From assembly GCF_003432115.1 (NCBI RefSeq), contig NZ_QWDC01000001.1, positions 1,612,001 to 1,676,000 of the forward strand: a DNA stretch of 64,000 bases, written 5' to 3'. The notes below the pieces were generated by a model. It was not told where the DNA came from, searched no databases, and saw nothing but the letters and a program-made list of their open reading frames with translations. This DNA is from Mucilaginibacter conchicola. Lineage in GTDB: Bacteria; Bacteroidota; Bacteroidia; Sphingobacteriales; Sphingobacteriaceae. The number at the start of each line of letters is the position of its first letter. Within the stretch, counting starts at the first letter, position 1. Positions 1 through 64,000 of the stretch are shown here, in pieces. Both the position numbers and the translations under genes were made by a program.

Positions 1-911
1 TAGGTTTTATCCTGCAAAACGTTTTTAAGGCCGATAAACCTGATGTAATCATCCTTAGCCATATTAACCTGGCACTGGTTGGCTTGCTTATTAAATTACT
101 AAGCCCAAAGACCAAAATATGGCTTATAGCCCACGGTATTGAGGTTTGGTGCCCGCTATCATTCAATAAACGTAAACTATTAAACAGCTGCGATAAAGTA
201 CTATGTGTTAGCCGCTTTACACTTGAGCAGATGAAAGCTTTTCACCATTTGCCTGCAGAAAAATGCGAAGTGCTAAACAACGTGCTTGACCCTTTTATGC
301 CTTTGCCTGCGGTATTCAGCAAGCCCGCGTATTTATTACAACGCTATGGCCTTAATGAAAAACACAAAGTGATATTAAGCCTTGCCCGCCTCGCCTCTAC
401 AGAACAATATAAAGGGCATGACAGGGTACTTAAAGCCGTAGTACAGCTAAAAAAACAATACCATAATATAAAGTATATCTTAGCGGGTAGTTACGATAAA
501 GCAGAAGGCGATCGCATCAAAAAACTTATTACAGATTACGATATTACAGAGCAGGTTATACTAACAGGTTTTATAGCCGAACAAGAGATACCCGATCATT
601 TTTTAATGGCCGATCTGTTTGTGTTGCCCAGCAAAAAAGAAGGTTTTGGGATAGTTTTTATCGAAGCCTTATCTTGCGGCCTTCCTGTTATTTGTGGCAA
701 TACAGATGGCAGTGTTGATGCTATACGTAACGGAGAATTGGGCGTAGCAATTAATCCGGATAGCGATGATGAGATAGAAAGCACCATTGCCGGGAGCCTT
801 GCAGAGCCATTAACGCTTACCAAACGCAAAGAGCTGCAACAACAATGCATGGCACATTTTAGCGAACGCAATTACATTGAAATTATACAAAAAATGTTAA
901 TAAATGACTGA
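1..911 (+). CDS. Glycosyltransferase family 4, 5'-truncated by window edge
   Basis: The frame is open from base 3 with no credible start, so the gene begins outside the window; an internal TTG at 84 is not a likely start because the conserved strand before it (KPDVIILSHINLAL) would be lost. The visible ~302 residues are most of a GT-B fold retaining-type glycosyltransferase. The C-terminal half has the donor-site signature EGFGIVFIEALSCGLPV, containing the E-x7-E pair of GT4, and an upstream SLARL...YKGHD donor-phosphate loop. It presumably adds a sugar to a lipid-linked surface polysaccharide at the inner membrane face. Its stop (909-911) lies inside the next gene, an 8-nt overlap typical of coupled translation. 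The acceptor and sugar cannot be told from sequence. Confidence 0.85.
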   Translation, partial: GFILQNVFKADKPDVIILSHINLALVGLLIKLLSPKTKIWLIAHGIEVWCPLSFNKRKLLNSCDKVLCVSRFTLEQMKAFHHLPAEKCEVLNNVLDPFMPLPAVFSKPAYLLQRYGLNEKHKVILSLARLASTEQYKGHDRVLKAVVQLKKQYHNIKYILAGSYDKAEGDRIKKLITDYDITEQVILTGFIAEQEIPDHFLMADLFVLPSKKEGFGIVFIEALSCGLPVICGNTDGSVDAIRNGELGVAINPDSDDEIESTIAGSLAEPLTLTKRKELQQQCMAHFSERNYIEIIQKMLIND

Positions 912-1767
912 GGACAAGGATGAACACTGGGACATTGTAATAAAGCCGCAGAGCAACTTATTCGATCTTCGGTTAAATGATGTTTGGCATTACCGCGACC
1001 TGCTGGTACTACTGGTTCGCCGCGATTTTGTAGCTTTTTACAAGCAAACCATACTGGGGCCAATATGGTTCTTTATACAACCGGTTATCACCGTTGTGTT
1101 TTACACCTTTGTTTTCGGCAATTTGGCAGGCATCCCTACTGATGGGGTACCTAAGCCGCTTTTTTACCTTGCCGGCACTATACTTTGGAACTACTTTGCC
1201 GATTGCCTTACTAAAACATCTACCGTGTTTAAAGATAACTCTGCCTTAATGAGCAAAGTATATTTCCCACGCCTTATAATGCCTTTAAGCGTAGTTGCTT
1301 CAAACCTTATCCGTTTTGCCGTACAGCTGGTATTATTTATAGGCATGGCTTGCTTCTATTTCGTTAAGGGCGCCCAAATAGGAATAAACGCTTATGCATT
1401 GCTTTTCCCTTTTTTGTTGTTGCTGATAGCAGCACAAGGCTTAGGCTTAGGCATGATCATATCTGCCGTAACTACAAAATACCGCGACCTTGCTTTTGTG
1501 GTAACCTTTGGCGTTCCGTTATTAATGTATGCAACAACAGTGGTTTATCCATTATCAGAGGCGCAGAGCAAGTTCCCGGGTTATAGCTGGATTGTTAAAT
1601 ATAACCCAATAACCGCGGTGATAGAAACCTTTAGGTACGGTTTTCTGGGCAAGGGCAGCTTTGATTTTGCCTTGTTGGGTTACTGTACGCTTGCTACTAC
1701 AATTATTATACTATTGGGTATAGTAATATATAATAAGGTTGAGAAAACATTTGTTGATACTGTTTAA
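904..1767 (+). CDS. ABC-2 type polysaccharide/polyol phosphate export permease (Wzm/TagG-like)
   Basis: 287 residues with about six membrane segments: after a cytoplasmic lead of ~40 residues come hydrophobic stretches around 45-75, 115-150, 155-185, 190-215 and 255-280. The segment KVYFPRLIMPLSVV after an amphipathic NSALMS is the hallmark of O-antigen/teichoic acid ABC-2 permeases. It would form the membrane channel that exports a finished glycan chain. The ATG at 904 overlaps the preceding glycosyltransferase by 8 nt. No nucleotide-binding subunit (Wzt) is present downstream, so its partner must be upstream of the window or elsewhere. Family assignment is firm; substrate is not visible. 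Confidence 0.88.
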   Translation: MTEDKDEHWDIVIKPQSNLFDLRLNDVWHYRDLLVLLVRRDFVAFYKQTILGPIWFFIQPVITVVFYTFVFGNLAGIPTDGVPKPLFYLAGTILWNYFADCLTKTSTVFKDNSALMSKVYFPRLIMPLSVVASNLIRFAVQLVLFIGMACFYFVKGAQIGINAYALLFPFLLLLIAAQGLGLGMIISAVTTKYRDLAFVVTFGVPLLMYATTVVYPLSEAQSKFPGYSWIVKYNPITAVIETFRYGFLGKGSFDFALLGYCTLATTIIILLGIVIYNKVEKTFVDTV

Positions 1768-1778
1768 TACGATCACAA

Positions 1779-2921
1779 TTGAAAATATTGCACATTAGCG
1801 CATCCTACAAACCAGCCTATATCTATGGCGGGCCAATTATGTCGGTAGGTGCATTGTGCGAGGCTTTGGTTAAAGCAGGTACACAGGTTGAAGTGTTTAC
1901 TACCACTGCTAACGGCAGTACCGAATTATCGTTAACATCCAATGTACCTGTAAAGGTAGATGGCGTTACGGTAACGTACTTTAAACGCATCACCAAAGAT
2001 CATACACATTTATCGCCCTTGCTTTTAAAAACCTTAAGAGCCAGGATAAAAGAATTTGATGCAGTGCATATACATGCCTGGTGGAACCTGGTATCGGTGT
2101 TAGCTGCTTTAACTGCAGTAAAAAAAGGCGTCCCGGTTATATTATCGCCAAGAGGAACTTTAAGTGCCTACTCGTTCATCAACCGTAATAACCTCAAAAA
2201 AAAACTGATACACCTTGCACTGGGCAAAAAGCTTTTACCCAAATGCCATATACATGCCACTGCACAAACCGAAGCTAATGCTTTTATGGGATTAGTAAAA
2301 CCGGTAAGCATTAATGTGATCCCAAACTTTGTAAAACTGCCGGCGCAACTACCAGCTGTAAGATACATTGATGAAACATCCCCCCTTAGGCTTCTCTTCT
2401 TCTCCCGTATCGAAGAAAAGAAAGGATTGGACATCTTATTAAAAGCACTGCCCTACCTTAATTTTTCGTTCAGCCTTACTATCGCGGGTACCGGCGAACC
2501 GGAGTACATTAAATCGCTGCAAGCACTGATAAACGATACCGGCATTGCCCAAAAAATAAATTGGATTGGCTTTGTAAACGAGGATAAATTTAATGTCCTA
2601 AGCGATCATCATTTAATGGTACTCCCATCGCATGATGAAAACTTTGGTAATGTGGTTATAGAAAGTTTGAGTGTAGGCACGCCTGTATTAATAAGCGACA
2701 AAGTTGGTTTGGCTGATTATGTAGCCGAAAAAAATCTGGGTTGGATCTGTAAAGCCGAAAATGAGGACCTTGCGCGGCAACTTAATCAGAGCTATCGCGG
2801 CTTTAGCCAAGCCTTTGAACGCATAAACACCACCGCTCCATCAATTATTCGTGAAGATTTTAATGCCGATAAACTTGTGCAGCAATACATCGCTTTGTAT
2901 AAAAAAGCAACAAATTTGTGA
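1779..2921 (+). CDS. Glycosyltransferase family 4
   Basis: 380 residues beginning at a TTG codon (1779). That start is chosen because MKILHISASYKPAYIYGG is the classic first beta strand and glycine loop of GT4 enzymes and no ATG lies nearby. The second Rossmann domain (about 200-360) carries a donor loop at LFFSRIEEKKG and the E-x7-E signature in HDENFGNVVIESLSVG. It sits 11 nt after the export permease and before a GT2 gene, which points to assembly of one repeat-unit glycan. Specific linkage unknown. Confidence 0.87.
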   Translation: MKILHISASYKPAYIYGGPIMSVGALCEALVKAGTQVEVFTTTANGSTELSLTSNVPVKVDGVTVTYFKRITKDHTHLSPLLLKTLRARIKEFDAVHIHAWWNLVSVLAALTAVKKGVPVILSPRGTLSAYSFINRNNLKKKLIHLALGKKLLPKCHIHATAQTEANAFMGLVKPVSINVIPNFVKLPAQLPAVRYIDETSPLRLLFFSRIEEKKGLDILLKALPYLNFSFSLTIAGTGEPEYIKSLQALINDTGIAQKINWIGFVNEDKFNVLSDHHLMVLPSHDENFGNVVIESLSVGTPVLISDKVGLADYVAEKNLGWICKAENEDLARQLNQSYRGFSQAFERINTTAPSIIREDFNADKLVQQYIALYKKATNL

Positions 2922-2979
2922 GCATAACATAGTGGTATTGCCTTAATTTGAAAGTCCATCCCCAAAAAGCCTGATTAAG

Positions 2980-3840
2980 TTGACCGAAAGTTTAGATATC
3001 ATCATTTTAACCTTTAACGAGGAAAAAAACATTGAGGCCTGCCTTGAAAGCGTAGTGCCGCTTGATGCAAACATCTATATAGTAGACTCTGGTTCTACAG
3101 ACGGAACGCTGGCTATTTGCCGCAGATATACCGACAATATTGTTAACCACCCTTTTGAAAATTACGCAGCACAGCGCAATTGGGCGCTTAACAACCTGCC
3201 ATTAAAAGGCACCTGGATACTTAACCTTGATGCAGACCACCGCGTGAGTAATGAACTGGCTATAGAACTCAATTCTATCCTATCCGCCCAAATTGATACC
3301 GAGTTGAACGGCTTCCTGATAAGCCGCCGTACCATGTTTATGAACAAATGGATAAAACATGGAGGGCACTATCCTACCTACCACGCCAATATGTTCAGGC
3401 GTGGGTTTGGAGCCTGTGAAGATAAACTCTACGACCAGCATTTTCTGGTACAGGGCAAAACCCAAATTTTAAAAGAAGATATTATAGATATCATCACCGA
3501 TTCGGTAAACACTTTTGTAACCCGCCATAACCATTGGGCCACGCTTGAGGCAGAATATCTGTTTGCCCAAAAAACAGCAACCAACCATGCTGAACTTATA
3601 CAACCTAAGTTTTTGGGAAACCCCATGCAGCGCAGGCGTTATCTGAAAAATAAATACGAATCGTTCCCTTTATTTGTAAGGCCTATATTGTACTTTTTCA
3701 TCAGGTACTTTATAAAACTTGGTTTTTTAGATGGCAAAACCGGGTTTGTCTTCCATTTTTTGCAGGGCTTTTGGTTTAGGATGATGATAGATATAAAAGT
3801 TTACGAACTGCAAAAACAAGCAAACAACAAACAGGCCTGA
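2980..3840 (+). CDS. Glycosyltransferase family 2 (WaaE/KdtX-like)
   Basis: 286 residues; the start is a TTG at 2980, giving MTESLDIIILTFNEEKNI, the expected GT-A N-terminus. Visible motifs are the nucleotide-binding DSGSTDGT at about residue 37, the metal-binding LDADH at about 82, and a QRNWAL segment between them, a pattern shared with the WaaE/KdtX lipopolysaccharide core beta-1,4-glucosyltransferases. The last ~60 residues contain aromatic, hydrophobic segments (PLFVRPILYFFIRYF) that likely anchor it to the inner membrane. Same-strand neighbours are polysaccharide genes. The WaaE resemblance is a family-level match, not proof of substrate. Confidence 0.85.
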   Translation: MTESLDIIILTFNEEKNIEACLESVVPLDANIYIVDSGSTDGTLAICRRYTDNIVNHPFENYAAQRNWALNNLPLKGTWILNLDADHRVSNELAIELNSILSAQIDTELNGFLISRRTMFMNKWIKHGGHYPTYHANMFRRGFGACEDKLYDQHFLVQGKTQILKEDIIDIITDSVNTFVTRHNHWATLEAEYLFAQKTATNHAELIQPKFLGNPMQRRRYLKNKYESFPLFVRPILYFFIRYFIKLGFLDGKTGFVFHFLQGFWFRMMIDIKVYELQKQANNKQA

Positions 3841-3860
3841 TCAAAGCCTAAATACTTTAC

Positions 3861-4412
3861 ATGCAGCAAACCGATCTGTCCACATATAATAATCACCCCT
3901 ACCATCCGGGCGCAAACGCGTTTAAGCGACTGCTATGGTATTATGTGAATGCTATTTTCATAAACAGTGCATGGCTACCGGTAAGCGGTGTAAAAGTGTT
4001 TTTGCTAAGGTTGTTTGGTGCGCGCATTGGCAATGGGGTCATGATAAAGCCACGCGTAAATATCAAATATCCCTGGCACCTGCAAATTGGCAACCATACT
4101 TGGATAGGCGAAGGTGTATGGATCGATAATCTCACAACTGTCGCTATCGGCAGCAACGTTTGCCTCTCGCAGGGGGCTGTGCTGCAAACAGGTAGCCATA
4201 ACTATAAAAGCCGCTCGTTCGATTTGATCATCGGCCCTATAACTTTAGAGGATGGCGTTTGGATAGGCAACGGTGCTATCATAAATAAAAGTGTAGTGGC
4301 CGGTAGTCATGCTATACTCAGCAGTGGCTCGGTAACCACCAAAAACCTCGATGCATATTCTATTTACCAGGGTAACCCTGCCGTAAAGGTGAGGGACCGC
4401 GAAATACTATAA
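3861..4412 (+). CDS. WcaF-like left-handed beta-helix acetyltransferase
   Basis: 183 residues. The N-terminal third (LLWYYVNAIFINSAWLPVSG) matches the lead-in of colanic-acid WcaF-type acetyltransferases; the rest is a hexapeptide-repeat beta helix (IGNGVMI, IGNHTWIGEGVWI, IGNGAIINKSVV) closing with GNPAVKVRDRE. It would O-acetylate a sugar of the polysaccharide using acetyl-CoA. It lies 20 nt after the GT2 gene and its stop is 2 nt before the next start, so it is part of the same operon. Confidence 0.85.
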   Translation: MQQTDLSTYNNHPYHPGANAFKRLLWYYVNAIFINSAWLPVSGVKVFLLRLFGARIGNGVMIKPRVNIKYPWHLQIGNHTWIGEGVWIDNLTTVAIGSNVCLSQGAVLQTGSHNYKSRSFDLIIGPITLEDGVWIGNGAIINKSVVAGSHAILSSGSVTTKNLDAYSIYQGNPAVKVRDREIL

Positions 4413-4414
4413 AT

Positions 4415-5995
4415 ATGTCTGCCAGTTCTGCTTCATCTCACAAGATCATCCTTTACATTGTATTTGCATTGGTAACCGTAATGGGTATACTGTTGCTTGT
4501 TAACCCTGCAGGGGTGTACCCGGATGCTGCCTGGGGTTTCCAGGTTTGGCGTGGAATGCAAAAAGGGCACGGCTTTAATATATTAACGCTACCCGGCCAA
4601 TGGGACATCGCTCAAAACGGCGAAGAGTTTAAATCCTGGTGGTCTCCGGGGCAATATTTAGTACCGGGGATATTTCAAAAACTTTTCGGGCTTGATCTGG
4701 GGCATGCGTCATCACTAACGGTAGTCATCTGTCAATACCTGGGGCTTGCCGGTTTATATCAATTCTTCAAAAAAGCCGGCTTCAGCAAAACTATCAGCGC
4801 GCTGGCAATATTGGTTATAGCGCTGCAGCAGTCGTTTTTTACGCCATATATATTTTACAATGGCGGCGAGGTGTTACTTTTTGCGTTTATTGGCTGGTTC
4901 CTGTATGGCTGTTTGCATTTCAATAAGCCAAGTATCGCATTAGCCGTTTTTGTTCTCCTGGCGGGATGGATTGGCTTCTTCGCTAAATCATCATTTATGT
5001 GGATGTATGCCGCCGGGCTGATCTATATGTGGATCCAGTTATCGCGCCATACCACGCATATTAAACATTGGCTGGTAAACGGCTTTTGGGTAGGCGTGCC
5101 TGCCGTTATATCGTTGGCGGTTATTTACGTAACCTATTTGTCTAAAGGCTTAAACCCATCATCGCAGTCGCTTGGGTTAGATTCTACTATAAAAGTATTT
5201 GCCTTCCCACTCGCTTCGCCCCTGCTGGCAGGTTTCTCTTTGGATGACCTGGCTAACGGGTTGATAGAGCATAACGGCAACGTAATATTTAATCCTGTAC
5301 AAGCCATCATTATAATAGCACTGCTTGCGGTCTTGAGTATCGTACTTATCTGCGCCATCTGCAAACGCGTGCCCGATAACCGTTACAGTACCATGCTGGT
5401 AATATTTTATATCGTATCTGTTTTTTTTCTCGGTTCATCGTTCTTCAGAAAACTGGATATTTCTTTCGAGGCAAGGCATTTCCGTATCATCGGCCTGCTC
5501 ATCATACCGGGAACTATTTACGTATTTAGCCGTGCGGCTAAAGCATATCGTTATGCATTCGGTGCGGTAGTTGGAGTTGTCGCGCTATTTTCATTAAAGT
5601 TCTACGTGCTGTCATACATCGGCTTAAAAACCGAAACTGTTTACGGCACCAGCGGTATTGCCCAGCAGTTTATTGATAAAGAAAGTTTGGATTACATCCG
5701 CATGCTGGATAACCATAACAAGAATGCCGTGTTTGTATTTTTCAGCCCGGATCTGGGCTTGGAGATCAACCATAACCGTTCGATAACCTTAGAGCCGCTG
5801 AACAGCGATATCAGCATCAACGTAGACGATTACATCCATAAAGGCCACGCCGGCCCGCTCTACATACTGATGCCACATAAATACATTGGCATACGCGCCA
5901 GTGTGATCCTCAAATCTTTCCCGGGGTATAAAGGTTTCTCGCTTAAAGAACTAAGCGACAATTATGTACTTTACTTTGCTACCGAAGCAAGGTAA
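4415..5995 (+). CDS. Polytopic membrane protein, possible GT-C type glycosyltransferase
   Basis: 526 residues with roughly eleven to twelve membrane segments up to about residue 410, then a soluble C-terminal domain of ~115 residues. After the first membrane segment there is a loop with PDAAWGFQVWRG, reminiscent of the first periplasmic loop of GT-C glycosyltransferases where a catalytic Asp sits, followed by EEFKSWWSPGQYLVP. That topology suggests a lipid-linked sugar transferase or a polysaccharide-modifying enzyme, but no family signature is decisive. The ATG at 4415 follows the acetyltransferase stop by two bases. The gene ends at 5995, directly abutting the convergent obgE stop with no intervening terminator. 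Confidence 0.7.
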   Translation: MSASSASSHKIILYIVFALVTVMGILLLVNPAGVYPDAAWGFQVWRGMQKGHGFNILTLPGQWDIAQNGEEFKSWWSPGQYLVPGIFQKLFGLDLGHASSLTVVICQYLGLAGLYQFFKKAGFSKTISALAILVIALQQSFFTPYIFYNGGEVLLFAFIGWFLYGCLHFNKPSIALAVFVLLAGWIGFFAKSSFMWMYAAGLIYMWIQLSRHTTHIKHWLVNGFWVGVPAVISLAVIYVTYLSKGLNPSSQSLGLDSTIKVFAFPLASPLLAGFSLDDLANGLIEHNGNVIFNPVQAIIIIALLAVLSIVLICAICKRVPDNRYSTMLVIFYIVSVFFLGSSFFRKLDISFEARHFRIIGLLIIPGTIYVFSRAAKAYRYAFGAVVGVVALFSLKFYVLSYIGLKTETVYGTSGIAQQFIDKESLDYIRMLDNHNKNAVFVFFSPDLGLEINHNRSITLEPLNSDISINVDDYIHKGHAGPLYILMPHKYIGIRASVILKSFPGYKGFSLKELSDNYVLYFATEAR

Positions 5996-6994
5996 TTAAC
6001 GGGTAATTTCCTTCCAGAGCATATCTTTCAGCTCGGTAATGCCTTTTTGCGCTACCGATGATATGAATACGTGAGGTACATCTTTCGGCACTTCCTTCTC
6101 CATTTCGTCCTGTAACTCTTTATCCAGCATATCGGCTTTGGTAATGGCCAGTACGCGTGGTTTGTGCATCAGTTCGGGGTTATACTCGTTCAACTCGTTA
6201 AGTAAAATATCGTATTCCTCTTTAATGGTGCGGTTGGTATCGGCAGGTACCATAAACAGCAGCGTAGAGTTACGCTCAATATGGCGAAGGAAACGGATAC
6301 CCAATCCCTTACCCTGCGATGCACCTTCTATAATACCCGGAATATCGGCCATTACAAATGAGCGGTTATCGCGGTAGCTCACAATACCCAGGTTGGGCAC
6401 AAGCGTAGTGAAAGCGTAGTCAGCTATCTCCGGTTTAGCTGCTGATACTACTGATAGCAAGGTTGATTTACCTGCATTTGGAAAACCTACCAAACCAACA
6501 TCGGCCAGTAGTTTCAGTTCCAGTATATTCCAGTCTTCTTTTCCATCCTCGCCGGGTTGGGCAAAGCGCGGGGTTTGCTGGGTTGGTGTTTTAAAGTGCC
6601 AGTTACCCAAACCACCACGGCCGCCGGGGGTGATTATTTTGGTCTCACCATCAGTATTTATCTCAAACAGTATCTCGCCTGTTTCGGCATTACGCGCAAT
6701 GGTACCCAGTGGCACTTCAAGTATCTCATCGCGGCCGGTTTTGCCCGAGCGCTGTGAGCTACCGCCCGATTCACCGTCGCCGGCTATAACGTGCTTGCGG
6801 AATTTAAGGTGAAGCAGCGTCCATAACTGGGCGTTACCTTTTACAATAACGTGCCCGCCACGGCCGCCATCGCCGCCATCAGGGCCGCCTTTGGCTGTAA
6901 AAACATCACGGTGCAGGTGCGCAGAGCCCGGCCCGCCATGGCCAGACCGGCAGCATATTTTTACGTAATCGACAAAGTTGGATCCCTGAGACAT
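5996..6994 (-). CDS. obgE: Obg/CgtA family GTPase
   Basis: 332 residues. Residues 1-160 form the glycine-rich Obg fold ([23 protein letters not shown]); residues ~160-330 are the GTPase with G1 [10 protein letters not shown]3 DIPGI, and G4 TKAD. Length fits the short form without the C-terminal OCT domain. Role by family: essential GTPase in late 50S ribosome assembly and stress response. It is transcribed after adk with a 92-nt spacer holding a hairpin (7013-7065). Start ATG at 6994 chosen from the conserved NFVDYVKI beginning. Confidence 0.97.
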
Positions 6995-7012
6995 GGTATT
7001 TTATTTTGAAAC

Positions 7013-7065
7013 GGAAAGTCCGAAAGACAGCATACCAAACGGCTTTACTGACTTCCGGACTTTCC
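7013..7065 (-). repeat. Imperfect inverted repeat in the adk-obgE spacer
   Basis: GGAAAGTCCG at 7013-7022 pairs exactly with CGGACTTTCC at 7056-7065; arms extend to 14 bp with one mismatch. The loop of 33 nt contains further partial copies of the same words (GACTT, GGACT). It lies between two same-strand genes and lacks a U-run, so it is not a standard terminator. Confidence 0.7.
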
Positions 7066-7086
7066 AGACTTGCGGACTAATATTTC

Positions 7087-7659
7087 TTAATACGCAGCAA
7101 TAACGCCATCAATAGAATCAAAGATGTTCTCTATAGATCCTATACCATTAATGCTGGTAAACTTATTTTGGTTTTGATAAAAACCTGCAACCGGTGCAGT
7201 TTTATCATTGTATTCTTTAATGCGTTTGCGGATAACTTCCGGGTTGGCATCATCAGGCCTGCCTGATGTTTCGCCACGTTTTAATAAACGCTGCTCTAAC
7301 TCGGTATCATTAACCTCTAAAGCGATCATGCCTGATATGGCTGATTCTTTTGAAGCCAACAGTTCATCTAAAGCCTCAGCTTGTGCAACTGTACGCGGGA
7401 AACCATCGAAAATAAAACCCTGTGCTTCTTTATTGGCATCAAGCTTATTGCTTATCATGCCTATAACAACTGCATCGGGTACTAACTGGCCATCGTCCAT
7501 CAGCTTTTTTGCTTCAAGGCCAAGAGTGGTACCTTGTGCAATTTCGCCGCGCAGCAAATCACCGGTTGAAAGGTGAATAAGGCCAAATTTTTCGATAAGT
7601 TTTTGTGATTGCGTACCCTTCCCGGCACCGGGCGGACCAAACAGTACTAAGTTAAGCAT
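7087..7659 (-). CDS. adk: Adenylate kinase
   Basis: 190 residues, the short form with a small LID. P-loop GPPGAGKGTQ at residues 8-17, AMP-binding STGDLLR at ~31, FDGFPRT at ~84, and the LID arginine region KRGETSGRPDD. It catalyses ATP + AMP to 2 ADP in the cytoplasm. Transcribed before obgE on the minus strand and after tRNA-Arg, from which it is separated by a hairpin terminator (7681-7710). Confidence 0.97.
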   Translation of the reverse strand: MLNLVLFGPPGAGKGTQSQKLIEKFGLIHLSTGDLLRGEIAQGTTLGLEAKKLMDDGQLVPDAVVIGMISNKLDANKEAQGFIFDGFPRTVAQAEALDELLASKESAISGMIALEVNDTELEQRLLKRGETSGRPDDANPEVIRKRIKEYNDKTAPVAGFYQNQNKFTSINGIGSIENIFDSIDGVIAAY

Positions 7660-7680
7660 CCCTTTTGTGATTAAAGTTAA

Positions 7681-7710
7681 AAGCCTTTCTGTTGTTATAC
7701 GGAAAGGCTT
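7681..7710 (-). terminator. Hairpin terminator after tRNA-Arg
   Basis: AAGCCTTTC at 7681-7689 pairs with GAAAGGCTT at 7702-7710, 9 bp around a 12-nt loop. Read on the minus strand it comes 11 nt after the tRNA and is followed by a short T-rich run, fitting termination of the tRNA transcript. Confidence 0.65.
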
Positions 7711-7721
7711 AAAAAATTCAG

Positions 7722-7795
7722 TGCACTTGTAGGGATTCGAACCCCAAACCTTCTCATCCGTAGTGAGATGCTCTATCCAATTGAGCTACAAATGC
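7722..7795 (-). tRNA. tRNA-Arg (anticodon ACG)
   Basis: On the minus strand the 74-nt sequence folds as a complete cloverleaf: acceptor GCATTTG/CAAGTGC, D arm GCTC/GAGC, anticodon stem TCTCA/TGAGA with loop CTACGGA (anticodon ACG), and T arm TGGGG-TTCGAAT-CCCTA. The discriminator base is A. The 3' CCA is not encoded and must be added after transcription. ACG (wobble-modified to ICG) reads CGU/CGC/CGA arginine codons. Confidence 0.95.
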
Positions 7796-7896
7796 ATTTT
7801 TACTATGTAAAACCGATATTGTTACCAATATCGTCCCGTTTTTAACGGACTGCAAAAATAGAATATTCTTGCATCCGCTGCAAACTTTTTTAAAAA

Positions 7897-8358
7897 TTAC
7901 TGTAATTTTTCTTTGATAGCCGCAAAGTTGGGCAGCTCATTGGCATCCTCAAGTACCTCAGCATAAATCACTTGCTGGTTCTCATCAATCACAAAAGCAG
8001 CACGTTTTGAAACACCTTTCATCCCAAAAAAGAACTCATTATACAGCGCACCATAGGCTTCTGATACCTCTTTATTAAAATCAGACAGCAGCGGGAACTG
8101 GTATTTTTGCTCCTCTTTGAACTTAGCAAGGGTAAAAGGCGAGTCGACAGAGATGCCAAATACTTGTGCGTTGATGCCTTCATAAAAGCCAAAATCATCA
8201 CGCATGGTACAAAGCTGCTCGGTGCAGGTACCGGTAAACGCCATTGGGAAAAAATGCAGTATTACCTTTTGCCCTTTAAAATCGGCCAGTGAAACTTGTT
8301 TAAGATCTGTTGATACGAGTGTGAATTGAGGGGCATCCTGCCATATCTGTATAGCCAT
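7897..8358 (-). CDS. Peroxiredoxin, AhpE/Bcp-like
   Basis: 153 residues starting at the ATG at 8358; an upstream in-frame extension of 17 residues is possible but not conserved in character. The thioredoxin-fold AhpC/TSA domain has FPMAFTGTCTEQLCTMRD with the peroxidatic Cys in TGTC at about residue 46; a second Cys lies five residues later. The FxGxC context is closer to AhpE-type one-Cys enzymes than to the TxxCP of typical Bcp. It reduces hydroperoxides in the cytoplasm. It is a single-gene unit; the stop codon lies inside an AT-rich palindrome (7892-7910) that may serve as a weak terminator. Confidence 0.85.
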   Translation of the reverse strand: MAIQIWQDAPQFTLVSTDLKQVSLADFKGQKVILHFFPMAFTGTCTEQLCTMRDDFGFYEGINAQVFGISVDSPFTLAKFKEEQKYQFPLLSDFNKEVSEAYGALYNEFFFGMKGVSKRAAFVIDENQQVIYAEVLEDANELPNFAAIKEKLQ

Positions 8359-8562
8359 GTTTTTGTTTTTTGTGCAAATAACAACATTAAAAGTATGCAG
8401 AATATTCACTTAAGTGAAAATAAATCCTGTTTAAAGGTTGATATAACTAAAAACTTAGTTTAACTTTATTTAACAATTGCATGTTGCTATTAACCCTACT
8501 TTAGCCCAACCTGTTGATTACTAAATAAATCAAACTCCTGTTATCACTAAAACCAACCTGTC

Positions 8563-10983
8563 ATGTTTAAAAACCTGGTAAAAATTGCTTTTAAGAACCT
8601 GCTTAAAAACCGCAACGTAACATTGATCAATATTTTCGGTTTGGCGCTTGGCCTGGCCAGTTGCCTGCTTATTGTATTTTATGTGGTTGATGAATTAAGT
8701 TTCGACAGGTTCAATACCAATGCTGAACGCATCTACCGTGTAAATACCGATATCAGCTTTGGTGGCAACGCAGCATCTTACGCTATCGGCGCACCGCCCC
8801 TTGCGGCCGAGGCCGTGAACAAACTACCCCAGGTTGAAAAAGCGGTACGCATAACAGCAGCTACCGAGGTGCGTTTTAAAAAAGGGAATGAGAGCATCAG
8901 CGAAGCAAAAGTAGCCAATGCCGATTCTACCCTGTTTGATGTATTTAGCCTGCCCGTGTTGCACGGTAACACGCACACCGCTTTAGCAGAACCCCACAGT
9001 ATTGTACTGACCCAACGAGCCGCTCAAAAATATTTTAATACTACCGATGCTGTTGGCCGCGTGCTCACCATGGCCAATAACAATGAGAATTATAAGGTGA
9101 CTGCTGTAATAGCCAACATGCCCGAACAATCTCATTTCAATTATGATTTCCTCATCTCCATGAGTACCAACGAGGGTAGCAGATCTAACGCCTGGAATAG
9201 TTTTATTTACAGCACATACCTGCTTGCCCGCCCTAATACGGATGCTGCATCGCTCGGCAAAAAATTGGATGCACTTTTCCAGTCGCACTTTGAGAAACAG
9301 CCGGGCTTTAATAAAGAGACCTTCGCCAAAAATGGCAGCTATGTGCGCGTAAATCTTACGCCGCTTACAGATATCCACCTGCACTCGAACCGCCAGTACG
9401 AGTTGGGCGCCAACAGCAGCGTTACTTATGTATATATCTTTTCGGCCATTGCGCTGTTTATACTGCTGCTGGCCTGTATCAATTTCATGAACATCTCTAC
9501 CGCCCGCTCGGCCAACCGTGCCCGCGAGGTAGGCGTGCGTAAAGTATTAGGCTCACCGCGCAAAATGCTCATCTTCCAGTTCCTTACCGAATCGATCCTG
9601 GTAACCCTTGCCGCCGCCATAGTAGCGGTATTAGCAGCCTGGGCTTTATTGCCCTTATTTAATAATATTGCCGGCAAGCAACTGAGCATTAACGGGCAAA
9701 CCATCAGCTGGCTATTGCCTGCATTGCTTGTTATTATATTGGTGGTAGGTATGCTGGCGGGGGCTTATCCGGCGTTTTACCTATCGGCTTTTCAGCCGAT
9801 AACCGTTTTGAAAGGCAAACCCTCTTCGGGTTTTAAAGGCAGCGTTCTACGTAATAGTTTGGTGGTACTGCAGTTTTCTGTATCGATCTTCTTGATCATC
9901 GGCACTATTGTTATCTATAATCAACTCAACTATATTCAAAAGAAAGACCTCGGGTTTAACCGTGACCATGTGTTGGTGATCAAAAACACTTTAGGGGTTG
10001 ATAACCCACGCGCCTTAAAAGAAGAACTAAAACAGATAGCCGGTGTAAGCAACGCATCATTAAGCGGCTTTTTGCCGACGGGCACTTTGAGGCAACCTAA
10101 CTCGGTATTTAAAACCAGTACCCCTGAGCCAAAAACAGCAGTGTTTACCGAAATATGGCCGGTTGATGAAGATTACCTGCCAACCATGAGCATGAAGCTG
10201 TCGCAGGGCCGCAATTTTGAGAAGGGCAACATCTCCGACTCTACCAATGTCATCATCAACGAAACTGCAGCCCGCGCTTTGGGATACGCCGCCAACCCTA
10301 TCAACAAAAAAGTTTATTACATACCAGAGCGCGACGGCCATGATGAGCCAATTAAAGCCTACAATGTTATAGGTGTGATAAAAGACTTCAACTTTAAATC
10401 GCTGCGCGATAATATTACCCCCGTGGTAATGATGCTGGAAAGCAACAATAACGCACTGAGTGTAAAACTGCAAGGCGCAGATGTAAAACACTTTTTGCCG
10501 CTTATCGAGGCCAGATGGAACAAGGTATCGCCCAACCAGCGCTTTGAGTATTCATTTATGGGCGAGGATTTTAACGCCGCCTACCGCACCGAGCAACGTA
10601 CCGGTCAGCTGTTTTTGGTATTTGCTACGTTGGCTCTTGTAATTGCAGGGTTGGGCCTGTTCAGCCTGGCTGCCTACGCCGCCGAGCAGCGTAACAAGGA
10701 GATCGGCATCCGTAAAGTATTAGGCGCAAGCGTATCGTCTATTGTAGGTATGCTGTCTAAAGATTTTATCAAACTGGTTCTGCTGTCGTTCCTGATAGCG
10801 GCACCGCTTGCCTGGTTGGTGATGCACAAATGGCTGGATGGGTTTGCCTATCGCCAAAGCATACAATGGTGGGTAGTGGCTATAGCAGGTATCGGCTCGT
10901 TATTTATTGCCTTTGCTACCATCAGTACACAATCGTTTAAAGCAGCAGTGGCTAACCCGGCGGATAGTTTGAAGAGTGAGTGA
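8563..10983 (+). CDS. MacB/FtsX-type ABC transporter permease
   Basis: 806 residues with the doubled architecture common in Bacteroidota: N-terminal membrane segment (~20-42), periplasmic MacB-type domain, three membrane segments (~290-410) around REVGVRKVLGSPR, a hinge membrane segment (~435), a second periplasmic domain, and a C-terminal FtsX domain with KEIGIRKVLGAS followed by three membrane segments. The repeated GxRKVLG motif is the coupling helix that normally contacts an ATPase, yet no ATPase gene is adjacent. Likely a mechanotransmission-type exporter or lipoprotein release permease. A paralogue lies at 39013-41376. Confidence 0.88.
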   Translation: MFKNLVKIAFKNLLKNRNVTLINIFGLALGLASCLLIVFYVVDELSFDRFNTNAERIYRVNTDISFGGNAASYAIGAPPLAAEAVNKLPQVEKAVRITAATEVRFKKGNESISEAKVANADSTLFDVFSLPVLHGNTHTALAEPHSIVLTQRAAQKYFNTTDAVGRVLTMANNNENYKVTAVIANMPEQSHFNYDFLISMSTNEGSRSNAWNSFIYSTYLLARPNTDAASLGKKLDALFQSHFEKQPGFNKETFAKNGSYVRVNLTPLTDIHLHSNRQYELGANSSVTYVYIFSAIALFILLLACINFMNISTARSANRAREVGVRKVLGSPRKMLIFQFLTESILVTLAAAIVAVLAAWALLPLFNNIAGKQLSINGQTISWLLPALLVIILVVGMLAGAYPAFYLSAFQPITVLKGKPSSGFKGSVLRNSLVVLQFSVSIFLIIGTIVIYNQLNYIQKKDLGFNRDHVLVIKNTLGVDNPRALKEELKQIAGVSNASLSGFLPTGTLRQPNSVFKTSTPEPKTAVFTEIWPVDEDYLPTMSMKLSQGRNFEKGNISDSTNVIINETAARALGYAANPINKKVYYIPERDGHDEPIKAYNVIGVIKDFNFKSLRDNITPVVMMLESNNNALSVKLQGADVKHFLPLIEARWNKVSPNQRFEYSFMGEDFNAAYRTEQRTGQLFLVFATLALVIAGLGLFSLAAYAAEQRNKEIGIRKVLGASVSSIVGMLSKDFIKLVLLSFLIAAPLAWLVMHKWLDGFAYRQSIQWWVVAIAGIGSLFIAFATISTQSFKAAVANPADSLKSE

Positions 10984-10984
10984 G

Positions 10985-11779
10985 ATGAGAAAGATCGAAA
11001 GAATTGATATACCAGAGCCCTGCAGTGTGCAATGGGACAACATGCAGCCCATGGGCGAAGGTAGGTTTTGTAGCAATTGTAGTAAAACGGTAATAGATTT
11101 TACCATGATGCCCAATAATGAGATCATCGAATATCTATCAAGGCACCAAAGGGTTTGCGGCAAGCTATACGAGTATCAGCTAAGTAGATTAAACCAAAGC
11201 CTGCTTACAGACAGACGAAACAGTTCTTCGTGGCGTAAAATTATCGCAGCGGCTTGTATAGCGGGATTGGTTTCGGTTGTAAATATTAAGGCAAGTGCAG
11301 TCGTTCCAACGGAACAGTTAACCTTTCATCAAAAAAAAAGTGAGGAACAAGCAACAGATTCTACGACTATTAAATTAAAAGGACGGCTGATTGATAAGAT
11401 TACTTGCTTACCCATAGAAAAAGCTTATGTCTCCACAGACAAGAAAGGCCATCCTATTAAGACTAATAAACACGGCGAGTTTGCTTTAAAAGCCCCAAGA
11501 GATGCACGGTACTTTTTTGTTTACAGAGCTAAAGGAAAAGACCTGACCGGCGCCTATTCCATAAGTGCTGATTCAATGTTTCATGAATTAATAGTACCGC
11601 TTGCAGGTATTGAACCACAAAGTAATGATAGGGTAAGAATGGGAGAAATTCGAACCAAACCGGGGCAAAAGTTTGATAAAACTATCAGGATCAGATCTGC
11701 AAAAGAAATCGGAAAATTGGGTGGTTTTGATGAGGTGCAAACCAAACCTGACTCAACCACCACAAACAATCTACGTTAG
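10985..11779 (+). CDS. Membrane-anchored protein with N-terminal Cys motif and carboxypeptidase-regulatory-like domain
   Basis: 264 residues from the ATG at 10985, one base after the permease stop; a GTG at 10976 inside the permease is an alternative start. The first ~70 residues follow a pattern known from many Bacteroidota proteins: PEPCSVQWDNMQPM, GRFCSNCSKTVIDFT, then RVCGKLYEYQLSRLNQ, with four cysteines that may bind zinc. One membrane segment follows (about 87-103), then an exported region whose middle (TIKLKGRLIDKITCLPIEKAYVS) looks like a CarboxypepD_reg/beta-sandwich domain. Function unknown; tight spacing suggests co-transcription with the permease. Confidence 0.75.
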   Translation: MRKIERIDIPEPCSVQWDNMQPMGEGRFCSNCSKTVIDFTMMPNNEIIEYLSRHQRVCGKLYEYQLSRLNQSLLTDRRNSSSWRKIIAAACIAGLVSVVNIKASAVVPTEQLTFHQKKSEEQATDSTTIKLKGRLIDKITCLPIEKAYVSTDKKGHPIKTNKHGEFALKAPRDARYFFVYRAKGKDLTGAYSISADSMFHELIVPLAGIEPQSNDRVRMGEIRTKPGQKFDKTIRIRSAKEIGKLGGFDEVQTKPDSTTTNNLR

Positions 11780-11797
11780 CCGCAGGTTTATGACCCC

Positions 11798-12781
11798 ATG
11801 AAAGCCATCATCATCACCCAGCCGGGTTCTCCCGAAGTTTTGCAATTACAGGAACGCCCTGTACCCGTTAGTAAAGATGACGAGGTGCTGGTAAAAGTAA
11901 AAGCATCGGGCATTAACCGGCCGGATGTTGCGCAGCGCAAGGGAAATTATCCGCCACCCGCCGGTGCATCGCCCGATATACCGGGGCTGGAGATTGCAGG
12001 CAAAGTAATTGAAGTTGGTAAGAATGTTACCCGCTTTAAGGTTGGCGATAAAGTTTGCGCACTGGTAGCTGGTGGCGGCTATGCAGAATTTTGCGCAGTA
12101 CCCCAAGGGCAATGCCTGCCAATTCCTGATGATCTTTCTTTTGAAGAAGCCGCCTCTTTCCCCGAAACTTTCTTTACCGTTTGGAGCAACGTGTTCGATC
12201 GCGGGCAACTACAACCCGGCGAGACCTTGCTGGTACATGGCGGCAGCAGCGGCATTGGCGTAACGGCTATCCAAATGGCAACGGCTTTAGGCAGCACGGT
12301 TTACGTTACTGCGGGCAGTGATGAGAAATGCCATTTTTGCGAGCAATTGGGCGCTGTTAAAGCCATCAACTATAAAACAGAGAACTTTGCCGAACGCATT
12401 AAAGAACTTACCAATGGCAAAGGTGTGAATGTAATATTAGATATGGTTGGCGGCGATTATACGCCGCTCAATTTACAATCGCTTACTGAAGATGGCCGCC
12501 TGGTACTCATCAATACCATGAAGGGAAAGAATACAGATATAGACCTTTCCGTAGTGATGCGCAAGCGACTAACCGTTACCGGCTCCACCCTGCGTAACCG
12601 TGATGAGGCTTTTAAATCGGCGATAGCCAAAAAGCTTGAGCAGCATGTTTGGCCGCTGGTATCAACGGGAAAAATCAAACCTGTTATCTATAAAATATTT
12701 AAGCCTCAAGAGGCTGCAACTGCACACCAACTGATGGAGAGCAGCGCACATATCGGCAAAATTGTGATCAGTTGGTTGTAG
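11798..12781 (+). CDS. NAD(P)H quinone oxidoreductase (PIG3/QOR family, zinc-free MDR)
   Basis: 327 residues of the medium-chain dehydrogenase/reductase superfamily. N-terminal GroES-like domain (KASGINRPDVAQRKG...PGLEIAGKV), then a Rossmann domain with HGGSSGIGVTAIQMA at about 148. The catalytic-zinc ligands of alcohol dehydrogenases are absent. The closest recognised group is PIG3/TP53I3-like quinone oxidoreductases acting in the cytoplasm with NADPH. It follows the previous gene by 18 nt and could be co-transcribed, though the functions do not obviously connect. Confidence 0.85.
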   Translation: MKAIIITQPGSPEVLQLQERPVPVSKDDEVLVKVKASGINRPDVAQRKGNYPPPAGASPDIPGLEIAGKVIEVGKNVTRFKVGDKVCALVAGGGYAEFCAVPQGQCLPIPDDLSFEEAASFPETFFTVWSNVFDRGQLQPGETLLVHGGSSGIGVTAIQMATALGSTVYVTAGSDEKCHFCEQLGAVKAINYKTENFAERIKELTNGKGVNVILDMVGGDYTPLNLQSLTEDGRLVLINTMKGKNTDIDLSVVMRKRLTVTGSTLRNRDEAFKSAIAKKLEQHVWPLVSTGKIKPVIYKIFKPQEAATAHQLMESSAHIGKIVISWL

Positions 12782-12891
12782 CTGCAACTCATAAACCGCT
12801 GTAAAATACCTGTTACAGCTGTATACACAACGTATTGGCTATAAGGCAATAAAAAGTTAACAGAAGTGTTTAATATTTTGCCAATAAAGCT

Positions 12892-12899
12892 TAACTTTG
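12892..12899 (+). promoter_or_regulatory. Candidate -7 box upstream of atpD
   Basis: TAACTTTG matches the Bacteroidota TAnnTTTG -7 consensus, 74 nt before the atpD start. The -33 region is weak (TTTA ending 12872). The same TTAACTTTGC string occurs before lpdA. Confidence 0.5.
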
Positions 12900-12958
12900 C
12901 GCCTCTGAAATAGCAGTGCTTTGTATAAACACTATCTGTTTCATTTTAAATTCTTTAA

Positions 12959-14479
<1,521 letters not shown>

Positions 14480-14495
14480 TTAAGAATCAAGAAAT

Positions 14496-14537
14496 AAGAA
14501 TCAAGAGTCAAGACCAAAATCTTGATTCTTGATTCTT
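14496..14537 (+). repeat. Long hairpin between atpD and atpC
   Basis: Arms at 14496-14513 and 14520-14537 pair at 17 of 18 positions around the 6-nt loop CCAAAA. Each arm is itself two near copies of the word AAGA(A/G)TC. A further copy, AAGAATCAAG, lies at 14482-14491. No U-run follows, so simple termination between two subunits of the same enzyme is unlikely. Confidence 0.8.
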
Positions 14538-14557
14538 GGCTCTTAACTCTACATAAA

Positions 14558-14803
14558 ATGACATTAGAAATTCTTACACCCGATAAAAAAGTATTTGAAG
14601 GCGAAGCCAAATCGGTTACCCTGCCGGGCACTTTAGGTTTTTTTGAAATATTAAATAACCACGCGCCTATCATTTCTACTTTAAATGATGGTAAGCTAAC
14701 CGTTAGAGGTGCTACAGAAGAAGTATTCTTTATTAAGGGTGGTGTGGTTGAGGCTTTAAACAACAAAGTAACTGTTTTAGCCGAAGGTATTACACACAAG
14801 TAA
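14558..14803 (+). CDS. atpC: ATP synthase epsilon subunit, short form
   Basis: 81 residues, beginning MTLEILTPDKKVFEG at ATG 14558. It covers only the N-terminal beta-sandwich (GTLGFFEILNNHAPII is the conserved core) and stops where enterobacterial epsilon would begin its two C-terminal helices. Those helices normally mediate ATP-hydrolysis inhibition, so that control is probably absent or done otherwise. Short epsilon is usual in this phylum. The gene is followed by a strong terminator. Confidence 0.93.
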   Translation: MTLEILTPDKKVFEGEAKSVTLPGTLGFFEILNNHAPIISTLNDGKLTVRGATEEVFFIKGGVVEALNNKVTVLAEGITHK

Positions 14804-14823
14804 TCAAAAACTTTTCTATATGA

Positions 14824-14857
14824 AAAAGCCCGGACGAATCGTTCGGGCTTTTTTTGT
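14824..14857 (+). terminator. Intrinsic terminator after atpC
   Basis: AAAGCCCGGACGA pairs with TCGTTCGGGCTTT, about 13 bp with one mismatch, followed by a T-run. It also lies at the end of the convergent DUF6263 gene and may serve both strands. Confidence 0.9.
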
Positions 14858-14866
14858 TGTATTGTA

Positions 14867-15790
14867 TTAATCATGATTAGTGTGCAGTATAGCATTTACC
14901 GTCATTGGCATAGTCATAGCTATCGGCCCGGCGAGTGTTTGCTTTACTTGCATTGTCCCCTTAATGGCTTTAACAACTTGCGACTCTAATATCCACCCCG
15001 TTTGTTTATCAATTTTTACTATTGTTTTAGTTGTTCCGCTAACATTGGACATCCGCATGAAATAGCCGTTACCATTTTTAAACTCCGCCGGCGCACCAGG
15101 AACAACAATCGCATCTCCACTTATTTCATAGCCGTCATCAGTAATATTGTTTAAAACATATCTGGTATTAGTTTTTGCAGAAATTGCGCCGGTTTCTAAA
15201 AAGGTTCTACTTGTCCAGCTGCCTTTTAAGGCTATCGGAGTTTTAGGGAAGACAATGAATGACTCCTGAAAATTCCCTCTTATTGCTTTGTCACCAAAAG
15301 ACTGTTGAAGCTGCGCTAACAACTGAGTTTTCTTTTCTTCAGGAATGGGTGGAAGGCCATCGAAGATATTCTTGAATAAGTTTTGAGTATTTTTTATAGT
15401 CACGATTTCTCCACGCTTACTTAAAACAAGGTCAAATGGTTTATTAACGATGCTCTTCATAACTCTCGAAAAAATGTTAGAGCTATCTGCTGCTTCACTG
15501 TCAAAACTTAAAGTTTTACCCTGAATTTCCATCTCCATACCAATACTTTTATAAGCTACTTCAATATTGTACAACGTGTCTTTTATAGAAGTTACTTTAT
15601 GAGACATTCTACCTTTAATGGTTGTCTTTATAAGTTGGTGAGCGCCTTGTATAGTTTGGTCTATATCCAACTTTCCATTCGTTGTAAGATAGTACGTACT
15701 ATCTTTTTGCAGGTTTAATTCGAGTTTTTTCGGTTGAGCGAAGGCAACGGTGGTAGTTGCAAGCAGTAATAAGGTCAGGATCTTTTTCAT
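14867..15790 (-). CDS. Exported DUF6263-like protein
   Basis: 307 residues with a clear signal peptide (MKKILTLLLLATTTVAFAQ, cleavage after about residue 19). The mature protein is rich in alternating polar/hydrophobic strands (LELNLQKDSTYYL; GEIVTIKN; IVKIDKQTGWILESQ), consistent with a beta-rich periplasmic or outer-membrane-associated protein of the DUF6263 type. No catalytic motif is evident. It is a monocistronic unit between the atpC terminator and the ilvD promoter region. Confidence 0.7.
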   Translation of the reverse strand: MKKILTLLLLATTTVAFAQPKKLELNLQKDSTYYLTTNGKLDIDQTIQGAHQLIKTTIKGRMSHKVTSIKDTLYNIEVAYKSIGMEMEIQGKTLSFDSEAADSSNIFSRVMKSIVNKPFDLVLSKRGEIVTIKNTQNLFKNIFDGLPPIPEEKKTQLLAQLQQSFGDKAIRGNFQESFIVFPKTPIALKGSWTSRTFLETGAISAKTNTRYVLNNITDDGYEISGDAIVVPGAPAEFKNGNGYFMRMSNVSGTTKTIVKIDKQTGWILESQVVKAIKGTMQVKQTLAGPIAMTMPMTVNAILHTNHD

Positions 15791-15979
15791 GAGCGCTAAG
15801 ATGCGTAAATCCGTGCATCATTTATTGTTCCTTCCGATAATAAAACAAAGGGTTGTTTCATTCCGTGCAAATCAACAATCATCCCCATATTCAGCATTTC
15901 ACGCCGAATTTTGAAAACTTGCTATGCAAGCATAAAATATGTACCGAATACCGTTTTGAATTTTGGTATAGTAGTTAAA

Positions 15980-16051
15980 GAATTATATTCTATAAATAAC
16001 ACACAATTCAGAATATTTAAAATAATAATTTAATTATTCGGAATTATATTC
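15980..16051. promoter_or_regulatory. Palindrome cluster, candidate operator of the ilv/leu operon
   Basis: GAATTATATTC occurs at 15980-15990 and again at 16041-16051. ATTC-n-GAAT occurs at 16006-16014 (ATTCAGAAT) and 16036-16044 (ATTCGGAAT), the latter overlapping the second long site. All are built of GAAT/ATTC half-sites. The right-hand pair ends 12 nt before a -7-like box, a position where a bound repressor would block RNA polymerase. The regulator is not in the window. Confidence 0.5.
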
Positions 16052-16063
16052 TAAATGAAAAAA

Positions 16064-16071
16064 TATTTTTG
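16064..16071 (+). promoter_or_regulatory. Candidate -7 box for the ilv/leu operon
   Basis: TATTTTTG fits TAnnTTTG, giving a predicted leader of about 100 nt before ilvD. The -33 element is not clear; the palindrome cluster occupies that position. Confidence 0.4.
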
Positions 16072-16178
16072 GCACTATTGTGATTAAAAAGCCCTATTCC
16101 TAACTTACAGAAACCAAAATCACCCTGATTAATCAGAACGATATAAACGCTTAAGGCAGCAATGCCACCTATACAAAA

Positions 16179-17888
16179 ATGAGTTCGCAACAGGATACCC
16201 AAAACGCTGTAGAATTAAACAAATACAGCAAAACTTTTACGCAAGACCCTACCCAACCCGCAGCACAAGCTATGCTTTACGGCATTGGTTTAACCGATGA
16301 TGATATGAAAAAGGCGCAGGTAGGCGTTGCCAGCATGGGTTATGATGGCAATACCTGTAACATGCACCTTAATGATCTTGCCCAACTGGTTAAACAAGGC
16401 ATTTGGGATACCGATATGGTTGGCCTTATCTTCAACACTATTGGTGTTAGCGATGGTATGGGTAACGGTACACCGGGTATGCGCTACTCATTAATTAGTC
16501 GTGATGTTATTGCCGATTCTATTGAGGCCATCACCGGCGCACAATATTATGATGGCCTTATAGCTTTGCCGGGCTGTGATAAAAACATGCCGGGCTCCAT
16601 TATAGCTATGGGCCGTTTAAACCGCCCTTCTATTATGGTATACGGTGGTACCATCCACCCCGGCCACTGGAAAGGCGAAGACTTGAATATTGTATCGGCT
16701 TTTGAGGCATTAGGTAAAAAGATAGCAGGTACCATCACACCTGAAGATTTTATGGGCGTGATAAAAAATGCTTGTCCGAGCGCTGGTGCATGTGGTGGTG
16801 TTTACACTGCTAATACCATGGCTGCAGCTATAGAGGCTTTGGGCATGAGCTTGCCTTACTCATCAAGCAACCCTGCTTTGAGCGACGAGAAGAAAGCAGA
16901 ATGTTTAGCGGCGGGTAAAGCCATCCGTGTGCTTTTAGAAAAAGATATTAAACCAAGCGATATCATGACCCGCAAAGCATTTGAAAATGCCATGGTGGTC
17001 ATAATGGTATTGGGCGGCAGTACCAACGCGGTATTGCACATGATAGCGATGGCAAAAAGCATCGGCGTAAAAGTAACGCAGGATGATTTCCAAACCATTA
17101 GCGATCGTATACCGGTATTGGCTGATATGAAACCAAGCGGTAAATACATGATGACCGACCTGCATGCGGTTGGCGGTGTACCTGCCGTAATGAAATACTG
17201 TTTAGAGCAGGGCTGGTTACATGGCGACTGCATGACTGTTACCGGCAAAACTTTGGCTGAGAACTTAGCTGAAGTTGAAGGACTGGATTTCAGCAAACAG
17301 GATATCATTTGGCCGGTGGAGAAACCGGTTAAAGCTACCGGTCACTTACAGATCTTGTACGGAAACCTTGCCGAAGGCGGCAGCGTAGCCAAGATAAGTG
17401 GTAAAGAGGGCGAGCGTTTCTCTGGCCCTGCCCGCACGTTCGATGGCGAGTTTGATCTGATAGATGGCATTACGAACGGTCGTGTTAAAGCAGGTGATGT
17501 TGTGGTTATCCGCAACGTAGGCCCTGTTGGTGCACCGGGCATGCCTGAGATGTTGAAACCAACCTCAGCCATTTATGGCGCAGGTTTAGGTGCTTCGGTG
17601 GCCTTAATTACCGATGGCCGTTTCAGTGGTGGTACACATGGTTTCGTGGTAGGCCACATCACACCTGAGGCTTACAAAGGCGGTATTATTGGCCTGGTAC
17701 AGGATAATGATCTGATAGAGATAGATGCTACTACAAACAGCATCAACCTTAAAATATCTGACGAAGAACTGGCGGCCCGTAAAGCAGCATGGGTACAACC
17801 GGAATTAAAAGTTAGCAAAGGGCTTTTATACCGCTACGCCAAAACAGTAAGCAACGCTGCCGAAGGTTGCGTAACAGATGAATTTTAG
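16179..17888 (+). CDS. ilvD: Dihydroxy-acid dehydratase
   Basis: 569 residues. Three iron-sulfur cluster cysteines in their usual contexts: GNTCNMHL (Cys60), GCDKNMPGS (~133), and [14 protein letters not shown] (~205). The catalytic C-terminal segment [11 protein letters not shown] is present. It dehydrates 2,3-dihydroxy-isovalerate and dihydroxy-methylvalerate to the 2-keto acids of valine and isoleucine. First gene of an eleven-gene branched-chain operon; 98 nt separate it from ilvB. Confidence 0.97.
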
Positions 17889-17890
17889 AA

Positions 17891-17971
17891 TGCCCCCTAA
17901 CCCCCTGAAGGTGGAATAAAAGGGCATTAACGATAAACAATTAAACAAACACTCTCCGCCAACTGGCGGAG
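17891..17971 (+). repeat. GC-rich palindromic spacer between ilvD and ilvB
   Basis: TGCCCCCT...AAAGGGCA (17891-17936) forms a loose stem, followed by CTCCGCC-AACT-GGCGGAG at 17954-17971, a perfect 7-bp stem with a 4-nt loop. Both are word types seen widely as intergenic repeats in this phylum. Confidence 0.6.
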
Positions 17972-17986
17972 GATGGCAGTTAACAA

Positions 17987-19741
17987 ATGGAAACACAAAC
18001 AATCACACAGGAGATCAGCGATGCGAAGGCCGAAACGGCTAAAGCGCAGGCGGTAGAATTGACAGGCTCAGAAGCTTTATTAGAGGCACTGATAGTCGAA
18101 GGTGTGGATACCATTTTTGGTTATCCGGGTGGTGCAATTATGCCTATCTATGATGCACTTTATGACTACAGCGAAAAACTGAACCACATTCTGGTCCGTC
18201 ATGAGCAGGGCGGCATTCACGCCGGCCAGGGCTATGCGCGTTCTTCCGGCAAAGTGGGCGTTGTGTTTGCTACCAGTGGCCCCGGCGCTACTAACCTGGT
18301 TACCGGCCTTGCCGATGCCCAGATTGATAGTACCCCGTTGGTTTGCATCACCGGGCAGGTATTTGCGCATCTTTTAGGTACCGATGCTTTCCAGGAGACC
18401 GATGTGATCAATATCACCACCCCTATCACCAAATGGAACTACCAGGTAACTGATGCTACCGAGATCCCTGAGGTGTTAGCAAAAGCATTCTATATCGCAC
18501 GCAGTGGTCGTCCGGGCCCGGTGTTGATTGATATCACCAAGAACGCACAGATCCAGAAATTTAATTACGAGGGTTATACGCCTTGTAACCATATCCGCAG
18601 CTACAGGCCAAAACCAATTGTAAGGCCGCAATATATTCAGCAGGCTGCTGAGCTGATCAATAGTGCCCAAAAACCATTTATCCTTTGGGGACAAGGCGTT
18701 ATTTTAGGCGAGGCCGAAAAAGAGTTTAAAGCCTTTGTGGAGAAAAGCGGCATCCCGGCTGCGTGGACCATCCTTGGTGCAGGTGCCATCCCTACAGACC
18801 ATCCGCAAAACGTGGGTATGCTGGGTATGCACGGCAACTACGGTCCTAACGTTTTAACCAACGAGTGCGATGTACTGATCGCTATAGGTATGCGCTTTGA
18901 CGATCGTGTAACCGGCCGTTTGGATAAATATGCAAAGCAGGCCAAGGTTATCCATTTGGATATTGACCCTGCCGAGATCGACAAAAACGTAAAATCGACC
19001 GTACCGGTATGGGGCGACTGTAAAGAGACCATCCCGATGCTTACCCAATTAGTTGAGAAACGCGAGCATACCGAGTGGTTAAACACTTTCCATGAATACA
19101 CCCGCCAGGAAACTGAGCAGGTTATCCACAACGAGTTGAACCCAACTACTGAGGAAATGACCATGGGCGAGGTGATAAAACACCTTAACGAGTTGACCAA
19201 CGGCGATGCAGTTATCGTAACCGACGTTGGCCAGCACCAAATGGTAGCTTGCCGTTATGCTAAGTTCAACAATACCCGCAGTAACGTTACCAGCGGCGGT
19301 TTAGGTACTATGGGCTTTGCGCTTCCGGCGGCTATAGGTGCCAAATTTGGTGCGCAGCAGCGCGATGTTGTTGCTATCATAGGTGACGGTGGCTTCCAGA
19401 TGACCTTACAGGAACTGGGTACTATTATGCAAACCGGCGTTAACGTTAAGATCGTTATTCTTAACAACCGCTTCCTGGGTATGGTGCGCCAGTGGCAGGA
19501 GTTGTTTAACCAGCGCCGTTACTCGTTCGTGGATATCCAAAGCCCCGATTTTGTAACCGTTGCCAAAGGATATGGCATCGCAGGTAAATCAATATCAGAC
19601 CGCAGCGAACTGGAAAGTTCATTGAAAGAAATGCTGGCACATGATGGCTCATTCCTTTTAGAAGTTTTTGTTACCAAAGAGAACAACGTGTTCCCAATGG
19701 TACCACAAGGTTGCAGCGTAGCAGAGATCAGGTTAAAATAA
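17987..19741 (+). CDS. ilvB: Acetohydroxyacid synthase, large catalytic subunit
   Basis: 584 residues of the thiamine-diphosphate enzyme family. Catalytic Glu in VRHEQGGIHAGQGYAR at about 68, central FAD-binding domain, and the TPP motif GDGGFQMTLQEL followed by NNRFLGMVRQWQ at the C-terminal domain. It condenses pyruvate with pyruvate or 2-ketobutyrate as the first shared step of valine, leucine and isoleucine synthesis. The ~24-residue Lys/Ala/Glu-rich N-terminal lead is not conserved in the family. Followed by its regulatory subunit after 21 nt. Confidence 0.97.
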   Translation: METQTITQEISDAKAETAKAQAVELTGSEALLEALIVEGVDTIFGYPGGAIMPIYDALYDYSEKLNHILVRHEQGGIHAGQGYARSSGKVGVVFATSGPGATNLVTGLADAQIDSTPLVCITGQVFAHLLGTDAFQETDVINITTPITKWNYQVTDATEIPEVLAKAFYIARSGRPGPVLIDITKNAQIQKFNYEGYTPCNHIRSYRPKPIVRPQYIQQAAELINSAQKPFILWGQGVILGEAEKEFKAFVEKSGIPAAWTILGAGAIPTDHPQNVGMLGMHGNYGPNVLTNECDVLIAIGMRFDDRVTGRLDKYAKQAKVIHLDIDPAEIDKNVKSTVPVWGDCKETIPMLTQLVEKREHTEWLNTFHEYTRQETEQVIHNELNPTTEEMTMGEVIKHLNELTNGDAVIVTDVGQHQMVACRYAKFNNTRSNVTSGGLGTMGFALPAAIGAKFGAQQRDVVAIIGDGGFQMTLQELGTIMQTGVNVKIVILNNRFLGMVRQWQELFNQRRYSFVDIQSPDFVTVAKGYGIAGKSISDRSELESSLKEMLAHDGSFLLEVFVTKENNVFPMVPQGCSVAEIRLK

Positions 19742-19762
19742 GTCACTCCATAAACTAAGACA

Positions 19763-20368
19763 ATGGAAATCCAGGAAACTGATAAGCAGGAATTTAACAT
19801 AACGGTTTACACCGAGAACCAGATAGGTCTTTTAAACCGGATAGCTATTATATTTACCCGTCGAAAAATAAATATCGACAGTTTAAACACATCGCCATCA
19901 GAGATAGATAGTATTCACCGTTTTAATATCGTTATCACTGAGTCGGAAGAGGTAGTGCGTAAGCTTACCCGCCAGATAGAGAAACAGGTAGAAGTATTAA
20001 AAGTGTACTACCATACCAATGCCGATGTAGTTTGGCAGGAAATGGCGCTGTACAAGGTATCAACAGATGTAATTGCCGAGAAGGTAAGCGTAGAGCGTTT
20101 GTTGCGCGAAAACGGCGCACGTGCGGTAACCATCCGCAAGGATTACACCGTGTTTGAGGCAACCGGCCACCGCGAGGAGACCGATAACCTGATCAAGATC
20201 CTTCAGCCTTATGGCCTGATAGAATTTGTACGCAGCGCCCGCGTGGCCATCATCAAAGACAGCGAAGGCTTCAACAGCAAACTGCGCGAGTTTGAACGCC
20301 TTGAACCGGGCGAGGAAGTGATCGAAAACGAATACCTGAATAAAGGGCAAAAGGTGTTTACGATGTAA
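19763..20368 (+). CDS. ilvN: Acetohydroxyacid synthase, regulatory small subunit
   Basis: 201 residues with an N-terminal ACT domain (ITVYTENQIGLLNRIAIIF, residues ~10-85) and an ALS_ss C-terminal domain (VRKDYTVFEATGHREETD region near 125-150). The family binds valine and conveys feedback inhibition to IlvB. The Gly/Asn of the effector loop (NQIGLLNRI) are intact, so feedback control is expected. A 191-nt spacer with a full REP-like element separates it from ilvC. Confidence 0.95.
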   Translation: MEIQETDKQEFNITVYTENQIGLLNRIAIIFTRRKINIDSLNTSPSEIDSIHRFNIVITESEEVVRKLTRQIEKQVEVLKVYYHTNADVVWQEMALYKVSTDVIAEKVSVERLLRENGARAVTIRKDYTVFEATGHREETDNLIKILQPYGLIEFVRSARVAIIKDSEGFNSKLREFERLEPGEEVIENEYLNKGQKVFTM

Positions 20369-20379
20369 ATAAAAACGCG

Positions 20380-20461
20380 CGTCATTGCGAGGTACGAAGC
20401 AATCTCCGAACTATACAGAGCGGATTTGCTTAAAGAGATTGCTTCGTACCTCGCAATGACG
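20380..20461. repeat. REP-like inverted repeat, copy 1 (arm type A)
   Basis: Perfect 27-bp arms (CGTCATTGCGAGGTACGAAG... at 20380-20406 and its complement at 20435-20461) around a 28-nt loop with the core ACAGAGCGG. Lies between ilvN and ilvC, 98 nt before the ilvC start. Confidence 0.95.
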
Positions 20462-20559
20462 TGTTGGATAATTAAGTAACTATTTTAAACGAACTATACA
20501 GAAGTCATCGGTGCCATCAACAAAAACATCGGTGTAATTAAGTTAAAACAACAAAAACA

Positions 20560-21618
20560 ATGGCAAAACTAAATTTCGGCGGTACTGAAGAGAATGTAGT
20601 AACCCGCGAGGAGTTTCCTTTAGCAAAAGCTCAGGAAGTATTAAAAAATGAAACCGTAGCTGTAATTGGTTATGGTGTACAAGGCCCGGGCCAGGCGCTA
20701 AACCAAAAAGATAACGGCATTAACGTTATTGTTGGTCAGCGTAAAGATTCAAAATCATGGGATAAAGCTGTAAGTGATGGCTTTGTTCCGGGCGAAACCC
20801 TTTTTGAGATCGAAGAGGCTTTAGAGCGCGGTACCATCATTTGCTACCTGCTTAGCGATGCTGCCCAGATTGAACTTTGGCCAACTGTTAAAAAGCATTT
20901 AACCCCTGGTAAAGCGCTTTACTTCTCTCACGGTTTCGGTATCACCTTTAAAGAGCAAACCGGCATTATCCCACCTGCTGATGTGGATGTGTTCCTGGTT
21001 GCACCAAAAGGTTCAGGTACTTCATTACGCCGTATGTTCCTGCAAGGCCGTGGCTTAAACTCAAGCTTCGCTATCTTCCAGGATGCAACAGGTAAAGCAC
21101 AAGAGCGCGTTATTGCATTAGGTATTGCAGTAGGTAGCGGTTACCTGTTCGAGACCGATTTCAAAAAAGAGGTATACAGCGACCTTACCGGCGAGCGTGG
21201 TACTTTAATGGGTTGTGTGCAAGGTATCTTCGCAGCACAGTACGATGTATTGCGTAGCAAAGGCCACTCACCTTCTGAGGCTTTCAACGAAACTGTTGAG
21301 GAGTTAACTCAATCTCTGATGCCATTGGTAGCTGAGAACGGTATGGATTGGATGTACGCAAACTGTTCAACCACTGCACAACGCGGTGCGTTAGACTGGT
21401 GGAAAGAATTCCGCGATGCTACTAAACCTGTATTTGAGAAACTTTATGATAGCGTTGCTACAGGTAAAGAATCTCAACGTTCTATCGACTCAAACAGCCA
21501 GCCGGATTACCGCGAAAAATTAAACGAAGAATTACGCGAATTACGCGAAAGCGAAATGTGGCAAGCGGGTAAAACCGTACGCAGCTTACGCCCTGAGAAC
21601 CAGGCTGTAGAAGCGTAA
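20560..21618 (+). CDS. ilvC: Ketol-acid reductoisomerase, fungal-like sequence type
   Basis: 352 residues. The Rossmann loop is GYGVQGPGQALNQKDNG with VGQRKDSKSW following, then SDAAQIELWP, FSHGFGI and APKGSGTSLRR; the C-terminal knotted domain has GERGTLMG, GHSPSEAFNE and NSQPDYREKL. From memory these match yeast mitochondrial Ilv5 more closely than E. coli IlvC. The RKDSKSW loop with serines is typical of NADPH use. It converts acetolactate and acetohydroxybutyrate to dihydroxy acids. Confidence 0.96.
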   Translation: MAKLNFGGTEENVVTREEFPLAKAQEVLKNETVAVIGYGVQGPGQALNQKDNGINVIVGQRKDSKSWDKAVSDGFVPGETLFEIEEALERGTIICYLLSDAAQIELWPTVKKHLTPGKALYFSHGFGITFKEQTGIIPPADVDVFLVAPKGSGTSLRRMFLQGRGLNSSFAIFQDATGKAQERVIALGIAVGSGYLFETDFKKEVYSDLTGERGTLMGCVQGIFAAQYDVLRSKGHSPSEAFNETVEELTQSLMPLVAENGMDWMYANCSTTAQRGALDWWKEFRDATKPVFEKLYDSVATGKESQRSIDSNSQPDYREKLNEELRELRESEMWQAGKTVRSLRPENQAVEA

Positions 21619-21624
21619 TTATAC

Positions 21625-21685
21625 AGTAGCAGTGGCAGTTTTTAGTAGCGGTATTTTTACTGCTACCGCAACTGCCACTGCTACT
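21625..21685 (+). repeat. Long hairpin between ilvC and leuC
   Basis: AGTAGCAGTGGCAGTT (21625-21640) pairs perfectly with AACTGCCACTGCTACT (21670-21685), 16 bp; an inner stem GTAGCGGTA/TACTGCTAC adds about 8 pairs. Words based on GTAGC are repeated within each arm. It starts 6 nt after the ilvC stop. No T-run directly after the outer arm that would make a clean terminator. Confidence 0.85.
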
Positions 21686-21708
21686 TTTACTATTATTGTA
21701 AGAAAAAC

Positions 21709-23124
21709 ATGGGACAAACATTATTTGATAAGATATGGGACGCGCACGTCGTCAGTAGCGCTGAAGGCTTCCCGGATATCTTGTACATCGACACGCACTT
21801 TATTCACGAGGTAACCAGTCCGCAGGCATTTGATGGTTTGCGTAAAAGAGGGTTACCGGTTTTCAGGCCGCAACAAACCGTTGCCACGGCCGATCACAAC
21901 GTCCCAACCTGGGACCAGCACCTCCCCATTAAAGAAGAACTTTCCCGATACCAGGTAGATATGCTTACCAAAAACTGTAAAGAGTTCGGCATCGAGCTTT
22001 ATGGTCTGGGGCATCCGTACCAGGGTATCGTCCACGTTATAGGCCCTGAACTGGGCATTACCCGCCCCGGCGGTACTTACGTTTGCGGCGACAGCCATAC
22101 CTCAACGCACGGCGCTTTTGGTGCCATTGCATTTGGTATAGGCACATCGCAGGTTGAACAGGTTTTGGCTACCCAATGCCTGCTGCAATCGCGCCCTAAG
22201 CGTATGAAAATTGAAGTGAACGGCAAACTGCAGAACGGCGTTGGCCCAAAGGATATCATCCTTTACATCATTGCGCAGATCTCTGCCGCAGGCGGTACCG
22301 GCTATGCCGTTGAGTACGCCGGCGATACCATCCGCTCATTAAGCATGGAAGGCCGCATGACCATCTGTAACATGAGCATCGAAATGGGTGCCCGTTGCGG
22401 TTTGATAGCGCCTGACGAAACCACCATCAACTACGTCAAAGGCCGCGAATTTGCCCCTAAAGGCGAAGAGTGGGACAAAGCCGTTGCTTACTGGCAAACA
22501 CTTTACTCTGACGAGGATGCGGAGTTTGACAGCGTTTTAACCTTCCGCGCAGAAGATATTGAACCGATGATCACCTACGGTACTAACCCGGGTATGGGCA
22601 TCGGTGTAACACAACACGTTCCGGAGACTGCTTCTTTTGATGTAAAAGAGCAGGTATCATACAAAAAAGCCCTTGATTATATGGGCCTGCATGATGATGA
22701 AACATTGTTAGGTAAACCTATCGATTACGTATTCATCGGCAGCTGTACCAACTCACGTATCGAAGACCTGCGCCAGGTTGCCGAGTTTGTAAAAGGCAAA
22801 CACAAGGCAGATAACGTTACCGTATGGGTAGTACCAGGCTCAAAACAAGTACAGGAACAAGCCATCCGCGAAGGTCTGGACAAGATATTCGATGCAGCAG
22901 GTTTCCCGTTACGCGAACCGGGCTGCAGTGCATGTTTAGGTATGAACGAGGATAAGATCCCTGCAGGTAAATACTGTGTATCTACCTCAAACCGCAACTT
23001 TGAAGGCAGACAAGGCCCTAACAGCCGCACCTTCCTGGCCAGCCCGCTCACCGCAGCAGCAAGTGCTATTACAGGTAAAGTGACGGACATAAGGGAGTTT
23101 TTGAAGGAAGAGGAATTGGTATAA
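21709..23124 (+). CDS. leuC: 3-isopropylmalate dehydratase large subunit
   Basis: 471 residues of the aconitase superfamily. Cluster cysteines in GSCTNSR (about residue 343) and the [12 protein letters not shown] pair (about 404-407); [13 protein letters not shown] is the conserved substrate loop. Together with LeuD it isomerises 2- to 3-isopropylmalate through a bound dehydrated intermediate, isopropylmaleate. The ATG at 21709 lies 23 nt after the long hairpin. Confidence 0.97.
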
Positions 23125-23129
23125 CCATG

Positions 23130-23211
23130 CGTCATTGCGAGGTACGAAGCAATCTCCTAACTATACAGAGCGGACTTGCTTAAAGAGATTGCTTCGTTCC
23201 TCGCAATGACG
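23130..23211. repeat. REP-like inverted repeat, copy 2 (arm type A)
   Basis: Same 27-bp arms as copy 1 with one mismatch (GGTACG against CGTTCC) and the same loop orientation (CTATACAGAGCGG). Lies between leuC and leuD; its right end is 16 nt before the leuD start codon. Confidence 0.93.
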
Positions 23212-23227
23212 AACACACAATAACACG

Positions 23228-23818
23228 ATGAGTACTAAAATATTCAAACACATACAAACACCGGTGGTGCCGTTGGCTATCGAGAACATCGATACCGACC
23301 AGATCATCCCGGCCCGTTTTTTAAAGGCCACTACCCGCGATGGTTTTGGCAATAATCTGTTCCGCGATTGGCGTTTCGATGAGAACGACCACCCGAAACC
23401 TGATTTTGTGCTGAACAACCCTACCTACAGCGGTAAGGTATTGGTAGCAGGTAAAAACTTCGGTTGCGGCAGTAGCCGCGAGCACGCTGCCTGGGCCATT
23501 GCCGATTACGGCTTTGATGCCGTGGTAAGCAGCTTTTTTGCCGACATTTTTAAAGGTAACGCCCTTAATAACGGCTTGCTGCCCGTACAGGTAAGCGACG
23601 ATTTCCTGCAAAAGATCTTCGATGCGGTAGCAGCAGATCATACTGCCGAAGTTGAGATAGATCTGGAAAACCAGTTCATTAAGATCTCCGCAACCGGCGA
23701 GCAGGAAAGCTTTGAGGTTAATCCCTACAAAAAAGCCTGCATGATAAACGGCTATGATGATATAGACTACATCCTTAGCCAAAAAAATAAAATAGAGGAA
23801 TTTGAAGAAGTAAGGTAA
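23228..23818 (+). CDS. leuD: 3-isopropylmalate dehydratase small subunit
   Basis: 196 residues, the swivel domain of the isomerase: [13 protein letters not shown] at about 22, [15 protein letters not shown] at about 78, and [13 protein letters not shown] at about 113. Length and motifs match the bacterial two-subunit form. The start codon comes right after a REP-like hairpin, so translation initiation may depend on whether that hairpin forms. The 72-nt spacer after it is made of repeated CAATGAC-type words. Confidence 0.96.
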
Positions 23819-23844
23819 AAGGCGAAAGGTTAAAGCTAAAAGGC

Positions 23845-23896
23845 AATGCCCCAATGACAGCGAAGCGAATGACCCAATGACAACGAAGTAATGACC
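23845..23896 (+). repeat. AATGAC word repeat, spacer leuD-methyltransferase
   Basis: Near-tandem copies of CCAATGACA(G/A)CGAAG with the last AATGAC providing the ATG start codon of the next gene. A similar arrangement precedes the genes at 25944 and 60684. Confidence 0.6.
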
Positions 23897-24691
23897 GTAG
23901 AACAAAAAGAAATAAAACGCGAAGGCAAAGGCACTGCAAAACTGTTTGATGAGCGCGGTCTGGCTGCCGACTATGCCACTTTACAGCCGCTGTTAAAACA
24001 GGGGCTGCGCGTGCTTGATGTGGGCTGCGGTACAGGCGCTATATCGAAAGATATTGCCAAACTTGTTGGGCCAAACGGCAAGGTCACGGGCATCGATAAT
24101 ACCCAATACTTTATTGAAAGCGGCAGGGAAACCTATGCCGATATAAAAAACCTCGAACTTTATCACGCTGATCTTTACACTTACGAACCGGAAGAGAAAT
24201 TCGACCTGATAGTGAGCGCGCGTACTTTGCAATGGTTAAGCGATCCGCAAAGAGCGGTTAACAAGCTGAAAAGTTTGTTAAAACCAGGCGGCATCCTGTC
24301 CATCCTCGATTATAACCACGAAGCACTGGAATGGCAGCCCGAACCACCTGCAAGTATGAGGCAGTTTTATGCCACCTTCCTGCGGTGGCGCTCAGAAGCC
24401 GGCATGGATAACATGATGGCTGATAGTTTGCCGGAGCTTTTTAAAGAAGCCGGTTTACAGGATATAGAGGTGCTTGAAGCTAATGAGGTTTACACAAAAG
24501 GCAATGCAAACTTTGAACATAAAGTGGGCATCTGGTCGTCTGTTGCGCAAATGAACCAGATAGTTGATGAAGGCTACATCAGCAACGCCGACCGCCTTAA
24601 AGCAATTGAAGAATACAACAACTGGATACCAACCCACGCACAGCAAATGGTGATGAAGCTAAAAGAAGTGCGGGGCGTAAATAAAATTTAA
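23891..24691 (+). CDS. Class I SAM-dependent methyltransferase in the leucine operon (first)
   Basis: 266 residues. SAM-binding motif I VLDVGCGTGAISKDIA at about residue 38, acidic end of strand 2 in VTGIDNT (~65), motif ARTLQWLSDPQRAV (~110) and LLKPGGILSILDYN (~132). The C-terminal part, with RQFYATFLRWRSEAGMDN, is alpha-helical and presumably binds the acceptor. The conserved core resembles the UbiE/Tam type acting on small molecules. It lies between leuD and leuB. Substrate unknown; the operon position suggests a carboxylate of the leucine pathway. Confidence 0.85.
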   Translation: MTVEQKEIKREGKGTAKLFDERGLAADYATLQPLLKQGLRVLDVGCGTGAISKDIAKLVGPNGKVTGIDNTQYFIESGRETYADIKNLELYHADLYTYEPEEKFDLIVSARTLQWLSDPQRAVNKLKSLLKPGGILSILDYNHEALEWQPEPPASMRQFYATFLRWRSEAGMDNMMADSLPELFKEAGLQDIEVLEANEVYTKGNANFEHKVGIWSSVAQMNQIVDEGYISNADRLKAIEEYNNWIPTHAQQMVMKLKEVRGVNKI

Positions 24692-24707
24692 TAAATAACA
24701 AATAACG

Positions 24708-24789
24708 CGTCATTGCGAGGAACGAAGCAATCTCTTTAAGCAAATCCGCTCTGTATAGTTCGGAGATTGCTTCGTACCTCGCAATGACG
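24708..24789. repeat. REP-like inverted repeat, copy 3 (arm type A, reversed loop)
   Basis: Arms as in copies 1-2 (one mismatch between arms), with the loop in the opposite orientation (CCGCTCTGTATAG), so the element is inserted the other way round. It ends 11 nt before the leuB start codon. Confidence 0.93.
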
Positions 24790-24800
24790 GAAAAGATTAC

Positions 24801-25877
24801 ATGGGAGTTCAAAAACACATATTAGTAATACCGGGCGATGGTATTGGCCCCGAGGTGACAACCTGGGGTAAAGCAGTTTTAGAAAAAATCGGCGCTGATT
24901 TTGGCCACGAGTTTACCTTTGACGAGGCATTGATGGGCCACGCAGGTATCGAGGCTACAGGCAATCCACTGCCTGATGAAACGCTTGAGAAAGCAAAAGC
25001 AAGCGATGCTATCCTGTTTGGCGCTATCGGACATATCAAATATGATAATGATCCATCGGCAAAAGTTCGCCCGGAGCAGGGTTTGTTAAAGATCCGTAAG
25101 GAACTGGGCCTGTATGCCAACCTGCGCCCTATTATGCTGTTTGATGAACTATTGGATGCTTCGAGCCTGAAACCGGAAATACTTCGCGGTACTGATATCC
25201 TGTTCTTCCGTGAACTGACCGGTGATGTGTACTTCGGTGAGAAAAAACGCAGCGAAGACCGCAATACTGCGTCAGACCTGATGATCTATTCACGTTACGA
25301 AGTTGAGCGTATCGCCATCAAAGCTTATGACGCAGCGCGCGTACGCGGTAAACGCCTATGTTCTGTTGATAAGGCTAACGTACTTGAAGCTTCACGCTTG
25401 TGGCGCGAGGTAGTACAGGAAATTGCCAAACAATACCCTGATGTTGAGACCGAGCACATGTTTATTGATAACGCGGCCATGCAGCTGGTTAAAAATCCTA
25501 AGAAATTTGATGTGGTATTAACCGCCAACCTCTTTGGTGATATCCTTACTGATGAAGCTTCGCAGATAGCAGGCTCTATGGGTATGCTGGCTTCGGCTTC
25601 GGTTGGTGATGGTACAGGTTTCTTTGAGCCTATCCACGGTTCGGCACATGATATTGCCGGTCAGGACAAGGCTAACCCATTGGCCTCTATCCTATCAGTT
25701 GCCCTGATGCTGGAGATCAGCTTTGGCCTAAAAGACGAAGCCAAAAAGATAACCGATGCTATCGACAAAACATTAAAACACGGTTACCGCACCGGCGACA
25801 TTGCCGACGCAAATACCGATAAAGCAAAAATATTAGGCACCAAAGCCATGGGCCAAAAAGTGCTGGAGTATTTATAA
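24801..25877 (+). CDS. leuB: 3-isopropylmalate dehydrogenase
   Basis: 358 residues. N-terminal VIPGDGIGPEV; substrate arginines in the region RPEQGLLKIRKELGLYANLRP; catalytic Tyr in SRYEVERI and Lys in VDKANVLEASRLWR; C-terminal NAD loop FEPIHGSAHDIAGQDKANP. Oxidises 3-isopropylmalate to 2-oxoisocaproate after decarboxylation. Two methyltransferase genes flank it, 109 nt before and 66 nt after. Confidence 0.97.
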   Translation: MGVQKHILVIPGDGIGPEVTTWGKAVLEKIGADFGHEFTFDEALMGHAGIEATGNPLPDETLEKAKASDAILFGAIGHIKYDNDPSAKVRPEQGLLKIRKELGLYANLRPIMLFDELLDASSLKPEILRGTDILFFRELTGDVYFGEKKRSEDRNTASDLMIYSRYEVERIAIKAYDAARVRGKRLCSVDKANVLEASRLWREVVQEIAKQYPDVETEHMFIDNAAMQLVKNPKKFDVVLTANLFGDILTDEASQIAGSMGMLASASVGDGTGFFEPIHGSAHDIAGQDKANPLASILSVALMLEISFGLKDEAKKITDAIDKTLKHGYRTGDIADANTDKAKILGTKAMGQKVLEYL

Positions 25878-25885
25878 GTCAAAAT

Positions 25886-25943
25886 TAAAAAGTCAAAAGT
25901 CAAAAAAATAATGACTTAATGACTAATGACTCAATGACTAAAA
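25886..25943 (+). repeat. AAGTCA / TGACTT word-repeat spacer after leuB
   Basis: AAAGTCAAAAGTCAAA on the left is mirrored by AATGACTTAATGACTAATGACT on the right, giving multiple alternative short hairpins. The last word ends four bases before the next start codon. Confidence 0.6.
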
Positions 25944-26699
25944 ATGAAGTGGAACGCTGAATTATATGATAACAAACATGCTTTCGTATTTCAATACGGC
26001 GAGAGTGTGTTAGAGATGCTTGATGTTAAACAAGGCGAGCATATCCTCGACCTGGGTTGTGGTACAGGCCATTTAACAAACGAGATCCAGAAACTGGGTG
26101 CTGTTGCTACGGGTATTGATTCATCACCTGAGATGGTGAAAAAGGCACGCGAGACCTATGGTAACGTAGATTACTTTGTGGCCGATGGTGCCGATTTTCA
26201 TTTCGATGAAAAATTTGACGCCGTGTTCTCGAATGCAACACTGCACTGGATCCGCAATGCTGATGCGGTAATAAAAAGTGTTTACAATGCACTTAAACCC
26301 GGCGGCCGCTTTGTGGCCGAGATGGGCGGCAAAGGTAACGTAGCTAAATTAATAGCGGCTACCAAACAAGTGCTGGTCAATCATGGCTATGCAAAACAGG
26401 CCAAAACCGAGGTCTGGTATTTCCCATCGCTGGCAGAGTATGCTGCACGTTTAGAGGCGCAAGGGTTCAGGGTTACATTTGCGGCGCATTTTGACCGTAA
26501 AACACCACTGCAGGATGGCGACCAGGGTGTGGCCAAATGGATCACCATGTTTGCCCCGCTTTATTTGGTTGGCATCCCCGAAGAAGAGAAAAAACAAATG
26601 CTAACAGAAGTTACCGAACTGCTTGAGCCGCACTATAACGAGAACGGCCAATGGTACGCAGACTATGTGAGATTAAGATTTACAGCTATTAAAGAGTAG
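25944..26699 (+). CDS. Tam-like class I SAM methyltransferase in the leucine operon (second)
   Basis: 251 residues. Motif I HILDLGCGTGHLTNEI at about 34; ATGIDSSPEMVKKAR (~55); SNATLHWIRN (~93) and ALKPGGRFVAEMGGKGN (~112). The HWIRN / FVAEMGG pattern and the overall length recall trans-aconitate methyltransferases (Tam), which esterify tricarboxylates. It has only about family-level similarity to the methyltransferase 1.2 kb upstream, so the two are unlikely to be a recent duplication. Directly follows leuB; see findings. Confidence 0.85.
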   Translation: MKWNAELYDNKHAFVFQYGESVLEMLDVKQGEHILDLGCGTGHLTNEIQKLGAVATGIDSSPEMVKKARETYGNVDYFVADGADFHFDEKFDAVFSNATLHWIRNADAVIKSVYNALKPGGRFVAEMGGKGNVAKLIAATKQVLVNHGYAKQAKTEVWYFPSLAEYAARLEAQGFRVTFAAHFDRKTPLQDGDQGVAKWITMFAPLYLVGIPEEEKKQMLTEVTELLEPHYNENGQWYADYVRLRFTAIKE

Positions 26700-26801
26700 C
26701 AAGTATATAGTGTCAAGTAGCAAGACATTGCAGGGCTTGAATAAATACTTGATACTTAATACTAACTACTCGATACTAAAACTAATACAAAACGAAGAAA
26801 T

Positions 26802-27968
26802 ATGTTACACGATCCAAACCGCGTTTACGTTTTTGACACCACGCTTCGCGATGGCGAGCAGGTACCGGGTTGCCAGTTAACCACCCCAGAGAAGATAGAG
26901 ATTGCCCGCGAGCTGGAAACGCTTGGCGTGGATATTATTGAGGCAGGTTTCCCGGTATCAAGCCCGGGCGATTTCCAGAGTGTTGTGGAGATATCTAAAG
27001 CGGTATCGGCACCAACTGTTTGTGCGCTTACCCGTGCCAACAAAGGCGATATCGACTCGGCCATTGAGGCTTTGAAATACGCTAAACATCCGCGTATCCA
27101 TACGGGTATCGGCTCATCAGACCAGCACATCAAGCACAAATTCAACAGCACCCGCGAGGAGATCTTGCAGCGTGCGGTTGATGCCGTAAAATACGCCAAA
27201 AAGGCAGTTGAAGACATTGAGTTTTATGCCGAAGATGCAGGTCGTGCAGATGTGGTTTTCCTGGCGCAGATGGTTGAAGCTGTTATCGCTGCCGGTGCTA
27301 CCGTAGTGAACATCCCGGATACAAACGGTTATTGTTTACCAGACCAATACGGTGCTAAAATTAAGTACCTTAAAGAGAACGTTAAGAACATCGATAAAGC
27401 CATTATCTCTGTGCATTGCCATAATGATTTAGGTTTGGCTACCGCTAACTCTATTGCCGGTTTACAGAATGGTGCCCGCCAAATTGAAGGTACAATCAAC
27501 GGTATTGGCGAGCGTGCAGGTAATACCTCTATCGAGGAAGTAGTAATGGTGCTTAAAACTCATGCAGCGCTTGGCCTTTACACCAATGTAAACGCCAAAA
27601 ACTTCTACGAGATGAGCCGTATGGTAAGTTCGCAGATGCGTATGCCGGTGCAGCCAAACAAAGCCATTGTAGGTGCTAACGCCTTCGCACACAGCTCGGG
27701 CATTCACCAGGATGGGTTCCTTAAAAATCGCGAGAATTACGAGATCATTAAACCCGAGGATGTTGGCTTCCCGAGTGCAAGTATCGTGTTAACTGCCCGC
27801 AGCGGTCGCCATGCTTTGAAATTCCACCTGGAAAGATTGGGCCACAAACTGGATAAAGACGAACTTTTTGACGCATATCAGCGCTTTTTAATATTAGCTG
27901 ACAGCAAACTGGATATAAACGACGACGACCTGCAAGGCTTAATGGCTGCCAAGCTGGTAAAGAACTAA
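26802..27968 (+). CDS. leuA: 2-isopropylmalate synthase, short form without regulatory domain
   Basis: 388 residues. Catalytic TIM barrel begins [17 protein letters not shown]; metal ligands HCHNDLGLA (~205) and [31 protein letters not shown] (~300) is the subdomain typical of LeuA. The protein ends after the linker subdomain (~388), where LeuA of enteric bacteria continues for another ~135 residues with the leucine-binding regulatory domain. Condenses acetyl-CoA with 2-ketoisovalerate. Homocitrate or citramalate synthase is less likely given the motifs and operon. The ilvA start follows immediately. Confidence 0.93.
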
Positions 27969-27971
27969 GTG

Positions 27972-29222
27972 ATGGATACAGATACAGCATTGCATTTGGA
28001 TTTCGACGCGGCCTACGCAAGGCTGAAGGATGTGGTAAAACGTACCCCGCTGGAGTATAACCAGCGCCTCTCTGAAAAATACGAGTGCAACATATATTTA
28101 AAGCGCGAGGACATGCAGATAGTGCGCTCTTACAAGTTAAGAGGCGCATACAACATGATCAGTCAGCTAACTGCGGATGAGTTGAGCCGTGGCGTGGTTT
28201 GCGCCAGTGCCGGCAACCATGCACAGGGTGTGGCTTACTCGTGTAAAAAAATGGGTATTAAAGGCGTAATTTTTATGCCCGAGATTACCCCTAAACAAAA
28301 GGTTAACCAAACCGAGATGTTTGGTAACGGCAATGTTGAACTGGTTTTAACCGGCGATACTTTTGACGATTGCCTGCGAGAGGCTCTGGCCTACACCGCA
28401 GAGCACGGCATGACCTTTATCCCGCCGTTTGATGATTACCGTACTATTGAAGGCCAGGGAACTGTAGGTATAGAGGTGTTACAAGACCTGCCCAACCCCG
28501 AAGTTGCCATTATGCCTATTGGTGGTGGTGGTTTGGCTGCAGGAATGGGTACTTATTTAAAACAAGTCGTTCCGGGTATTAAGCTGATAGGTGTTGAGCC
28601 CGAAGGTGCACCATCAATGCTTACCTCGATCCAAAACGGAGAGAACACCGCATTAGGCGATATCGACCGCTTTGTAGATGGTGCTGCGGTAAAACGTGTT
28701 GGCGATAAAACTTTTGCCATCTGTAAAGAGATACTGGATGATATGCTTACTGTACCGGAAGGAAAAGTTTGTACCACCATCCTTAGATTGTATAACGAAG
28801 ACGCCATTGTGGTTGAACCTGCAGGCGCACTTTCTGTAACTGCATTGGACGCGGTTAAAGACCAGATAAAAGGCAAAAACGTTGTCTGCATTATCAGCGG
28901 CGGCAATAATGATATCGACCGCATGGCCGAGATCAAAGAGAAATCACTGTTGTATGAGGGGTTGAAACATTACTTCATCGTTCGTTTCCCACAACGCCCC
29001 GGTGCGTTAAAATTATTTGTAACCGAGGTATTAGGCCCCGGCGATGATATTACCCGTTTCGAGTTCATCAAAAAAACATCGAAAGAAAACGGCCCCGCCC
29101 TGGTAGGCATCGAACTAAAAAATGCCGGCGACTACACTGCCCTGCTTCAACGCATGCAGGAAAACCGTTTCGAGGTGATAGAGATCAACAAGGATGCTAC
29201 ACTGTTTGAGTATCTGGTCTGA
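27972..29222 (+). CDS. ilvA: Threonine deaminase (threonine ammonia-lyase)
   Basis: 416 residues from ATG 27972; a GTG directly before it (27969) abuts the leuA stop. PLP lysine in SYKLRGAYN (~58), glycine-rich phosphate loop GGGGLAAGMG (~182), and a single C-terminal ACT-like domain (KHYFIVRFPQRPGALK, ~330-416). It makes 2-ketobutyrate for isoleucine. One ACT-like subdomain, against two in E. coli IlvA, suggests feedback control by isoleucine is retained in a simpler form. Last gene of the operon, followed by a terminator. Confidence 0.95.
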   Translation: MDTDTALHLDFDAAYARLKDVVKRTPLEYNQRLSEKYECNIYLKREDMQIVRSYKLRGAYNMISQLTADELSRGVVCASAGNHAQGVAYSCKKMGIKGVIFMPEITPKQKVNQTEMFGNGNVELVLTGDTFDDCLREALAYTAEHGMTFIPPFDDYRTIEGQGTVGIEVLQDLPNPEVAIMPIGGGGLAAGMGTYLKQVVPGIKLIGVEPEGAPSMLTSIQNGENTALGDIDRFVDGAAVKRVGDKTFAICKEILDDMLTVPEGKVCTTILRLYNEDAIVVEPAGALSVTALDAVKDQIKGKNVVCIISGGNNDIDRMAEIKEKSLLYEGLKHYFIVRFPQRPGALKLFVTEVLGPGDDITRFEFIKKTSKENGPALVGIELKNAGDYTALLQRMQENRFEVIEINKDATLFEYLV

Positions 29223-29255
29223 ACCAGAATCAGAAGAATTTAAGAATTTATAGAA

Positions 29256-29292
29256 AAAGAGCCGCTCCATTTATTGAGCGGCTTTCTTTTTT
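29256..29292 (+). terminator. Intrinsic terminator of the ilv/leu operon
   Basis: AGCCGCTC (29260-29267) pairs with GAGCGGCT (29276-29283), flanked by A-rich 5' and T-rich 3' sides. Confidence 0.9.
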
Positions 29293-29417
29293 GACTCCTG
29301 TTATCGCCGATGTCATGTGCTTAATTTCCGCACTGATAGTCACGCTGTTATCTATCTGCCCGTTTCCGGTATTAAACCATGGCACACATCTGTCGTCATA
29401 CGGGCATAAATCCATTA

Positions 29418-29447
29418 TTGCAATTAACATTATTTCCTCTATCTTCG
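29418..29447 (+). promoter_or_regulatory. Candidate promoter for the lipoprotein gene
   Basis: TTG (29418-29420), 19-nt spacer, TATCTTCG (29440-29447), a one-base variant of the Bacteroidota TTG-N19-21-TAnnTTTG promoter. It would start transcription only about 5-10 nt before the ATG at 29460. Confidence 0.45.
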
Positions 29448-29459
29448 CACTTTTTAATT

Positions 29460-30188
29460 ATGAAACAACCTTTAGCCTTATTAGTTATCTTTTCACTGCT
29501 ATTTGCCTCTTGCAAAAAAGACAAGCAAAACACGTCTCCACAAACAGAGCCAACCCGCCCCGACAGAGGTATTGAAGCAGTTACCGACAGCGTATCCTTC
29601 ACGGTAAATGGAGTTGTTTACAATGCAAATACGGTAAATACTTTTAATACGTTCGGTAACGGTGGCGTTAACCAAAAATTAATTGATCCTAACGCAGCTC
29701 CGCCAAAACTGTATGAGCTATCTCAAGACCCGGATTCTGTATTATATTTTAAAAGCAACAAGATCTCTTCCGACAAATTGAACTTTGAGGTATCGTTCCT
29801 TAAAAAATACTTAAAAACCGACATGGTGAAAGCCTGGGCCGGTCTTATGTATGATGTGCCCTCAACAAAAGAAATGCTTACGCTTTTTGATATCGGCAAA
29901 CACCCTTACTCAGAAGATTTTCACCGTGAGCAAAACATGAACGGTATTGCCCTTCAGATATATGTTGATGGCGGCGCTTATGTTTCTTATTGCCCCTTAC
30001 CCATGCAAACCGCTTCAAAACTTGAGAAAGGTTTCCAAAAAGGCAATTTTGAGATCATCAGCCTTGTTAAAAACAACAAAGGCGGCTATAATTTAGAAGC
30101 CACATTTGATGCCCAACTATTTAAGGAGTTTGACGAGAACGACCATATTACGGCAGAGAAAGGTTACCTGCGATTGAACATCCATTAA
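29460..30188 (+). CDS. Lipoprotein of unknown function
   Basis: 242 residues from ATG 29460, chosen because it begins the lipoprotein signal peptide MKQPLALLVIFSLLFASC with lipidated Cys at ~18 followed by KKDK; a longer reading from 29379 would bury it. The mature part has a linker of Asn/Pro/Thr, then beta-rich sequence (SVSFTVNGVVYNANTVNTF; GNFEIISLVKNNKGGYNLEATF). No recognised enzymatic motif. Likely sits in the outer membrane. Monocistronic, with promoter-like sequence before and terminator after. Confidence 0.75.
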   Translation: MKQPLALLVIFSLLFASCKKDKQNTSPQTEPTRPDRGIEAVTDSVSFTVNGVVYNANTVNTFNTFGNGGVNQKLIDPNAAPPKLYELSQDPDSVLYFKSNKISSDKLNFEVSFLKKYLKTDMVKAWAGLMYDVPSTKEMLTLFDIGKHPYSEDFHREQNMNGIALQIYVDGGAYVSYCPLPMQTASKLEKGFQKGNFEIISLVKNNKGGYNLEATFDAQLFKEFDENDHITAEKGYLRLNIH

Positions 30189-30220
30189 ATATCTGAACCG
30201 TAATTTTCTGCCCGTTAAGA

Positions 30221-30248
30221 AGCCACTTATGCCTGAGTGGCTTTTTAA
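30221..30248 (+). terminator. Terminator after the lipoprotein gene
   Basis: AGCCACT (30221-30227) pairs with AGTGGCT (30236-30242), then TTTT. Confidence 0.75.
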
Positions 30249-30253
30249 TTTCC

Positions 30254-30278
30254 CATCATTGCGAGGTAACGAACCTCT
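30254..30278. repeat. Remnant half of a REP-like element
   Basis: CATCATTGCGAGGTAACGAA is one arm of the REP-like family with an inserted A; no opposite arm is present. It looks like a decayed or truncated copy. Confidence 0.6.
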
Positions 30279-30284
30279 ATATAC

Positions 30285-30590
30285 TTAATTTAAACTGATC
30301 CTCTTTCGCCTCGCGTTATAGATCAGCAAGAATATTATGCCTATAACCGGCGTAGTAAAAGTAGTAAGCAGGCCCATAAAGAATGACCCTATCATAGGCA
30401 TGCCGCAATGGAAATTACTTTTTGCCAGTTGATCCGAGATCATTCCTGCTGAAACAAACGTCATGGCAGTACCCAATGCAAACGCCAGTAGAGTTATGTA
30501 GATCAATCTGATTTTAAGGTTACCACTAATACGCATTGCCGACAGGATAATTTGCAATACAGGCGCTAAAAATAATATCAGCAGGCTCAT
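30285..30590 (-). CDS. Small membrane protein, unknown
   Basis: 101 residues, ATG at 30590. Three hydrophobic segments (about 2-18, 26-50, 65-92) and a basic tail ending RRKRISLN, predicting an inner-membrane protein with cytoplasmic C-terminus. No family recognised. It has its own short intergenic regions on both sides and codon use like its neighbours, but with so few residues it could be a chance ORF. Confidence 0.5.
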   Translation of the reverse strand: MSLLILFLAPVLQIILSAMRISGNLKIRLIYITLLAFALGTAMTFVSAGMISDQLAKSNFHCGMPMIGSFFMGLLTTFTTPVIGIIFLLIYNARRKRISLN

Positions 30591-30717
30591 AATGTTCGGC
30601 TTTTATTATTGATACGTTATCCACATAAAAAGTAACCCAACCTGCTTGTAATAAAACAAAGCCAATGTCAGGATTGTAGTTGTTGATAATCTTATTGTCA
30701 CATTGTCAGGCCCGGTG

Positions 30718-30749
30718 TTGTGGCAAGCGTTTTGATTAGTATATATTTG
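30718..30749 (+). promoter_or_regulatory. Promoter of trxA
   Basis: TTG (30718-30720), 21-nt spacer, TATATTTG (30742-30749), an exact fit to the Bacteroidota -33/-7 consensus, 29 nt before the trxA ATG. Confidence 0.65.
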
Positions 30750-30777
30750 TATAACATTTATTTAAAATATAGAAATC

Positions 30778-31098
30778 ATGGCTTTAGAAATAACTGATGC
30801 AAACTTCGAAGAACTTGTTCTTAAATCAGACAAACCCGTATTAATTGATTTTTGGGCAGAATGGTGTGGTCCGTGTAGAATGGTAGGCCCTGTTGTTGAA
30901 GAGCTTGCTAAAGATTACGATGGCCAGGCCGTAATTGGTAAAGTAAACGTTGACCATAACCCTAATATTTCAATGCAGTACGGTATCCGTAACATCCCTG
31001 CGTTGTTATACTTCAAAAATGGCGAAATTGTTGACAAGCAAATTGGTGCAGTACCAAAATCAGTACTTGCAGATAAGTTAAAAAAACAATTAGCATAA
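30778..31098 (+). CDS. trxA: Thioredoxin
   Basis: 106 residues, full thioredoxin fold with active site WAEWCGPCRM (Cys at about 33 and 36) and the cis-proline in RNIPALLYF (~75). No signal peptide, so it acts in the cytoplasm as the general dithiol reductant. Single gene with its own promoter and terminator. Confidence 0.96.
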   Translation: MALEITDANFEELVLKSDKPVLIDFWAEWCGPCRMVGPVVEELAKDYDGQAVIGKVNVDHNPNISMQYGIRNIPALLYFKNGEIVDKQIGAVPKSVLADKLKKQLA

Positions 31099-31120
31099 TT
31101 AGCTAACCGTAATATAACAA

Positions 31121-31149
31121 GAAAGGCCCCGAGTTTATCGGGGCCTTTC
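31121..31149. terminator. Bidirectional terminator between trxA and the head-GIN gene
   Basis: GAAAGGCCCCGA (31121-31132) pairs perfectly with TCGGGGCCTTTC (31138-31149), 12 bp with a 5-nt loop, between convergent genes. Confidence 0.9.
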
Positions 31150-31173
31150 CTGTTATATATATTTCTCAGGCGT

Positions 31174-31869
31174 TTACATTCTGCTTACGCTGCCGCTTCC
31201 TGCTTTTGAGGTTGATACATTTTTAACCGAACCGGTGTAATGCACATCACCACTACCAACAACTGCTGCATCCAATTTTTCGCCAACGTTAACACGCGCA
31301 TCGCCGCTGCCTGCAACTTTTACCTGGGTATTTTGAGTAGCTAAATTCTGGCCGGTGAAGTCGCCCGAACCAACAACGCTAACGGTTGAATTATCCGCAC
31401 GACCAGAGATAGTGATATCGCCCGAGCCGCCAATGCTGCTCTCCAGGTTTGTTACATCTACTTTGCCGGTAAGGTCGCCGCTACCGGTTAGTTTCAGTTT
31501 TAATGACGATGCTTTAAGGCCGTTCTTAAACATCACATCACCGCTACCTGCAAGGCTTACTGCGTTAACATCTTTAATGCCTACGTAAACAATCATCTTT
31601 TTATTTCCAGTCCAGTTCCAACTGGTGCCGCTCTTAGTGTATATTTTAAGCACACCGCCGTTAACCTCGGTGATGATCTTGTTGATCACATCAGATGGCG
31701 CGTCAACTTTAACAGATTCGCTCGAACCCTGGGTGATAACCACATCATACGAGCCTGCAACATCAACAGCATTAAAGCCGCTAAGGTGCCTGTCTTGTAC
31801 TTCAGCTTTAACTAAGCCTGCAGTTGCAACCAGTGCCGCTGCCATTAAAAAGGTTTTTAGTGTTCTCAT
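31174..31869 (-). CDS. Exported head-GIN domain protein (DUF2807)
   Basis: 231 residues from ATG 31869; a longer frame to 31983 lacks a sensible N-terminus. Signal peptide MRTLKTFLMAAALVATAG. The mature protein starts with the FNAVDVAGSYDVVITQG strand of the DUF2807 family and then carries about seven evenly spaced GSGD/GSGS turns (AGSGDV, TGSGDL, GGSGDI, VGSGDF, AGSGDA, VGSGDV, AGSGSV), roughly 20 residues apart, which is the right-handed beta-helix ladder of this family. Probably a cell-surface or periplasmic protein; function unknown. Confidence 0.85.
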   Translation of the reverse strand: MRTLKTFLMAAALVATAGLVKAEVQDRHLSGFNAVDVAGSYDVVITQGSSESVKVDAPSDVINKIITEVNGGVLKIYTKSGTSWNWTGNKKMIVYVGIKDVNAVSLAGSGDVMFKNGLKASSLKLKLTGSGDLTGKVDVTNLESSIGGSGDITISGRADNSTVSVVGSGDFTGQNLATQNTQVKVAGSGDARVNVGEKLDAAVVGSGDVHYTGSVKNVSTSKAGSGSVSRM

Positions 31870-31998
31870 CGTTTGTTTGTGTTTAACTATTAGATGCGGC
31901 ATGTAACCAAAAAGTTGCACAGATTGGAAAATAAATATTGGGAGAGGGTTGATGAAGCACACGCGGCACGCGTGCGCCATCACAAGGGTTTAAAACAA

Positions 31999-32085
31999 TG
32001 TCATTGCGAGCGATAGCGTGGCAACCTCCTCGCGTTTATCTACAAACGAAGAGATTGCCACGTCGCTACGCTCCTCGCAATGACA
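31999..32085. repeat. REP-like inverted repeat, copy 4 (arm type B)
   Basis: TGTCATTGCGAGCGATAGCG...GCTACGCTCCTCGCAATGACA, outer 12 bp identical to type A but inner arm words differ (GTGGCAA / TTGCCAC). Lies between two minus-strand genes, after the M1 peptidase. Confidence 0.9.
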
Positions 32086-32108
32086 TGGTATAGAGGAACT
32101 GCCGCACT

Positions 32109-33770
32109 TTAATCGTTCAGCACGCCTATGTAATAGTTGAACAAATCAACCTCTATGTTATCCTTATTTGCACCCTGGATATTAACAGGTGTAAAACGTG
32201 GTGTTGGGGTGATAAACTGGTATTCACCGCCTTTTACGCGCACTTTAACAGGCATATTAAATTTGCGTACATCTGAGATCCAGCGGCACATCAGTTGGCC
32301 TTTCATGGTGGTAAACTCCAGTATTGGCAGTACGGTGTGTTTAAGGTACTGGTCAAACACCGGCGAGAGATCTTTACCGCTTTCTTTGTTGATATAGCCT
32401 ACCACATCGTCATAAGTTACGGTTTGGTGGTAAAAAGTTTTGTTCAGCCCGCGAAGGATGCTGCGCCATTTCTCGTCATCATTAATAATGGTGCGGATAG
32501 TGTTCAGCATTACGCCACCTTTAGGGTACATATCGCCCGAGCCTTCTTTGTTTACATTGTAAGGGCCCAGGATAGGTCTGTCATTTACAATACCCATTCG
32601 GTTGCCGTGCGTGTATTCTAATCCGGCTTGTTTACCAAATCTATCCTCAACAAATAATGATTCGCTGTAGTTAGTAAAACTCTCGTGGATCCACATATCG
32701 CCAAGGTCTTTTGAGGTAATGTTATTACCAAACCACTCGTGGCCGCTCTCGTGTACCACGATAAAATCCCATTTAAGACCCCAACCGGTGCCTGATAGAT
32801 CGCGACCGAGGTAGCCGTTTTGATATTTGTTACCATAAGCCACACCGCTTTGGTGCTCCATACCCAGGTGATGGGTCTCAACAAGTTTGTAACCATCTTT
32901 ATAGAACGGGTACGGACCAAACCAATGCTCAAATGCTTTCAGCATCGGTTTCACATTATCGCCCCAGTGCTTTTTGGCTTTCGCGAGGTTATAACTTAAT
33001 GGCCAAAAATCAAGGGTTAGTTTACCAGCCTCACCCTGATAGGTCTCGCTGTAGTGAGCGTAATCGCCTATGTTGGCCTCAATATCGTAGTTGTTGATCG
33101 GGCTGCCCACAAACCAATCAAATTTAGTGTAGCCATCCTTTAGTTTGGTGACCTCGCGCAGGCGACCGTTGCTCACATCTTTCAAACCGTTTGGTACGCT
33201 GATGCTGATCAGCGCGCTGTCCACCTCATCGGCCTGGTGGTCTTTATTTGGCCACCAAACACTGGCACCCATGCCCTGGCAGGCAGTAGATACCCATTTG
33301 TGGCCAAGCGAATCTACATTGTACTCCACGCCGCCATCCCATGGCGCGCGTTTGGCAATGGTTGGGTTACCTGAGTAGAACACTGTAAACTCGTCCTTGC
33401 TACCATTTTTAATAGTCTGCGGGAAGGTTACAAATACCGCGTTAAACTCGCGGGTAAATGGCAGGTCTTTGCCTTTGTAAACCACTCTCTCTACCTTCAG
33501 GTTTGAGAACAGATCAAACTGCAGTTTGGTAAAATCCTGCGTGGCTGTAAATTTAAACAGGTTGCTGCCGCTGATGAATTTGTTATCGATATCAAACTTC
33601 ACATCAAGGTGATAGTAATTAATATCATAACACGTCCGCAAAGGTGTAAGGTTACCGCGCAGGCTATCGGCACGGGTAAAAGTTTCTTTGGCAGCGCCAA
33701 GTTGGGCGTGAGATGCAAATGGCATTAAACCAAAAGCTGCTATGCCTAATATTTTCTTGTAGATCTTCAT
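32109..33770 (-). CDS. Exported M1 family metallopeptidase
   Basis: 553 residues with signal peptide (MKIYKKILGIAAFGLMPFASHAQ). Gluzincin zinc site HESGH at about 340 with the third ligand Glu in MWIHESFTNYSE 18 residues later; the substrate N-terminus loop, GAMEN in classical members, reads GMEHQSG here. Lengths and motifs fit the short M1 aminopeptidases common in Bacteroidota, lacking the long C-terminal helical domain. Periplasmic peptide degradation is likely. Preceded on the same strand by a S15-type hydrolase. Confidence 0.9.
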   Translation of the reverse strand: MKIYKKILGIAAFGLMPFASHAQLGAAKETFTRADSLRGNLTPLRTCYDINYYHLDVKFDIDNKFISGSNLFKFTATQDFTKLQFDLFSNLKVERVVYKGKDLPFTREFNAVFVTFPQTIKNGSKDEFTVFYSGNPTIAKRAPWDGGVEYNVDSLGHKWVSTACQGMGASVWWPNKDHQADEVDSALISISVPNGLKDVSNGRLREVTKLKDGYTKFDWFVGSPINNYDIEANIGDYAHYSETYQGEAGKLTLDFWPLSYNLAKAKKHWGDNVKPMLKAFEHWFGPYPFYKDGYKLVETHHLGMEHQSGVAYGNKYQNGYLGRDLSGTGWGLKWDFIVVHESGHEWFGNNITSKDLGDMWIHESFTNYSESLFVEDRFGKQAGLEYTHGNRMGIVNDRPILGPYNVNKEGSGDMYPKGGVMLNTIRTIINDDEKWRSILRGLNKTFYHQTVTYDDVVGYINKESGKDLSPVFDQYLKHTVLPILEFTTMKGQLMCRWISDVRKFNMPVKVRVKGGEYQFITPTPRFTPVNIQGANKDNIEVDLFNYYIGVLND

Positions 33771-33790
33771 TTTTTGGATGGTATATAAAA

Positions 33791-33810
33791 CCCTCTCCTT
33801 CAGGAGAGGG
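33791..33810. repeat. Short GC-rich hairpin between hydrolase genes
   Basis: CCCTCTCC-TTCA-GGAGAGGG, perfect 8-bp stem, followed by TTGGGTGAGG. It belongs to the same CCCTCTC word class as the elements at 38750 and 52931. It lies after the CocE-like gene on the minus strand and could act as a terminator there. Confidence 0.65.
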
Positions 33811-33822
33811 TTGGGTGAGGTC

Positions 33823-35688
33823 TTACTTCAACACTTCCACATCAATAAAGCTATCATTGAACACAGTGTGCGTTGCTTTCTGATAGTCGCTTGGTGCAGC
33901 TTTGTATGGGTTCTCCACAAATTTTTGCGGGTTGCGCGCATACAGCGGGAACGATGTGCTTTGCACCTGTATCATAATGCGGTGCCCTTTTTTGAAGGTA
34001 TGCAGCACATCATTCAGATGGAAGTTTACCGCGGTTTTCTGGTTTGGCACCATGGCCTCGGGTTTCTCAAAGCTGTTACGGAAACGTGCCGGCATTATCT
34101 GCGAGCGTACCATTTGCTGGTAGTTGCTCAGGATGATGTTCTTATTTGGCATATAAGGGTTGTTCGGCTCATCGGGCGGGTAAACGTCTATCAGTTTCAC
34201 TATCCAGTCGGCATCGCTGCCGGTGGTAGCTACTTTTAGGTTAGCCATTATCTCGCCGCCAAGGGTTACATCATCAGATAAAACATCGGTCTGGAATACC
34301 AGCACATCCGTACGGCGGCCGGCAAAACGCTGATCCTCGCTCATGTAATTGTGCGGGGTGAAGCCCATGGTAGTGGTATTATCCTCGGTGTACGGAACCG
34401 GTTTTAACGGGTCACTTACAAAGCTGGTGCCTGCGCTGCCGTTTTGTTCGCTTTCGGTCAGTTTACCATCACTGTTCAGGTAAAATTTAACGTGGCTGGC
34501 AGCCGGCGAAGGCCATTTATCAAATTTACGCCACTCGTTTTTACCGGTGTTGAACATATATGCTTTTGGCAAGCCTGAGTTTTTGTCGCCATTTTCTTTC
34601 AGGAAATGGTGGAAGAATTTCTGCTCCATCTCTTTCTGATAGAAGGTAGCAATGCTATCACCAAAGTACACGTTGCTGTGCATGGTGTGCCCCGTCTCGC
34701 GCGACCAACGGCCATGGCCAAATGGCCCCATCACAATGGTGTTATATGCTGATGGATCCTTCTTCTCGATGGTTTTGAAAATAGCCAGCGGGCCGGTCAA
34801 ATCCTCGGCATCAAACCAGCCACCTACCAGCATTACGGCAGGCTTTACTTTGTTGTAGTGTTTTAGCAGACCGCGTTTTTGCCAAAACTCATCGTAGTTG
34901 GGGTGGTTAACGTTTTCCTGCCAAAAGAAGTTGTCTTTGTAATATTTATCGGCATTGCTCAGCGGACCAAGATCTAACAGGAACTGGTAGCCATCTTTAG
35001 TGCCCGGGTTAAACATGGTGTTCTGGTACCATGCTTTTGAAGTGGTATCGGTTTTTTGTACACCAAATACCGGGAAGGTGAAAAAGTAACCTTCTATGAA
35101 AGCGCCGTTGTGGTGAAAATCGTCAAAAAAGAAATCGGAAATAGGTGCCTGCGGCGATGAAGCTTTTAATGCAGGGTGGTTGCTCAGGATACCTGCAGCA
35201 GTATAAAAGCCCGGATAGCTGATACCCCACTGGCCAACTTTACCGTTGTTATTGGCTACGTTTTTTACAAGCCAGTCAATGGTATCGTAGGTATCAGAAC
35301 CTTCGTCAACATCTTTTTTGGTTTTCTTATTATCGATAACCGGGGTCATGTTTGTCCAGGTGCCTTCACTTTTGTAGCGGCCGCGCACATCCTGGTAAAC
35401 GTAGATATAGCCTTCCTGCATCATGTATTTTGAAGGGCCTACCTGGTTAGGGTATTTGGTTTCGCCGTATGGGGCAATGCTGTAGCAGGTACGCTGCATA
35501 ATTATAGGATACTTTTTATCCTTTGCAGCATCGTTTGGTGTATAAATGGATGTGAACAGCTTAACGCCATCGCGCATGGTGATGTACACATCTTTTTTGG
35601 TGTAGTGTTCTTTTACGTAACTGCTTTGGGCAAACAGCGAACTGCAGGCTGCCGCCATTACGAATAATAATGCGGAGAGTTTTTTCAT
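33823..35688 (-). CDS. Exported CocE/NonD family hydrolase (S15-like)
   Basis: 621 residues with signal peptide (MKKLSALLFVMAAACSSLFAQ). Alpha/beta-hydrolase domain: oxyanion region MQRTCYSIAPYG, nucleophile elbow GISYPG (~160), acid in GGWFDAEDL (~285) and His in GPFGHGRW (~320); the C-terminal beta-sandwich (PPDEPNNPYMPNK; NPYKAAPSDYQ) is the X-Pro dipeptidyl-peptidase C-terminal domain. It could be a dipeptidyl peptidase, a glutaryl-7-ACA acylase or an esterase; proximity to the M1 aminopeptidase favours peptide processing in the periplasm. Confidence 0.88.
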   Translation of the reverse strand: MKKLSALLFVMAAACSSLFAQSSYVKEHYTKKDVYITMRDGVKLFTSIYTPNDAAKDKKYPIIMQRTCYSIAPYGETKYPNQVGPSKYMMQEGYIYVYQDVRGRYKSEGTWTNMTPVIDNKKTKKDVDEGSDTYDTIDWLVKNVANNNGKVGQWGISYPGFYTAAGILSNHPALKASSPQAPISDFFFDDFHHNGAFIEGYFFTFPVFGVQKTDTTSKAWYQNTMFNPGTKDGYQFLLDLGPLSNADKYYKDNFFWQENVNHPNYDEFWQKRGLLKHYNKVKPAVMLVGGWFDAEDLTGPLAIFKTIEKKDPSAYNTIVMGPFGHGRWSRETGHTMHSNVYFGDSIATFYQKEMEQKFFHHFLKENGDKNSGLPKAYMFNTGKNEWRKFDKWPSPAASHVKFYLNSDGKLTESEQNGSAGTSFVSDPLKPVPYTEDNTTTMGFTPHNYMSEDQRFAGRRTDVLVFQTDVLSDDVTLGGEIMANLKVATTGSDADWIVKLIDVYPPDEPNNPYMPNKNIILSNYQQMVRSQIMPARFRNSFEKPEAMVPNQKTAVNFHLNDVLHTFKKGHRIMIQVQSTSFPLYARNPQKFVENPYKAAPSDYQKATHTVFNDSFIDVEVLK

Positions 35689-35823
35689 GATGATTGTGGG
35701 TCAGTAATAGTAAATACGGGTGTAATTTACTAAGTATAATATTAATAAGCTATAATGGCGATAATAATGTTACAATGTTGCATTTATCAATTACTGCGCT
35801 TTATTTACTACATTGCTTTACCA

Positions 35824-36438
35824 ATGAAACCGTCAGCCTTATTACTATTCATCACCATGCTTTTAAACCTGGCAGGCTTTGCCCAGGTACATACTAAAGC
35901 GGTTGCCGATAGCACCGAAGCTGAACCTGCACGGTTTTGGCCCATAAGCGGGAGTAATGATCTGGGCACTTTGGGCCGCTATGCTAAGTTTACTGATGTT
36001 ATAGAAAAGGCTACGGGCCGCCCCTTTCCGCCAAACAAAACCTTTCTTCTTATCTGTTTATCATCGCTTGATTCGGGCAGGTACGATATTACCGACTGCA
36101 CTACCCCGGAATGCCGGAAAACATGGATTAAAGAGTTCGTTAAACAACTGGGTGGTAAACGAAAGGTTGAACCGATCATCTGGACGCCGGATACCACCAA
36201 CAAGTCCAATAATTATCAGGGGTATCCCGTTTACCCTATCCCGCTATACCAGATCATTCGTTTGTTTTACAGGCATGGTGTACCGCAGAACTTCGGTTTT
36301 GTAATTGTTAGCGACAATAGGAAAAGTTATTTAAAAGCTTATAATGATCCGCATGACAGGGACACCTCTAAAACCCTGATGCAATTTGCTTTAGATTTTT
36401 ACCGAAATACAGTTTTACGACCTGAAAACAAACCCTGA
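35824..36438 (+). CDS. Exported protein of unknown function
   Basis: 204 residues from ATG 35824 (the longer ORF from 35755 adds an unlikely second hydrophobic lead). Signal peptide MKPSALLLFITMLLNLAGFAQ. The mature part contains two Cys (SDCTTPECRK region) that could form a disulfide, a strand-rich middle (KVEPIIWTPDTTN) and a helical end. No family recognised. It stands alone, followed by a 770-bp repeat region. Confidence 0.65.
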   Translation: MKPSALLLFITMLLNLAGFAQVHTKAVADSTEAEPARFWPISGSNDLGTLGRYAKFTDVIEKATGRPFPPNKTFLLICLSSLDSGRYDITDCTTPECRKTWIKEFVKQLGGKRKVEPIIWTPDTTNKSNNYQGYPVYPIPLYQIIRLFYRHGVPQNFGFVIVSDNRKSYLKAYNDPHDRDTSKTLMQFALDFYRNTVLRPENKP

Positions 36439-36620
36439 TCTGCTCCTTGTTTTCGATATGTGCAGGTATTCACGTTCATGCACATGAATATTCATTAACG
36501 CCTGATAATCAACATTATGCAACTGATAGCATTTTGTCAGTAGTAAACAGATGTTCCCTGTTGCGCATATTTCGAATGTGCTGTGATCAGCGTCAGTCCG
36601 CTCAATTGCCGCGGAGGACT

Positions 36621-36646
36621 GTTACTTTGTTTTGATACAAAGTAAC
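36621..36646. repeat. TTACTTTG palindrome
   Basis: Perfect 10-bp arms around a 6-nt loop (TTTGAT), left boundary of the noncoding repeat region. Confidence 0.8.
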
Positions 36647-36868
36647 CAAAGATCAAGTCTGCAAAGAGGCTTCTTTCGCTCGAGGCCTTTGCCCTGCAAG
36701 CGGGCAGAAGCACAGGCTGCAACATCTTGCCGCTACTTTGTTCGCTCAAGGCCATCGCTTCAGGCAAGTATTGCTATGCCCTTGCCGTCGCACAGGCCAA
36801 CATTGTTCTGCCCGCTTTCGCCCGAAGCTTTTTTGCTGACAGGGTAGAGAAAAAACGTTACACCTGCG

Positions 36869-36957
36869 CGTCATTGCGAGGTACGAAGCAATCTCTTCAG
36901 GACAAGCGGCTCTGTAAGCCGGGGATTGCCACGTCGCTGTCGCTCCTCGCAATGACG
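36869..36957. repeat. REP-like inverted repeat, copy 5 (chimeric A/B arms)
   Basis: Left arm is type A (GAGGTACGAAGCAATCTC) while the right arm is type B (GATTGCCACGTCGCTGTCGCTCCTCG). Outer 12 bp pair, but the inner arms pair only in part. The loop contains the family core in reverse (GCGGCTCTGT). Confidence 0.9.
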
Positions 36958-36970
36958 CTGGTGGTGAGCT

Positions 36971-37076
36971 TGCGTTAGGGATTGAAGTGGATACCGGCCC
37001 GGCGAATAAGGCCTGCGCCATAGGCATCCCTTCGGGGCAGGCGTATGAACGGAAAGCCCGACCGCAGGGAACGCCC
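36971..37076 (+). ncRNA. Structured element resembling the flavo-1 RNA motif
   Basis: Begins TGCGTTAGGGATTGAAGTGG and ends GGAACGCCC; GCGTT (36972-36976) pairs with AACGC (37070-37074), and inside GCCTGC (37011-37016) pairs with GCAGGC (37037-37042) around a hairpin with CCC-TTCG-GGG (37028-37037). The first and last strings match my memory of the flavo-1 RNA consensus of Bacteroidota; strand is assumed from that. It lies ~110 nt before the lpdA -7 box, so it is not obviously part of that mRNA. Confidence 0.45.
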
Positions 37077-37181
37077 TTGTATAGTTGGCAGTTTTTAGTT
37101 TGCAGTTGGCACTCCGTTCCCATTGTGTCAATTAAGGCACATTTTAATTAAATAGCTATTTATAAGGCTGTAAACATTGCT

Positions 37182-37189
37182 TAACTTTG
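37182..37189 (+). promoter_or_regulatory. Candidate -7 box of lpdA
   Basis: TAACTTTG, 19 nt before the lpdA ATG, in the same TTGCTTAACTTTGC context as before atpD (GCTTAACTTTGC). Confidence 0.55.
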
Positions 37190-37208
37190 CCCACCAAAAT
37201 ACACTACT

Positions 37209-38612
37209 ATGCAATATGATGTTATCGTTGTAGGGTCTGGTCCTGGTGGTTATGTTGCTGCCATTCGCTGTGCCCAATTGGGGTTAAAAACCGCAATAGT
37301 CGAAAAATATAATACCCTTGGCGGTACCTGCCTTAATGTGGGCTGTATCCCGTCAAAAGCCCTGCTCGATTCGTCTGAGCATTACCACAATGCTGCGCAT
37401 GCTTTTGAAGCGCACGGCATTAAGCTGCAAAAACTGGGTATTGATTTTGGCCAGATGATAAAACGCAAACAGGAAGTTGTTGACGCCAATACCAGCGGCA
37501 TCACTTACCTGATGAAGAAAAACAAGATAGACGTACACCAGGGTGTAGGTTCTTTTAAAGATAAAAACACCATTACGGTTACTAAAGCTGATGGCACAGC
37601 TACCGAAATTACCGGTAAAAACGTGATCGTTGCTACAGGTTCAAAACCATCGAGCCTGCCTTTTTTGCCGATAGACAAGAAACGCATCATTACCTCTACC
37701 GAGGCTTTAACCCTTACCGAAATACCTAAACACCTGATATTGATTGGTGGTGGTGTTATTGGTTTGGAGCTGGGTTCGGTTTATGCACGTTTGGGTGCCA
37801 AAGTATCTGTAATTGAGTTTATGGATGGCATTATCCCTACCATGGATAAAGCCCTTGGCCGAGAGTTGCAGAAAGTGTTAAAGAAACTGGGCATGGATTT
37901 TTACCTTAACCACAAGGTAACCGGTGCCTCTGTTAAAGGCAAAGAGGTAACCGTAACTTTCGATAACGCTAAAGGCGAAAAACAAGAGCTTAAAGGCGAC
38001 TACTGTATGGTAGCTGTTGGTCGTGTGGCTTATACCGATGGTTTAGGTTTAGATAAAATAGGCATCACGGTTGAAGAGCGTGGCCGTAAGATCACCGTTG
38101 ATGAGCACCTGGAGACCAGCGTTAAAGGCGTTTATGCTATTGGCGATGTGATAAAAGGCGCTATGCTTGCTCACAAAGCTGAAGACGAAGGTACTTTTGT
38201 TGCCGAGATCATTGCCGGACAAAAACCACACATCAATTATAATTTGATCCCGGGCGTGGTTTATACCTGGCCAGAGGTTGCTGCAGTAGGTTTCACCGAG
38301 GAGCAGCTGAAAGAAAAAGGTACTAAATACAAAGTAGGCTCGTTCCCGTTCAAAGCCAGTGGCCGTGCACGTGCCAGCGGCGATACCGATGGTTTTGTAA
38401 AAGTATTGGCTGATGCTGCTACCGACGAGATCCTGGGTGTACACATGATAGGCCCACGTGCTGCGGATATGATAGCTGAGGCAGTTATTGCTATGGAGTT
38501 CCGTGCTTCTGCAGAGGACGTGACACGCGCAAGCCACGCTCACCCAACTTATACTGAAGCGATGAGAGAAGCTTGTTTAGCAGCGACAGAAAATCGCGCT
38601 ATTCATATCTAA
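37209..38612 (+). CDS. lpdA: Dihydrolipoamide dehydrogenase
   Basis: 467 residues. FAD GxGxxG at GSGPGGYVAAI, redox disulfide GGTCLNVGC (about 38-47), NAD domain GGGVIGLELGSVY (~180), second FAD motif YAIGDV (~310), and interface catalytic His/Glu HAHPTYTEAMREA near the C-terminus. It reoxidises lipoyl groups in pyruvate/2-oxoglutarate dehydrogenase complexes and the glycine cleavage system. Stands alone with its own promoter-like box and terminator. Confidence 0.97.
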   Translation: MQYDVIVVGSGPGGYVAAIRCAQLGLKTAIVEKYNTLGGTCLNVGCIPSKALLDSSEHYHNAAHAFEAHGIKLQKLGIDFGQMIKRKQEVVDANTSGITYLMKKNKIDVHQGVGSFKDKNTITVTKADGTATEITGKNVIVATGSKPSSLPFLPIDKKRIITSTEALTLTEIPKHLILIGGGVIGLELGSVYARLGAKVSVIEFMDGIIPTMDKALGRELQKVLKKLGMDFYLNHKVTGASVKGKEVTVTFDNAKGEKQELKGDYCMVAVGRVAYTDGLGLDKIGITVEERGRKITVDEHLETSVKGVYAIGDVIKGAMLAHKAEDEGTFVAEIIAGQKPHINYNLIPGVVYTWPEVAAVGFTEEQLKEKGTKYKVGSFPFKASGRARASGDTDGFVKVLADAATDEILGVHMIGPRAADMIAEAVIAMEFRASAEDVTRASHAHPTYTEAMREACLAATENRAIHI

Positions 38613-38633
38613 TTGATTTTAATATTATTCAAT

Positions 38634-38667
38634 AAAAAAGGCGTGCCATTTGGTACGCCTTTTTTAT
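38634..38667 (+). terminator. Terminator after lpdA
   Basis: AAAAAAGGCGTGCC pairs with GGTACGCCTTTTTT (one G-T pair) around a short ATTT loop, followed by more T. Confidence 0.88.
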
Positions 38668-38751
38668 TTATCTCTGAGCTGCCGCAAGCAATCCTCTTGT
38701 AAAGGAAATAACCCATAAACTGATAAGGGGTAAGTATCGTTCAAACAATTA

Positions 38752-38886
38752 ACTCACCCCGACATCGCTACGCTTGTCGACCCTCTCTTCGCTGCGCGAA
38801 AAGAGGGTGAGAAATTCTTATTTACTTACCCTCTTTGCTGCTTGCAGCAGAGAGGGTGGTCCAGCGTAGCGTAGACCGGGTGAGTC
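38752..38886. repeat. Three-armed (cloverleaf-like) GC-rich inverted repeat
   Basis: Outer arms ACTCACCCCG...ATCGCTACGCTTGTCG (from 38752) and its imperfect complement ending at 38886 (CAGCGTAGCGTAGACCGGGTGAGT). Between them stand two independent hairpins: ACCCTCTCTTCGC...AAAAGAGGGT (38780-38809) and ACCCTCTTTGCTGC...GCAGAGAGGGT (38828-38857). The fold is a three-way junction. Confidence 0.75.
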
Positions 38887-38966
38887 AACTCTGCGATGTT
38901 TAATTACGCGCGATTATCCTTGCGGCAGCAAAACAAAAAAACATTACAACTTTCCAACGTTACAAC

Positions 38967-39023
38967 AGACAGAATAAATAAAAAAGGGACACTCATCGTG
39001 TCCCTTTTTTATTTATTCTGTCT
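38967..39023 (-). terminator. Very long perfect terminator stem covering the permease stop codon
   Basis: 26-bp perfect inverted repeat: AGACAGAATAAATAAAAAAG... at 38967-38992 and its complement at 38998-39023, loop TCATC. The right arm includes the last codons and stop (39013-39023) of the minus-strand permease. GGGACAC/GTGTCCC next to an A/T-run is the classical terminator core. Confidence 0.9.
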
Positions 39024-41376
39024 TTATGCTTTTAATTGGATTAGCTAACGCAGCCTTTGCTGCCTGGAAACTTACGGTTATCACCGCTATAAGCACTGCT
39101 ACCAGGCCGGAGTATAGGAATATCGTCCAGCTAATCTGGATACGGTAGTTAAAATCCTGCAGCCATTTGCTCATGAACCACCAGCCAATTGGCGCGGCTA
39201 TCAATACGGATATTAATACCAGTACCACAAAATCGCGGGTGAGTAGTTGCATGAGGTTTACAATGCCTGCGCCTAATACCTTGCGGATGCCGATCTCTTT
39301 TGAGCGGCTCTCGGCTACGTAAGCTGCCAGCCCGAACAAGCCCAGGCATGAGATAATAATGGTTAAGGCCGAGAACGTAAAAGCGATCTTGCCAACGCGC
39401 TGCTCGTTCTTAAACTTGGCGGCATAAGCCTGGTCTACAAAACTGTACTGGAACGGATAAGCCGGATTATATTTTTTGAAGATAGCCTCGGCTGCTTTTA
39501 AACTTTCAGACGGGCGCTTATTTGGATTAAGCCTGAAGGTAAGCGCATTAGACCATCTTTTAGAACCGAATACCATCATGGGGTTGATATCCTGAGACGG
39601 GGAACCGATAATAAAGTTTTTGATAACGCCTACAACAGTCATGCGGGAACCGCCATTATTGATAACCGTTTGCCCAACAGGGTCTTTTAAGCCCATCAAC
39701 TTCACGGCGGCTTCGTTAATGATCACCGCGCTTGAGTCTGACGGGTACTTATTGAAATCGATATCGCGGCCGGCTATCAGTTTAAAGCCGAAGGTTTTTA
39801 CAAAATCGCCGGTGGTACCAAACCTGCTAAAGCTGGCTTCTTTATGGCTGGCATCCATATCGCCCCAGTTAAAGCCCGAGCCCTGGCTACCATCAATAGT
39901 GACCGACATACTGGTTTTACTTACCGCCACGGCTGCCCCACTGCTTAGCAGATCATTCTTTAAAGCATCAAAGCTTTTGTTGATCGCATCATTCACCGGA
40001 TGCTCCACCAGGTTATTGCGCACATAGCCATTATCGCGGCTTTGCACATGCTCTATTTGCTGGTAAATAATAATGGTAGAGATAATGAGGACGATAGCCA
40101 CAGTAAATTGTGTGACCACCAACACCTTGCGCGGACTAATAACCTGTGCTTTGGCTTTGAACAAACCCTTAAGCACCTTAACCGGCCTGAATGATGACAG
40201 GTAGAAAGCAGGATAACTACCCGCAAGCAAACCTGTAAAAAGTATAAAACCGATACCGGATAACCACAGATAAGGGCTGCTGTAATTAATACTTAGGTTG
40301 ATGCCTGTTAGCTGGTTAAAGGCGGGCAGCGTTAGCTGCACCAGTACAACCGCCAGCACTCCGGATATAATTGTAATGAGGATTGATTCGGTTAAAAACT
40401 GTTTGATGATAGCAAAACGGTTAGCACCTATCACTTTACGCACGCCAACTTCTTTACCGCGTTTTTCGCTTTGGGCGGTGCTAAGGTTCATGAAGTTGAT
40501 GCAGGCTACCAGCAATATCAGCCCGGCAATACCTAATAAGATCCTCACAGTTTCTATAGCTCCGCCAACAGCCACGCCGTTCTCAAACCTCGAGTTGAGA
40601 TGCCATTTAGATGATGGATGCAGGAATATGCCGAAATGCAGGCCGGGGTCATGATCCCTCAGTATGTTTTTGATCTTATTATCAAGCGCGGCTACATTGG
40701 TACCCGGCTCCAGCTGCACGTAGGTGTTAAAGCTGGCGTTACCCCAGTTGTTAGCCTCTGATGTGCCGATTAATGGTTGTATGGATACAAGGTAATCAAA
40801 TTTAAACTGCGTGTTAGATGGCGGATCGTTTACAACGCCGGTTACTTTATAGTTCTCTTTATCGTTTATGCGCAGTACTTTATCGGTTGGGTCTTCGCTG
40901 CCGAAGATGCTTTTGGCCAGGCTTGCGCTTAGTACAATGCCTTTAGGGTCGTCTAAAGCATGCTCGCTGCCGTTCACCATCGGGAAGCTGAACATGCTTA
41001 AAAATTGCGGGTCTACATCCAAACCGGTGGCTACTATGCTTTTCTCTTTGTAATTAAACAGGCGGTCGTTTGGCCAGTAAACACGGGCAGCGGCTTTTAT
41101 CTCAGGAAATTTCTGTTTTAACTCAGGTGCAATGGGCGCCGAGGTAATATCCCAGGTGTAGATATTGCCAGCAGGGTCTTTATCAGATTTGTTCCAAACC
41201 TTGTAAAGGTTATCGGCATTTTTATGGAAGCGGTCAAAACTAAGTTCGTTTTGTACCCAGGTAAATATCAGGATGGCACCGCACATGCCGGTAGCCAGGC
41301 CTGCAATGTTGATAAATGAAAAACCTTTGTTTTTCCACAGGTTACGCCAGGCAATTTTGAAATAGTTTTTTATCAT
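39013..41376 (-). CDS. MacB/FtsX-type ABC transporter permease
   Basis: 787 residues, paralogue of the protein at 8563-10983 with the same layout: membrane segment ~20-42, periplasmic domain, FtsX domain with KEVGVRKVIGANR and membrane segments (~285-400), membrane hinge (~430), second periplasmic domain, final FtsX domain with KEIGIRKVLGAG. The opening (MIKNYFKIAWRNLWKNKGFSFINIAGL) is characteristic. No ATPase is adjacent. Its 3' end is embedded in a 26-bp terminator stem. Confidence 0.88.
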   Translation of the reverse strand: MIKNYFKIAWRNLWKNKGFSFINIAGLATGMCGAILIFTWVQNELSFDRFHKNADNLYKVWNKSDKDPAGNIYTWDITSAPIAPELKQKFPEIKAAARVYWPNDRLFNYKEKSIVATGLDVDPQFLSMFSFPMVNGSEHALDDPKGIVLSASLAKSIFGSEDPTDKVLRINDKENYKVTGVVNDPPSNTQFKFDYLVSIQPLIGTSEANNWGNASFNTYVQLEPGTNVAALDNKIKNILRDHDPGLHFGIFLHPSSKWHLNSRFENGVAVGGAIETVRILLGIAGLILLVACINFMNLSTAQSEKRGKEVGVRKVIGANRFAIIKQFLTESILITIISGVLAVVLVQLTLPAFNQLTGINLSINYSSPYLWLSGIGFILFTGLLAGSYPAFYLSSFRPVKVLKGLFKAKAQVISPRKVLVVTQFTVAIVLIISTIIIYQQIEHVQSRDNGYVRNNLVEHPVNDAINKSFDALKNDLLSSGAAVAVSKTSMSVTIDGSQGSGFNWGDMDASHKEASFSRFGTTGDFVKTFGFKLIAGRDIDFNKYPSDSSAVIINEAAVKLMGLKDPVGQTVINNGGSRMTVVGVIKNFIIGSPSQDINPMMVFGSKRWSNALTFRLNPNKRPSESLKAAEAIFKKYNPAYPFQYSFVDQAYAAKFKNEQRVGKIAFTFSALTIIISCLGLFGLAAYVAESRSKEIGIRKVLGAGIVNLMQLLTRDFVVLVLISVLIAAPIGWWFMSKWLQDFNYRIQISWTIFLYSGLVAVLIAVITVSFQAAKAALANPIKSIKTE

Positions 41377-41548
41377 AACCGGTTGATATATGCTTATATG
41401 ATAATAAAGCTTGTGCCATTAATACAAATTACTATAAATCAATGCTTTATAAATAAAACAACACAAACAACCGTTCGGAAACGAACAGTTAACGTGCGGG
41501 TGCATTACAGTAACAGGCTGACATTAGCCCATATACAGATGTTTTCAT

Positions 41549-41556
41549 TAACTTTG
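41549..41556 (+). promoter_or_regulatory. Candidate -7 box before the redoxin-crtZ pair
   Basis: TAACTTTG, 20 nt before the ATG at 41577; -33 element unclear. Confidence 0.45.
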
Positions 41557-41576
41557 GATATCAAACACCAAACCTT

Positions 41577-42215
41577 ATGAAACACACCCTATCTGCCATT
41601 TTGCTGTTTTTATTATTTGCAACTTTTACGGCAAAGGCCCAAACAGCAAGCTCCAAAAAAACACCTATAACCACTATCCCTGATATTGACCTACTTGATA
41701 TAAACGGCAAAGCTGTAAAACTAAGAGATTTGGCTAAAAACAAAGTACTGTTTATTGATAACTGGTTTATCCCCTGCCCGCCATGTTTTATTGAGATGAA
41801 GATGCTGCATGACCTGCAGGCAAAGTATGCTGGTAATAAAGATTTTTGCTTTATCACCATCAGCCGTACCGACAGGGAGATCGTAAAGAAATTTATCGCC
41901 AAAGATCCCTCGCTTAAAAAATATGTGGACCAGTATCAATACTTCAGTACTTTAGATCACTTTAAGCTGCCTGTATATTTCCTGCCGGGATGCGACGCTA
42001 AGGTTGAGCTTGGTGGTAAAACGGTACATGGCCTGCAGCCCGATAACCCGGCTAAATGCGCCGACAATGTATTCGGCTTTGAGGGGTTCCCGGCTGCGTT
42101 CATTTTTGATAAACAGGGCAAACTTATATATAACGAAATTGGTTATGATGGCAAACACGAAGCCGCTATGGCCAAAATAGAAGAAGTATTAAAACCGGCA
42201 CTGGCCGCTAAATAA
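41577..42215 (+). CDS. Exported thioredoxin-like redoxin (TlpA/ResA type)
   Basis: 212 residues with signal peptide MKHTLSAILLFLLFATFTAKAQ. The thioredoxin fold opens with PDIDLLDINGKAVKLRDLA, and the active-site region is IDNWFIPCPPCFIEM, so the redox motif is CPPC preceded by PC (three cysteines within five residues). A cis-Pro-type GFPAAFIFDKQGK lies near the C-terminus. Probably a periplasmic thiol reductase. It is followed after one base by crtZ, so the two are presumably co-transcribed although no functional link is obvious. Confidence 0.85.
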   Translation: MKHTLSAILLFLLFATFTAKAQTASSKKTPITTIPDIDLLDINGKAVKLRDLAKNKVLFIDNWFIPCPPCFIEMKMLHDLQAKYAGNKDFCFITISRTDREIVKKFIAKDPSLKKYVDQYQYFSTLDHFKLPVYFLPGCDAKVELGGKTVHGLQPDNPAKCADNVFGFEGFPAAFIFDKQGKLIYNEIGYDGKHEAAMAKIEEVLKPALAAK

Positions 42216-42216
42216 T

Positions 42217-42654
42217 ATGATACTAATTGATACAGGTATAGTTTTGCTCACCATTGCCGTAATGGAACTGCTCTCATGGGCTATGCATAAATACCTGTTT
42301 CACGGACCGCTTTGGTTTATCCACAAAACCCATCACCAGCAACGCCACGGCTGGTTTGAGCTGAATGATCTTTTCAGCATTGGCTTTGCAGCATTCTCGC
42401 TCTGGCTGATGTGGCTGGGGCACTTTACCTTGGATTATCGATTCTGGATTGGCCTCGGTATTACCATCTACGGCATTATCTACTTCATCTTTCACGATTG
42501 GTTTATCCATAACCGTTTCAAGGCATTTAAAAGTACTAACCGCTATTTGATGGGTATCCGCCGGGCGCATAAAATGCACCATAAGTCAACGGAAAAAAAC
42601 CCGTCGGAAGAGTTTGGGTTGCTGGTGGCGAGCAGGAAGTGGTTTAAGAGGTAA
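42217..42654 (+). CDS. crtZ: Beta-carotene hydroxylase
   Basis: 145 residues, four membrane segments. All histidine boxes of the fatty-acid-hydroxylase-type diiron carotenoid hydroxylases are visible: HKYLFH, HKTHH, HDWFIHNR and HKMHH. It adds 3-hydroxyl groups to the beta-ionone rings, giving zeaxanthin from beta-carotene at the membrane. It lies 1 nt after the redoxin stop and is separated from crtY/crtB/crtI by murB and a sigma factor. A REP-like element follows 13 nt after the stop. Confidence 0.92.
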   Translation: MILIDTGIVLLTIAVMELLSWAMHKYLFHGPLWFIHKTHHQQRHGWFELNDLFSIGFAAFSLWLMWLGHFTLDYRFWIGLGITIYGIIYFIFHDWFIHNRFKAFKSTNRYLMGIRRAHKMHHKSTEKNPSEEFGLLVASRKWFKR

Positions 42655-42667
42655 TCAATCTTCAACG

Positions 42668-42749
42668 CGTCATTGCGAGGAACGAAGCAATCTCTAAACT
42701 GTGCAGAGCCATTTGTCCTAAAGAGATTGCTTCGTTCCTCGCAATGACG
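42668..42749. repeat. REP-like inverted repeat, copy 6 (arm type A)
   Basis: Perfect arms of about 28 bp, CGTCATTGCGAGGAACGAAG... and complement; loop CAGAGCC shows a diverged core. Lies between crtZ and murB, 29 nt before the murB start. Confidence 0.95.
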
Positions 42750-42778
42750 TATCAATATTTTTCCCGAAATTCGCCCAC

Positions 42779-43798
42779 ATGCTGCAAATACAGGAAAACG
42801 TATCCCTTAAAAACTTTAACACCTTTGGTATTGATGTTAATGCCCGCTACTTTGCTGAGATAAACCACGAAGCAGACCTGGCCGAGCTTTTTGCCGACCC
42901 GCAATGGCAGCAAATACAGCGCCTTGTACTGGGCGGCGGCAGTAATATGCTATTGGTGAACAATTTTGAAGGACTGGTTATCCGTTTAAACATCCGTGGT
43001 ATTGAGCACCGCATAAGCCATGATGATGTGTATGTTGAAGCCGGCGCCGGCGAGGTTTGGAACGACCTGGTAAACTACTGCGTAACCCGCGGTTATGCCG
43101 GTATGGAAAACCTGAGCCTTATCCCCGGCTCTGTAGGTGCATCGCCTATCCAAAATATCGGCGCTTATGGTGTAGAGCTGAAAGATGTATTTGAAAGCTG
43201 CCGTGCGTTTGAGATAGCTACCGGTGAGTTCCGCACCTTTACCCATGCCGACTGCAAATTTGGCTACCGCGAAAGTGTATTTAAAGGCGAACTGGCCGGG
43301 CAGTATATTATCACCTCGGTCAAGTTTAAGCTATCGCTTAATGCTAACCTTAATTTAAAATATGGTGCTATTGAGCAGGAGCTTACTAACCGCGGTATCG
43401 AAGTGCCCACTATAAAAGATGTATCGCAGGTGGTATCGCACATCCGTGTATCAAAACTGCCCGATCCATCAACCATAGGCAACGCCGGTAGCTTTTTCAA
43501 AAACCCTGTAATTACCCTGCGCGAGTTTGAGCCTATCCTTGCCCAACATCCCGATGTGGTGAACTACCCTGCTCCTGATAACATGGTAAAACTTGCTGCC
43601 GGCTGGTTAATTGAACAGTGCGGCTGGAAGGGAAAACAGGTAGGCCACACAGGTACCTGGAAGAACCAGGCGCTGGTTTTAGTGAACCATGGCGGCGCAA
43701 CGGGCGAAGAAGTGTACAACTTTTCGTCGCAAATTATAGACAGTGTGTACGATAAATTTGGCGTTTCACTACAACGTGAAGTAAATATTGTACGCTAA
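42779..43798 (+). CDS. murB: UDP-N-acetylenolpyruvoylglucosamine reductase
   Basis: 339 residues. FAD-binding LGGGSNMLLV (~57), IPGSVGASPIQNIGAYGVELKD (~120, given here in part: GSVGASPIQNIGAYG), the active-site Ser/Lys region GNAGSFFKNPVI, and the C-terminal LQREVNIV with its conserved Glu. Length near that of the E. coli-type (type I) enzyme with the extra Tyr loop. Makes UDP-MurNAc in the cytoplasm. Confidence 0.96.
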   Translation: MLQIQENVSLKNFNTFGIDVNARYFAEINHEADLAELFADPQWQQIQRLVLGGGSNMLLVNNFEGLVIRLNIRGIEHRISHDDVYVEAGAGEVWNDLVNYCVTRGYAGMENLSLIPGSVGASPIQNIGAYGVELKDVFESCRAFEIATGEFRTFTHADCKFGYRESVFKGELAGQYIITSVKFKLSLNANLNLKYGAIEQELTNRGIEVPTIKDVSQVVSHIRVSKLPDPSTIGNAGSFFKNPVITLREFEPILAQHPDVVNYPAPDNMVKLAAGWLIEQCGWKGKQVGHTGTWKNQALVLVNHGGATGEEVYNFSSQIIDSVYDKFGVSLQREVNIVR

Positions 43799-44048
43799 GC
43801 GGTGCAATAAACTTAATTTATTTCCCATCCCGTTCATTTACAAAAACTTAATGTAGCAACTAATTGTTGTGGCAATAAGGCTCGCCTTTTACGTGTAATT
43901 AAGTTGTCATTGCATTGTAATCTACTTGTTTACAGCAATTTAAAACCACATTTTAAATACGTCTGAGTGTTCACTGTTAGTTAATCAACACCTGATAACC
44001 TGCCATAGTTTTCATTCAATTTTCATTACTGGTATCGTGTTTGTATAA

Positions 44049-44612
44049 ATGTCTGTACAAAACATTAACAGAATGACAAAGATTGAGTTTAACACCCTGG
44101 TATTACGTCAAGCAAGTTCTTTAAGGTCTTATGCCTTACACTTTACTCACGACGCCGACGATGCAAACGACCTTGTTCAGGACACAATGTTAAAAGCCAT
44201 TACTTATTACAATAAGTTTAAAGAAGGCACTAACCTGAAAGGCTGGTTGTATACCATCATGAAGAACACCTTCATCAACAACTACCGCCGTTTTGTTAAA
44301 ATGAGCACTTTTGTTACAAAAAGCGACGAGATATCTTCTCCAAACCTGGTATTTAGTTCTACTAAAAACCAAGGCGAAGCTAAATTTGTAATGGATGATA
44401 TCAAACGCGCTTTAGACCGCTTACCATCAGATTACTATGTGCCTTTCACCATGTACTTTGAAGGTCACAAATACCACGAAATTGCCGATCACCTGGATAT
44501 CCCTATCGGTACAGTAAAAACCCGTATCCACGTAGCACGCAAATTGCTTAAAAAGAATTTGAAAGCTTACGATAATGGTGTAGCAAAACCAGTTTACGCC
44601 GAAATGGAATAA
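44049..44612 (+). CDS. ECF-type RNA polymerase sigma factor
   Basis: 187 residues from ATG 44049; a second ATG at 44073 (MTKIEFNTLV) is an equally possible start. Sigma-2 region: YALHFTHDADDANDLVQDTMLKAITYYNKF with the NLKGWLYTIMKNTFINNYRR helix; sigma-4 region: LDRLPSDYYVPFTMYFEGHKYHEIADHLDIPIGTVKTRIHVAR (each quoted in part). The ~250 bp upstream hold no gene, and no anti-sigma gene is adjacent. It lies between crtZ and the rest of the carotenoid genes; control of pigment genes is possible but not shown. Confidence 0.88.
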   Translation: MSVQNINRMTKIEFNTLVLRQASSLRSYALHFTHDADDANDLVQDTMLKAITYYNKFKEGTNLKGWLYTIMKNTFINNYRRFVKMSTFVTKSDEISSPNLVFSSTKNQGEAKFVMDDIKRALDRLPSDYYVPFTMYFEGHKYHEIADHLDIPIGTVKTRIHVARKLLKKNLKAYDNGVAKPVYAEME

Positions 44613-44637
44613 TCAGAACACAAACTCAAAACATATA

Positions 44638-44667
44638 TAAAAAGCCTGCTGCAAAGCGGGCTTTTTT
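44638..44667 (+). terminator. Terminator after the sigma factor
   Basis: AAAAGCCTGCT pairs with AGCGGGCTTTT (one G-T pair), then T-run. Confidence 0.88.
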
Positions 44668-44691
44668 GGTTTTAGGGCAATTCTGATAATA

Positions 44692-44784
44692 CGTCATTGC
44701 GAGGAGCGTCAGCGACGTGGCAATCCCCTATCTACAGAGCGGCCCTGTAGGTCGAGGATTGCCACGCTATCGCTCGCAATGACG
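44692..44784. repeat. REP-like inverted repeat, copy 7 (arm type B)
   Basis: CGTCATTGCGAGGAGCGTCAG...CGCTCGCAATGACG; the inner arms carry GTGGCAATCC / GGATTGCCAC; loop ACAGAGCGGCCCTGT is itself a hairpin. Lies between the sigma factor and the convergent cytochrome b5-like gene. Confidence 0.92.
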
Positions 44785-44796
44785 AGGTGCAAGGAA

Positions 44797-45033
44797 CTAC
44801 GCCAACTTCCCTACTACCAAAAATTTCTCAAACACAGTCTCGGTATGCGGTGCATCAGCCAATTCCTCGGTTAAGTCCTGCCCTGCCCAGTGTTCGTAGT
44901 GTTTGCCGTTGCGCCAAAGGCGGCTGTCGGTCACATCATAGATAATGCCTTTGTAGGCCACCCATATCTGTGGTTTATCCTGCCCGTTGCGCAGGGCCAG
45001 TTGAGAGCGGGTGTAGATGGGCAGTTCCGTCAT
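44797..45033 (-). CDS. Small cytochrome b5-like (MAPR-type) heme-binding domain protein
   Basis: 78 residues, one complete small cytochrome-b5-like fold: YTRSQLALRNG start, IWVAYKGIIYDVTDS core strand, then KHYEHWAGQDLTEELADAPH. The axial HPGG histidine of true cytochrome b5 is absent; the Tyr in HYEHWAGQDLT matches the heme-ligating Tyr of the PGRMC/MAPR family. No signal peptide. ATG (45031-45033) overlaps the lycopene cyclase stop by four bases, so the two are translationally coupled. Candidate electron carrier or heme protein; unproven. Confidence 0.75.
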   Translation of the reverse strand: MTELPIYTRSQLALRNGQDKPQIWVAYKGIIYDVTDSRLWRNGKHYEHWAGQDLTEELADAPHTETVFEKFLVVGKLA

Positions 45034-45707
45034 GCGGCAAGTTTACGGCGCTTTTTGAAATGTTCAAAAAAAGCAATGTTCATCATCAGTAAAGCCATGC
45101 TGTAAAAATGATCTTCTACGGGGATGGTCGTGATCCTGATGCCCATGTTTTGATCGTTATTATACAGTACAACCGGGATGGAGGTGAGTAATCCGTTCAC
45201 TATATAAAACGGGATCAGTGATACAAAATAGGCCATATAAAATCGCGACAGCCAGCCCTTTTTCAATGTAAAAAACAACACCAATGGCAGCAGAGCGAAA
45301 GTAACTACAGTATACAATCTATCGTAATAGATGGCCGATAACACAAGTGAGAGTATGATCAGCGCTATGGAGAGGTTCCTCGCCATCATCCGTGGCAATT
45401 GCCATTTTACGTAGTAGTTTAAACAGGCATAAATAAATAAACAGGCAAAGGGTACAGTTAAAAAGAAAAGGATCTCCTCTAAAGGCAATCCGAAAAATTT
45501 AAGTCCGATAATATGATCGGGGCTAAAGGACCATACGCCGTGGATGGTAAACATCACATCCCAAAACAAGAACACCAAACCGGTGATGGCCATGCCCGGC
45601 CAAATAAATCGCCAGGTTTTGGCAAAAGCCACCCGCTTATCAAACGACAGCACCACCGGGAAAAAGATGGTGAGCACATTAATGATGAGGTAGGTGTAGT
45701 TTTTCAC
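45030..45707 (-). CDS. Lycopene beta-cyclase, fused CrtYc-CrtYd type
   Basis: 225 residues, about six to seven membrane segments, made of two repeats of the lycopene cyclase domain. Each half carries the expected acidic signature: LPLEEILFF in the first (~76) and IPVEDHFYS in the second (~199). It is the integral-membrane, non-flavin type that closes both ends of lycopene to beta-carotene. GTG start (45705-45707) overlaps the TAG stop of the upstream gene (TAGTG), indicating coupled translation; stop overlaps the next ATG. Confidence 0.88.
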   Translation of the reverse strand: MKNYTYLIINVLTIFFPVVLSFDKRVAFAKTWRFIWPGMAITGLVFLFWDVMFTIHGVWSFSPDHIIGLKFFGLPLEEILFFLTVPFACLFIYACLNYYVKWQLPRMMARNLSIALIILSLVLSAIYYDRLYTVVTFALLPLVLFFTLKKGWLSRFYMAYFVSLIPFYIVNGLLTSIPVVLYNNDQNMGIRITTIPVEDHFYSMALLMMNIAFFEHFKKRRKLAA

Positions 45708-46282
45708 TATAACGCAGCTAAATGTTCTTTAAGGTTGGTATTCTCGGCAGGCGTGCAACGTTTAGAATCGATCAAAAAATTAATGATGGTTTTCACCAGT
45801 GTTTTATCAGCCGACGAATAATATTTGCGATCGATCTGTTTGATCATCTCTTCCCTGTCGGCAATCAAATTTTTGTTATAGCCTAAGAACTTAGGCACGT
45901 TATGCTCTATAGAAAAACGCATAAAACGGATCTCGATATTATGCGGATCATTTGCAACTGCATTTTTGAAAGTCTTCTCGCTATCGTTCAAATACTTTAC
46001 CTTAAAGTACGGGTTCCAGGCATGCTTAGCTTTCAACGCCTCAAGGGTACCCATGTAGGCATTCAGCAAGGCTGAGCGGTCTTTTACATCTGCCAGGTGC
46101 GAATAGAGCGAATCGGTGGTTTTTTTGCTATCCAAAGCGGTAACCAACAACTTGCGGATCTTGTGCAGGTCGGCTTCGGCAATATGATCATAGGTGAATG
46201 CCGATGTGGTGAACAATATGGTTACAGCCAAAGCATACACCCATAGCCATACTTTACGAGGGATGATAAAAGCGGCGGTCAT
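45707..46282 (-). CDS. Unknown membrane-anchored protein in the carotenoid operon
   Basis: 191 residues. An N-terminal hydrophobic segment (KVWLWVYALAVTILFTTSAF) is a signal anchor or signal peptide; the rest is soluble, helical and charged, with a Leu/Lys/Glu-rich pattern suggestive of TPR-like helices (KHAWNPYFKVKYL; KTFKNAVANDPHNIEIRFMRF) and a Tyr-rich stretch before the end. Lies between crtB (9 nt) and the lycopene cyclase (overlapping), so it is locked in the operon. I do not recognise a function. Confidence 0.8.
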   Translation of the reverse strand: MTAAFIIPRKVWLWVYALAVTILFTTSAFTYDHIAEADLHKIRKLLVTALDSKKTTDSLYSHLADVKDRSALLNAYMGTLEALKAKHAWNPYFKVKYLNDSEKTFKNAVANDPHNIEIRFMRFSIEHNVPKFLGYNKNLIADREEMIKQIDRKYYSSADKTLVKTIINFLIDSKRCTPAENTNLKEHLAAL

Positions 46283-46291
46283 GGTAAATGG

Positions 46292-47125
46292 TTAAATAAA
46301 ATTCAGCTTCCGGTGCAGGCGGGCTTTTAAATACAGGCCCAGCTTCTGCGTATCAGAAACCCGAATACGTTTTTCAATTATGGTACAGGCCGAAGTTGCA
46401 CTTATTTTTTTGAAAAGTTGCAGATAGTAAACATAGGCCACATAAACGCCCAACCGGCTCCCTTTTGGCAATTGTTTGATACCTTCCAGGGCGTCATCAA
46501 AATCCTTTTTAATATCTGCCTCTATCAGTCTCTTGTCCTCTTCGGTAAAGTTTGTAAAATCTACCTCAGGGAAATAAGTACGACCGCGGTCTTCATAGTC
46601 AGACTTGATATCGCGCAAAAAGTTTATTTTCTGAAATGCTGATCCTAAACTTCGAGCTTTGGGTACCAGCTTTTCATACAGGGCAGGGTCATTCTCGCAG
46701 AACACCCGTAGGCACATCAGACCCACCACCTCGGCAGAGCCGTAGATATAGGTCTTATAGCCATCATCGCTGTAAGCGGTTTTATCCAGATCCATCCGCA
46801 TGGAGCGCAGAAAAGCTTCTATCAAATCTTTTTCTACCCCGTATTGATTAACCACCTGCTGAAAGGACTGCAGCACCGGGTTGGTGCTGATGCCGCGGTC
46901 GATGGCTTTAAATGTTTCGGCCTGAAAATCGTCTATCAGTTCGCGCTGGTTGTGGTCGTAAAAGGTATCTACAATTTCATCCGCGTAGCGCACAAAGCCG
47001 TAGATGGCATAAACCGGATAACGGAACTTTTTATCGAACGCGCGGATGCCGGTACTAAACGAAGTGCTGTACTTTTGGGTTATAACTTTGCTGCATTCAA
47101 AACAGGTTTCATCAAACAGGTTCAT
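46292..47125 (-). CDS. crtB: Phytoene synthase
   Basis: 277 residues from ATG 47125; a 48-residue upstream extension of the frame runs into the crtI promoter region and start and is not conserved. Squalene/phytoene synthase family: first aspartate-rich motif YADEIVDTFYD (~50), GSAEVVGLM (~133), and second motif KINFLRDIKSDYEDRGRTYFP (given in part, LRDIKSDYEDRGR). Condenses two geranylgeranyl diphosphates to phytoene. Divergent from crtI with 71 bp between the starts. Confidence 0.93.
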   Translation of the reverse strand: MNLFDETCFECSKVITQKYSTSFSTGIRAFDKKFRYPVYAIYGFVRYADEIVDTFYDHNQRELIDDFQAETFKAIDRGISTNPVLQSFQQVVNQYGVEKDLIEAFLRSMRMDLDKTAYSDDGYKTYIYGSAEVVGLMCLRVFCENDPALYEKLVPKARSLGSAFQKINFLRDIKSDYEDRGRTYFPEVDFTNFTEEDKRLIEADIKKDFDDALEGIKQLPKGSRLGVYVAYVYYLQLFKKISATSACTIIEKRIRVSDTQKLGLYLKARLHRKLNFI

Positions 47126-47196
47126 TACCCAAATGTACAAAATGAAAGGTGGATTGTTTTTTAGCGACTTAAAGGTAATTGTTAAATTGTGGGCGA

Positions 47197-48678
47197 ATGA
47201 GTAAAAAAGAGCGCGTAGTTGTAATAGGGGCCGGTTTTGCGGGACTGGCATCGGCATGTGTATTGGCAAAAGATGGTTATGAAGTTACCGTATTGGAAAA
47301 GAACGACCAGCCCGGCGGCCGTGCCCGCGTTTGGGAAAAAGATGGTTTTACTTTTGATATGGGACCAAGCTGGTACTGGATGCCCGATGTGTTCGAGAAC
47401 TTTTTTGCGCTGTTCGGCAAAAAGGCAAGCGACTTTTATGAATTGAAACGTCTCGACCCAGGCTACCGTATTTACTACGGCAAGGATGATCCGATGGACG
47501 TGCCTGCCAATATGCAGCAACTGGAAGACCTTTTTGAGCAGACCGAGCCCGGCAGCAGCAAGGGTTTGCGCAAATTTCTGGAACAGGCCGAATATAAATA
47601 CCGGGTAAGCATGAACGATTATGTTTTCCGCCCGTCGCATTCCATTACCGAGTTTATAGATTGGCAACTGATCCGCAAAAGTATGAGTATGCAGTTGCTT
47701 ACCAGCATGAGCAGCCATGTGCGCAAGTACTTTAAAAACCCTAAGCTGATAAAAATGCTGGAATTCCCGGTGTTGTTCCTGGGTGCTACGCCGAAAGATA
47801 CACCCGCCATGTATAGCATGATGAATTATGCCGACCTTGCCCTTGGTACCTGGTACCCCATGGGCGGGATGAACGAGATAGTGAAAGCGATAGTGAGTAT
47901 TGCCGCGGATTTAGGCGTGGAGATAAAACCGAATACAGAGGTTACCCGGTTAGATATAACTAACGGAAAGGTAAGCACCATCCAAACTAACAGCGGAACT
48001 TACGAGGCAGATATGATCATTTCCGGTGCAGATTATGAGCATACCGACCAGCACCTGTTGCCTAAAGCGGCTCGAAACTATTCAGAGAAATATTGGGATA
48101 GCCGCACCATGTCGCCGTCAAGTTTGCTGTTCTACATCGGCACCAATAAAAAAGTGGAAGGTATAGAGCATCATAACCTGTTTTTTGATGAGGATTTTGA
48201 CCGCCACGCCACCGAGATATACAAACAACCTCAATGGCCAAGCGAGCCTTTATTCTACGTTTGCTGTTCATCTAAAACCGATCCGGCCTGTGCACCAGAA
48301 GGCGGCGAGAACCTATTTTTCCTGATGCCGATAGCGCCCGACCTTAAAGACCATGAGCAAACCCGCGAGCGTTATTTTGAACTGCTGACGGACAGGTTTG
48401 AACACATCACCGGTCAAAGCATCCGCAACAACATTGTTGTAAAACGCAGCTATGCCTTGGATGATTTTAAAGCCGATTATCACTCCTTTAAAGGTAACGC
48501 CTACGGCCTGGCTAATACGCTGGCTCAAACTGCCTTTTTTAAACCGGCCATGAAGGCTAAGCATGTTAAAAATCTGCTGCATACCGGCCAGCTAACTGTA
48601 CCTGGGCCGGGCGTACCACCGGCATTAATATCAGGGCAAATTGCTGCTAAGGAAGCGATAAAGATGATGGGAGACTAA
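47197..48678 (+). CDS. crtI: Phytoene desaturase
   Basis: 493 residues from ATG 47197 (an upstream TTG at 47179 is less likely). FAD-binding VVVIGAGFAGLASA at the N-terminus with GGRARVWEKDGFTFDMGPSW following (quoted in part), and the C-terminal carotenoid-desaturase signature LLHTGQLTVPGPGVPPA. It introduces the conjugated double bonds converting phytoene to lycopene. Divergent from the crtB operon; its last four bases overlap the toxin gene on the other strand. Confidence 0.94.
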   Translation: MSKKERVVVIGAGFAGLASACVLAKDGYEVTVLEKNDQPGGRARVWEKDGFTFDMGPSWYWMPDVFENFFALFGKKASDFYELKRLDPGYRIYYGKDDPMDVPANMQQLEDLFEQTEPGSSKGLRKFLEQAEYKYRVSMNDYVFRPSHSITEFIDWQLIRKSMSMQLLTSMSSHVRKYFKNPKLIKMLEFPVLFLGATPKDTPAMYSMMNYADLALGTWYPMGGMNEIVKAIVSIAADLGVEIKPNTEVTRLDITNGKVSTIQTNSGTYEADMIISGADYEHTDQHLLPKAARNYSEKYWDSRTMSPSSLLFYIGTNKKVEGIEHHNLFFDEDFDRHATEIYKQPQWPSEPLFYVCCSSKTDPACAPEGGENLFFLMPIAPDLKDHEQTRERYFELLTDRFEHITGQSIRNNIVVKRSYALDDFKADYHSFKGNAYGLANTLAQTAFFKPAMKAKHVKNLLHTGQLTVPGPGVPPALISGQIAAKEAIKMMGD

Positions 48679-48959
48679 AAGGCATTAGGATTACGGCTTG
48701 TATGAAAAACAGCATTTACGATTATTGACTGATCGACTATTTCAAAAACGATTAGAAACGGGAATATATCAGTTTTTGCAAATCTGAATACCTCTGAAAA
48801 TCTAACCTGATACAATAAAGGGTTTTGCTGAATAAGATCAAGCTTGCTAAACACTGTTTTCTGGAATCTCTTACCTAAACCTTGCTGACGCTCTTCGTAC
48901 CAATCATGTGCATCCCGGATATCTGCAATTGCACCATCAAGCAACAGTATGTTATACAT
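48675..48959 (-). CDS. RelE/ParE-type toxin of a toxin-antitoxin pair
   Basis: 94 residues with the RelE/ParE fold order: beta strand MYNILLLDGA, helices around DIRDAHDWYEERQQGLGKRFQKTVFSKLDLI, then strands PLLYQVRFSEVFRFAK, FPFLIVFEIVDQSIIVNAVFH and a terminal SRNP. The DWYEERQQGLG stretch is typical of this group. Two bases after the antitoxin stop. Whether it is a ribosome-dependent RNase or a gyrase inhibitor cannot be told. Confidence 0.85.
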   Translation of the reverse strand: MYNILLLDGAIADIRDAHDWYEERQQGLGKRFQKTVFSKLDLIQQNPLLYQVRFSEVFRFAKTDIFPFLIVFEIVDQSIIVNAVFHTSRNPNAF

Positions 48960-48961
48960 TA

Positions 48962-49183
48962 TTATTCTGTATAATTTAGCTTGGCTTTTGCTTCCGTAAG
49001 GGAATAAGCCTTCATAATTCCGGCCGAGTAATCTTTTTGCCGCTGAAGAATTATTTCCTTTTGCTCCTCAGACAACGCAAAATCATCATCCGTCAGCGCA
49101 ACTTTAAGCCGTTCTTTCTCAACCTTGGTTAAGTGCTTAACGGCTTCCAGCAGTTGGTCTATCGAAAAATTTATGGTTACCAT
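48962..49183 (-). CDS. Antitoxin partner of the RelE/ParE toxin
   Basis: 73 residues, all-helical and acidic (FSIDQLLEAVKHLTKVEKERLKVAL; EEQKEIILQRQKDYSAG quoted in part). It precedes the toxin on the same strand with a 2-nt gap, the usual antitoxin-first order. No N-terminal ribbon-helix-helix is obvious, so it may belong to the addiction-module protein group seen with RelE/ParE toxins in this phylum. Confidence 0.75.
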   Translation of the reverse strand: MVTINFSIDQLLEAVKHLTKVEKERLKVALTDDDFALSEEQKEIILQRQKDYSAGIMKAYSLTEAKAKLNYTE

Positions 49184-49231
49184 CTCTGAAAACTTAGTGA
49201 TATTATCAAATATACAAATATTACTCCAACC

Positions 49232-52200
49232 CTACGCCAGCACCGCCCTGGCATTCGTCAGATTAAAGATCTCGTCCATCAGGTCATCGCTTGGGCTTAC
49301 GCGGAAAAGTTTAGAGAAGAGATCAACCTGCATAGATTCTTCACCGTCAACTATTTTAAACCGCAACTGACAGCTTTTAGCGGGATATTTTTCATTATTC
49401 TGATTGATCACTTCTATCAGGTTATCCAGTAACTGGTTGTTGAGGTTACGCACATCCAGGCAAACGGTTAACGATTTGGTGAGCTTATCGCGCATTTCTG
49501 ATAACAGGCTCATGGTAGTTACCCGCAGGTCCCAGTTATCTTTCTGGCGGAATTTTTCTTCGATATTACCCTTCACATGCAGAAAGTAGCCATCCACCAT
49601 CATGTTACGGAACTTTACGTAATCATCGCCAAAGAAAGCAAACTCATAAGAGTCGTTATAGTCTTCCAGAACAAAGGCGCCAAACGGCTTACCCATTTTG
49701 GTAAACCTGTGTTGTACGCTTGATACCAATCCGCCAATGTTGATCTCGCCTTTCTTGCGCAGATCGGCAAACTTGGTCATGGTTTCTTCGCCGCCCTCGG
49801 CAGTGCGCGCCTTTTGAACTATCTTCAGTTCGGTAATCGTGGTATTACAATATTTCTCCAGCTCCAGCTTGTAGTTATCCAGCGGGTGACCAGTAAGGTA
49901 GATACCAATCACATCCTTCTCGTACTTCAGCTTTTCTATCAGGCCCCACTCCTCGCACTCGGGCATGGCAGGCTCCGGGATGTATGAAGCCACGGCACCG
50001 CCAAATAATGATGCCTGTGAACTGTTCTTAGTATTCTGGTAATCGTTGGCATATTTGATCAAACGCTCTACGCCTGTAAGCTGAACGTTCTCTGATTTGG
50101 CAAAGAACTGTGAACGCTTGTGCCCAAAGTTATCGAAAGCTCCACCATACACCAGGTTCTCGTACGATTTACGGTTAACGTTACGCGTGTTTGAACGCTG
50201 CGCAAAATCATATACCGATGAGTACGGCCCGTTCTCGATACGCTCTTCAATGATACTTTCTACGGCCTTTTCGCCCACACCCTTCACACCGGCTAAACCG
50301 AAACGGATAACCCCCTTGGCATTGGCCGTGAAGGACATGTAACTCTCGTTAATATCAGGCCCCAACACCTCAATACCCATGCGGCGGCACTCTTCCATAA
50401 AGAAGGTGATCTTGTCCATGCTGTTCTGGTTGTTCAAAACCGCTGCCATGTACTCAGACGGGTAATGCGCTTTCAGATAAGCTGTTTGGTAAGCCACAAA
50501 GGCGTAACACGTAGAGTGCGATTTGTTGAACGCGTACTGTGCAAATGCTTTCCAGTCCGTCCATATCTTGTTCAGTTTATCTTTAGGGTGGCCTTTTGCC
50601 ATTGCTCCATCCATAAACTGGGCTTCCATCTTGTTCAGTACTTCGATCTGCTTCTTACCCATTGCCTTACGCAGAACGTCGGCATCACCTTTACTAAAGC
50701 CTGCCAGTTTCTGCGACAAAAGCATCACCTGCTCCTGATACACGGTAATACCGTAGGTTTCGCCCAGGTACTCTTCCATGTCAGGCAAATCGAATACGAT
50801 CTCTTCCTGCCCATGCTTACGTTTAATAAAGTTGGGGATGTACTCGATTGGGCCCGGTCGGTAAAGGGCGTTCATGGCAATTAAGTCCTCAAACTTATCG
50901 GGCTTAAGGTCGCGCAGGTACATTTGCATACCATCACTCTCAAACTGGAAGGTACCATTAGTATCACCACGTTGGTAAAGCGCATAAGTGGTCTCATCAT
51001 CCAGCGGGATGTAGTCGATGTCTATATCGCGCCCGTGGTTTTGTTTGATTAGGCGTAGCGCATCTTTGATAATGGTAAGAGTCTTTAAACCCAAAAAGTC
51101 CATCTTGATAACGCCTGCATCTTCAATTACACGGCCATCATACTGGGTAACCAACAGGTCGGAGTCTTTGGCAGTGGCCACGGGAACGATCTCTGTTAGA
51201 TCATACGGCGCGATGATAATACCAGCCGCGTGTACACCCGTGTTACGTACCGAGCCTTCCAGCTTTTCGGCCTCGCGTAACACCATGCCCTTCAAGTCTT
51301 GCGATTTGTAGATCTCCTGCAACTCGGGCACCTGCTCGATAGCCGTTTTCAGGTTGATACCCAAAGTCTCGGGTACCAGTTTCTTAATGGCGGTCACATC
51401 ACTCAGCGGCATATCCAACACGCGGCCCACATCCTGTATACTGGTGCGGGCAGCCATTGAACCGTAAGTAATGATCTGTGCTACCTGGTTCTTGCCATAT
51501 TTATCAACCACGTAATCGATAACACGCTGGCGGCCCGAGTCGTCAAAGTCCGTATCAATATCGGGCATTGATTTACGGTCGGGATTAAGGAAACGCTCAA
51601 ATAGCAGATTATACTTTAGCGGATCGATATTGGTAATACCGATACAGTAGGCCACCACCGATCCCGCCGCCGAACCACGACCCGGGCCAATAAATACGCC
51701 CATATCGCGGCCAGCCCTTATGAAGTCTGCAACGATGAGGAAGTAGCCCGCAAAACCCATTGTGCGGATAGTGAAAAGCTCAAAATTGATTCGCTCCTCA
51801 GCTTCCGGGCTAATATCTATATAACGCTCTTTGGCGCCTGTAAAGGTTAAGTGTTTAAGGTATTCCCACTGGTTAAGGGTATCTGAATCGGGCGTGCTTT
51901 CGCTGTGGATCTTAAACTCTTGCGGGATAACATAGTTGGGCAGCAGGATGTCCCTTTTCAGTTTAAGGGTCTCTACCTTGTCTACTATCTCGCCTGTATT
52001 ATCTAACGACTCCGGCACATCATGAAACAGTTGGCCCATTTCGGCCTGTGTTTTAAAGTAGAACTGGTCGTTAGGGAAACCGAAGCGATAGCCTTTACCG
52101 CCTTCTTCGTCGGTAGCTATCGGGGTGCTTTGCATATCACCTGTGTTTACGCAAAGCAAAATATCATGAGCGTTTGAATCCTGCTGGTCCACATAGTGCG

Positions 52201-52822
52201 AATCGTTTGAACAGATCACTTTAACGCCGTATTTCTTGGCAAATTTTAGCAAGGTATTGTTGATGATCTCCTGCTCGTGTATCTCGTGGCGCTGCAGCTC
52301 GATGTAGTAATCCTCACCGAACAAGTCCAGCCACCATTTAAATTCTTTCTCGGCAGCCTCTTCACCATCGCGCAGGATGGCTTGCGGCACCGATGCACCA
52401 ATACAGCAGGTGGTAGCAATAAGGCCTTTATGATATTTTAGTATTAGCTCTTTATCAATACGCGGCCATTTACTATAAAGGCCTTCCATATAACCTAATG
52501 AACATAATTTCACCAGGTTTTTATACCCTTCGGGATTTTTAGCCAGGAAAAGCTGGTGGTAACGTTTATCTTTTTTCTCTTTGGTAAACTGCTTTACATG
52601 GCGGTCATCAACCACGTAAAATTCACAGCCTACAATGGGCTTTACGTTGTGTTTACCCGCCTCGGCGACAAATTTGAACACACCAAACATGTTACCGTGG
52701 TCGGTAATGGCAAGCGCCTTCATGCCATCTGCTGCAGCCTTTTTGTAAAGCTTGCTGATATCGGCAGCGCCATCGAGCAACGAGAACTGGGTGTGTACGT
52801 GTAAGTGCGAAAATTCGGGCAT
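49232..52822 (-). CDS. dnaE: DNA polymerase III alpha subunit
   Basis: 1196 residues. PHP domain at the N-terminus (HLHVHTQFSLLDG; ITDHGNMFG) with most metal ligands present; polymerase palm has GRGSAAGSVV (~400) and the catalytic pair PDIDTDF (~430); SHSTCYAFVAYQTAYLKAHYP (quoted in part) is the fingers; an OB-fold nears the C-terminus (INIGGLVSSVQHRF). Replicative polymerase of the DnaE1 type. Upstream TAATTTTG (52845-52852, complement) fits a -7 box. Confidence 0.97.
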   Translation of the reverse strand: MPEFSHLHVHTQFSLLDGAADISKLYKKAAADGMKALAITDHGNMFGVFKFVAEAGKHNVKPIVGCEFYVVDDRHVKQFTKEKKDKRYHQLFLAKNPEGYKNLVKLCSLGYMEGLYSKWPRIDKELILKYHKGLIATTCCIGASVPQAILRDGEEAAEKEFKWWLDLFGEDYYIELQRHEIHEQEIINNTLLKFAKKYGVKVICSNDSHYVDQQDSNAHDILLCVNTGDMQSTPIATDEEGGKGYRFGFPNDQFYFKTQAEMGQLFHDVPESLDNTGEIVDKVETLKLKRDILLPNYVIPQEFKIHSESTPDSDTLNQWEYLKHLTFTGAKERYIDISPEAEERINFELFTIRTMGFAGYFLIVADFIRAGRDMGVFIGPGRGSAAGSVVAYCIGITNIDPLKYNLLFERFLNPDRKSMPDIDTDFDDSGRQRVIDYVVDKYGKNQVAQIITYGSMAARTSIQDVGRVLDMPLSDVTAIKKLVPETLGINLKTAIEQVPELQEIYKSQDLKGMVLREAEKLEGSVRNTGVHAAGIIIAPYDLTEIVPVATAKDSDLLVTQYDGRVIEDAGVIKMDFLGLKTLTIIKDALRLIKQNHGRDIDIDYIPLDDETTYALYQRGDTNGTFQFESDGMQMYLRDLKPDKFEDLIAMNALYRPGPIEYIPNFIKRKHGQEEIVFDLPDMEEYLGETYGITVYQEQVMLLSQKLAGFSKGDADVLRKAMGKKQIEVLNKMEAQFMDGAMAKGHPKDKLNKIWTDWKAFAQYAFNKSHSTCYAFVAYQTAYLKAHYPSEYMAAVLNNQNSMDKITFFMEECRRMGIEVLGPDINESYMSFTANAKGVIRFGLAGVKGVGEKAVESIIEERIENGPYSSVYDFAQRSNTRNVNRKSYENLVYGGAFDNFGHKRSQFFAKSENVQLTGVERLIKYANDYQNTKNSSQASLFGGAVASYIPEPAMPECEEWGLIEKLKYEKDVIGIYLTGHPLDNYKLELEKYCNTTITELKIVQKARTAEGGEETMTKFADLRKKGEINIGGLVSSVQHRFTKMGKPFGAFVLEDYNDSYEFAFFGDDYVKFRNMMVDGYFLHVKGNIEEKFRQKDNWDLRVTTMSLLSEMRDKLTKSLTVCLDVRNLNNQLLDNLIEVINQNNEKYPAKSCQLRFKIVDGEESMQVDLFSKLFRVSPSDDLMDEIFNLTNARAVLA

Positions 52823-52844
52823 AACAACAAAATCGGGTGGACTA

Positions 52845-52852
52845 CAAAATTA
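52845..52852 (-). promoter_or_regulatory. Candidate -7 box of dnaE
   Basis: Read on the minus strand TAATTTTG fits TAnnTTTG, 22 nt before the ATG at 52822. Confidence 0.45.
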
Positions 52853-52930
52853 ACGAAAACCCAAGTTTGAAAACGATAACCAAGCTATATTATTACCAAC
52901 AATTAACCTTGAAATTGTGGAGAAGCCTTT

Positions 52931-53011
52931 CCCCAACCCCTCTCCGAGGAAGACAGGCTTTAAGAATTTTGTTATAAAAGTCTCCTCTTTCGAGGGAGAT
53001 TTAGAGGGGGC
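52931..53011. repeat. CCCCTCT-type multi-arm inverted repeat
   Basis: Outer CCCCTCT (52937-52943) pairs with AGAGGGG (53003-53009); inside, TCTCC...GGAGA (52981-52999) forms another stem. The architecture matches the larger element at 38752-38886 though the words differ. Confidence 0.6.
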
Positions 53012-53170
53012 TATTATTGACGCAAAATTTATAGAACTCCTCATCAATATCAACTTCCAAAACTTGTATTAATTAGAAAACAATTAGTTTTTGTATATGT
53101 TAAACAGGCATCTGCGGGCATTAGCCCCAATTGGTTAAAACATCAAGTTATTACCCTAACCTTTACGAAT

Positions 53171-56100
53171 TTGGAACGATTTGGACGCATAGCCCTCAAA
53201 ACTATACTTTGGATAATAGCAAGTGTCATACTCCTGGTGCTGCTAATCGTCATCCTTATACAGGTACCTGCCGTGCAAAATTTTGCCAAAGACAAGGCCG
53301 TTACCTTCCTCGAGAAAAAAATTGGCACTAAGGTAGAGATAGGCCATATAAGTCTTGGCCTGCCTAAAATGCTGGTTTTAGAAGATGTTTACTTTGAAGA
53401 CCAAAAGAAAGACACCCTGATTGCCGGCGATAAATTGAAGGTTGACATTTCAATGCTGAAGCTTTTAAAAAGCCAGGTTGAGGTGAACGAGATAAACCTG
53501 CAGGGCATTACCGCAAAGGTTAGTCGTGGTGCCGATAGCGCTTTCAATTTCGACTACATTATTAAGGCATTTGTAAGCGAGAACAAAAAGGAGCCAAAGC
53601 CTACGGATACCACCTCTTCCATGAAGATCTCGTTGGATAAGATCATCCTGGATAGAATTAACCTATCCTATAAAGATGTTACCACCGGTAACGATGTCAA
53701 ATTCCTGCTGGGCCACTTTGATACCCGCATTAAGGAGTTTGATCTGGATAAGATGAAGTTCACTATCCCTAAGATAAACCTGAGCGGGATAAACGCACGC
53801 ATTATCCAAACACCAACAGGTTCATCTATAAAAGAGGCCGCCACGGTTGATACCGCTACTGCTCCATTAAACATGGACTTAAATCTTGGCGATATCGACA
53901 TCCAAAAAGTGAAGGTTGATTACCAGAGCGCCGAGATGAAGGCCAAGGTTGACCTGGGCAAATTTCTGGTGAGCCTGGATAAGATTGACATGAAGAACCA
54001 GAATGTTCGCATCAAATCAATCACCCTTGATGGTACCAACGCTGGCCTTTTGTTAGAAAAACCCAAAACGGTAGCTAAAGCGGTTGATAAAACGGTTAAA
54101 AAGATTGATACTCTCGCATCTCGCACTCAAGCCAAAGGTTGGACAGCTTCGCTTGATAAGATAGTCCTCAGCAATAACAACATCAAGTTTGATAACGATG
54201 CGCAGAAAGCCCTGCCACGCGGACTGGACTTTGGCCACATGGGCATCAAAAACCTTAACGCGGACGTAGAGAAACTGGTTTACACGCCTGATAGCATATC
54301 TGGCCGCGTAAACTCATTTACATTTACTGATAAGAGTGGGCTGGCTTTAAATAAGTTCCATACCTCGTTCTTCTACGGGCCTAAGAATGCATATCTGAAA
54401 GACCTGCTGGTTGAAACACCGCGTTCGGTTATTCAGAAAGATCTGCAGGTGGGTTATCCGTCTATCGAATCGTTAACAAAAGATATTGGTAAACTGAGCA
54501 TCAACGCCAATTTAGATGGCAGCAAATTAGGCTTGCGCGATGTATTGCTATTGATGCCAACCATGGCATCGATGGAGCCATTTAAATCATCGCCAAACTC
54601 TACTATCAAAATAAACGGCCGTGTTAATGGCACGGTGAATAACCTGCGTATCCCGAATATCGAGATCAGCGGATTTGGTACTACTTATGTAAAGGCATCG
54701 GCCAGCATGCGCGGTTTGCCTGATGTAAACAAAGCCTACTTTGACCTCAACATAGCCGACTTCCGCACCACACGTGCTGATATAGCGCGATTAGCCCCCA
54801 AAGGCACCATCCCGCCAAACGTAAGCATCCCCGAGAACATGAGCCTTAAAGGAACTTTCAAAGGGACCATGAAAACCTTTAACACCAAGATGGCGCTGCG
54901 CAGCAGTTATGGCGCGGTTGATCTTACCGCCCAAATGAAGAGTGGTGCACGCAAAGGCAGTGAAACTTACTCGGCCGATGTGAAAGCCAACAACCTTAAC
55001 GTGGGTGCGCTAACCAAACAGCCCCAAATGGTGGGTTACGTTACCATGCGTGCCAGCATCAGCGGAGCGGGCTTAGATCCTAAAACAGCGAGCCTTAAAT
55101 TTAAAGGAGATGTGGTAAACGCCAATGTAAAAGGCTACACCTACCGTAATTTAGTAATGAATGGTACTGCCCGCAACGGTGCCTACACTGCCAAAGCCAC
55201 CATGCGCGACCCCAACATCAACTTTACGCTTGATGCAAAGGCTAACATGAACAAGAAATATCCGTCGGTAAATGCAACCCTGGATGTGGACAGCATTGAT
55301 CTGCAAAAACTGAATTTTGTTAAAGACCCTATGCGTTTCCACGGTAAAGTAGTAGCTGATGTACCAACTGCCGACCCCGATTACCTGAACGCCAACATAC
55401 TGGCTACTGACCTTTTGGTAGTAAATAAAGGCGAGCGTATAGCACTGGATACCATCAGTCTGATATCAACCGCCAGTGCCGATAGCAGCACCCTGCACCT
55501 TAAAACGCCCATGCTGTATGCCCACATGAACGGTAAGTATAAGCTCACCCAAATTGCGCCGGCCCTGCAAGATGTGATCAATAAGTATTACGACATGAAC
55601 CTGGCCAGCGGCGCAAAAGCCGGCCCTAAGGTTAAATACACACCGCAGCAATTCACTTTTGATGCGCGCTTTGTAAAAACACCCTTGGTTCAAAAATTTG
55701 TACCAGATCTTAAACAGCTCGATCCGGTTTTATTTAACGGTAGCTTCAACAGCACCACGGGCGAGTTAATTGTAAAAGGTTCGGCCCCTACCGTTATTTA
55801 CGGCACCAATACCGTGAACAATTTAAAGCTGGATGTGAATACCGGAAACAATGCCCTTAACTATGGCTTAACGGTTGACGAAGTAAAAGTCGGTTCATCA
55901 TTAGACTTATTATACACCAGCATTACCGGTGCAGCACAAAACAACAAACTGGGCATTAACCTGCAGGTACGCGATAAAGACAAAAAAGAGCGTTACCGGG
56001 TAGCCGGTGAGTTTAGCGCCATGCCAAACGAGTATCAGTTTAGCTTTGTGCGCGATGGTTTGTTGCTTGACTATACTCCATGGGCAGTAAGCGCAGATAA

Positions 56101-58291
56101 CGCCCTGCAATTTGGTAACAAAGGGATACTGGCCCGCAACTTTGCTATCACCAATAATAACCAGGTACTGAGCGCCAATAGCTCGGGTGGTATGAACTCG
56201 CCTATCACGGTTGATTTCCGCAACTTCCATATCGAGACGCTAACCAAAATGGCCAAGCAGGATTCGTTACTTATCGGCGGTACCATCAACGGCAATGCGG
56301 TAGTGAGCAACTTCCAGAAATCGCCAACGTTCGAGTCGGCCATTAATATCAGTGATTTTAACTTCAAAGGAGATACCGTTGGTAATATTGCGCTAAAAGT
56401 TGATAATAAAACCGCCAATGCCTTTGCGGCAAACGTAAGCATTACGGGTAAGGGTAACCAGGTTGACCTGACGGGTATGTACTATACCGAACCATCGAGC
56501 AGGTTTGACCTTAACCTGAACATCGTGAACCTGAGCATGAAGAGCATACAGGGCTTCAGCTTCGGCTCTATTCGTAACTCCAGCGGTAATATTACCGGTG
56601 CGCTAAAAATAACGGGGACAACTACAGCGCCGGCAGTGCGGGGCGATATCAACTTCAATAAGGTGGCCTTCAACGTATCTATGCTTAACTCCTACTTCAC
56701 TATGCCTAAGGAGAGCATTACATTTAATGATGAGGGGATCCGCTTTAATGATTTTACCCTGGTTGATTCTACCAATAATAAAGCTGTTATCTCGGGGGCT
56801 ATCTATACCAAAACCTACACCGACTTTAAGTTTGGTATGAATATCCGCACGGATAACTTCCGTGTAATCAACTCTACCAAGGAAGACAATAAGCTATTCT
56901 ACGGCAAGTTGTTCCTGGATAGCGATATCAAGATCCGCGGCGATATGGCCAAACCGGTTGTTGATGCAACATTGACCGTTAATGAGAAAACCGACCTTTC
57001 CATTGTACTGCCTACTACTGACCCTGGTGTTGAAGACCGGAAAGGCGTAGTAGAATTTTACGATGCTGATGCCAAAAACACCGATTCGATACTAATAGCC
57101 CGCCAATTGGATTCGTTGAAAAAATCTGAGGTTACCGGCATGGATGTAAATGCTACAGTGAACATAGACAAGAATGCAAACTTTAATATAGTAATTGATG
57201 AGCGTAACGGTGATGTGGTTCACATTAAAGGCGAAGCACATCTGAGCGGCGGTATCGATCCAAGTGGTAAAACCAGCTTAACCGGTACTTATACGGTTAA
57301 CGAGGGCTCATACAACCTATCGTACGCTACCGTAAACCGCAAGTTTAACTTTAAACGAGGCAGCACCATCACCTGGACGGGCGACCCTACCAGCGCTAAT
57401 ATTGACCTTACGGCTATTTATGTGGCTAACGTTCCGCCTATAGACCTCGTATCTCAACAGCTTTCGGATCAAAACTCAACCCAATACAAGCAAAAGCTGC
57501 CATTTAACGTAGACCTTAATTTAAGGAACGAGCTGATGAAGCCGCAGATAAGCTTTGATATTAATTTACCAGATAGTAATCTGAATGTATCAAGCGAGGT
57601 AACCAATACAGTCAATACCCGCTTAGCGCAGGTTCGCTCAGATCCTAACGAGTTGAACAAACAAGTGTTAGGTGTACTGATACTGGGCCACTTTATTGGC
57701 GATAACCCACTACAAAGCCAGGGCGGCAGCGCGGGTGTTGAAGGCGCTATCCGCAGCAGTGTGAGTGGTTTGCTTACCGACCAGCTGAACAACCTTGCCG
57801 GCGACCTGATAACCGGTGTAGACCTTAACTTTGGTGTAACCTCGGGCGAAGATTATTCGTCCGGTACGGCAACTAACCGAACGGATCTGAACATCGGGCT
57901 ATCCAAACGTTTCCTTAACGATAGGTTGACGGTGAGCGTGGGCAACAACTTTAACCTTGAAGGTGCGCAAGCAGGGCAAAAAACCTCAAACATTGCAGGC
58001 AACGTTTCGGTTAACTACAAATTGAGTAAGGATGGCCGTTACAGCCTGCGTGCATACCGTAAGGATGAGTTTGTTGTGATACAGGGCCAGATCATTGAAA
58101 CGGGCCTCGGCTTTGCCTTAACGGTAGATTATAACCGCTTCCGCGAGATATTTGGCAGAAAGCGTACCGCCGAAGAGCGCGAACAACAGCGCCGCTATAA
58201 GCAAGAGCAGAAGGAAAGAGACGAGAAAGAAAAACAACAACAACAGAAGGATAAAGAGCAGAGAGAGAAAACCCAGACCACAACACTATGA
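53171..58291 (+). CDS. TamB-like translocation/lipid transport protein (DUF490)
   Basis: 1706 residues from a TTG start, the only credible one for MERFGRIALKTILWII. N-terminal membrane anchor (~12-35), then the AsmA-like opening KDKAVTFLEKKIGTKVEIGHISLG..., a very long region of repeated beta strands, and the TamB C-terminal domain (~1250-1650: GSYNLSYATVNRKFNFKRGSTITWTGDP and LGVLILGHFIGDNPL, quoted in part). Family members bridge inner and outer membranes. The last ~40 residues form a Lys/Glu/Gln-rich charged tail. The stop overlaps the next start (ATGA). Confidence 0.9.
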   Translation: MERFGRIALKTILWIIASVILLVLLIVILIQVPAVQNFAKDKAVTFLEKKIGTKVEIGHISLGLPKMLVLEDVYFEDQKKDTLIAGDKLKVDISMLKLLKSQVEVNEINLQGITAKVSRGADSAFNFDYIIKAFVSENKKEPKPTDTTSSMKISLDKIILDRINLSYKDVTTGNDVKFLLGHFDTRIKEFDLDKMKFTIPKINLSGINARIIQTPTGSSIKEAATVDTATAPLNMDLNLGDIDIQKVKVDYQSAEMKAKVDLGKFLVSLDKIDMKNQNVRIKSITLDGTNAGLLLEKPKTVAKAVDKTVKKIDTLASRTQAKGWTASLDKIVLSNNNIKFDNDAQKALPRGLDFGHMGIKNLNADVEKLVYTPDSISGRVNSFTFTDKSGLALNKFHTSFFYGPKNAYLKDLLVETPRSVIQKDLQVGYPSIESLTKDIGKLSINANLDGSKLGLRDVLLLMPTMASMEPFKSSPNSTIKINGRVNGTVNNLRIPNIEISGFGTTYVKASASMRGLPDVNKAYFDLNIADFRTTRADIARLAPKGTIPPNVSIPENMSLKGTFKGTMKTFNTKMALRSSYGAVDLTAQMKSGARKGSETYSADVKANNLNVGALTKQPQMVGYVTMRASISGAGLDPKTASLKFKGDVVNANVKGYTYRNLVMNGTARNGAYTAKATMRDPNINFTLDAKANMNKKYPSVNATLDVDSIDLQKLNFVKDPMRFHGKVVADVPTADPDYLNANILATDLLVVNKGERIALDTISLISTASADSSTLHLKTPMLYAHMNGKYKLTQIAPALQDVINKYYDMNLASGAKAGPKVKYTPQQFTFDARFVKTPLVQKFVPDLKQLDPVLFNGSFNSTTGELIVKGSAPTVIYGTNTVNNLKLDVNTGNNALNYGLTVDEVKVGSSLDLLYTSITGAAQNNKLGINLQVRDKDKKERYRVAGEFSAMPNEYQFSFVRDGLLLDYTPWAVSADNALQFGNKGILARNFAITNNNQVLSANSSGGMNSPITVDFRNFHIETLTKMAKQDSLLIGGTINGNAVVSNFQKSPTFESAINISDFNFKGDTVGNIALKVDNKTANAFAANVSITGKGNQVDLTGMYYTEPSSRFDLNLNIVNLSMKSIQGFSFGSIRNSSGNITGALKITGTTTAPAVRGDINFNKVAFNVSMLNSYFTMPKESITFNDEGIRFNDFTLVDSTNNKAVISGAIYTKTYTDFKFGMNIRTDNFRVINSTKEDNKLFYGKLFLDSDIKIRGDMAKPVVDATLTVNEKTDLSIVLPTTDPGVEDRKGVVEFYDADAKNTDSILIARQLDSLKKSEVTGMDVNATVNIDKNANFNIVIDERNGDVVHIKGEAHLSGGIDPSGKTSLTGTYTVNEGSYNLSYATVNRKFNFKRGSTITWTGDPTSANIDLTAIYVANVPPIDLVSQQLSDQNSTQYKQKLPFNVDLNLRNELMKPQISFDINLPDSNLNVSSEVTNTVNTRLAQVRSDPNELNKQVLGVLILGHFIGDNPLQSQGGSAGVEGAIRSSVSGLLTDQLNNLAGDLITGVDLNFGVTSGEDYSSGTATNRTDLNIGLSKRFLNDRLTVSVGNNFNLEGAQAGQKTSNIAGNVSVNYKLSKDGRYSLRAYRKDEFVVIQGQIIETGLGFALTVDYNRFREIFGRKRTAEEREQQRRYKQEQKERDEKEKQQQQKDKEQREKTQTTTL

Positions 58292-60549
58292 TCAAACGTA
58301 TAATATATTTCTTGTTTCTGGCCGTTTTTTTTACTGCCTGCAGCACTACCAAATACCTACCGCCGGGCCAAAAGCTTTACACGGGTGGCGATGTAAAAGT
58401 TGATGATAAAAGTATCCCCAAAAAAGATGCAAAGGCTTTAGAAGATGAGCTAAAAACTTACATCAGGCCAAAACCAAACTCATCTTTACTGGGTATGCGT
58501 ATTAAGTTGTGGTTATATTATAAAACCAAAAGCCGCAAAGGTTTCATCAATAAATTCCTGAGCAAGTACGGAGAACCTCCTGTGCTGGCCAGCCAGGTTG
58601 ATCTGCAAAAAAACAGTGATATTATGCAAAACCGCCTGCAAAACATCAGCTATTTTCAGGCTACGGTAAAGGGCGATACCATTGGTAAAGAGAAAACGGC
58701 CAAAGCGCTATTCACTGCTTCGCCGGGGCCTTCATATACTATACGTAACCTTACTTTCCCCAACGCTACAGATAATAATCTGGATACGGCCATCAAAGGC
58801 ACGATGAAACAAACATTGTTAAAAAAGGGCGATAAGTACAACCTGGACGTTATAAAAAATGAGCGGATCCGTATTGATACCCGTTTAAAGGAAGAGGGGT
58901 TCTTCTATTTTGCACCAGAGCAATTGTTGGTAAAGGTTGATAGTACCGTGGGCAACCACCAGGTAGATATGATAGTACGTATTAAACCGGAAACACCTGA
59001 ACAGGCACGCGAGATCTACACCGTCCGTAATATCTACGTGTATCCAAATTACTCGCTGCGCGATACCTCATTAAAGTTAGACCAGGCAAAGCCTTACCGT
59101 TGGTACAACATTGTTGACCCTCGCAATACGGCAAGGCCATACCTGTTTGCCAATACGGTGTTGCTGCATCCTAATGATGTATACAGCCGCACCACGCATA
59201 ACAATTCGCTGAACAGGTTTATTAACCTTGGCCCCTACCGCTATGTAAAAAACAGGTTTGAAGATGTAACCCCCGATTCGCCAAAACTGGATGTTTACTA
59301 CTTCTTAACGCCTTACAAAAAGAAATCGTTACAGCTGGAATTATTAGGCCGTACTACATCGGCTAACTACACCGGTTCGCAGATAAACCTGAGCTGGAAA
59401 AACCGCAACGCTTTTAAGGGCGGGGAATTGTTGACCGTTACTCTCTTTGGAAGTACCGATGTGCAGGTTGGCGGGCAAAACAGTGGTTATAATGTTTACC
59501 AGTATGGTATTCAAACCAGTTTATCATGGCCACGTTTGATAACCCCATGGCGTGTATCATCATCAAATGCCTACATACCGCGTACGGTTTTGCAATTAGG
59601 TTATTCATCGGTAGTAAGGCAAAAATTATACTCGCTTAACTCGTTCACCGGTTCATTCGGCTACCAGTTTAAAACTGATGAACACAGGATGCATGAATTA
59701 AATATCATCGAGGCCACTTTTGTTAAACCAAGGAATGTTGACAGCTTGTACCGCGATAGCATCAACAACCCTAAAAACAATAACCCTGCGCTTAAGCACG
59801 TTATCGACCCTCAGTTTACCTTAGGCCCAAGCTATGCTTACACTTATGACAATACTACTGAAGATTACCGCACCAACAGTATTTATTTCCGCGGAAAACT
59901 GAGCTTATCAAATAATTTATACGGCCTGATAACAGGCGCTGATACCTTGGCTGGTAAAGACAAAAAATTGTTCGGTACCACCTTCAACCAATATATTAAA
60001 GCTGAGACGGAGTTCCGTTTCTTCCATAAAATAAGCTCAAGTACCAAGCTGGCTACACGCATAATTGCAGGCGCAGGTATGCCTTATGGTAACTCTACTA
60101 TATTACCATATAACCAACAATTTTTCATCGGCGGGCCAAACAGCTTAAGGGGGTTCAGGCCAAGGACTATTGGACCTGGTACAGTTGACCCAAATCCGCA
60201 GGGAAACACCTTTATTGCCGATCAATCGGGTGATATAAAATTAGAGGCTAACGTGGAGTTGAGGCAAAAGCTCTTCAGTATAGTTTACGGAGCTTTGTTT
60301 GCTGATGCCGGTAACATCTGGAATGCCAAACCGCACCAGGCAGGCGGCACATTCGGGCCAAACTTTTTGAGCCAGATGGCTGTGGATGCCGGTTTCGGGT
60401 TAAGGTTTGACGCCACCATACTGGTACTACGCACCGATTTGGGCTTCCCGCTGATGCGCCCTTATACACCGGTAAATGGCGGTTCAAGGTCTATCAGCCC
60501 AAGCTTTAAAAATGCCATACTGAATATTGCTATCGGTTATCCGTTCTAA
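58288..60549 (+). CDS. TamA/BamA family outer-membrane barrel with lipoprotein signal
   Basis: 753 residues. N-terminal signal MIKRIIYFLFLAVFFTAC with a lipobox Cys at ~18, unusual for a barrel protein but known in this phylum. POTRA-like region ~30-330 (QKLYTGGDVKVD start; VRNIYVYPNYSLRD), then the barrel (~330-753) with the Omp85 signature FFIGGPNSLRGFRPR (~610; RGFRPR matches the VRGF-type substrate loop) and C-terminal aromatic IGYPF. The start codon overlaps the TamB-like stop by four bases, so the two are a coupled pair. Confidence 0.93.
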   Translation: MIKRIIYFLFLAVFFTACSTTKYLPPGQKLYTGGDVKVDDKSIPKKDAKALEDELKTYIRPKPNSSLLGMRIKLWLYYKTKSRKGFINKFLSKYGEPPVLASQVDLQKNSDIMQNRLQNISYFQATVKGDTIGKEKTAKALFTASPGPSYTIRNLTFPNATDNNLDTAIKGTMKQTLLKKGDKYNLDVIKNERIRIDTRLKEEGFFYFAPEQLLVKVDSTVGNHQVDMIVRIKPETPEQAREIYTVRNIYVYPNYSLRDTSLKLDQAKPYRWYNIVDPRNTARPYLFANTVLLHPNDVYSRTTHNNSLNRFINLGPYRYVKNRFEDVTPDSPKLDVYYFLTPYKKKSLQLELLGRTTSANYTGSQINLSWKNRNAFKGGELLTVTLFGSTDVQVGGQNSGYNVYQYGIQTSLSWPRLITPWRVSSSNAYIPRTVLQLGYSSVVRQKLYSLNSFTGSFGYQFKTDEHRMHELNIIEATFVKPRNVDSLYRDSINNPKNNNPALKHVIDPQFTLGPSYAYTYDNTTEDYRTNSIYFRGKLSLSNNLYGLITGADTLAGKDKKLFGTTFNQYIKAETEFRFFHKISSSTKLATRIIAGAGMPYGNSTILPYNQQFFIGGPNSLRGFRPRTIGPGTVDPNPQGNTFIADQSGDIKLEANVELRQKLFSIVYGALFADAGNIWNAKPHQAGGTFGPNFLSQMAVDAGFGLRFDATILVLRTDLGFPLMRPYTPVNGGSRSISPSFKNAILNIAIGYPF

Positions 60550-60582
60550 TTGCTGAATTATCGATTTATTGAATAACTGAAT

Positions 60583-60627
60583 AAAAGTGCCAATTCAAAA
60601 TATCCACTTGAATTGGCGCTTTTTATT
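60583..60627 (+). terminator. Terminator after the tamB-tamA-like pair
   Basis: AAAAGTGCCAATTCAA (60583-60598) pairs with TTGAATTGGCGCTTTT (60608-60623) with one G-T pair, then T-run. Confidence 0.88.
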
Positions 60628-60650
60628 ATATAATTGCCTTCGCCAAGTTT

Positions 60651-60688
60651 AATGACTCAATGCCTGCGAAGCTTAATGACCCAATGAC
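60651..60688 (+). repeat. AATGAC word repeat before the retropepsin-like gene
   Basis: TTAATGACTCAATGCCTGCG then AAGCTTAATGACCCAATGAC; the last AATGAC contains the ATG start at 60684. Confidence 0.55.
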
Positions 60689-61109
60689 TAAAGTAACGAT
60701 CCCGCTTACCATCATCGATCTTCATGGCGATGGTTTTCACCCTGTATTGGACATCATCGTATTTGGCCAGCCATACAAAGCAGTGCTGGATACCGGCGCA
60801 TCACGCACAGCCTTTGATCGTGAGTTGCTGATAAAAGCCAATGCAGAAGCTGCCATTATCGCCAGCGAGCGATTGTCAACCGGCTTGGGTACCACCTCAA
60901 TGGAATCTGCAACAGCTGTGATTGAAAACCTGGGAATAGGAGAATTTATAGTGCCCGAGATAGAGGTTGCCGTACTTGACCTCTCCACCATTAACTACGC
61001 TTACGAGCAGATGGGCCATCCCGAAGTACTGGGTGTTATAGGCAGTGATGTACTGATGAAATATAAAGGCATTATCGATTTCGGCAAGAAAAGGCTGACG
61101 CTTAAATAA
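60684..61109 (+). CDS. Retropepsin-like aspartic protease
   Basis: 141 residues from ATG 60684. The active-site triad appears as AVLDTGASRTAFD (~33), followed by strands and an ILG-type motif VLGVIGSDVLMKYKGIIDF near the end; one D-T-G-A copy means it would work as a homodimer, like retroviral proteases. No signal peptide. Related to small gag-asp-protease domain proteins found across bacteria. Substrate unknown; it is isolated between a terminator and a convergent gene 2 nt away. Confidence 0.85.
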   Translation: MTKVTIPLTIIDLHGDGFHPVLDIIVFGQPYKAVLDTGASRTAFDRELLIKANAEAAIIASERLSTGLGTTSMESATAVIENLGIGEFIVPEIEVAVLDLSTINYAYEQMGHPEVLGVIGSDVLMKYKGIIDFGKKRLTLK

Positions 61110-61111
61110 GT

Positions 61112-61780
61112 TTATTTCGCAAACTTAAACTCATCGCTGTAGAGTTTGTAAACGGCAACGTTATACATCATGGCCAGGGTAAGCAGTATAGCCGGTAAAA
61201 CATAACTGCCGCTTCCCCAAATGGCATGGGCAATAAAATAAACATCCAGCTTTGGCATCCACAAAATCAGCCCGCCTGTTAACCACAGCGGCAACCATGT
61301 AGTAAACCCAAAAACTTTATCGCGTGCCGAGGCTGATCTGTCTTCAAACGCATAGCCGCCTTTAAAATATCTGAACAATGCCAAAAAAGAAGGGCAAAAC
61401 ATAATGAGCACAAAAACTACCTGCACGGCTTTTGGTGCCAGTTGCAAGGCATCTAAAATAAAGTATAATGCCGCTCCAATTGGCAAATAATAAAATATAG
61501 AAGGCGCTTTTAGCTGGTCGACAAAAAACCCGCGAAACTTTCTTCGGCAATCATCAGCAATAGAAGTAGCTATGCGTTTCTCTATTTCGGGTAACCTGTT
61601 ATGCCCGCCAAAATCTTCTTTGATGATAGCGTTCACCGTATCCTGAAAATTTGCATCATCAGCCTTATGCTCCAATGCCGATAGGATATGATCGTAGATC
61701 TCCTCAAAGCTCTCCCTAAATTTCAGTTCTTTCTTCAGATAATTAGTCAGTTCTGCTGTTTGTTGCGGTGTTGGTTTCAT
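61112..61780 (-). CDS. Membrane protein paired with PadR (HAAS-like N-terminus)
   Basis: 222 residues. A helical cytoplasmic N-terminal half (~1-90: YLKKELKFRESFEEIYDHIL; IIKEDFGGHNRLPEIEKRI, quoted in part) resembles the HAAS-type domain often found in PadR-linked membrane proteins; four membrane segments follow (~96-112, 118-137, 158-175, 185-210). The ATG (61778-61780) overlaps the padR stop in an ATGA. Likely senses or relays an envelope condition; function unknown. Confidence 0.75.
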   Translation of the reverse strand: MKPTPQQTAELTNYLKKELKFRESFEEIYDHILSALEHKADDANFQDTVNAIIKEDFGGHNRLPEIEKRIATSIADDCRRKFRGFFVDQLKAPSIFYYLPIGAALYFILDALQLAPKAVQVVFVLIMFCPSFLALFRYFKGGYAFEDRSASARDKVFGFTTWLPLWLTGGLILWMPKLDVYFIAHAIWGSGSYVLPAILLTLAMMYNVAVYKLYSDEFKFAK

Positions 61781-62121
61781 TTGCTTGCAGGTTTAAGGTT
61801 CAGTAAAACTTGTAGCTGGTTGATGAATGCTTCGGTCTCCTTAAGCTTGTTACGTACTTCTTCCCCACCTTCGCTGGTGAGGCGGTAGTATTTGCGCACA
61901 CGATTATCAACCACCTGGGTAAACGTCTCCAGGAAACCATCAGCTTCCAGCTTGTGTAGCGCGGGGTAAAGCGCTCCTTCAGTTAGCAGCACTTCACCGT
62001 CAGATAGTTCTTTCACTTTCTGCGTTATTTCATAGCCATACATCTGGCTATTGTTTTCCAGTAAATTGAGAATGATAGTTTGCAGGCTACCTTTAAGCAT
62101 TGAGTTCATACCCATACTCAA
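61777..62121 (-). CDS. PadR family transcriptional regulator
   Basis: 114 residues, the short single-domain winged-helix form: LKGSLQTIILNLLENN start, MYGYEITQKVKELSDG, LLTEGALYPALHKLEADGFLE (recognition region quoted in part) and RVRKYYRLTSEGGEEV. The start may be an internal Met a few codons in (MNSMLKG). Its promoter region contains two overlapping palindromes, so self-repression is likely. Confidence 0.9.
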   Translation of the reverse strand: MSMGMNSMLKGSLQTIILNLLENNSQMYGYEITQKVKELSDGEVLLTEGALYPALHKLEADGFLETFTQVVDNRVRKYYRLTSEGGEEVRNKLKETEAFINQLQVLLNLKPASK

Positions 62122-62122
62122 A

Positions 62123-62158
62123 TATATAAATAAATTATATACCTAAATAAATTAGGTA
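62123..62158. promoter_or_regulatory. Twin palindromes in the padR promoter, likely PadR operators
   Basis: TATATAA-ATAAA-TTATATA (62123-62141) and TACCTAA-ATAAA-TTAGGTA (62140-62158): perfect 7-bp arms, identical ATAAA spacer, centres 17 bp apart, overlapping by two bases, immediately upstream of the padR start. The shared geometry points to a dimer site repeated in tandem. Confidence 0.75.
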
Positions 62159-62298
62159 TTATTTTTTTAAAACATTTTATCACCCCGCTGCATTTATATA
62201 AAAACGGCTTTTAAAGCACCTGAAGGGTAATATTAGCCAATTACCCCGCAAAGCTGCGAACGATACTAAAGATCCTAACTTGCTAATGTGCTTTCAAA

Positions 62299-62329
62299 AC
62301 AAAGGGCGCCTAAAATGGGCGCCCTTTGT
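62299..62329. terminator. Terminator between padR region and gyrB
   Basis: ACAAAGGGCGCC (62299-62310) pairs with GGCGCCCTTTGT (62318-62329), 12 bp; on the minus strand, after gyrB, it is followed by T-rich sequence. Confidence 0.85.
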
Positions 62330-62356
62330 TGTTTATAAGATAACTCTTAAATTCTC

Positions 62357-64000
<1,644 letters not shown>

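Follow-up and report, generated by a model that had tools for sequence, protein, structure and literature searches.

HusA, a haemophore of Porphyromonas gingivalis, is built of nine helices that form a superhelix resembling TPR and 14-3-3 proteins without conforming to the TPR motif, and binds a flat hydrophobic ligand in its concave groove (PMC6173696). BstC, a TPR-like protein of the outer envelope, has been proposed to help move sterol, an isoprenoid made in the cytosol, to the outer membrane (PMC10942540). Flexirubin sits in the outer membrane, and the LolA2 and LolB2 proteins of its cluster have been proposed as carriers of the pigment (PMC3992019, PMC11885536). In Chryseobacterium lacus, only eight genes were reported to be raised by light, among them the genes for the four crt enzymes, for a lipocalin of the outer membrane, and RS06200, a gene beside crtB; that report describes RS06200 as hypothetical only and guesses, by analogy with CarA/LitR, that it is a light regulator (PMC7064467). 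Apart from this hypothetical gene, searches of open-access text listed no paper describing the family treated here, and PMC9478572 contained nothing on the gene.

How pigments that do not dissolve in water pass from their enzymes to their site in the envelope is largely an open question in Gram-negative bacteria. To our knowledge, no carotenoid chaperone or shuttle has been reported from the Gram-negative periplasm. Here, we describe a single protein family whose genes accompany those for carotenoids as well as those for flexirubins, and that offers a direct handle on pigment transfer in the form of a small soluble protein.

The gene and its operon in the window

The window (the whole stretch of 64,000 nucleotides of Mucilaginibacter conchicola DNA that was analyzed) contains on its minus strand a gene (45707..46282, ATG to TAG) for an exported, all-helical protein of 191 amino acids that belongs to an unnamed family. 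The gene follows crtB (phytoene synthase; 46292..47125, minus strand, ATG at 47125; PF00494, E 3e-46), whose TAA stop is separated from the ATG of the gene by 9 nt, and precedes a lycopene cyclase gene of the CarR/crtYcd type (45030..45707, minus strand; PF18916, E 2e-39; TIGR03462), whose GTG start shares one base, G, with the TAG of the 191-aa gene (TAGTG). Both junctions had been pointed out in a preliminary description of this DNA and were confirmed in the sequence. The operon extends past the cyclase, whose stop overlaps (ATGA) the start of a gene for a 78-aa protein with a cytochrome b5-like domain (44797..45033, minus strand; PF00173, E 3e-10). This protein, encoded by the last gene of the operon, is possibly an electron donor to the crtZ-like hydroxylase encoded ~3 kb away from the 191-aa gene (42217..42654, plus strand; PF04116, E 4e-11); a profile started from the latter matched hydroxylase genes in related crt clusters. 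Also located here are an ECF sigma factor gene (44049..44612, plus strand; PF04542/PF08281), a divergent crtI encoding phytoene desaturase (47197..48678, plus strand; NF058655 over cut-off), and a ParE-type toxin gene convergent to crtI (48675-48959, minus strand; PF05016).

Among 60 shuffles of the surrounding 6 kb, the longest open run comprised 183 codons, and none reached 191. Relatives of the 191-aa protein in alignment A1 share 27-67% identity, and because such relatives exist, 45707-46282 is a true gene. The preliminary description had called the product an unknown protein unlike known carotenoid enzymes, which agrees with our searches of Pfam and NCBIfam, where the window protein matched nothing above chance, including any carotenoid enzyme model; a carotenoid enzyme was ruled out on this profile evidence. 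When 30 homologs were compared with Pfam at E 0.01, 29 had no match, and one had a single weak match to Laminin_N (E 0.0074). At the same threshold, neither the window protein nor the 30 homologs matched a TPR profile, and a family profile of the TRAP-T/TatT/BstC type in Pfam likewise matched none of them. No match to PHROGs was obtained for the window protein, and a phage family was accordingly ruled out.

Genomic settings of the family

With one sequence as the query, 42 of the 60 related genomes searched gave a match. The A1 profile, built from the first 30 loci, detected the family in 128 genomes of a class-wide sample of 295, in 105 of 148 genomes of one further family, and in 38 genomes of a phylum-wide sample of 198. 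A scan of named genomes yielded 200 stretches encoding relatives, the best 80 of these 200 being mostly from Mucilaginibacter and Pedobacter. The locus set comprised 140 loci (135 places from the class-wide profile search, with G000 and G028 of the class sample not re-cut, plus five second copies from the first search), of which 139 were counted, L275 being left out as it had no open frame above threshold. A further 40 regions were drawn from the one-family sample, namely all 27 places of its 13 multi-copy genomes and 13 places chosen from its 92 single-copy genomes. The window protein has each of the features that define the family: the profile match, an N-terminal hydrophobic signal, the Y76/E117/R122/P130/D142 pattern, and a place in a pigment cluster.

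The gene lay directly after crtB in 28 of the first 30 loci, the exceptions being L016, with no crtB in the flank, and L026, with other genes in between. Conservation in other crt clusters, which the preliminary description had proposed to examine, was borne out across the larger set, with 87 of the 139 loci placing the gene directly after crtB, eight near other crt-type genes, and 44 without crt genes. In these 87 loci, the likely start overlapped the crtB stop in 51 cases (by 4 nt in 28 and by 1 nt in 19) or lay 0-20 nt after it in 33. The gene that followed was far less constant, being IDI in 36 loci, crtZ in 19, the cyclase in 12 plus five in a looser cyclase cluster, a crtI-like gene in four, LytB/IspH in four, an SRPBCC-type gene in three, and in the last four either a different gene or none that could be assigned. 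The labels IDI, SRPBCC, and IspH were given to neighbors by eye, after which a single representative per label was compared with profiles, matching NUDIX PF00293 (IDI), PF03364 below the cut-off (SRPBCC), and LytB PF02401 (IspH). Since the gene following the family member varies, it is crtB, rather than the cyclase, to which the family gene is consistently tied. The suggestion that the protein helps to assemble lycopene cyclase was not upheld, given this inconstant neighbor and the members found in flexirubin and dialkylresorcinol clusters, and a cyclase assembly factor was rejected as the main role.

Carriage of the family was associated with carotenoid genes, as 117 of 128 carriers encoded PF00494 or PF18916 vs 84 of 167 non-carriers (odds ratio 10.5, Fisher p 6e-15, kinship not corrected for). 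Among the 11 carriers lacking both, four had DarB over the cut-off (G066, G102, G150, and G167), and five belonged to the M20-peptidase group described below. Conversely, 20 crtB loci without the gene were inspected, 18 of them from the 80 crtB-positive, family-negative genomes and two (G057 and G101) from genomes with a copy in a flexirubin cluster. No family member was detected at these 20 loci even by a broader profile, and crtB ran straight into the cyclase, crtZ, IDI, and other genes. Absence from other crt clusters, which the preliminary description had named as evidence against its proposal, is thus partly the case, as all 18 loci from family-negative genomes lack the gene. Because many complete crt clusters do without it, the family protein is an accessory of these clusters.

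Several other genes recurred in the neighborhood. An ECF sigma factor gene was present near 20 of the 87 crt loci in Bacteroidia and may control them. A gene for a MerR-type regulator that also has a B12-binding domain, likely a light sensor, was present at 25 of the 87 loci (for example, L175 1742-2626) and precedes many of these crt clusters; the one representative tested from this neighbor cluster matched PF13411 and PF02607. A lipocalin gene was located in or near the crt clusters of L163, L171, L210, L316, L320, L322, L324, L326, L328, and L343; those tested, from L171 and L343, both matched PF08212, and in the one-family sample, 7 of the 15 crt loci have a lipocalin gene following the cyclase. 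A START/SRPBCC-like lipid-binding protein was encoded in nine loci (for example, L171 5448-5912), ahead of crtZ in some crt clusters. In L242, a single open frame (4920-6080, minus strand) joins the C-terminus of a lycopene cyclase to a family protein. This may be a fusion, or else the stop codon may have been lost or the sequence may contain an error, the latter two being suggested by the signal-like segment that persists between the two parts, and we gave it little weight as evidence. In the genome matching C. lacus (L343, G351), the gene at the place of RS06200 was a family member (E 1.5e-41), and the gene order in G351, crtI-crtB-family gene-crtZ-cyclase-lipocalin, equals that of C. lacus; RS06200 is very probably a member of the family.

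The 44 crt-free loci are not randomly placed. Four of them, along with L229 from the eight loci near other crt-type genes, were flexirubin (aryl-polyene) blocks, and with 23 more among the 40 further regions, 28 flexirubin loci were found in all. The order ketosynthase-deacetylase-LolA-(lipoprotein)-dehydratase-family gene-glycosyltransferase 2 was kept in 26 of them; in the remaining two, which had few markers, the gene abutted the dehydratase gene, with FlxA and FlxB beside it, as profile-tested on L315 only. In L224, where the families were tested, the block consisted of a ketosynthase, a polysaccharide deacetylase, LolA (PF03548), a lipoprotein, a FabA-like dehydratase, the family gene, a glycosyltransferase 2 with DUF2062, and an MMPL exporter. 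A matching flexirubin polyene block is known from Chitinophaga pinensis and Flavobacterium johnsoniae (PMC3992019, PMC11885536). From gene order, and not from a sequence match, we take the lipoprotein adjoining LolA to be LolB2 and place a family member inside the complementing region Fjoh_1078-1089.

Six further loci ended on darA of a dialkylresorcinol block, darA-darB-darG-darH. In L277, DarB, DarG, and DarH exceeded their NCBIfam cut-offs; DarA matched no family, and its name rests on its position and on inspection by eye. The 40 further regions from one family divided into 15 crt, 23 flexirubin, and two neither. Of the 148 genomes of that family, 13 had more than one copy, and in 12 of these there was one crt and one flexirubin copy. 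The exception, G452, had one crt copy plus two short relatives that lack a signal (L331 6004-6414 and L332 5989-6408, ~12.6 kb apart) and lie in a polyketide-like cluster that also encodes an AMP ligase, a ketosynthase, and a phosphopantetheinyl transferase. A divergent clade in eight genomes (L258, L260, L261, L264-L266, L268, and L270) lies between epimerase-like and M20-peptidase-like genes, with no pigment genes near. In L180 and L198, which have no crt genes nearby, the member adjoins a gene of the head-GIN (DUF2807) type, assigned by PF10988 in L180 and by eye in L198. A tree was built of 140 members, and in it a single change was enough to account for each of the flexirubin, M20-peptidase, and darA groups (support 95, 100, and 76, respectively).

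Export signal, fold, and conserved residues

At its N-terminus, the window protein has a hydrophobic helix (residues 9-22; 46217..46258, minus strand) that starts with basic residues and serves as a signal peptide or an anchor. Its AlphaFold model places a helix at residues 9-23 ahead of an all-helical domain, with pLDDT mostly >95 in the domain and overall values of pLDDT 89.5 and pTM 0.78; nine helices run in series, the signal helix counted. The helical domain noted in the preliminary description is therefore reproduced by the model, and of the "signal anchor" described there, the N-terminal signal stands, with a cleavable signal peptide being equally possible. A flexirubin-type member was modeled with a similar order of helices (pLDDT 89.6, pTM 0.82). 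A hydrophobic stretch near the start was detected in 127 of the 139 open frames; the other 12 include at least one (L228) with the signal further down a long frame, and some that have none.

Structure comparison gave no relative above noise. TPR and 14-3-3 chains headed the Foldseek and VIA lists for the window model, and the best scores for the crt-type and flexirubin-type models were E 0.09 and 0.13 in Foldseek, at the noise level for helical proteins, and Z 12.1 and 9.6 in VIA, below a noise limit of ~13. HusA (PDB 6bqs) ranked third in Foldseek with the crt-type model and third in VIA with the flexirubin-type model (Z 9.2, rmsd 4.7, 150 aligned), both within helical-fold noise, and was absent from the best 50 Foldseek matches listed for the flexirubin-type model. 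UpxZ ranked first in Foldseek for the flexirubin-type model (E 0.13, within noise). BstC and TatT ranked lower, with weak matches for this superfamily (E 0.32 in Foldseek for the crt-type model, Z 7.9 in VIA for the flexirubin-type model). Searching the full set of PDB sequences with the profile at E 1 gave six matches, all designed helical proteins, with HusA absent, and no match to a LolA profile was found in the family protein, the models of which are all-helical. Since every fold match lies within noise, we claim none of the solved structures listed (TPR, 14-3-3, UpxZ, HusA, TatT, and BstC proteins) as a relative.

Residues R122, P130, and D142 (window numbering) were conserved in 100% of crt, flexirubin, darA, and M20 members with a letter at the position, and E117 in 83-100% across the four groups, based on 102 crt rows plus the window, 28 flexirubin, 6 darA, and 8 M20 rows; these percentages are not independent because the 102 crt rows include near-copies. 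The residues common to all four groups are polar or structural and form no obvious hydrophobic site, and no Ser, Cys, or His is invariant among family members. Comparing alignment A1 with A2, the rows of which are crt-type, added nothing to this picture.

Candidate roles and comparison with known systems

Carotenoids and flexirubins have no biosynthetic step in common, and the flexirubin and dialkylresorcinol clusters make non-isoprenoid pigments. As carotenoids and flexirubins share a long, rigid, very hydrophobic polyene made at the inner membrane, we infer that the protein acts on the product; because a periplasmic-side protein follows both pigment clusters, the product or its membrane neighborhood would be the target. 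Rather than aiding one enzyme, the window protein probably acts in the cell envelope on pigment that has already been made. Tentatively, and as the most probable of the readings considered, the family may consist of exported all-helical (TPR/14-3-3-like) envelope accessories that serve as periplasmic carriers or chaperones for polyene pigments, by analogy with HusA and BstC. This reading is favored because the flexirubin-cluster copies adjoin LolA-type and exporter genes, whose products are proposed pigment carriers. Also in its favor are the fixed places in crt, flexirubin, and dialkylresorcinol clusters, the sorting of copies by cluster, the co-occurrence with carotenoid genes, the export signal, the similar models of crt-type and flexirubin-type members with HusA third in one list for each, the light-raised gene of C. 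lacus, the outer-membrane location of flexirubin, and the lipocalin genes after the cyclase. On the periplasmic side of the inner membrane, the protein would take up the pigment, or a pigment-carrying lipid, into a hydrophobic groove and pass it on toward the outer membrane, much as porphyrin is bound by HusA and as has been proposed for BstC with sterols. Linkage to crtB would keep such a carrier in step with pathway flux, and the carrier would improve pigment placement and be dispensable for synthesis. Somewhat more doubtful is a dedicated periplasmic handling of carotenoids, in which a helical carrier akin to flexirubin export, with one copy per cluster, would have been specialized by paralogy, the outer-membrane lipocalin acting as receiver in some species. 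Counting against a carrier are the noise-level fold matches, the fact that TPR-like folds are mostly peptide binders, the polar conserved residues, the pigment-free M20 clade, the short relatives in L331 and L332, and the gene-free crtB loci in all 18 of 18 cases from family-negative genomes. Furthermore, carotenoids, unlike flexirubins, are reported to be inner-membrane pigments (PMC5932025), so an outer-membrane route may be unneeded.

CrtB, CrtI, and the flexirubin synthases are on the cytosolic side of the membrane. A scaffold or assembly factor on the periplasmic side, with a TPR-like groove that binds the tails of cluster proteins and organizes the membrane enzymes of pigment synthesis, would extend the proposal of the preliminary description to every polyene cluster and would suit the best fold matches (peptide-binding TPR and 14-3-3 domains, within noise), the tight coupling to crtB, the invariant charged residues R122 and D142, and the joined frame of L242. 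However, since those enzymes are cytosolic-side, a periplasmic protein would be out of reach of most enzymes of the clusters, no enzyme is common to flexirubin and carotenoid clusters, the cyclase is not a constant neighbor, and the L242 frame, with its signal-like segment between the two parts, may reflect a lost stop or a sequence error; we consider a scaffold unlikely. Less likely again is a general envelope protein that rides in pigment clusters through shared expression (under stress, in stationary phase, or in light) without acting on pigment. The 44 of 139 loci without a crt gene, only 10 of which are flexirubin or dialkylresorcinol loci, would be expected of such a passenger, as would the M20-peptidase clade and the many crt clusters that lack the gene, although the co-occurrence odds ratio argues otherwise, as do the places that the family occupies, fixed independently in pigment clusters of two unrelated kinds and with paralogs sorted by cluster.

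Tailoring or protection of the pigment in the periplasm by an enzyme or inhibitor, for instance with esterase-like or antioxidant activity, is improbable: the polar E117, R122, and D142, kept in nearly all members, speak for it, yet the all-helical fold has no obvious enzyme relative among the matches listed, and an invariant Ser, Cys, or His is lacking. The increase in expression with light alongside crt genes (PMC7064467) speaks for the role suggested for the C. lacus gene, in which the protein would sense light or regulate the pigment synthesis that light induces. Nonetheless, export and the lack of a DNA-binding domain led us to reject a light regulator, many of the same clusters have the separate MerR and B12-binding regulator, and the family also occurs in flexirubin clusters, making this the least probable of the readings. 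Ranked by probability, a carrier comes before a scaffold, followed by a passenger envelope protein, an enzyme, and a regulator. A carrier would give a testable role to a hypothetical protein encoded by 128 of the 295 genomes sampled from the class, and possibly a storage or placement factor for pigment engineers.

Compared with known systems, the family resembles HusA in being exported, helical, and found in Bacteroidota, and HusA ranked third in one structure list for each family model; unlike the family, HusA takes up external porphyrin and is not known from pigment clusters, and there is no detectable sequence relation between them. BstC is likewise helical, with a TPR-like fold of its own, and is encoded alongside biosynthetic genes (PMC10942540), but the family has no Pfam match to and only a weak fold match with BstC and TatT (TRAP T-component), and BstC works with BstA and BstB. 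Relatives of the family lie inside the transport block of flexirubin and aryl polyenes (LolA2, LolB2, and the MMPL exporter; ApeL, ApeM, and ApeN), whose proposed job, bringing a polyene to the outer membrane, is the one proposed here for the family. LolA and LolB are open beta-barrels (PMC11885536), whereas the family is all-helical and also occurs with carotenoid genes. RS06200 of C. lacus, like the window gene, comes directly after crtB; the order crtZ-cyclase-lipocalin that follows is that of RS06200.
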